A DNA stretch of 32,714 nt from a bacterium (GTDB lineage Bacteria > Bacteroidota > Bacteroidia > Chitinophagales > Chitinophagaceae), in NCBI GenBank assembly GCA_027364635.1, contig DAHXOZ010000016.1, positions 1 to 32,714 of the forward strand, read 5' to 3'. Position 1 is the stretch's first letter; every line of letters begins with the position of its first letter. Positions 1 through 32,714 of this stretch are shown here, one piece after another. Position numbers and translations under genes: made by a program. A model generated the notes under the pieces. It made no database searches, had not been told where the DNA came from, and was given only the letters and a program-made list of their open reading frames with translations.

Positions 1-19
1 ATGGTCAATATGATGATGA

Positions 20-814
20 TTACACCCCATCAGTCAGAATTCTTTTTGACAACGAACCTGAAAATAAAAAAACAACAATTGCAAGGGCAAGTGGCACATC
101 AATATTGATATTCTTTTGTTGTAAACCTTTAAAAGCTGATTTAAAAATGGCACTTGCACTGTAAAATAAAACCGGTAATGACAAACCAAAAATAAGCCAG
201 GAAAAAGTTTGCTTCAGCCCTTGCTCATCAATCAATCCGTGCGAAAAATATTCAGGGAAACTGAGCATCATTATATTGCTAAAGCAAAAGCCGGCAATGC
301 CAATTTTATAAAGTTGTTTTCTGTCGAATTTTATTCCTTTTTTTTCTTTTGAATCATTCAGACTGATAAATGGTTCGTAGCCGATAAACGCAAGCAGCTC
401 CACTACTTTGCGCAGTGAAATCATTTTTTCATTAAAACTGATAAAGACTTCCTTGCGTTGAAAATTGGTTTGAGAACTGATAATTCCTTCATTAATGCGA
501 TGCAGGTTTTCCAATAAAAAAATACAGGACGAACAATGTATTTGTGGCAACGAAAAAGTTACATTGGTTTGTGTGTCGCTTTTAAAACTTACTAACTTTT
601 GTATTACGGATTCATCTTCGAGATAGGCAAATCTTTCACTGGCAAATTTGCCTTTTACTTTTATTCCCGGGTTTTTATCAAAATTATAGTAGCTGCATAA
701 ATTGTTTTCGTTCAACAATAAATACACCTGGCGGCACCCCTGGCAACAGAAATTTTTATCGCCTTCAGTAATTAAAGTGATACAATCATCGCCACAATGG
801 TAGCAGTTGGTCAT
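20..814 (-). CDS. N-terminal part of CcoI/FixI-type heavy-metal (Cu) P-type ATPase; truncated, lacks DKTGT and TGDGxNDxP
   Basis: Likely ATG at 814 (MTNCYHCGDDC...). Cys-rich N-terminus (YHCGDDC...CCQGCRQVY), HMA-like HCSSC, first TM helices, then stop at 20-22 with no catalytic domain. Confidence 0.75.
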   Translation of the reverse strand: MTNCYHCGDDCITLITEGDKNFCCQGCRQVYLLLNENNLCSYYNFDKNPGIKVKGKFASERFAYLEDESVIQKLVSFKSDTQTNVTFSLPQIHCSSCIFLLENLHRINEGIISSQTNFQRKEVFISFNEKMISLRKVVELLAFIGYEPFISLNDSKEKKGIKFDRKQLYKIGIAGFCFSNIMMLSFPEYFSHGLIDEQGLKQTFSWLIFGLSLPVLFYSASAIFKSAFKGLQQKNINIDVPLALAIVVFLFSGSLSKRILTDGV

Positions 815-971
815 TTCTTTTTTTATAGTGTTGAAATCTTTTCTTTTTAAGGAAAGAAACAAAAATACCAGTGATATAAAACGAATAATATGAGCAAGAT
901 CAGTCTGGTGGATGATATTGGTTGGTAGTACAACATTATCCCTTGGTTAACTTTGATAAACAGGCTTTTAT

Positions 972-984
972 AGTAAACAAACAA
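972..984 (-). promoter_or_regulatory. Recurrent intergenic motif TTGTTTGTTTACT, copy 1
   Basis: agtaaacaaacaa on +; minus sense points to the CcoI-like gene. Confidence 0.45.
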
Positions 985-1093
985 TTTTTAAAGATTTTTA
1001 TTTAAAGATAAAAGTTAAGGCTCTGTAACATAAGTAGCCGAATAAAAGATGGGCCTTTAGCAATTTTGCATTAGTAATTAAATAAAAAAAAGC

Positions 1094-1480
1094 ATGAGTT
1101 ATTATTTTTCAAAAACCGTAAATAAAGATTTTGATGCAGCCATAGCGCACGTAACCGAAGAACTTAAAAAAGAAGGTTTTGGTGTACTTACTCAAATTGA
1201 TGTGCAGGATACTTTAAAGAAGAAGTTGGATGTGGATTTTAAGAAATACCGCATTCTTGGTGCCTGTAATCCAAATTTTGCTTACCAGGCATTACAATCA
1301 GCAGATAAGATCGGGACGATGCTTCCTTGCAACGTGATCGTTGAGGAAAATATAGATGGAAGCGTCGAAGTTAGCGCTGTAGATCCGGTTGCCTCAATGT
1401 CAGGTGTAAAAAATGATTCTCTTGGCGCCGTTGCTAACCAGGTGCGTGAAAAATTACAAAGAGTGATAAATAATCTTTGA
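1094..1480 (+). CDS. DUF302 domain protein
   Basis: 128 aa; YRILGACNPNFAYQAL...IGTMLPCNVIVEE...VSAVDPVASM is typical of DUF302. Confidence 0.88.
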   Translation: MSYYFSKTVNKDFDAAIAHVTEELKKEGFGVLTQIDVQDTLKKKLDVDFKKYRILGACNPNFAYQALQSADKIGTMLPCNVIVEENIDGSVEVSAVDPVASMSGVKNDSLGAVANQVREKLQRVINNL

Positions 1481-1511
1481 TCTTAGTTCATTTAAAATAT
1501 ATATAAACAAA

Positions 1512-1724
1512 ATGAAAGCAAATCTCGGAATGGTTGACAAGGTCGTAAGGATACTTGCGGCAGTCGCAATCGGTATACTGTATTTCATGAATGTGATTAC
1601 AGGCACAACAGCAATAGTACTTTTAATTGTTGCTATAATTTTAGTTCTCACCAGCTTAATAAGTTTTTGCCCGATCTATTATTTGCTCGGCATTAAAACA
1701 AGAAAAAAATCAATTCAATCATAA
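1512..1724 (+). CDS. DUF2892 (YgaP-like TM domain) small membrane protein
   Basis: 70 aa; MKANLGMVDKVVRILAAVAIGILYF...ISFCPIYYLLGIKT, two TM helices. Confidence 0.85.
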   Translation: MKANLGMVDKVVRILAAVAIGILYFMNVITGTTAIVLLIVAIILVLTSLISFCPIYYLLGIKTRKKSIQS

Positions 1725-1744
1725 TAAAAAATTTAATTAAAGTC

Positions 1745-2206
1745 ATGGCACACGAAGTTGAAGTACAATGGATGGGTAAAATGCAGTTTAATGCATTGGT
1801 AAACGGGCATACAGTTATAATGGACGGGCCGGAAAAAGTAGGGGGAGAAGATAACGGGCCTATTCCTAAACCATTTGTTTTAACCGCTCTTGCCGGTTGC
1901 ACCGGTATGGATGTAGCGGCAATTTTAAGAAAAGCACAAAAGGAAGTGAATGATTTTGATATGAAAGTTACCGGTGAAATCAGTAAAACTGCCCCTATTC
2001 AATATACCTCGATTCATATAATTTACGATTTTAAAGGTCCGGAGGAAAACAAAGAAGCCGCCTTGAAAGCTGTTACTGATTCACAGGAAAAATATTGTGG
2101 TGTGAGTAGCATGTTGAAGAAAGCTTTGCCTGTAACCTGGGAAGTAAATTATAATGGTGTCCAGGTTTTCAACAATAAAGAAGAAGAAATAGCAGAATTG
2201 GCTTAA
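1745..2206 (+). CDS. OsmC family peroxiredoxin-like protein
   Basis: 153 aa; PFVLTALAGCTGMDVAAILRK and SQEKYCGVSSMLKKALPV carry the two conserved OsmC cysteines. Confidence 0.88.
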   Translation: MAHEVEVQWMGKMQFNALVNGHTVIMDGPEKVGGEDNGPIPKPFVLTALAGCTGMDVAAILRKAQKEVNDFDMKVTGEISKTAPIQYTSIHIIYDFKGPEENKEAALKAVTDSQEKYCGVSSMLKKALPVTWEVNYNGVQVFNNKEEEIAELA

Positions 2207-2232
2207 ATTTCATTTTTTCTAAAGTACTATAT

Positions 2233-2484
2233 ATGGAAACTATTAAGGAAACATTATTTTCTAACTGGAATTTTATGCGTTGGGTGAGACTGGCATTAGG
2301 CATCGTAGCAGGAATTCAGGCAATACAGTTTCATGATACATTGCTAGGTTTTTTGTCTGTGTTCCTGCTCTTTCAATCTCTTACCAATACCGGTTGTTGC
2401 GGAGCAGGGGGGTGTGCTGTTCCAAGATCCACAAAAATTGAAAAGCATCAGGAAATTGAATTTGAGGAAGTAGAAGATAAATAA
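2233..2484 (+). CDS. Small membrane protein with Cys-rich tail (CCGAGGC), DUF2892-like
   Basis: 83 aa; RWVRLALGIVAGIQAIQFHDTLLGFLSVFLLFQSLTNTGCCGAGGCAVP; hydrophobic helices, same strand as the preceding genes. Confidence 0.7.
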   Translation: METIKETLFSNWNFMRWVRLALGIVAGIQAIQFHDTLLGFLSVFLLFQSLTNTGCCGAGGCAVPRSTKIEKHQEIEFEEVEDK

Positions 2485-4301
2485 GAATCATTTTGCAAAA
2501 TGCGACCTTCAAAAAGCTGGTCCAATTGTGATTCAGCTTCAGAAAGCCCGTAATAAAATTTTTCTCCAATGTCATCTAATATTGGGTTAGAAGAACTTGC
2601 CATATCCCTGTAATATTTAATTCCATTCTTTAATTGTTCATAAAAGGAATGGTAGTATTTATTTCTCTTAGGATTTTCGGCAGAAACAGGCTCATTGATT
2701 AACTGCTCCTTTAGGTAACTGATATAAATAACCAGTTCATTAATAAACATGTGAGGCCTGTTGTTATCTTCAATAATATCAGCTCTTCCATAAATATGAT
2801 CGGTCATTTCTTTTAGCGAAACTTTTTTAGAAAAGTAAGCAATATTAGGGCCGGGGCAAATGGTTACTGAGGTAAGGTTTTTTATAAATGGTTGTTCATA
2901 TTTAGTAGCTGCGGCATTACTTAAGCCGATGCAAAGGCATTCTTTTTCCTGCACCTCTTTTAGTTGCTGTTCATATTCATTTAGCGGTAAATTCAACGAT
3001 TTTAATTGATTTATTTTTAGCTTCTGGTATTTCGAAGATGCAGTGCAGATTGGTTCATCCGTGAATTCAGTATTGTTCACTAAATGCCTTTCTGTGCAAG
3101 GGCTTCCCGGCTTCCCTCTTTCAATTCTTTCCTTTTTTTCAATGTCGGAAGTGGTACCTTTTAAATAATGAAAAGGAACTCCCAATGGAGAATTTTTACT
3201 TAAAAATAAGTCACCTTGTTTGGCTTTTTCCAATTTTTCCATCGTAGAATTGTCAACCGTAGTAGCCTCCGGCACCAATAAAAAAGGCGTGCCCCAGCCT
3301 GTGCTGTCTATTTGATAATAATCCTGTAATAATTTCGATTCTTTGTAAGTGCCAATGCCGCCCTGTACTGTTATTTTTATTGGAGGAGGGGTATCAAAGG
3401 TTTTGGCTGATCTTACTTGTAATGCTTTATTATAGAGTTCAAATAACGAGAGCGAAAGTTCTTCTCTTTTCATTTTAAATTCTTCCAAAATGGGGCCCAT
3501 TAAATATCCTTCCGTTGCAAACGCATGGCCTCCACAGTTTAATCCTGATTCTATTCTGAATTCACTTACCCATTTACCTTTTTTAGCCAGGTATTTTCCC
3601 TGGATCAATGCAGAGCGGTAATCACTTACTTTGATTACAATTTTCTTTTCAAATTCGCCATCATCATTCGCATCAAATTCGCTGAGTTTTTCCAGGTAAT
3701 TATATAACCGGGGGTTGAGCCCGGCAGAAAAGATTAAAGAAGAATTTTTGAGGTTACTCTTTGCATATCCTTTTAAAGCAGCTAAAGCATCTGAACCATT
3801 TTCGACCAAATTTCCTTGTTTACTGTAATTGTCTTTATCAAGCTTCGTCATGATGTTAACATCAATACTTCCGGGAAGGATTTGATTTTTGAGAATTTCT
3901 ACGAGCTTTTCTTTTTCAGCTATATCTGTTGTTCCGGTCAGTTGCCTGTATAGCTGTTTCAACTTTCCGTCCTCAGGAAGCATTTCAAAATATTTTACAA
4001 TATCTGATCCATTTTCAAAAACCGAATTTTTTAATTTTTCTATTTGTTCGGATACGATCCGGCCAACGAGGTTGAGGTAATCCGTAATCCTTTTTTCACG
4101 ATAATTTTCTTCTCTTGTGCTTATAGGGAAATAAGTTTCATTAATTAAAGGATAATAATGTTTACGCATCATTTCTGTCAACCGGTCTTCCATTATAGAA
4201 ATGGCTGATGAAATCCCATATCGGGCTACTTTTATGGGAGAATCAATAGTAAAAGCCAATCCCATTACAGGGATGTGGAAATTGTGTGGTGATGAATTCA
4301 T
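2448..4301 (-). CDS. Uncharacterised 617-aa protein, nitronate monooxygenase-like FMN barrel plus Cys-containing C-terminal region
   Basis: ITVQGGIGTYKE...DSTGWGTPFLLVPEAT resembles NMO/PfaD-type TIM-barrel enzymes; Cys in GSPC, EPIC, ECLC, TICPGP. Family assignment is inference. Confidence 0.6.
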   Translation of the reverse strand: MNSSPHNFHIPVMGLAFTIDSPIKVARYGISSAISIMEDRLTEMMRKHYYPLINETYFPISTREENYREKRITDYLNLVGRIVSEQIEKLKNSVFENGSDIVKYFEMLPEDGKLKQLYRQLTGTTDIAEKEKLVEILKNQILPGSIDVNIMTKLDKDNYSKQGNLVENGSDALAALKGYAKSNLKNSSLIFSAGLNPRLYNYLEKLSEFDANDDGEFEKKIVIKVSDYRSALIQGKYLAKKGKWVSEFRIESGLNCGGHAFATEGYLMGPILEEFKMKREELSLSLFELYNKALQVRSAKTFDTPPPIKITVQGGIGTYKESKLLQDYYQIDSTGWGTPFLLVPEATTVDNSTMEKLEKAKQGDLFLSKNSPLGVPFHYLKGTTSDIEKKERIERGKPGSPCTERHLVNNTEFTDEPICTASSKYQKLKINQLKSLNLPLNEYEQQLKEVQEKECLCIGLSNAAATKYEQPFIKNLTSVTICPGPNIAYFSKKVSLKEMTDHIYGRADIIEDNNRPHMFINELVIYISYLKEQLINEPVSAENPKRNKYYHSFYEQLKNGIKYYRDMASSSNPILDDIGEKFYYGLSEAESQLDQLFEGRILQNDSYLSSTSSNSIS

Positions 4302-4415
4302 GGTTGATGTGAAGCGGCGATTATTGTTATAGTATTAATTAAATTATCCTGGTAAGCCGCCAGGAATCACATTCTTATTATTCTTAATTGCCGATTTATA
4401 TTTCCGCTATAAATA

Positions 4416-5636
4416 TTAATTGACCAAGACAAGATTTTTTTCAAGGTAGCTGTTTATCGCGTTAATGCATTCACAACCTTTATTCTTTGAGTGCTTTAAT
4501 TCAAGTGCAAGGGAAGCTACCGCTTTATGTATTTTTTCTTTATCCTCTTCAATTTGGTATGCCTCATTTAATTCAAGCAACTGCGATTTTACTTTTTGTA
4601 TTAATGGGCTATTGGCCTGTTGCCGATGCCAGTCTTCCAGGTCATTTAAGGTGTCATTAATTATTTTTAAAGCTTTAGGTACTTCAGCTTCTCTTGCAGA
4701 AATGGTTTCGTCAAGAATCAATGAAACCTCATCCACATCCATCAGTGTGATTCCCTGTATATTTTTTATAGCCGGATCTGCATTTTGGGGTGATGAAAGA
4801 TCAAGTACCAGCCTTGATTTTTCAGAAACGAAATAGGAGGGAACCACAATGTGATTTTCAGAAGAAGAACTTACCATTATAACATCAGCATCATTGCAAG
4901 CTGAAGCTAAATTTTTGTAGGCAACAAAACCTGCATCATATTTCTCAGCAAGCAGGTAAGCTTTTTCATCGGTTCTGTTACAAAATGAAATGCTGGCCCC
5001 TGGCAAATAATCCTTTAGATTTTTTGCAATTTGATTTCCAAATTTTCCTGTTCCGATTAATAGTACTTTTTTATTTCTTAAATTTTTGATTTTTTCTTTG
5101 ATGATCTGGATTGCTGCATAAGAAACTGAAACGGTTCCTGAACTGAGTTTTGTTTTTGTTTTGATTTCTTTTGAGGCCTGTAAGGCAAAATTGATTACCC
5201 GTTCCATGAAACTGTTAAGACCGCCACTTTCTTTTGCAAGCCTGGCAGAATATTTTAATTGCGATAAGATTTCATAATCACCGATAATCTGAGAATCCAG
5301 TCCGGAAGCGACTTTCAATAAATGTTCTATGGCCGCCCGTCCGTTGTAAACATAACCTTGCATCGCAAAATCTTTGGGGTCGCCATGGGTATAACTGCAA
5401 AGCAGGTCTGTTAGTTCCCGGGGATCATCGCAAATTCCGTAAAGCTCTGTTCTGTTGCAGGTTGAAAGAACGAGGCATCCCTTTACTTTTTTAGAGATTG
5501 CTTCCTGTATCAGGTTAACTGACTGCTCGGGTGCAATAGAAAATTTTCCCCGGATGCTTATATCGCTTTTCCGGTAATTGATTCCAACTATGCTAAAATT
5601 TTGTAAGGAGCTATTAAAATCGTTTGTGAAATTCAT
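4416..5636 (-). CDS. hemA: Glutamyl-tRNA reductase
   Basis: 406 aa; LSTCNRTELYG, ASGLDSQIIGDYEILSQLK, Rossmann motif LLIGTGKFGNQIAKNL. Confidence 0.95.
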   Translation of the reverse strand: MNFTNDFNSSLQNFSIVGINYRKSDISIRGKFSIAPEQSVNLIQEAISKKVKGCLVLSTCNRTELYGICDDPRELTDLLCSYTHGDPKDFAMQGYVYNGRAAIEHLLKVASGLDSQIIGDYEILSQLKYSARLAKESGGLNSFMERVINFALQASKEIKTKTKLSSGTVSVSYAAIQIIKEKIKNLRNKKVLLIGTGKFGNQIAKNLKDYLPGASISFCNRTDEKAYLLAEKYDAGFVAYKNLASACNDADVIMVSSSSENHIVVPSYFVSEKSRLVLDLSSPQNADPAIKNIQGITLMDVDEVSLILDETISAREAEVPKALKIINDTLNDLEDWHRQQANSPLIQKVKSQLLELNEAYQIEEDKEKIHKAVASLALELKHSKNKGCECINAINSYLEKNLVLVN

Positions 5637-5839
5637 TCTCTTTAATTCAAAAATATTTTCAAAGTGGTTTAGAAACTGTTTTCATATAAATAAATACGAA
5701 TAAGCAAATTTCATCGGTATCGGTTTCGAAAAAAAGAATAACTGTCATTTCCAAATATGAGCCTCCTCATGTTTTTATCCTTTATTGGAAGTACATTTAT
5801 TATTAATTAAATTTTTTAAAATTTGAAACTGAGCTATAT

Positions 5840-8341
5840 ATGTCCAAGCTTCCCATTGATATAAAGGGGCTTTCAGATGAGCAGGTTGTGCTTTCCAGAA
5901 AGCAACACGGGAAAAATGAATTGGATCAATCTTCTAAAAGTCCTTTTATAGCTGCCTTGCTTGATACACTTAAGGAGCCGATGCTCATTCTATTATTTGC
6001 AGCGGGTATTCTCTATTTAGTCTCAGGCGACAAAGGAGATGCCATATTTATGCTTTCGGCCATCGTATTGGTTTCTGCTATTTCTCTTTACCAGGATTCA
6101 AGAAGCCGCAATGCGCTTGCGGCTTTGAAGCAACTTTCCCAGCCGCAAACCAAAGTAATAAGAAACGGAATGATTTCTTCCATCATCAGCAAAGAGGTGG
6201 TGGTGGATGACGCTATTATTGTTGAAGAAGGAAGTTTGATAACTGCCGATGCAGAAATTATTTATTCAAATGATTTTACCGTAAATGAATCGATTCTTAC
6301 AGGTGAATCATTTGCAGTAGAAAAGTTTGTAAATGAAAATAATAAGATCTTCAGCGGCACTTTGGTCACCAGCGGAATGGCTATCGCACGGGTAACCAAA
6401 GTGGGTAATGCGACTGAACTGGGAAGGATTGGAAGTTCTCTAAAAAATATTGAAGAAGAAAAAACGCCACTCCAGATCCAGATAAGAAATTTTGTGAAAA
6501 AGATGGCCATCCTAGGATTAATCGTTTTTCTGATAGTATGGGGTTTTAATTTTTTTCAATCCCGAAGCCTGGTGAATAGTTTATTAAAAGCATTGACATT
6601 GGCCATGTCTGTTTTGCCTGAAGAAATTCCGGTTGCCTTTACCACTTTTATGGCGTTGGGTGCCTGGCGACTTATGAAGATGGGAATCATAGTAAAGCAA
6701 ACAAAAACAGTGGAAACGCTTGGAAGTGCTACGGTAATTTGCGTAGACAAAACCGGCACTATCACTGAAAATAAAATGCAACTTGCCGGCTTGTATGTTT
6801 TTGAAAAAGATCATTTATACCTGGATTCGCAGGAAGATAAAGAAGCTGTGTTGGATTTAATTACTACGGCTATGTGGGCAAGCGAACCATTACCCTTTGA
6901 CCCGATGGAAAAAGCTTTACATGAAGCTTATAAGGGAATAGTCTCCGCCGATGAGCGCCCCGGGTATAAAATGATACATGAATATCCGTTGGCAGGCCGT
7001 CCGCCCATGATGACCCATCTTTTTGAAAACAAAAACGGGAACCGGGTAATTGCTGCCAAAGGAGCTGCTGAAAAAGTTTTGTCTGTTTGTGAACTGGCGG
7101 AAGATGAAAAAGCAAAAATTGTTCGCCAGGAGCAAGCTTTGTCAGCACAAGGTTACCGCGTTTTAGGAGTAGCACATGCTTCTTTTCCCGGAAACGATTT
7201 TCCAAAAGAACAGGAGAATTTTAATTTTCAATTCATTGGTTTGGTGTCTTTTTATGATCCTCCGAAAAAGAACATTGAAGTTGTATTTGATAGTTTTTAT
7301 AAGGCAGGAATTAATGTAAAGATCATCACGGGTGATAATAAAGCTACCACCGAAACGATTGCAAGGCAGGTGGGCTTCAGGGGGGCTGAAGATGCGTTGG
7401 ACGGAGCAGAATTAATGAATTTCTCTGACCAGGATCTGCAGGAAAATGTAATGAGAATCAATATTTTTACAAGAATGTTTCCCGAGGCAAAACTTAAAAT
7501 AATAACAGCTTTAAAAAATCGCCAGCAAATTGTAGCAATGACCGGCGATGGTGTAAATGATGCGCCTGCACTTAAAGCAGCCAACATCGGAATTGCCATG
7601 GGCGAAAAAGGTTCGGATATTGCAAAAAGCGCGTCATCACTTGTATTAGCCGATGACGACCTTGGAAAAATGGTAGACGCAATTGCCATGGGAAGAAGAA
7701 TTTACAGTAACCTTAAAAAGGCGATTCAATATATAATATCCATCCACATTCCGATCATTTTAACGGTGCTTTTACCGCTGGTTTTTGGCTGGATATATCC
7801 GGCAGTTTTTACGCCGGTTCATGTTATATTTCTCGAGCTGATTATGGGGCCAACCTGTTCAATCATTTATGAAAACGAGCCAATAGAAGCCAATCTTATG
7901 CAACAGAAACCACGTCCTTTTACCAATACTTTCCTTTCATGGAAAGAGTTGCAGTTAAGTATTTTGCAGGGAATTGTTATTACTGCGGGAACGTTAGGCA
8001 TTTACCAATTTGCTGTTTCAAAAGGATATGATGAAGAGCTGACCAGGACAATGGTTTTTACCACACTAATCATTGCCAATATCTTTCTTTCTTTGGTAAA
8101 TCGTTCGTTTTATTATTCATTATTTACAACGCTTCGCTATAAAAACTATTTATTAATACTCATCATTTTTGTGACGATCCTGATGCTCGCTTTGATGATA
8201 TCTATTCCGGGAATTATTGGTTTTTTCAAGTTTGAAAAATTACTTTTTAACCAATTGCTGGTTTGCATTTTAGTTGGCTTTGTTTCTGTGATCTGGATCG
8301 AAGTTTATAAATACTTCAAACGCCTCAAGGCTGCCAGTTGA
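5840..8341 (+). CDS. P2-type cation-translocating ATPase
   Basis: 833 aa; TGES, PEEIP, CVDKTGTITENKM, MTGDGVNDAPALKAANIGIAMG, cation-ATPase N and C termini. Confidence 0.93.
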   Translation: MSKLPIDIKGLSDEQVVLSRKQHGKNELDQSSKSPFIAALLDTLKEPMLILLFAAGILYLVSGDKGDAIFMLSAIVLVSAISLYQDSRSRNALAALKQLSQPQTKVIRNGMISSIISKEVVVDDAIIVEEGSLITADAEIIYSNDFTVNESILTGESFAVEKFVNENNKIFSGTLVTSGMAIARVTKVGNATELGRIGSSLKNIEEEKTPLQIQIRNFVKKMAILGLIVFLIVWGFNFFQSRSLVNSLLKALTLAMSVLPEEIPVAFTTFMALGAWRLMKMGIIVKQTKTVETLGSATVICVDKTGTITENKMQLAGLYVFEKDHLYLDSQEDKEAVLDLITTAMWASEPLPFDPMEKALHEAYKGIVSADERPGYKMIHEYPLAGRPPMMTHLFENKNGNRVIAAKGAAEKVLSVCELAEDEKAKIVRQEQALSAQGYRVLGVAHASFPGNDFPKEQENFNFQFIGLVSFYDPPKKNIEVVFDSFYKAGINVKIITGDNKATTETIARQVGFRGAEDALDGAELMNFSDQDLQENVMRINIFTRMFPEAKLKIITALKNRQQIVAMTGDGVNDAPALKAANIGIAMGEKGSDIAKSASSLVLADDDLGKMVDAIAMGRRIYSNLKKAIQYIISIHIPIILTVLLPLVFGWIYPAVFTPVHVIFLELIMGPTCSIIYENEPIEANLMQQKPRPFTNTFLSWKELQLSILQGIVITAGTLGIYQFAVSKGYDEELTRTMVFTTLIIANIFLSLVNRSFYYSLFTTLRYKNYLLILIIFVTILMLALMISIPGIIGFFKFEKLLFNQLLVCILVGFVSVIWIEVYKYFKRLKAAS

Positions 8342-8374
8342 GAAAATGAATGAGTCTTTTAATTTTATAAAAAA

Positions 8375-9148
8375 ATGAATAAGGTAGGGCTCGTTTTAAG
8401 CGGTGGTGGTGCAAGAGGTTTTGCGCATCTGGGCTTTTTAAAAGTGCTGGATGAGTTGCAGGTAAAACCTTATGCTATTTCAGGAGTGAGTTCCGGCGCT
8501 ATTTTCGGCGCTTTATATTCTTACGGAAAAACGCCTGATGAAATTCTGGATCTGGCAAAAAAATATTCTTATTTTGGAATATCCAATTTATTGTGGAGGA
8601 AAGAAGGTTTGTTTTCGATGGAAACGATCAGGAAAATATTGATTGAAAATATTCCGGAAAACTCATTCGAATCATTGAAGATTCCGCTTTATGTTAATGC
8701 AACAGATTTTTTGCACAATAAAACTATCTTTTTCTCTTCGGGTGAACTGATCAATCCTATAATAGCTTCTGCTTCTTTTCCGTTTCTGTTTGAACCGGTA
8801 CAAATCGAAAACAGCAAATTGGTTGATGGCGGAGTGCTTGATAATTTTCCTGTAGAACCCCTGGTTGATCTTTGCGATAAAATTATTGGATCGCATGTAA
8901 ACCGATTAGGAACTATAACCGATATGAATATTAAATTTTCAAAAGCTGTGATGATAGAAAGATGCTTTCATCTCGCCATTGCTAATTCAGTTTATTCAAA
9001 GGTGCATTTGTGTGATATTTTTATTGAACCTCTTTTAAACAGTTTCGGGTTGTTTAGAATGAGAAATATTGAACAGATATTTGAAATAGGCTATGAAACT
9101 GCATTAAAAGAAAAAGACAATATTCTGAGACTAATGGAGTCTACTTAA
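8375..9148 (+). CDS. Patatin-like phospholipase family protein
   Basis: 257 aa; GGGARG, GVSSG (GxSxG) and DGG motifs. Confidence 0.93.
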   Translation: MNKVGLVLSGGGARGFAHLGFLKVLDELQVKPYAISGVSSGAIFGALYSYGKTPDEILDLAKKYSYFGISNLLWRKEGLFSMETIRKILIENIPENSFESLKIPLYVNATDFLHNKTIFFSSGELINPIIASASFPFLFEPVQIENSKLVDGGVLDNFPVEPLVDLCDKIIGSHVNRLGTITDMNIKFSKAVMIERCFHLAIANSVYSKVHLCDIFIEPLLNSFGLFRMRNIEQIFEIGYETALKEKDNILRLMEST

Positions 9149-9210
9149 AACTGGTGTAGTAAAATAAAACTATGTCATTAAGATTACTTAATTTTCAATA
9201 AATATTTTTG

Positions 9211-10206
9211 ATGAAAACGTTTACTTTCTTTCTTTTTTTATCTCTTATTTATTTTCCCGGGATTGCCCAGGATACCACTTATGCGCAACGACTCGGTTTT
9301 CCCAAAAACGCCCGCGTAATTATTCTTCATATGGATGATGCAGGCATGTCTTTAAGTTCTGATCGTGGCATAGAAAAAGTTTTTGAAAAGGGAGTCGCTA
9401 ATTCAACGAGTGTAATGATGCCTTGCCCCTGGGTGCCGCAGATAGTCCGTTATATTGAAGATCATCCAGGAATTGATGCCGGATTACATCTCACGCTTAC
9501 TTCTGAATGGAAAGATTATCGTTGGGGTCCACTTGCAGGAGCAGCTGCTGTCCCTGGTTTAACAGATTCTACTGGTGCTATGTGGTCCAATGTTCCGGAT
9601 GTAGTAAAAAATGCCAGCGCAGAGGAAGTGGACAAAGAGATTCGCGCTCAACTGGCTCGAGCCCTAAAAATGGGGTTTCATCCGACTCACCTGGATTCGC
9701 ATATGGGAACTTTATTTGCAAGTAATGCATTTCTTGAAAAATATATTCAGTTAGGCATTGAAAAACAAATTCCGGTAATGTTTCCGGGTGGCCATGATTC
9801 TTACATAAGCAATGAGATGAACCTGGTGTCACAGAATCTCAGGTACTTTCAACATTTGGGTAAAATGATTTGGGATGGGGGATTACCAGTGCTTGATGAT
9901 CTTGTTAACAGCAGTTATGATTGGAACCCTCCTGCGGCTATTGCCCAAAATGATGGTGCTTTAACCAAATGGCGTGTGGGTTTGTACGAAAAAGCAATGT
10001 TGCAATTAAAGCCCGGTGTAACTATGGTAATTATGCATTGCACTGATCCTTCTTCCATATTTTCTGAAATCAGCGATAGCGGTGATAAAAGAAAAGCGGA
10101 TATGATGGCTATGCTTGATCCCGGGTTTAAAAAATTCCTTAGGGATAACGGATTTATTTTAACCACATGGCGCGAACTGATGGAACGAAGGAAAAAAGTG
10201 AAGTGA
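9211..10206 (+). CDS. ChbG/YdjC-type carbohydrate deacetylase, secreted
   Basis: VIILHMDDAGMS, DAGLHLTLTSEW, HPTHLDSHMG; signal peptide MKTFTFFLFLSLIYFPGIAQ. ATG at 9211 preferred over the TTG at 9208. Confidence 0.88.
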   Translation: MKTFTFFLFLSLIYFPGIAQDTTYAQRLGFPKNARVIILHMDDAGMSLSSDRGIEKVFEKGVANSTSVMMPCPWVPQIVRYIEDHPGIDAGLHLTLTSEWKDYRWGPLAGAAAVPGLTDSTGAMWSNVPDVVKNASAEEVDKEIRAQLARALKMGFHPTHLDSHMGTLFASNAFLEKYIQLGIEKQIPVMFPGGHDSYISNEMNLVSQNLRYFQHLGKMIWDGGLPVLDDLVNSSYDWNPPAAIAQNDGALTKWRVGLYEKAMLQLKPGVTMVIMHCTDPSSIFSEISDSGDKRKADMMAMLDPGFKKFLRDNGFILTTWRELMERRKKVK

Positions 10207-10313
10207 TCATTTAAAAACGTATTTACTGATCTGTTTATGAAAGTTATTCAATCTGAAACTTCCGGAAAGTATTTGTTGGTTTTGCACTGAACATGGTTTT
10301 CGTCTTCATCAAA

Positions 10314-11231
10314 TCAATAATAAAGCGGAGAAAAAACCATTTTATGGTTTGTAATATTCCATTCTAATGCAGGTGAAGGCATTTTAAAAATATTTAGCCA
10401 CGATGGATAAGAAATAGAATTATTTGCAGAAAATGCCCCGCTTATTCCAAAAAACAACTTTCTTTGCCTTGTGAAAAGAGGTATTGCTTTACCATCAACC
10501 GAAGAGGGATTAACAACTGCACCTGTCATACCTGAAGCTCCATAACCAATATCTCCGGTTAACCAGTTCGGAAAATTAACTTTATGAAAAAAAGATGAAA
10601 GATTGAAAGAAAGCCAGTAACTCTGTCCATTATAATCTTTTAGCATTCGCTCCGGTAAAGTACTCCCTAATTCACCCGGATTATATTTCGCAAAAATCGA
10701 AGGATGGTAGGAGTATTGCATCATTATCCGTTGCTGATGCCAAAGGGCCTGTTGCGCGCCAAATATTGTAATACCGCTTACATTAGCCATCATATCTCCG
10801 GGGGAAAACCCCCATTGGGACGAAAATCCATCTGATATCTCTATCATTGACATATAAGCAAGCGAAGTTCCAATACCGATCCATAAAGACAATGTTTGAT
10901 TTATTCCTGTCCATCGCATGACATTGTATTGGAAAGCAGCAATATTATAAGCCGAAGTTGCATGGCCTACCTTATCCATATTTAGCCATTCATCATTGTC
11001 ATTAAAAAAATGAAAATGGCTCTTAGGAAATTTTTTATACCAAAGGTATTGTAAGCCAATGGTAGTAAGGGTAGTAAGCCCGGCTTCACCTATTAATACA
11101 ATATGAAAACGATGCCTGTTAAAGGTGTCCGAGTAAGGTAAAAATCCCTGCTCTTTAGCTTTTTGTGCATTGCTAAGTGATGGAATGATAAATAGCAAAA
11201 TAACCAAGGTTAAATTTCGGCTCTTTTTCAT
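10314..11231 (-). CDS. DUF2279 (YfiM-like) family protein
   Basis: MDKVGHATSAYNIA...SDGFSSQWGFSPGDMMANVSG typical of the family; MKKSRNLTLVILLFIIPSLSNAQ signal peptide supports the start at 11231. Confidence 0.75.
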   Translation of the reverse strand: MKKSRNLTLVILLFIIPSLSNAQKAKEQGFLPYSDTFNRHRFHIVLIGEAGLTTLTTIGLQYLWYKKFPKSHFHFFNDNDEWLNMDKVGHATSAYNIAAFQYNVMRWTGINQTLSLWIGIGTSLAYMSMIEISDGFSSQWGFSPGDMMANVSGITIFGAQQALWHQQRIMMQYSYHPSIFAKYNPGELGSTLPERMLKDYNGQSYWLSFNLSSFFHKVNFPNWLTGDIGYGASGMTGAVVNPSSVDGKAIPLFTRQRKLFFGISGAFSANNSISYPSWLNIFKMPSPALEWNITNHKMVFSPLYY

Positions 11232-11232
11232 T

Positions 11233-14200
11233 TTAAAACTCATTATGCGTTTGGGAAAGATCCGGGTTTTCATTGTCATCATTAATTTGGTGTGTATCAA
11301 ATTTCCTATAAGCCCTCGCAAAAAAGTGAGGGAAAATTAAAAGCGAAAAAAACATCGCACATATGATACCGCCAATAACCACTCTTGCTAAAGGCCTTGA
11401 GCTTTCTGAACCGATACCATGTGAAATTGCTGCAGGCAATAACCCTATTGCTGCCATTAAAGCGGTCATGATAACGGGCCTTACTCTTGAATTAACTCCC
11501 AATCTTATTGCTGCATAAAGTGATTGATGTTGCCCTTTTTTTCTAATATCGAGATTATGTTTGAACTCTGTTATTAACAAAACACCAAACAGTATGCAAA
11601 TACCGAATAAAGCTATAAATCCAATTCCGGCAGAAATACTAAAATTGGTTCCTGTAATAAAAAGGGCTGCAATACCTCCAACAATTGCGAATGGAACATT
11701 GAGAAAAACCAGGCCGGCATCCTTAAAATTTCCGAACATGGAAAAAAGCAAAAGAAAAATAAGCAAAAGGCTTATTGGCACTACCTGTTGCAATCTTTTT
11801 ACAGCCCTTTGTTGATTTTCAAAATCACCCTCCCATGTCATTGTATATCCGTTTTTTAGCTTTATGGCCTTATCGATTTTGGCTTGAGCTTCCTTTATGG
11901 TACTACCCATATCTCTACCTCTTATAGAAAATTTTATAGCAGAATATCTTTGATTGGCATCTCTAAAAATAAGGCAAGGCCCGGTTTTGGTAGTAATATT
12001 TGCAATTTCTTTTACAGGCACTTTGGATCCACTTTCAGTAGGTACCATAAGGTTTCCAATATCCGTTTCCGATTTCCGGTATTCTTCAGGTATCCTTATA
12101 CGGATATCAAATTTTTCAATGCCTTCATATAATTGGGATGCAGCTTTTCCCCCTATTGCCATTTCGATAACCGCATTGGCGTCGGCTGTGGCCACTCCAT
12201 ATAATGCCATTTTTTGTTGGTTAAGATCAATATCCAATTCAGGTTGACCAATATTTCTTATTACTCCAAGGTCTTTTATTCCTTTTACTGTTTTTAAAAT
12301 CTTATAAACTTCATCCGCTTTGTCTTCCATATAATTAAGAGAATCACCAAATATTTTTACAGCAATAGAGCCCTTAACACCTGACACAGCTTCCTCAATA
12401 TTATCTGTGATTGGTTGTGAAAAATTGAGATCAGCTCCGGGAATAACTGATAAACTTTTATTCATCTCACTCACTAATTTTTCTTTGGTGATTTTTGGTT
12501 TCCACGAATCCTCAGGGTAAAGCAATACATCGAATTCGTTGTTATAAAAGCCTGCCACATCAGTCCCGTCATCAGGCCTTCCCGTTTGTGAAACCACATG
12601 TTGAACCTGAGGAAACTGAATCAGTTTTTTTCGCACCAGGTTAGCCACTTCTACAGATTTATCGAGCGAGATACTATAAGGCAATTGTACTCTAACATAA
12701 ATTGAACCTTCGTCAAGCTCGGGAAGAAATTCCGAGCCCAGGAATTTAAAAGAAAAAAGCCCAAAAGCGATTACAACCAATGATACAATAATAGAAGTGC
12801 GTTTATGCCTTGTGGTAAAAGCAAATCCCTTCAGCATAAACCCGGTTATGTGATGAACAATTGGATTATGTTTCTCACGTATATTTTTTCTCAATAATAA
12901 ACTGATTAATACCGGTACTAAAGTTAAGGTTATGATTAGAGCACCTAGCAGTGCAAAACCAAGCGTATAGGCAAGCGGTGAAAATAGCTTTCCCTCTACT
13001 TTTTGAAAGGAAAAAATGGGTAGTAAAGCAGCAATAATTATTAATTTGGCAAAGAAGATAGCCTTACCCAACTCAGCTCCTTTATTTTTTAATAATCCCA
13101 ATTTTGATACTTTATTGAACCGCTCCATCCCCATATCTCTGGCCTTTTGATCGAGTACCACAAAAATGCCCTCCACCATTACTACTGCACCATCAATTAT
13201 GATCCCAAAGTCAATGGCGCCCAGGGATAAAAGATTGGCTGACATACCCATTAGCCTGAGGCAAATAAAAGCAAATAACAAAGAGAGGGGAATTACTATA
13301 GAAACAATTAATGTCGTCCGCCAGTTAAACATAAATAGCGACACTATTAAAGTGACAAGTAATATGCCTTCTATCAGGTTATGTAAAACTGTATTGGTAG
13401 CAAAATGGATAAGGTCTTCCCTATCATAATACGGAACAATTTTAGTATCAGATGGTAACACCTCTGCATTTACTTTTGCCACTTTGGCTTTTAATGCCTC
13501 CATGACCCTCGTGGGATTTTCTCCCTTACGCATTAAGATGATTGCTTCTACTGCATCATCATTATTTACAATGGTTCTTTTTCCTGCTGAATCAATGGCA
13601 TCGGTTCTGCCTACATGTCCAAGCCGGGGCAAATTCGAAATTTCTACATCCGCCAGATCTTTTACCAATACCGGAATCCCATTTACATTTTGTACAATTA
13701 TATTTTTTATTTCATTCACATCATTTAACAGGCCGATTCCGCGTACAACGTAAGCCTGGTTATTTATATTAATTACGTCCCCTCCAATATTGATATTACT
13801 TTTAGTTACGGCATTATAAACATCAAGTGGTGTTATACCCAGATTACTTAATTTTCCCGGATCTACCCTTATTTCAAAAGCCTTGGTTTCTCCGCCGAAA
13901 CTAACAACATCAGCTACTCCGGGAACCGATCTCAATTGCCGGTCAACCACCCAGTCCTGTAAAGTCTTTAGTTCACGCGGATTTCTTATTTTACTTTCCA
14001 AAGTATACCTGTATATTTCTCCGGTGGGGCCTGTCGGCGGCTGGATAGATGGAGAAACGCCTTGTGGCAGATCAGCATTTGAAATAAGATCATTTACTTG
14101 TATCCTTGCCTGCTCATTAGTAACATTGTCTTCAAAAACAAGTTTTATATACGACAAACCAAAAATGCTTGTTGAGCGTAAACTTATCTTGCGCTGAACC

Positions 14201-14433
14201 GGGTTCATTGCGATTTCAATGGGTATGGTAATAAATTTTTCAATTTCTTCAGCGCTTCTTCCGGGCCATTGCGTTATGATCGTTATTTCAGTATTGGTTA
14301 CATCAGGGAATGCTTCAATTGGCATATTCCTGAAGGTTATTATTCCAATTACCAGCAAGCAAGCTGTAGCAAATAGTATAAAATATTTTCTTTTAAGGGA
14401 GAAGGCTATAAAAGCCTTGAGTATCTTTAACAT
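11233..14433 (-). CDS. czcA: CzcA/CusA-family RND heavy-metal efflux pump (HME-RND)
   Basis: 1066 aa; MPIEAFPDVTN, GAIDFGIIIDGAVVMVE (divalent-type acidic TM4 motif), SRVRPVIMTALMAAIGLLPAA. Confidence 0.93.
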   Translation of the reverse strand: MLKILKAFIAFSLKRKYFILFATACLLVIGIITFRNMPIEAFPDVTNTEITIITQWPGRSAEEIEKFITIPIEIAMNPVQRKISLRSTSIFGLSYIKLVFEDNVTNEQARIQVNDLISNADLPQGVSPSIQPPTGPTGEIYRYTLESKIRNPRELKTLQDWVVDRQLRSVPGVADVVSFGGETKAFEIRVDPGKLSNLGITPLDVYNAVTKSNINIGGDVININNQAYVVRGIGLLNDVNEIKNIIVQNVNGIPVLVKDLADVEISNLPRLGHVGRTDAIDSAGKRTIVNNDDAVEAIILMRKGENPTRVMEALKAKVAKVNAEVLPSDTKIVPYYDREDLIHFATNTVLHNLIEGILLVTLIVSLFMFNWRTTLIVSIVIPLSLLFAFICLRLMGMSANLLSLGAIDFGIIIDGAVVMVEGIFVVLDQKARDMGMERFNKVSKLGLLKNKGAELGKAIFFAKLIIIAALLPIFSFQKVEGKLFSPLAYTLGFALLGALIITLTLVPVLISLLLRKNIREKHNPIVHHITGFMLKGFAFTTRHKRTSIIVSLVVIAFGLFSFKFLGSEFLPELDEGSIYVRVQLPYSISLDKSVEVANLVRKKLIQFPQVQHVVSQTGRPDDGTDVAGFYNNEFDVLLYPEDSWKPKITKEKLVSEMNKSLSVIPGADLNFSQPITDNIEEAVSGVKGSIAVKIFGDSLNYMEDKADEVYKILKTVKGIKDLGVIRNIGQPELDIDLNQQKMALYGVATADANAVIEMAIGGKAASQLYEGIEKFDIRIRIPEEYRKSETDIGNLMVPTESGSKVPVKEIANITTKTGPCLIFRDANQRYSAIKFSIRGRDMGSTIKEAQAKIDKAIKLKNGYTMTWEGDFENQQRAVKRLQQVVPISLLLIFLLLFSMFGNFKDAGLVFLNVPFAIVGGIAALFITGTNFSISAGIGFIALFGICILFGVLLITEFKHNLDIRKKGQHQSLYAAIRLGVNSRVRPVIMTALMAAIGLLPAAISHGIGSESSRPLARVVIGGIICAMFFSLLIFPHFFARAYRKFDTHQINDDNENPDLSQTHNEF

Positions 14434-14443
14434 CTGTTTTTTT

Positions 14444-15532
14444 TTAATCGTTCATAGCTTCATAAATTAATAAAGCATTGGAGGCAATCACTTTATCACC
14501 TACATTAATACCACCTGATATATAGCTCTTATCTGCATTAGTTCCAATTATCTTCACCGGAATTATTCTTATGTCAGAAGGGGTATGGTATACCAACACA
14601 AAATATTCACTGTTATCAAAAATCAAAGCGCTGGAAGGGATACACAAGGCATTACTATCCTTTTGATTGATAACGTTTACGCTGGCAAACATTTCAGGCT
14701 TTAGGGCATAATCATTATTGGGTAGCTGCACTCTTATCTTCATTACTTTATTAGTTGGATCCAGCACATTTAATACTTTATCAACTTTACCTTTAAATAC
14801 TCTTCCCGGATAGGATAATGTCGTTACCTCGGCTTCCTCACCAAGGCGCACCTGGCTGATGTTGGATTCATACACATTGGCAATAATCCATACATTCTTC
14901 AGGTCAGAAATGGTAAACAGATTACTATTGTTATCACTTCGGATAGCCATGTTGTTATTCACTTGTTTCTCCACTATAAAACCACTGATAGGTGCACGCA
15001 CAACAAACTCGCCATTACTATTGCCACCATTTATCTGGAGGACCTCGCTGGCCCGCGACAATTGCGATTGAGCTTGTTTATACATTTGTTGGGCAGTGAT
15101 ATAATCTTTTTCAGACATCATGCCGCTCTTATACATATCTTCAGCAGCATCCCTGTTTTTCTCAGCTATGAGAAGATTGGTTTTAGAAGTAACCAGGTCA
15201 CTGCCATAACCTGCCATTTCACCACTTCGTATCACTCCAAGTTTTTGCCCTTTTTTTACATAGTCACCCAGTTGAACATTTACATCGGAAATGATGCCGC
15301 TGACCATCGGGAAAATCCTGTTTACTTTTTCTTCGTCAAAAGCTACTTTGCCGGTTAGTGTCAGCGAATTTACAAGCGGGCAATTCATCACGCTGTCTAT
15401 TTTGAGGGTTTTCAACAAAGAGTCTGCTATAACATATTTCTGTTTTGGTGCTTCCTGGCCTGAATCACGGCAACTGAAGGTTATTATAGAAGTTGCCAGT
15501 AATAAAGGGAAAAAAATTTTATGGGTAATCAT
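14444..15532 (-). CDS. czcB: RND efflux periplasmic adaptor (CzcB/CusB-like lipoprotein)
   Basis: 362 aa; lipobox-like TFSC; FPMVSGIISDVNVQLGDYVKKGQKLGVI; RAPISGFIVEKQVN; adjacent to czcA. Confidence 0.92.
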   Translation of the reverse strand: MITHKIFFPLLLATSIITFSCRDSGQEAPKQKYVIADSLLKTLKIDSVMNCPLVNSLTLTGKVAFDEEKVNRIFPMVSGIISDVNVQLGDYVKKGQKLGVIRSGEMAGYGSDLVTSKTNLLIAEKNRDAAEDMYKSGMMSEKDYITAQQMYKQAQSQLSRASEVLQINGGNSNGEFVVRAPISGFIVEKQVNNNMAIRSDNNSNLFTISDLKNVWIIANVYESNISQVRLGEEAEVTTLSYPGRVFKGKVDKVLNVLDPTNKVMKIRVQLPNNDYALKPEMFASVNVINQKDSNALCIPSSALIFDNSEYFVLVYHTPSDIRIIPVKIIGTNADKSYISGGINVGDKVIASNALLIYEAMND

Positions 15533-15573
15533 GTTTTGAATATTTTTATTGAGGGATTCTCTTTAATTAGACA

Positions 15574-16848
15574 TTATTTATTAAAAACAATTTTTCCGAT
15601 AGAAAAATTGAGCTGCTCCAATGCACTCATTTTATTAAACCGGAGTTGATTAAGTTGTAGAATATTTTCTTTATACGAATCATAAAAATCCAGAAACTCA
15701 AGCATCGTAATATTCTTCTTTTGATAATTTGCTGTAACCTCCTGAATTAAATTTTTATTTTCTTCATCAAATTTTGGATCAAAGCTTTGTAATAATTTTT
15801 CCGAACGCAAAGCTGTAATATAATTGGTGGTAACTTCACTTTTCACCTGGTCAAGTCCGTTTTCCAATTGCAGTTTACTTTGTTCCACCTGTATCCTGGC
15901 GTTACTTATATTTCCCTGGTTACGATTAAAAAAAGGAAGAGGGATACCAATTCCAATGCCGTTATAATTTTTTACATAACTGCCCAGCCTGTCGTAATTG
16001 GCAGTTACAGTTATGTCTGGTTTTGCATAAGCTTGCTGAAGAGTAAGGTTATTGTTACTGTAAATAATGCTTGCATTCAACGCTTTTAAATCCGGGCGGT
16101 TTGCAAGTGCTGAATCAATTAATTGCTGGTAATTCATATTGGAAACTACATTTTCATTCAACATTTTAATGTCCGGATTTGGAATAATATATTTTTCAGG
16201 GGAGACTCTTAAGATTAGTTTTAATTCAGCCTGTATATTATTTATATTAGTTTGCAATCCATCATATTCAGCCTGTAGTGAATATAGTTGCGATTTAAGA
16301 CGTATTACTTCCATCGGTGCCATGTACCCTTTGCTTACCTGTTCTTCAAATGCATGAACTAATTTTTGTAATGAAGAAATTTCCAAATCATATAATTTAG
16401 AGGATTGTTCAAGGAAATAAATATTATAAAAATCATTTCTTAATATATACCGGAGCGTTCGAAGGAGGTCATAAAATTGGAACTGAGCGATATCAACACC
16501 TGACCTGGCAAGATTTATCGCTTTATTTCTTTTTCTTGCAAGCAGGATTAATTGAGAAACCTGTATTTGGATTTCTGGTTCAAAAAACCGATGGCTAAGC
16601 GTATTATAAAATCCATTTGAATAATCAAATTCCGGATTGTTGTACAAACCGGCAGTAATTACTGTGGCTTTGGCTGAATCAATACTGTACCTCTGAGACA
16701 GCAGTGAAAGGTTTTTTGAGAGAAAAGAATCTTCAGCCTGCTTCATGGTAATAACCAGGGAATCCTGAGTTCTGTCTATACTAAGGTTCTGGCTTTTGGA
16801 ATCTGCCAAACATAAAATGAATAAAATGGTCAGATAAATCTTTGTCAT
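15574..16848 (-). CDS. czcC: TolC-family outer membrane efflux protein (CzcC-like)
   Basis: 424 aa; repeated coiled-coil OEP domains (NRPDLKALNASI, GIGIPLPFFNRNQGNISNARIQVEQSK); operon context. Confidence 0.9.
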   Translation of the reverse strand: MTKIYLTILFILCLADSKSQNLSIDRTQDSLVITMKQAEDSFLSKNLSLLSQRYSIDSAKATVITAGLYNNPEFDYSNGFYNTLSHRFFEPEIQIQVSQLILLARKRNKAINLARSGVDIAQFQFYDLLRTLRYILRNDFYNIYFLEQSSKLYDLEISSLQKLVHAFEEQVSKGYMAPMEVIRLKSQLYSLQAEYDGLQTNINNIQAELKLILRVSPEKYIIPNPDIKMLNENVVSNMNYQQLIDSALANRPDLKALNASIIYSNNNLTLQQAYAKPDITVTANYDRLGSYVKNYNGIGIGIPLPFFNRNQGNISNARIQVEQSKLQLENGLDQVKSEVTTNYITALRSEKLLQSFDPKFDEENKNLIQEVTANYQKKNITMLEFLDFYDSYKENILQLNQLRFNKMSALEQLNFSIGKIVFNK

Positions 16849-16992
16849 TTAATTGATTTTGCTAAATAAATTATTTGATACCCAATGAAAAATTTCTCTT
16901 TCAAAGAGTAATCAGCCTATCGGAGATGTAATGAATGAATAAATGAAGGGCTTAAAGCAACGAAAAAAGATTGCTAAAGCATAGCAACAAAA

Positions 16993-17376
16993 TCAAAGTG
17001 TTTTTGGGGGAGGGGGATTGATCTCGTTTATGTAACGGAAGTAGTATTTATTAACGAATGCAATATAAATTTTCTTATTTATCAGAGAAGAGGTGGAAAT
17101 TCGGATAGGTTCGATTTGCTGGCAAACTAATTCAAATTGTTTTTGCATTTGCCATTCCTTGTGTTGCCTGTCTTTGGATTCGGGAATGGCATTATCATAT
17201 TTCAAAATATCTTCAACAATAAATTCAACAAAAGTATCTACGTAATTAAAATTAGCGGCATTAGGTACATAAGAAGGCATTCTTGCACTTGGGCAATCTA
17301 TGCTCATATTCAAAATTTGCAATGCAATAATGAATGCAAAAAACCTATATGCTTTATTTTGAAAGTGGGTTATCAC
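16993..17376 (-). CDS. Small exported protein of unknown function at the head of the Czc-like operon
   Basis: 127 aa; hydrophobic N-terminus, then NYVDTFVEFIVEDILKYDNAIPE and C-terminal INPPPPKTL; same strand, ~145 bp upstream of czcC. Confidence 0.6.
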   Translation of the reverse strand: MITHFQNKAYRFFAFIIALQILNMSIDCPSARMPSYVPNAANFNYVDTFVEFIVEDILKYDNAIPESKDRQHKEWQMQKQFELVCQQIEPIRISTSSLINKKIYIAFVNKYYFRYINEINPPPPKTL

Positions 17377-17528
17377 GAGAAATAATTCACAATATTACCA
17401 GAGTTCTTGTTAAGAAGGATATAATTAAACACTTTTTTTTAAATTCATTTCTAAAACAAAATTAATATTTTTAAAGTATAGTTGTTAATGATCAAATATT
17501 TTTTTAAAAGGAATCAATATTATTTACC

Positions 17529-17541
17529 AGTAAACAAACAA
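17529..17541 (-). promoter_or_regulatory. Recurrent intergenic motif TTGTTTGTTTACT, copy 2
   Basis: Exact 13-mer; points to the small exported protein/czcCBA operon. Confidence 0.5.
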
Positions 17542-17573
17542 AAAATGTATTTTTCTTTTTTGAGAAGGGATGA

Positions 17574-18731
17574 TTAGATCCATTCTTTGGTTTCAATCAA
17601 AGTGGCTTTACGTGAATGAATAACATCTTTTTTATTTCGTAATGAACCACCTTCTTTTTTAGCAAGTACTTTTTTAATTTCAGCAATGATGCTCAATGCA
17701 ATTTCTTCTGGTGTTTCTGCACCTATTTCCAATCCTGCAGGTCCGTATATTCTATTCAATTGATCAAGGGTTATTGCAATTCCTTCTTCCTGCAATTCAT
17801 TCAACATTCTGTCGAGTTTCTTTTTAGGACCGAGCATTCCGATATATTCAACATCCTTTTGCAACAAGGCTTTCAGCATCGCCTTATCATAATTGTAATT
17901 ATGTGTCATCATTACAAATACTGTTTGCTCATCCATTGGAATTTGCTCCAATACCTTTTCAGGCTTGCTCACCAGCACCTGGCAGGCACTTACAAAACGA
18001 TCAGGCTTTGCATGCGTATTTCTGCCATCAGCAATTCTCACTTCCCAACCAATGGAATCGGCTATTTGCATCATTGGAATGGCATCATTTCCGGCACCAA
18101 TAATCACCAGCGAGACAGGAGGCGGTAAGAATTCTATGAAAGCGGTAAAAGAATTGTTTTGAGAACTATAATTTTTGAAGAATGATTTTTTTTGCTTTAA
18201 TGACTTTCGGGCGTCTTTAAAAATTCGGTCTTCTGATTCTTTAAAAATTAGCTTTCCTGAAAATTTTCCATTCTCCTCTAAAAGCAGTGTGGTTCCTGGC
18301 TGATTATTTCTTTTATCTTCTAAAGAGAAAATAGTAACCAATACAGTTTCCTGTCTTTTACTAACGGCTTTTTTTAATAATTCTATTGGATTGTTTTCAT
18401 TAACAGCATTTATTGGTTCAAACAAGACCTGTATAATTCCTTCGCAACCCAACTGCAGGCCAATGCCAGCATCTTCTTCATTACTTGTATCATAGGTGAC
18501 CAATTTTGATTGCTGCTGCGATAGAACAAGCATTGCTTTTCGTAATGCATCTCCTTCCAAACATCCACCGCTAATGGCACCTGTAAGTTTTCCATCATCG
18601 GTAACCAACATACGTGCGCCCGGCCGTCTATAGGAAGATCCATTTACATGAACCACAGTTACAAGTGCCGCTTGTATCCGCTTTTTCTTTGATTCTTCAA
18701 AAGCGTTTATAAGATGAATTATTTCTCTCAT
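17574..18731 (-). CDS. XdhC/CoxI-family molybdenum-hydroxylase maturation factor
   Basis: 385 aa; VHVNGSSYRRPGARMLV, GAISGGCLEGD, Rossmann VIIGAGNDAIPMMQIADSIGW. Confidence 0.92.
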   Translation of the reverse strand: MREIIHLINAFEESKKKRIQAALVTVVHVNGSSYRRPGARMLVTDDGKLTGAISGGCLEGDALRKAMLVLSQQQSKLVTYDTSNEEDAGIGLQLGCEGIIQVLFEPINAVNENNPIELLKKAVSKRQETVLVTIFSLEDKRNNQPGTTLLLEENGKFSGKLIFKESEDRIFKDARKSLKQKKSFFKNYSSQNNSFTAFIEFLPPPVSLVIIGAGNDAIPMMQIADSIGWEVRIADGRNTHAKPDRFVSACQVLVSKPEKVLEQIPMDEQTVFVMMTHNYNYDKAMLKALLQKDVEYIGMLGPKKKLDRMLNELQEEGIAITLDQLNRIYGPAGLEIGAETPEEIALSIIAEIKKVLAKKEGGSLRNKKDVIHSRKATLIETKEWI

Positions 18732-18743
18732 TACTTCGAAATT

Positions 18744-19154
18744 CTATTTCCGGAGTTCTTTCACTTTTTCCGGCAAAACAGGTTCTTTCATTTTATTGCC
18801 AAATGAATTGCGGGTATAATTTAATACATCTGCAATCTGCTCATCGGTTAAATAATTGAGGGGAAGCATTTGCCCGTTGTAGGTCGTATCGTTCACAACG
18901 ATCTCGCCGGTTTGACCGTTAAGCACTACATCAATCAAAGTATTAATAGATTTTTTTAAGTAATCTGATTTTGCCAAAGGCGGATAAACACCTGGTGTTG
19001 AATTCCCGGCTTCCATGTGGCAAGTGATGCAATAGGTGGTGTAAACTTCTTTGCCACGCTCAATGCTTTTGGCAAGATCATATTTTTGATAAAACGCCGA
19101 GCTGATAAAAAATATACCTATACAGGCAACAGATGCTATTAAGGCCTTCTTCAT
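18744..19154 (-). CDS. Cytochrome c (single heme, exported)
   Basis: 136 aa; N-terminal signal, YTTYCITCHMEAG (CxxCH), MLPLNYLTDEQIADVLNYTRN. Confidence 0.92.
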   Translation of the reverse strand: MKKALIASVACIGIFFISSAFYQKYDLAKSIERGKEVYTTYCITCHMEAGNSTPGVYPPLAKSDYLKKSINTLIDVVLNGQTGEIVVNDTTYNGQMLPLNYLTDEQIADVLNYTRNSFGNKMKEPVLPEKVKELRK

Positions 19155-19196
19155 ATTTTCAATAATTTAGGATACAAATTTATGTACGATTTACCA

Positions 19197-21359
19197 TCAT
19201 ACATTGTGAATATCAAATGGCAATTTCCTGATTCGTTTGCCGGTAGCGGCATAAATGGCATTGCACAAAGCCGGCGCAAAAGGCGGTAAACCGGGTTCTC
19301 CAACTCCCTTTATTTTTGGTCCGCCATTCGCAAGAATATGTACTTCTACCTTCGGCATTTCATTGATGCGCACTAACTGGTTGGTGTTAAAATTCTTTTG
19401 AACAGTTTGCCCGTTTTCAAAGGTAATTCCACTTTTTATAGCGGCAGTTAAAGCCATTACGGCGGCGCCTTCTACCTGCGCTTTTACCATGTCAGGATTT
19501 ACAACTGTTCCCAGGTCGATGACAGCATAAGCCTTTTCAATATTCACTCCATTGCCTTTTTTAGAAACTTCAATCACGTAGCCTGCAAGCCCGGCAAAAA
19601 ATTCATATTGCGCTACTCCGCGGCCCCAACCGGCAGGCAATGGTTTGTCCCAATTGGAAACTTCTTTCAACTTTTGCAGAACCGTTTTTGTATCGGAATC
19701 TTTGGTCAATAAACCAAGGCGGAATTCCATCGGATCTTTATTGGCTTTTACAGCCATTTCATCAATAAAACTTTCATGAGCAAAGGCAAGAGTAGTACTT
19801 GTAACTGCACGCCACGCTGCCACAGGAATATGGAAGTCTGCATTAACATACAGGTTTTTCATATTCGGAAATTCATATTTCTGCTCGCTGATCCCTTCGG
19901 TCATGGTACCGTCGGTTTTTGTTTTATCATAATTTTTGCTGTACCTGATTGTCGGGGAGATTACTTTATGCTGAAAGGCTAATGTTTTTCCATCTGCCGA
20001 TAAACCAGCTTTGAGTGCCGAAAAAGTCATAGGGCGGAAAGGACCTTGTTCTGTATCATCTTCACGTGTCCATAATACTTTTACAGGTTTTCCAATGGCT
20101 TTTGAAAGTTGTACCGCTTCGCCTACAAAATCTGTGTACAACCGTCTGCCAAATGCGCCGCCGCTGAACATAGTATGTAGTGTCAGATTTTCTTCGGGGA
20201 TATTATATTTTTTGGTGAATTCATTCATAATTCCACCTGGCACTTGAGTTGATGCCCAAATTTCCAATTTATTTCCGTCAGTCCAACTGGCTACACAATT
20301 CATTGGTTCAATAGGCGAATGAGAAACGACGGGCGTTTCATAAAATGCATCTAATTTTACCGGCGCATCAGAATAGGCTTTATCAAAATCTCCAACCTCT
20401 TTATCAATGGCGCCATCCTGCTTTGACAAATCATGCAGGTACTGTGTATAATCTTTTGAATTGAATTTGTCATTTCCCTGGTTATCCCATTTTATGGTAA
20501 GAGCCTTGCGCCCCTGTATAGCAGCCCAATAATTTTCACCAATCACAGCAATACAATCATAAGTATAAGGGCCGAATATGCGCTGGCATTTTTCAACACC
20601 AATTACACCTTTTACTTTTTTTGCTGCTGAATCATCATAACTTACCAATTTTGCTCCAAACACCGGCGAATGGGCAACTGAAGCATATACCATTCCCGGA
20701 ACTTCTACATCAATGCCAAAAACAGCCCTGCCTGAAGATTTTAGGGGAATATCAGGGCGTGGTGTGTTTTTGCCCAATAATTTAAAATCTTTCGGATCTT
20801 TTAGTTTCGGATTTTTGGGAACCTCCAGTTTAGCTGCTGCTTCTGCCAAATCTCCATATCCTATGCTTTTGCCTGAAGGTTTATGATACACTTTTGCATC
20901 TTCTGCATAACATTCTTCAACAGGAACCTTCCATTGATTGGCAGCAGCCTGTACCAGCATTTCTTTGGCAGAAGCACCCACTTTTCTTAATTCGAAATAA
21001 CTGCCACGAACGGAACTGCTTCCCCCCGCTGACTGGCCGGGGCCAAATCTTTTTTCACCGCCCGTTTGTTGAATGATAACTCCTGTAAGAGGCACTTCCA
21101 GTTCTTCTGCAATTAAAGAAGGAATGGATTGAAAAGTTCCCTGTCCCATTTCAGGTTTTGGATTGAAGATGGTAATGGTTCCATTTTTTTCAATCATTAC
21201 AAAAGGAGTCAATCCATAAGATGCCACGTCGCCTGCTTTGGCAACTGAAACTGCTCCTGCCTTTCCTTTCAGGGAAAGTCCAATGATAAAGCCGGCGCCG
21301 GTAATACCGGTAAATTTTAAAAATTTCCGGCGATCTATTTTTGAAATTACTTGTTCCAT
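19197..21359 (-). CDS. Molybdopterin-binding subunit of xanthine dehydrogenase/isoquinoline 1-oxidoreductase family, Tat-exported
   Basis: Tat motif DRRKFLKFTGITGAGF; GGAFGRRL; KGVGEPGLPPFAPALCNAI with the catalytic-type Glu. Start set at 21359; the supplied ORF extends upstream over the IorA stop. Confidence 0.92.
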   Translation of the reverse strand: MEQVISKIDRRKFLKFTGITGAGFIIGLSLKGKAGAVSVAKAGDVASYGLTPFVMIEKNGTITIFNPKPEMGQGTFQSIPSLIAEELEVPLTGVIIQQTGGEKRFGPGQSAGGSSSVRGSYFELRKVGASAKEMLVQAAANQWKVPVEECYAEDAKVYHKPSGKSIGYGDLAEAAAKLEVPKNPKLKDPKDFKLLGKNTPRPDIPLKSSGRAVFGIDVEVPGMVYASVAHSPVFGAKLVSYDDSAAKKVKGVIGVEKCQRIFGPYTYDCIAVIGENYWAAIQGRKALTIKWDNQGNDKFNSKDYTQYLHDLSKQDGAIDKEVGDFDKAYSDAPVKLDAFYETPVVSHSPIEPMNCVASWTDGNKLEIWASTQVPGGIMNEFTKKYNIPEENLTLHTMFSGGAFGRRLYTDFVGEAVQLSKAIGKPVKVLWTREDDTEQGPFRPMTFSALKAGLSADGKTLAFQHKVISPTIRYSKNYDKTKTDGTMTEGISEQKYEFPNMKNLYVNADFHIPVAAWRAVTSTTLAFAHESFIDEMAVKANKDPMEFRLGLLTKDSDTKTVLQKLKEVSNWDKPLPAGWGRGVAQYEFFAGLAGYVIEVSKKGNGVNIEKAYAVIDLGTVVNPDMVKAQVEGAAVMALTAAIKSGITFENGQTVQKNFNTNQLVRINEMPKVEVHILANGGPKIKGVGEPGLPPFAPALCNAIYAATGKRIRKLPFDIHNV

Positions 21360-21402
21360 GATTAGAATTGAAAAGTTAAAAAATTCGAGTTCTTCCTTTT
21401 TT

Positions 21403-21861
21403 TTACACCAATTCGGCTGCCCGATGAATGGCACTCCGGATTCGTTGGTAAGTGCCACAACGGCAAAGGTTTCCTTGCATAGCCGCATCAATATCAGCAT
21501 CGGTAGGATGAGGTTTATTTTTAAGCAGAGCCACTGCGCTCATTATTTGGCCCGACTGGCAATAGCCGCATTGAGGCACTTGCATTTCGATCCATGCTTT
21601 TTGTACGGCATGATCAATATTTTCAGAAATGCCTTCGATGGTAGTAATTTTTTTACCCGCTGCGGCTGATGCAGGAAAGCTGCACGAGCGTATTGGCGTT
21701 CCGTCTAAGTGAACAGTGCATGCGCCGCATTGTGCAATTCCACATCCAAATTTGGTTCCTTTCAATCCTACAAAATCACGAATTGCCCAGAGCAAAGGCA
21801 TTTGCGGGTCTACGTCGATCTTGTAATCTTTGTTGTTAACATTTAAAGTATATTCTGGCAT
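21403..21861 (-). CDS. (2Fe-2S)-binding subunit, IorA-like
   Basis: 152 aa; [37 protein letters not shown]. Confidence 0.95.
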
Positions 21862-22004
21862 AACTTATATTTTAAAAAGGTGAAGAGCTGATTATAATGC
21901 CTGATTTTTTGAAGCTATAAATTTACGGAGATTCCTGCAAACAACTTATCTCTTTTTGTATGAATGGCTATAAAAGTAAAATAAGAATTGATATTTTTTG
22001 TTGG

Positions 22005-22016
22005 TTTACTGGTGAA
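22005..22016 (+). promoter_or_regulatory. Recurrent intergenic motif, one-mismatch copy (TTGTTGGTTTACTG)
   Basis: gttggtttactgg; points to the STAS-like pseudogene (ATG 22044). Coordinates approximate by a few bases. Confidence 0.4.
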
Positions 22017-22043
22017 TAAAGAATTCTGTAATTTTATTTGACT

Positions 22044-22430
22044 ATGACTATACCAACTGATAGGAAAATTTATGAAGGCGAAATTGCTTCTTACTGGTTT
22101 GATGATGGAATGCTTGTGTCACTTTCAAAAAGCCCGAAACGAACGGTGAAAAATATAACCGCAAATGTGGCTTTGGTGAAAGAGATCACCTGAAATCAAA
22201 AAGTGCCTTTATTAATTTATCTTTCAAACTCGCCGGTGCCGGATAAAAAAACCCGTGAGTTTTCAACTGAACAATTACCGTTGATTTACTCTGCAATGGC
22301 GATGATTTCAAAACCGGGGCTTTCAAAATTTATAATGAATATTCTTTTCGCATTAAAACCGCCGCCCATTCCTATCAAAACTTTTACTGATGATGTTGAA
22401 GCCAAAGAATGGCTGAGGCAATTCATTTAA
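22044..22430 (+). pseudogene. STAS/SpoIIAA-like protein interrupted by one in-frame TGA
   Basis: Frame from ATG 22044 (MTIPTDRKIYEGEIASYWFDDGM...NVALVKEIT) hits TGA at 22191-22193, then continues in the same frame as NQKVPLLIYLSNSPVPDKKTREFSTEQ...WLRQFI to TAA at 22430. Confidence 0.75.
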
Positions 22431-22440
22431 AAGAGAAAGT

Positions 22441-23271
22441 TCAGTAAGATAAAAAAGAGGTTGGGTTTTGCTTTACAATTTCCACCGGATCGCCCACATT
22501 TATTTTTCCTTGGCCTTTCATCAAAACATTTTGCCCGAAGTAGACTTTATTATTTTTTGCCCGATAAGTAGCCAGTGTTTTCAACGGTTCCTTTCCTGCA
22601 ATTCCGGTTTCCTGGTTGGTGGTTGTTACCACGCATCTTGCAGAAGGTTTTACGCCATAAAAATCGAGATGATTAATCCTGAAATGTTCCATTCCATCCT
22701 CTTCATAAGGCGTACCGCCTGTAAAAACGATATTAGGCCGAAACCTGTTGATTGGAAGCGATTCGGTCAAACGGTTGTTGAGATCATCCAATGAAGCCTG
22801 GCCAATAATCAGTATTGGGTAACCATCTGAAAAATTAGTAATGTCATCATGTATTGCATATTTTTTATCCACTTGTCTTTCAGTAGAATCAGGCATATAT
22901 ACCAATCTGCAATCTATGTTGAGTTGGCCCGAAAACCAATCATCTGCTTGTTGGCTGATGAATTGTGCTTCGCAATCATCCTCCCAGATTTTCACCACAA
23001 TTTTTTCATTAGATGGTTGAGGCACCAAGGGCAAAGCCAGTTTGTTTTTAGAAGAATCTTTATGAAAAACGAACAAGCTATCTTCTTCAATTGCTGTTTG
23101 CAGCAAAGCCATTTTAGGAAATTCTCTTTGTGTGAGAAATCGGTTATTTTTATCAATCAATAAAAATCTTCTGTCGTGCTGCAATCCGCGATCTGTGATA
23201 TATGTTGATTGGATGGCAATTCCATGCAATGATTTTATCGGGTAAATAAATAATTGACTGACTGAAAGCAA
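22441..23271 (-). CDS. MOSC domain protein with N-terminal beta-barrel (YcbX-like)
   Basis: 276 aa; QLFIYPIKSLHGIAI...LQHDRRFLLID...TQREFP; RFRPNIVFTGG; ARCVVTTTNQETG. Confidence 0.9.
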   Translation of the reverse strand: MLSVSQLFIYPIKSLHGIAIQSTYITDRGLQHDRRFLLIDKNNRFLTQREFPKMALLQTAIEEDSLFVFHKDSSKNKLALPLVPQPSNEKIVVKIWEDDCEAQFISQQADDWFSGQLNIDCRLVYMPDSTERQVDKKYAIHDDITNFSDGYPILIIGQASLDDLNNRLTESLPINRFRPNIVFTGGTPYEEDGMEHFRINHLDFYGVKPSARCVVTTTNQETGIAGKEPLKTLATYRAKNNKVYFGQNVLMKGQGKINVGDPVEIVKQNPTSFLSY

Positions 23272-23307
23272 AGTTTCAATTTTAGAAAGCTAATTTAGGA
23301 TTTGTTA

Positions 23308-23321
23308 CAGTAAAGCAATAA
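23308..23321 (-). promoter_or_regulatory. Degenerate copy of the recurrent motif (TTATTGCTTTACTG)
   Basis: cagtaaagcaataa on +; points to the MOSC gene (start 23271). Confidence 0.3.
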
Positions 23322-23388
23322 ATTTTATTGATTTTAAATCCGGACAGCAAATAACAGTAATGTATATACGCAATGACGTAAGCACTGA

Positions 23389-25350
23389 TCATTCAACGGG
23401 TTCAAGGTCTTTTTTATTCAGCCATCCCCGGGTAGATTGTCCTTTACTGTTTACATAAACCACATATACAAACCCATTTTCCTCAGCCTGGGGAGTTAAG
23501 ACCACATCTTTTCTCGGATTTAGGAAAACAGGTTTTATTTTTCCCTGGTCAGGCCCAAAATGAAACCAGGTTTTATTAATAACGGTATATTTTTTTGAAC
23601 TTTCGTTAGTTGAAGTTGTGTTTTCAGTTGTAGAATTTTCAGTTACTGCGCTTTTGGTTGTTGTGTTATCCGGAGCAGGATCATTATCTGTTTTATTTGC
23701 AGGACTTTTCATTTGTAATGTTTTAGCCTGAGCCTCTTTGGAAGCATTGCTGACATTAATATTAGAAATGGAATTGGTTATTTTATTTTTACTATAAGAA
23801 TGATTGTCTTTTAAATAAAACCAATAATAGGCAGCTCCGCCAAGCATCAGAATGATAATTGCCGCAATAACAGGAACGACCATTCTTTTTCTTTTCTCTT
23901 CAGGCAAAGGAGCAGTTGCTTCAAAAAACTCGTGTAAATTTTCTTTTTTTGCGGCCAGGATTTTTTCCGTTTCGCCGGTATTTATACTTTCTGTTTCTGT
24001 ATCCAAGGGCTGTTTTTGCCTGATTAATTTATAATCATTGAAACTTAAATTGTATTGGTTTGTTTTTATAAAATTTGCCGAAATAAAAAAACTGTTATTC
24101 GAAAAATCCTTTTCGTCTTTGCGGTCTTTCCATTTATTTAAAATCTCTGTTAGTTCGTTAAATTCAAAATCGTCATTTTGAGAATTGTTGTCGGATAAAG
24201 ATTCATTAATTGTCTTCTTTTTGGATTTTCCCCATTTACAAAACCAGATATTTTCTGAGGCCGTTTTTGATTTATTAAAAAAAAGGATGCCGGCACCGGA
24301 GTAAACCGATTCGGTTTTAGCTGCCAATGTAATCACTGCTTCGAGGCTGGAATGATCTACTATATTTTTTCTTGTTTTTATTATCCCGGGATTATCACTT
24401 TTCAATAATACCTGTGGAACAAGAATAACAGCACGACCTCCGGGCTTAAGCGTTTCAACTATTTCTGTTAATAACAAATTTTCTTTTTCCAGTTTACCTG
24501 TATCGGTATTATTTTTTTCTGTAAGTGAATTGTCGTTTGAAAATATTAAACTCGAAATAATGAGTGTCGGATTTTCTGTAAGCAATTTGTTTTCGGTAGT
24601 TGCAGAACGGATTTTAGGATTTTTAATTCCGTGAAGCACCAGGTTCATAGCAGCCAGGCGTAGTTTGATTAAATCAGATTCAATGCCGTTTATTTTCGAT
24701 TCAATAAAAATATTTGAAGGTGATTGCCCAACAGAATTAATATTATTGTAAAGGTGCCTGTAAATATTAATTAAAAGGTTTCCATTTCCAACTGATAGAT
24801 TTAAGATCGCATCTTTTGTTTCCGGCTCAGCAATAGAAACCATTAACCTGCAAATGTACTCCGGTAAAAATTCCTGTTCTTTTTGGGCGGATACTTTTGA
24901 TTTATCAAATAGATATTCAATAATGTAACCCTGGCTTATTTTATCGCTTGTTTCTATGATATTGATAATTTCAATAGCATTGAAGATCAGCTTTGGCGTT
25001 GGGTCTATCAATAATGGCGCTTTGAAAAAATCACTATACAAGGCATTAAGATTTGCATAATTCTTCATCAAATCAATCACGCCATGTTCTTTATTAAAAA
25101 GCTGCTGAATTTCTCTTGCGTTTAGTTTTTGTAATTTACTCCAGGTAAATTCTTCAATTTCTTTTGTGTAAATAAAATTATCAGCACCTGCAGTTTTTAC
25201 TCTTTGATGTATTAATTCCCAGTCGTCTAATTTTTTAATGAAAAAAAGATAACTGATAAGGTCAAGAAGAGCCAAAGGCCTTAAATCGCTAACCGGCCAG
25301 CAATTATTCCATTTTTCATCAAGTTTTTTTTGTAAATGTGGTGTAAGCAT
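23389..25350 (-). CDS. HsdM-like (type I methyltransferase fold) protein fused to a TM helix and a C-terminal SH3-like domain; probably catalytically inactive
   Basis: 653 aa; HsdM-like N-terminus, NGIESDLIKLRLAAMNLVLHGI, ETLKPGGRAVILVPQVLL; TM VVPVIAAIIILMLGGAAYYWFYL after KRKR; SH3-like C-terminus YTVINKTWFHFGPD...NGFVYVVYVNSKGQSTRGWLNKKDLEPVE. Confidence 0.8.
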   Translation of the reverse strand: MLTPHLQKKLDEKWNNCWPVSDLRPLALLDLISYLFFIKKLDDWELIHQRVKTAGADNFIYTKEIEEFTWSKLQKLNAREIQQLFNKEHGVIDLMKNYANLNALYSDFFKAPLLIDPTPKLIFNAIEIINIIETSDKISQGYIIEYLFDKSKVSAQKEQEFLPEYICRLMVSIAEPETKDAILNLSVGNGNLLINIYRHLYNNINSVGQSPSNIFIESKINGIESDLIKLRLAAMNLVLHGIKNPKIRSATTENKLLTENPTLIISSLIFSNDNSLTEKNNTDTGKLEKENLLLTEIVETLKPGGRAVILVPQVLLKSDNPGIIKTRKNIVDHSSLEAVITLAAKTESVYSGAGILFFNKSKTASENIWFCKWGKSKKKTINESLSDNNSQNDDFEFNELTEILNKWKDRKDEKDFSNNSFFISANFIKTNQYNLSFNDYKLIRQKQPLDTETESINTGETEKILAAKKENLHEFFEATAPLPEEKRKRMVVPVIAAIIILMLGGAAYYWFYLKDNHSYSKNKITNSISNINVSNASKEAQAKTLQMKSPANKTDNDPAPDNTTTKSAVTENSTTENTTSTNESSKKYTVINKTWFHFGPDQGKIKPVFLNPRKDVVLTPQAEENGFVYVVYVNSKGQSTRGWLNKKDLEPVE

Positions 25351-25564
25351 AATTTAATTGAAACGATTATTGTTATAAACAAAAACTCTGCTACAATTTT
25401 TATACTACCAATATCCGCTATTTCAAAACCGCGAAAAGTTAAAAAATTAATAAAAGGTTAACTGGGCCGACAGCTTAACATTAGTGAATATCAGAATATA
25501 AGGGAGATTAAATGTAAACTTTTATCTTCAATTTTTTTGCATTTCGTATTACTTACTTTTAGTC

Positions 25565-25577
25565 AGTAAACAAACAA
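25565..25577 (-). promoter_or_regulatory. Recurrent intergenic motif TTGTTTGTTTACT, copy 3
   Basis: Exact 13-mer; points to the HsdM-like gene (start 25350) within the divergent region shared with ClC. Confidence 0.5.
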
Positions 25578-25789
25578 ATAGTCTAAATTTTTATTTTGAG
25601 TGTAGCGTGATTAACTATTAAATCTAACGAATTATCACCTGACGGTTGTTTAAGAATTTGTTTATTTTCTTAACGAAATGTTGTAATTCTCTGCTGTTCT
25701 TTGGTTGCAGCAGTTTCTTTTTATCATATGTTTTTTGTAATTACCTTCGCGCATATTTTAACCTAAAATTTGTTTTCCTGAGCTAAAAA

Positions 25790-27583
25790 ATGTACGAAAA
25801 GCTGCTCAAATATATTGAAGTAATCAATCAATGGCGTAAACGAAGAATTTCCAATTCTAATTTTTTAATTATAGCGGCTTCGGTGGTAGGTATTATGGGA
25901 GGTATCGCTTCCTCGGTATTAAAAGAATTAACGCATTATGTAGCCAGTTTCCTGATAAATGATCTTCATTGGAAATATAAGTTATACCTCTATTTATTCT
26001 TTCCGCTTATTGGTATTTTACTTACGGTTTTATATATCCGGACATTTATCAGGAGAAGTAAATTTCAACATGGAATTTCATCTATCATTTACAATATTTC
26101 GCATAATTCAAGCAAACTTGATTTTCACAATATTTATAGCCAGGTTATTTCCAGCGCACTCACCGTTGGCCTTGGCGGTTCTGCCGGATTAGAAGCACCC
26201 GCTGTTGCCAGTGGTGCAGCAATCGGCTCCAATATTGGACGCTTTTTTGGATTGAATTACAGGGAAACCACGCTGTTACTCGCCTGTGGCGCTGCTGCCG
26301 GAATTTCAGGCGCCTTCAACAGTCCGGTGGCAGGAATGATCTTCGCCATTGAAGTGATCATGCCGGAATTTTCTATACCTGCAGTTATTCCTTTATTAAT
26401 TGCCTCGGCTTTTTCTTCTGTTATTTCTCAAATGATTTATAAAGAGCCTCTTTTTGTTTTGGTTGCACGCGGCGGCTGGCTCATGGATGCTTTTTGGTAT
26501 TATATTGTTTTGGGTATAATTGTTGGAATTTATTCTGTCTATTTTAGCAAGTTAAATACCAGGTTGGGAAATGTTTTCGACAAAATAAAAAATCAATACA
26601 GTAAGGTTTTAATTGGAGGTATTTCATTAGGAATCATGATCGCTTTGCTTCCTGCACTATATGGCGAAGGATACATCACGATTCAAAAATTATTGGACGG
26701 TAATTTTAAATCATTGCTTGCCAATAGTCTCTTTTCAGAATACCAGGATTTGTCATGGGCACTTTTAATATTTGCCATTTTTACGCTCATCGGCAAAACT
26801 TTTGCTTCTATTATTACGATGGGAAGTGGCGGTAATGGCGGCATGTTTGGCCCGAGTGTGGTTGTAGGTGGATTATTAGGTTTTGTTTTTTCATTTGGTA
26901 TGAATCAAACAGGGATGGTGCATTTAAACATTACCAATTTTATCATCGCCGGCATGGCTGCCTCAATCAGCGGTGTAATGCATGCGCCATTAACAGGGAT
27001 TTTTCTGGCCGCGGAGATCACCGGCGGTTATGTAATGATGGTGCCTTTAATGATGGTTTCGGCCATTTCTTATTTTATTAATAAGGGAATTGTAAAATAT
27101 TCAATTTACACTTTTGATCTTGCCGCACATGGAAATTTGGTATCACAGGAAAACAAAGACCATGGAGTTTTAAGAAGAATTAAATTGAAATATCTTATCG
27201 AAAAAGATTTTGTAATTCTTAGGCCCGATGATACACCTTCCAGCAGGAGCGCCGATATTGTTCATACCACAAAAAATATATTTCCGGTAGTTGATAAAGA
27301 TGGGGTATTAGCCGGAGTTTTATTTAGCGATCATTTACTGGAGCTGCTCGTGAGTAATAAACCGGAAGACCGAAACCGCCCTATAAGAGATATTGCCCAA
27401 CCTCCGGACAGGGTGATCAATATAAATACCTCTATGTATGATGTGATGCAAATAATGGACAGCCAGGATAAACGTATTCTTCCTGTTACAGGCGCTAATA
27501 ATGTTTACCTTGGATTTGTTACCAAAAACGGCATCTTTAATAAATACCGGCACATTTTAATGCGGCAGGGAAATACGTTGTAG
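25790..27583 (+). CDS. ClC-family chloride channel/transporter with C-terminal CBS pair
   Basis: 597 aa; GGSAGLEAPAVASGAAIGSNIGRFF, FNSPVAGMIFAIEVIMPEF, GSGGNGGMFGPSVVVGG; CBS region from ~residue 465. Confidence 0.93.
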   Translation: MYEKLLKYIEVINQWRKRRISNSNFLIIAASVVGIMGGIASSVLKELTHYVASFLINDLHWKYKLYLYLFFPLIGILLTVLYIRTFIRRSKFQHGISSIIYNISHNSSKLDFHNIYSQVISSALTVGLGGSAGLEAPAVASGAAIGSNIGRFFGLNYRETTLLLACGAAAGISGAFNSPVAGMIFAIEVIMPEFSIPAVIPLLIASAFSSVISQMIYKEPLFVLVARGGWLMDAFWYYIVLGIIVGIYSVYFSKLNTRLGNVFDKIKNQYSKVLIGGISLGIMIALLPALYGEGYITIQKLLDGNFKSLLANSLFSEYQDLSWALLIFAIFTLIGKTFASIITMGSGGNGGMFGPSVVVGGLLGFVFSFGMNQTGMVHLNITNFIIAGMAASISGVMHAPLTGIFLAAEITGGYVMMVPLMMVSAISYFINKGIVKYSIYTFDLAAHGNLVSQENKDHGVLRRIKLKYLIEKDFVILRPDDTPSSRSADIVHTTKNIFPVVDKDGVLAGVLFSDHLLELLVSNKPEDRNRPIRDIAQPPDRVININTSMYDVMQIMDSQDKRILPVTGANNVYLGFVTKNGIFNKYRHILMRQGNTL

Positions 27584-27929
27584 TCATTTTGTTAAACGGG
27601 ATGGTGGTGTAAATAAATCCTTCTAATGATCCCGGCACCGCTGATGTAGTTGAAAGGATTGATAGCCCGGGCAAAAGCCCCCCAAAGTTTTAACCCCCCA
27701 TATTTTGTTTCGGGAATTTTTTTCCTGAATGGCCTCAGTGCAAGGGTAAATATGCATCTCCAAAGAGTGTTGATTGTTATTTTGGTAAATATTTTAATGG
27801 CTGCAAATGCTAATATTTTCTAAAAATGTAGTGGTAAAAAGTTATTGGGCATCATAAAAGTTTTCTTCTGAAAGTATTGTAAACAAAGGGTTTCATAAAA
27901 AAATAATACAGTCTGCTATGATATTAGTA

Positions 27930-28125
27930 ACATAAACTTAATTATGGTGGTACGATTTGTGATCTTAAGTTTGTGTAACAAATGAGTTATAAATAACTGC
28001 TCATTTAAAAAGTGGAAGATTGGATTTGAGAAAGCTGTGAATCAGCGCAAAGTTTATTTAAAGAGTCTCATATCAAGCAATACGTTAAAGAGTTCCCCTG
28101 TTTCTACAGGGGGACTTATTTTTTG
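27930..28125 (+). ncRNA. Candidate structured non-coding RNA, class unknown
   Basis: 12-bp stem 27930-27941/27965-27976, 7-bp stem 27980-27986/28000-28006, then terminator hairpin 28091-28116 plus T-run; no ORF. Confidence 0.35.
28090..28125 (+). terminator. Strong Rho-independent terminator
   Basis: agttcccctgt-ttct-acagggggact (11-bp stem with one G:U, tetraloop) followed by tattttttg. Confidence 0.8.
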
Positions 28126-28263
28126 AGGAGATAAAAATAGGAGATATTTTTCAAAAACCACCAAATTTTTTTAAAACTTTTTTCGTCTGGAGATTGGCAG
28201 AATTACAGTGAACCTACAAATAACCAGGATTCTTGTTTTCTTTTCCAATGTTTTTAGTTCATG

Positions 28264-28303
28264 CAACAAAAAAGCCCTTCAATGTTGAAGAGCTTTTTTG
28301 TTG
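28264..28303 (-). terminator. Bidirectional intrinsic terminator, serving at least the DUF1573 operon
   Basis: caacaaaaaagc cc ttcaatgttgaa ga gcttttttgttg: 12-bp outer stem plus inner stem; A- and T-runs on the two arms. Lies just after the minus-strand DUF1573 stop at 28342. Confidence 0.85.
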
Positions 28304-28341
28304 TATAAAGGTTTGAAGTTATAAGCTTATTTATTTTCTTT

Positions 28342-28767
28342 CTAATTTTTTTTAGCGCTTGCTTTTGACGCTTCGTAAGTAGCGTAAGCTGCCGGAGTTA
28401 ATACTTCACCTGTAAGTTTTACAAATTTGGGATCATCAGCACCGGCAAATTTAACGGTGAGAGTTTTGTTGATCGGGCCTAATGCTGCTGCATTATAAGT
28501 GGCTGTGATGGTTCCTGTTTTTCCGGGCGCTATCGGCGCTTTTGTATAATCAGAAACTGTACATCCGCAGGAAGGGGTTGCCTGTTCTATAATTAAGGGC
28601 TCGGTACCAATATTAGTAACTGTAATGGTAGCTGTTGGAGGAGTATTTTGTTTCACTTTACCAAAATCGTAAGTTTCTGTACTTAATCTTGCAATATCAT
28701 CTGCCTTTTTTTGCGCAAACAGAGTAGTAGATGATAGTACCAGTACTGCTAATAATAATTTTTTCAT
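28342..28767 (-). CDS. DUF1573 domain protein, exported
   Basis: 141 aa; signal peptide; TYDFGKVKQNTPPTATITVTNIGTEPLIIEQATPSCGCTVSDYTKAPIAPG. Confidence 0.92.
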   Translation of the reverse strand: MKKLLLAVLVLSSTTLFAQKKADDIARLSTETYDFGKVKQNTPPTATITVTNIGTEPLIIEQATPSCGCTVSDYTKAPIAPGKTGTITATYNAAALGPINKTLTVKFAGADDPKFVKLTGEVLTPAAYATYEASKASAKKN

Positions 28768-28787
28768 GATGTGGTTTGTTTAAGATT

Positions 28788-29291
28788 TTATTGTTCGTTT
28801 TTTAAAGTGTTTAAAGCGGTATTAACAGGAGCGGAGGTGACAGGTGTTTTCCAAACTTCTCCTTTTATAATTATTTGTTTTGTTTGAGTGCCATTATAAG
28901 TGATGGTAACCGGCTTGTCAAAAGGTCCTTCATTTGCTGCATTGTAGCCAACTTTTATTACGGCAGTTTGGCCTACAGCTACCGTATCTTTATTCCATTC
29001 AGGAGTAGTGCAACCACAACTAGCCTGAACATTGTTCAACGCAAAAGGTGCAGCGCCTGTATTGGTAAATTCAAAAATATGGGTAACAGGTTTTCCCTGG
29101 GGGATTTTCCCAAAATCAAATTGGGTTTCTTTTAAAGTAAGGCTTTCTGATGGGTTTTCAGAAATTACTTCGGTTGTGGCAGATTTTGTTGTGGCTGTTT
29201 TATTCTTTTTGCTTACTTTAGTAACACTTGTTTGAGCGCTTGCCAAAAGAGTAAACGCAAGAAAACAAATAACTGTAAATAGTTTTTTCAT
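28788..29291 (-). CDS. DUF1573 domain protein, exported (tandem paralogue)
   Basis: 167 aa; signal peptide; FDFGKIPQGKPVTHIFEFTNTGAAPFALNNVQASCGCTTPEW. Confidence 0.92.
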   Translation of the reverse strand: MKKLFTVICFLAFTLLASAQTSVTKVSKKNKTATTKSATTEVISENPSESLTLKETQFDFGKIPQGKPVTHIFEFTNTGAAPFALNNVQASCGCTTPEWNKDTVAVGQTAVIKVGYNAANEGPFDKPVTITYNGTQTKQIIIKGEVWKTPVTSAPVNTALNTLKNEQ

Positions 29292-29311
29292 TTTATAAGT
29301 AAATACGGTTT

Positions 29312-29344
29312 CAAAGATAGTAAAACGTCATATATGGTTGCAAA
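29312..29344 (-). promoter_or_regulatory. Bacteroidota-type promoter for the DUF1573 pair
   Basis: Minus strand TTTG-N21-TATCTTTG matches the -33 TTTG / -7 TAnnTTTG consensus known from Bacteroidetes; 21 bp upstream of the ATG at 29291. Confidence 0.65.
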
Positions 29345-29403
29345 TTGTGGTAGCGTTTTTAGATTTTTAACATTCATCAATCATAATTAATATTTTTGCG
29401 GGT

Positions 29404-31794
29404 ATGGATACCAATCAAATCAGTGAAGAAAGCCTTTTGGAAAACCTTTCATTTGAAAAGTTCAGGGAGGAGGTTTTAAAAGATTACAGAGTGGTGTGCG
29501 AAAGCCGTGAAACAAGTTTATTAAGCAGAAAGGAAGTACTTACCGGGAAAGCCAAGTTTGGCATTTTTGGAGGAGGCAAAGAAGTGGCGCAGGTTGCTAT
29601 GGCCAAATTCTTTATGCCCGGGGATTTCAGGGCCGGATATTACAGGGACCAGACTTTTATGTTTGCCAGCGGAATGGCCACTATAGAGCAATTTTTTGCG
29701 CAATTATATGCTGATCCTGATATAAAGAATGATCCTTTTAGTGCCGGAAGACAGATGAACTCACACTTTGCAACAAAATTTGTAGATGAAAATGGAAATT
29801 GGCTTGACCTGGCACATAGAAAAAATATTTCAGCTGATATAGCGCCTACTTCCGGTCAGATGCCGCGGGCTTTTGGGCTTGCTTTTGCTTCCAAAGTTTT
29901 CAGGCAAGTAGGAATTTTACACGATCTGGAAAATTTAAGTAATCATGGTAATGAAGTTTGCTTTTGCACCATTGGCGATGCCGCAACTTCTGAAGGCCAT
30001 TTTTGGGAAGCCATGAATGCTGCCGGGGTTTTACAAATTCCGCTTGCTGTTTTTGTTTGGGATGACGGGTATGGAATTTCTGTTCCCAAAAAATATCAAA
30101 CAACAAAATCCTCTATTTCAAAAGCAATGAGTGGTTTGCAAAAAAAAGAGGATACCAACGGTATAAATATTTACAAACTGAAAGGATGGGATTATTCAGG
30201 TATGTGCGAGATATTGGATGAGGCAATTAAAAATATCCGTGAAACCCATACGCCTGCTTTGTTTCATGTGGAAGAACTGACACAGCCACAAGGACATTCT
30301 ACTTCAGGTAGCCATGAACGTTATAAAGGCCCCGCCAGGCTCGAATGGGAAAAAGAGTGGGACTGTAAAAAGCAAATGCGTGATTGGATCATTGCCAATT
30401 CACTTGCTGATGAAGATGAATTAAATGAGATTGAAAATAACGCGAAACACTTTGTAAAAACCAGTAAGCAACATGCTTGGCACAAATATATTACTCCGAT
30501 AAAAAACCAGGTAGCTGAAACGGTGAAACTGTTGGAAAAATATACTTCTTCTATAGAATATAACGAAGAACTTCAAAAATGTATTAAAGAACTTACTTCA
30601 TTGCGTGAGCCATTGCGCCGTGATGTGATGAAAACATTGGCTTTTGTAATTAACAATGCTTCTTCAAATGATACTATCGAGGAAGTAAAAAATTTTTATG
30701 AAAAATTAAAACTGAAAAACAAAGAAATATTTGATACTTACCTGTATAATGAAGGTCCCAAATCTGCATTGAAAGTTGCTGCCGTACCGGCTATAATTCC
30801 TGAAGATGCAGAATTGGTGAATGGATTTGAAGTTCTCAATCAATATTTTGACCAGTTGTTTGCTGCTAATAAAAAGGTAATTGCATTTGGTGAGGACCTT
30901 GGACACATTGGCGATGTAAACCAGGGTTTCAGTGGGTTACAGGCTAAGTATGGCGAAGAACGGATATTTGATACAGGCATCCGCGAACTTACCATCATGG
31001 GACAGGGAATAGGTTTGGCCTTACGTGGCTTAAGGCCCATTGCTGAAATTCAATATCTCGACTATTTACTCTTCGGTTTAGAACCCCTGAGCGATGATGT
31101 ATGTACTACTCATTTCAGAACTAAAGGGCAACAAAGTGTTCCGATAATTGTGCGTACAAGAGGTCATCGGCTGGAAGGGATTTGGCACAGCGGATCGCCG
31201 ATGGGAATGATCATAAATGCATTGCGAGGCATGTACGTTTGTGTTCCGCGAAACATGACTCAGGCGGTTGGAATGTATAATACGCTTTTACAAAGTAATG
31301 ATCCGGCTTTGATGATTGAATGTTTGAATGGCTACCGGCTTAAAGAAAAACTTCCATCCAATTTGTTGGAATACCGGGTACCTTTGGGCGTTCCTGAAAT
31401 TATTAGAGAAGGAACTGATATTACCATCGTTTCATACGGGTCAGTGTTGCGCCTCATTATGGAAGCAGTAGAAAAACTGGAAAAAATGAATATCAGTTGT
31501 GAGGTGGTAGATGTACAAACACTTTTGCCTTTTGACATTCAACATTCTATACTAGATTCTTTGAAGAAAACCAATCGTATTCTCTTCATTGATGAAGATG
31601 TACCGGGCGGGGCTTCAGCGTTTATGTTCAATAAAGTGATGGAAGAGCAGGGCGGATATCGCTGGCTGGATGTTTCGCCAAGAACGCTTTGCTCAAAAGA
31701 GCACCGACCATCATATGGAAGTGATGGCGATTATTTTAGCAAGCCAAATGTTGAGGAAATTATAAATGTAGCAAAAGAAATGATGGCTGAATGA
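29404..31794 (+). CDS. Fused E1 alpha/beta subunit of a 2-oxoacid (branched-chain type) dehydrogenase complex
   Basis: 796 aa; ThDP domain CTIGDAATSEGHFWEAMNAAG..., then beta-type GEDLGHIGDVNQGFSGLQ...YGEERIFDTGIRELTIMGQGIGLALRGLRPIAEIQYLDY. Confidence 0.92.
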   Translation: MDTNQISEESLLENLSFEKFREEVLKDYRVVCESRETSLLSRKEVLTGKAKFGIFGGGKEVAQVAMAKFFMPGDFRAGYYRDQTFMFASGMATIEQFFAQLYADPDIKNDPFSAGRQMNSHFATKFVDENGNWLDLAHRKNISADIAPTSGQMPRAFGLAFASKVFRQVGILHDLENLSNHGNEVCFCTIGDAATSEGHFWEAMNAAGVLQIPLAVFVWDDGYGISVPKKYQTTKSSISKAMSGLQKKEDTNGINIYKLKGWDYSGMCEILDEAIKNIRETHTPALFHVEELTQPQGHSTSGSHERYKGPARLEWEKEWDCKKQMRDWIIANSLADEDELNEIENNAKHFVKTSKQHAWHKYITPIKNQVAETVKLLEKYTSSIEYNEELQKCIKELTSLREPLRRDVMKTLAFVINNASSNDTIEEVKNFYEKLKLKNKEIFDTYLYNEGPKSALKVAAVPAIIPEDAELVNGFEVLNQYFDQLFAANKKVIAFGEDLGHIGDVNQGFSGLQAKYGEERIFDTGIRELTIMGQGIGLALRGLRPIAEIQYLDYLLFGLEPLSDDVCTTHFRTKGQQSVPIIVRTRGHRLEGIWHSGSPMGMIINALRGMYVCVPRNMTQAVGMYNTLLQSNDPALMIECLNGYRLKEKLPSNLLEYRVPLGVPEIIREGTDITIVSYGSVLRLIMEAVEKLEKMNISCEVVDVQTLLPFDIQHSILDSLKKTNRILFIDEDVPGGASAFMFNKVMEEQGGYRWLDVSPRTLCSKEHRPSYGSDGDYFSKPNVEEIINVAKEMMAE

Positions 31795-31866
31795 GAGGCC
31801 AATGATGAATAATGAATTATGGATGATGAAATGATCTTCTGCCGGCTGAATAAAAATCCTTACTAA

Positions 31867-31879
31867 TTGTTTGTTTACT
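31867..31879 (+). promoter_or_regulatory. Recurrent intergenic motif TTGTTTGTTTACT, copy 4
   Basis: Exact 13-mer; 36 bp upstream of the 97-aa gene (31915). Confidence 0.5.
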
Positions 31880-31914
31880 GCAACCATAAAATCACAAAAA
31901 AATAAATACAATCT

Positions 31915-32208
31915 ATGATCACCAATGCTGAAAGACGCTTTATTGAACAATGGCGTGATCAGAAAAGCGGCCCCAAATGGAAATATTATTTGTTATTTTC
32001 AATGGCATGGTCTGTAGTTTCTTTCCTGGTTATTTTTTTCCTTTTAAAGTTATTTACAAACCTCTGGCAAACTGGTGGCCAGAATCTCATTTATTTACTA
32101 TTAGGCATTGCAATAACCATCGGTTTTTTTTCTACTCATTTTACCTATGTTACCAATGAAAAAAAATACCATGCAATTATGGAAAGAGAAAAAAAAAGTA
32201 AGCGTTAG
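31915..32208 (+). CDS. Small two-TM membrane protein, unknown function
   Basis: 97 aa; two hydrophobic helices (YYLLFSMAWSVVSFLVIFFLLKLF; LIYLLLGIAITIGFFSTHF), charged termini. Confidence 0.65.
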   Translation: MITNAERRFIEQWRDQKSGPKWKYYLLFSMAWSVVSFLVIFFLLKLFTNLWQTGGQNLIYLLLGIAITIGFFSTHFTYVTNEKKYHAIMEREKKSKR

Positions 32209-32714
32209 TGCTTCATCTTTTTCCTTTTTGTAACGATATCCTTTATTATTTTTTCTGCATGCTCCCTTGAGTTTTCAATAAAAAGCCGGTGTGTATTCAT
32301 TCCTCCACAGATAACCCCTGCGAGGTAAATTCCTTTTACATTGCTTTCATAATTCTTTTCACTATAATCGGGTTTACACACATCATCATCTGATAATTTA
32401 ATGCCTGCATGCCTTAGAAACTCAAGATTGGGTTTGTATCCCGTCATGGCAAGCACCCAATCATTTTCAATTGTTACAATTCCCTCTGGCGTTGCAATAT
32501 CTACTTCATGTTCTTTTATTTCTTTAATTTCTGAATTAAAATACGCTTTTATAGAACCTTCTTTTATCCGGTTATCAATATCAGGTTTTACCCAGTATTT
32601 AACGCGGTCGCTTATTTTATCACCCCGGATTACCATTGTCACATTTGCGCCCTTTCGCCACGTTTCCAAAGTTGCATCAATAGCTGAATTAGCTGCACCT
32701 ACTACCAATACATT
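32205..32714 (-). CDS. YpdA-family NAD(P)/FAD-dependent (putative bacillithiol-disulfide) reductase, partial at the window edge
   Basis: VVGAANSAIDATLETWRKGANVTMVIRG, NDWVLAMTGYKPNLEFLRHAGI, GIYLAGVICGGMNTHRLFIENSREHA; reading frame continues past 32714. Confidence 0.8.
   Translation of the reverse strand, partial: NVLVVGAANSAIDATLETWRKGANVTMVIRGDKISDRVKYWVKPDIDNRIKEGSIKAYFNSEIKEIKEHEVDIATPEGIVTIENDWVLAMTGYKPNLEFLRHAGIKLSDDDVCKPDYSEKNYESNVKGIYLAGVICGGMNTHRLFIENSREHAEKIIKDIVTKRKKMKH

Follow-up and report, generated by a model that had tools for sequence, protein, structure and literature searches.

The 32,714-nucleotide stretch of DNA analysed here (the window) contains, between a MOSC gene and a ClC gene, an uninterrupted open reading frame that starts with ATG and encodes a large composite protein (Table 1). 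No HsdS, no HsdR and no restriction nuclease family was found in the window. The original prediction had described a continuous 653-residue frame with these two flanking genes and with neither HsdS nor HsdR in the window, and all of this was recovered, the unbroken frame being conserved in the orthologues as well.

Table 1. Features of the fusion gene and their coordinates in the window.
Feature	Residues	Coordinates	Strand	Basis
Whole gene: putative pseudo-HsdM, transmembrane segment and predicted SH3-like ectodomain	1-653	23389..25350	-	ORF, Pfam, orthologues
HsdM-type N-terminal helical domain	1-140	24931..25350	-	dN/dS 0.07-0.14, conservation comparison
N6-adenine-methyltransferase-like core	141-445	24016..24930	-	Pfam N6_Mtase E=1.7e-28, HsdM structures
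Motif I remnant NLSVGNGNLL, SAM-binding loop, partially retained in the clade	184-193	24772..24801	-	Alignment
Degenerate motif IV, SLIF where the catalytic NPPF is expected	267-270	24541..24552	-	Alignment
KRKR and single transmembrane helix	486-512	23815..23895	-	Hydropathy; AF2 helix 492-516
S/T/N-rich low-complexity linker, weakest constraint	517-585	23596..23802	-	Composition, dN/dS
Predicted SH3-like ectodomain, subfamily common to kinase ectodomains	586-653	23389..23595	-	HMM/hhalign, AF2, Foldseek

The N-terminal two thirds of the protein resemble the modification subunit of type I restriction-modification systems (HsdM; PF02384), with its N-terminal helical domain and its Rossmann methyltransferase core. 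The Pfam match to PF02384 covers residues 141-441, and residues 1-456 match the PADLOC model MTase_I (E=7.7e-53). The best sequence matches in the PDB are the HsdM structures 3ufb and 2okc (about 1e-13 to 1e-12), and a Foldseek search with the AF2 model returned type I M subunits at the top (2okc, E=2.9e-15); the full-length model, built from an alignment of 7 rows, is of low confidence (mean pLDDT 56). A match to the NCBIfam antiphage model MADS2 was discarded as generic methyltransferase similarity, since it reached 37.8 of 720 bits, far under the cut-off. Apart from generic methyltransferases, no PADLOC model scored meaningfully.

Residues 490-512 (nucleotides 23815-23883) form the sole strong hydrophobic segment of the protein by hydropathy, and they are preceded by KRKR at 486-489. 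The linker that follows consists of S, T and N for 50% of its residues; matches to EbpS, GltJ and PknB over about residues 466-585 were set aside, as they involve this low-complexity linker and the transmembrane segment only. The last 68 residues are modelled by AF2 as an all-beta barrel with a mean pLDDT of 89.6. SH3 and SH3b folds predominate among its Foldseek matches, with probabilities up to 1.00 and TM scores up to about 0.7, none of them with an E-value below 0.001. None of the 13 members of this SH3-like subfamily matched an SH3 Pfam model, and a PDB sequence search with the domain gave no match; to judge from its sequence, it constitutes an uncurated subfamily. The HsdM-type region and methyltransferase-like core, the KRKR-flanked single helix and the low-complexity linker had all been anticipated from the DNA, and the similarity of residues 1-480 to N6-adenine methyltransferases, on which that reading depended, was found. 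The SH3-like domain had been anticipated as well, with limits slightly off (about 588-653 rather than about 586-653).

The fused protein descends from an ordinary type I HsdM. Maximum-likelihood analysis of 33 rows placed the eight fused ones in one clade (100/100) with a long stem, nested inside HsdM; long branches were flagged by the program, and the fused group was a single clade in all 200 bootstrap trees. Its nearest soluble relatives have about 490-545 residues. Most of them belong to other genera of the family, and most have one HsdS-sized and one HsdR-sized gene downstream (loci L083, L086, L087 and L089 among others); in genomes G039 and G127, Pfam confirmed HsdS next to HsdM.

In contrast with these relatives, the fused proteins have lost the catalytic motif, a loss that had not been part of the original prediction. 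The PP of motif IV is missing in 9 of 9 fused sequences, which read SSLIF, SSLLI, SNLLP, ANLIF, SNLIF or SNLFF, whereas NPPF is intact in all 20 other HsdM of the same alignment and each of the 14 closest soluble relatives has ANPPF. Of the 7 rows compared, 4 keep N at residue 267 and 4 have lost the aromatic residue 270. Every fused protein also lacks the TPR motif around residue 162, and some lack the acidic residue at 224. In the m6A enzyme METTL16, changing the PP of NPPF to AA abolishes methylation, and changes in motif IV also lower nucleic-acid binding (PMC7927073). Since the PP and the TPR motif are lost in all members and acidic residue 224 in some, the fused protein is very probably catalytically dead. 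The glycine-rich motif I (GxG) is largely retained, and such a pseudo-methyltransferase could possibly still bind SAM. The HsdS-docking C-terminal tail, visible in the soluble relatives, has disappeared too, its place being taken in the fused proteins by the linker and the transmembrane segment. M subunits of type I enzymes no longer assemble with S once their C-terminal tails are deleted (PMC9613975).

The fusion is present in 7 of the 20 genomes of the genus, which as far as named records tell is Ginsengibacter, and these include the isolate Ginsengibacter hankyongi BR5-29. Outside the genus it was absent, at the threshold used, among 399 sampled genomes of the family Chitinophagaceae. The orthologues share from 65% down to 32% identity with the protein of the window, and all complete copies of the gene are intact. 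The fusion is no artefact of assembly, since it recurs in independent assemblies, and the possibility that it was unique to this one, on which the original prediction would have foundered, does not apply. Genome G012 has two versions of the fusion, one of them split across two contigs and endowed with two SH3-like domains; in the G012 copy at L034 (5153-6595), the two domains stand in tandem downstream of the transmembrane segment. A further copy lies on contig C181 of the window's own genome (L031). We considered a paralogue and rejected it: along its full length L031 shares 92% identity with the G007 locus, and it continues into the same region upstream of ClC, so that an allele of this locus from a second strain is the likelier explanation, and strain mixing or contamination of this metagenome-assembled genome is likely. 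Both G007 and L031 carry between the fusion gene and ClC a 414-residue transporter gene (ArsB-like by eye) that is missing in the window (25350-25790, against 11434-12675 in L042).

The neighbours of the fusion gene vary by species. MOSC adjoins it in the three closest genomes, and respiratory-complex-like genes do so in G. hankyongi; apart from MOSC in those three genomes, no conserved operon partner was found. In the window's own genome (an assembly about 85% complete) there is no match to HSDR_N, and HsdS is represented by one 186-residue frame only, on another contig. HsdS was not found in G005 and G015, two incomplete drafts that contain the fusion.

The fusion gene is under purifying selection, strongest in the N-terminal and SH3-like domains. 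Between orthologues, dN/dS is 0.17-0.22 for the whole gene, 0.07-0.14 for residues 1-140, 0.18-0.24 for the core, 0.10-0.20 for the SH3-like domain and 0.22-0.40 for the linker and transmembrane segment. The ranking of conservation is reversed with respect to soluble HsdM. Canonical HsdM is best conserved in its catalytic core (mean identity 0.76-0.82), whereas in the fused proteins the core reaches 0.40-0.47 and the N-terminal 70 residues score highest, at 0.53. The N-terminal domain has also acquired new clade-wide invariants, namely K13, C17, P19, S21, L23, D30 and L31. Together with the reversed ranking, these invariants make the pattern read as a new function rather than as decay.

Comparison with the sister genomes G007 and G001 revealed a mosaic divergence that spans positions 23595-25200 of the window. 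From about codon 50 to the linker, dS is about 1-2.7, a rough estimate near saturation, against about 0.75 for the first 100 codons, 0.63-0.70 for the SH3-like end and 0.33-0.84 for the neighbouring genes. This excess in mid-gene over the ends and the neighbours suggests that the middle of the gene was replaced by a divergent allele through recombination. Such a mosaic pattern is also seen in defence and surface genes.

Profile searches link the SH3-like domain to the ectodomain of membrane Ser/Thr kinases of Chitinophagaceae. An HMM of the kinase tails finds the tail of the window protein with E=1.8e-28; searching in the opposite direction yields 4e-31 to 3e-16, and profile-profile alignment by hhalign yields E=7.5e-35; on these comparisons, the two ectodomains are homologous. 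Of 150 sampled genomes from the family, 19 have the domain, which is rare in the rest of the phylum. In the loci read, the kinases adjoin an FHA-like protein, and the stretches that reach far enough add a RodA/FtsW-transpeptidase fusion and a PP2C phosphatase. At L036 (9606-17601), L037 (9137-17138), L095, L096, L099 and L100, the cluster comprises PP2C, a RodA/FtsW-transpeptidase fusion of about 1370 residues, the FHA-like protein and one to three SH3-like kinases. It looks like a counterpart of the mycobacterial rodA-pbpA-pknA/pknB cluster, in which pknA and pknB are grouped with RodA and PbpA (PMC3601408). Other architectures were also encountered. In kinases of the same family at L118, L119, L125 and L134, the SH3-like domain is not terminal and about 150 residues, possibly Sel1-like repeats, lie beyond it; L094 (5973-6767) encodes a 265-residue protein with apparently two or three transmembrane segments and a C-terminal SH3-like domain. 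The same domain is found on shorter proteins with lipoprotein-like N-termini.

The fusion and the kinases do not always go together. Among the 20 genomes of the genus, 7 have the fusion, 6 the kinase and 4 both, an association that is not significant (p about 0.08, calculated by hand). In the window's own genome (85% complete), a search for a kinase with the SH3-like ectodomain found none, and in G001 (99% complete) the fusion occurs without such a kinase.

Several known systems can be set beside the fused protein. Among them are the SH3-like kinases themselves, with their homologous ectodomain, single transmembrane helix, low-complexity linker and cytoplasmic N-terminal module; the fused protein differs from them in having inside a very probably dead methyltransferase and no kinase, and its gene lies outside the PP2C-RodA/PBP-FHA-kinase cluster. 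The PASTA kinases (PknB/Stk1/StkP) share the receptor layout of cytoplasmic module, transmembrane segment and ectodomain, and the related kinase cluster has RodA and a PBP as in mycobacteria (PMC3601408), but the ectodomain is here SH3-like instead of PASTA and the kinase is absent. A protein of Synechocystis likewise has an SH3b domain downstream of a transmembrane segment (PMC1262709); it is, however, a kinase from another phylum, likened by layout and not by SH3 sequence. With respect to HsdM, from which it has lost NPPF, TPR motif, docking tail and HsdS/HsdR neighbours, the fused protein has gained a membrane anchor and the SH3-like domain.

We propose that this protein crosses the membrane once and serves the envelope as a receptor or scaffold, with a dead methyltransferase on the cytoplasmic side and an SH3-like sensor outside, a reading that we hold to be probable, if not strongly so. 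The topology is predicted with the N-terminus inside and the C-terminus outside from the positive-inside KRKR, and the occurrence of the same domain on predicted lipoproteins supports its outside location; this agrees with the original prediction of a cytoplasmic methyltransferase-like part and a periplasmic SH3-like part. The ancestor would have been a soluble HsdM that belonged to a complete type I restriction-modification system; one copy of it, in the Ginsengibacter lineage, would have lost NPPF and the HsdS-docking tail and acquired an anchor in the membrane together with the kind of SH3-like domain that caps membrane Ser/Thr kinases in the PP2C/RodA-PBP/FHA/kinase cluster. This domain would bind a ligand in the periplasm, for which peptidoglycan or a protein of the cell envelope is the most plausible candidate, and ligand binding or clustering would be relayed via the single transmembrane helix to the pseudo-methyltransferase, possibly still able to bind SAM, whose rewritten N-terminal domain would offer a platform for docking. 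Counting against a receptor or scaffold, there is no constant gene partner and the SH3-like kinase is not an obligatory companion; the patchy distribution (7 of 20) and the fast-evolving cytoplasmic middle are also less typical of core envelope signalling.

Other explanations have to be weighed against this one. One could assume that the HsdM-derived domain holds DNA non-catalytically and without HsdS, anchoring the chromosome or incoming DNA at the envelope. HsdM subunits do contact DNA in type I complexes (PMC9613975), a single helix attached to a cytoplasmic domain of DNA-enzyme origin would suffice for such a tether, and the core is still constrained according to dN/dS. On the other hand, sequence-specific recognition in type I systems belongs to HsdS (PMC9613975), for which the docking tail is gone here, changes in motif IV of METTL16 lower the binding of nucleic acids as well (PMC7927073), and few folded parts of the fused clade are less conserved than the core, opposite to canonical HsdM; we regard a DNA tether as unlikely. 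We give an equally low rating to a membrane-posted defence or anti-restriction protein that would sense phage entry at the envelope or sequester real type I subunits. Its attraction lies in the descent from a defence enzyme, the patchiness within the genus and the allelic mosaic, with a mid-gene dS above that of the ends and neighbours; it has to contend with the lack of any restriction nuclease family in the window and of HSDR_N in the assembled genome, with PADLOC giving only generic methyltransferases at a meaningful score, and with G005 and G015, where the incomplete drafts have the fusion and no HsdS was found. The original prediction had offered a signalling, scaffold or defence-sensing role rather than restriction-modification. 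Its signalling or scaffold part is favoured by the loss of NPPF, the replaced docking tail and the kinase-type ectodomain; its defence-sensing part has no direct support and is kept in play solely by the patchy distribution and the fast mosaic evolution.

That the protein is an active adenine methylase, tethered to the membrane and endowed with an unusual motif IV, appears very unlikely to us. The mostly retained GxG of motif I and the N kept at residue 267 in 4 of 7 rows would suit it, but every member lacks the PP, 4 of 7 rows lack the aromatic residue 270, the TPR motif is lost and acidic residue 224 is lost in some, and no specificity subunit lies nearby. Scarcely credible, finally, is a functionless fusion that arose by chance or is decaying. 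The lost catalytic motif and the long branches could be taken in this sense, yet the selection data, with dN/dS around 0.2, disfavour it, the frame is intact in all complete members, the architecture is the same down to 32% identity and new clade-wide invariants have appeared.

Coming back to the receptor or scaffold, one could go further and suppose that in one genus a restriction-modification subunit has turned into a membrane receptor, its dead and possibly SAM-binding effector being joined to an ectodomain of the cell-wall-kinase type to form a non-kinase branch of envelope signalling. To this wider reading we lend almost, but not quite, as much belief as doubt. Each part is of a known kind. 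In the open-access literature, most subscription journals lying outside its coverage, we found no paper on a membrane-anchored or pseudoenzyme HsdM and none on the kinase SH3 cluster, nor the combination of a dead HsdM, a one-pass anchor and an ectodomain of cell-wall-cluster kinases. If true, the proposal would show clearly a component of a restriction-modification enzyme that has become a receptor or scaffold in the membrane, and the steps of the conversion could be read from the sequence, namely the loss of catalysis and of partner docking, the gain of an anchor and an ectodomain, and the new constraint. In Chitinophagaceae, the uncurated SH3-like ectodomain occupies the place of PASTA on PknB-type kinases, beside RodA-PBP, FHA and PP2C genes. 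It would make envelope sensing in Bacteroidota testable, with Ginsengibacter hankyongi as a cultured carrier of the fusion.
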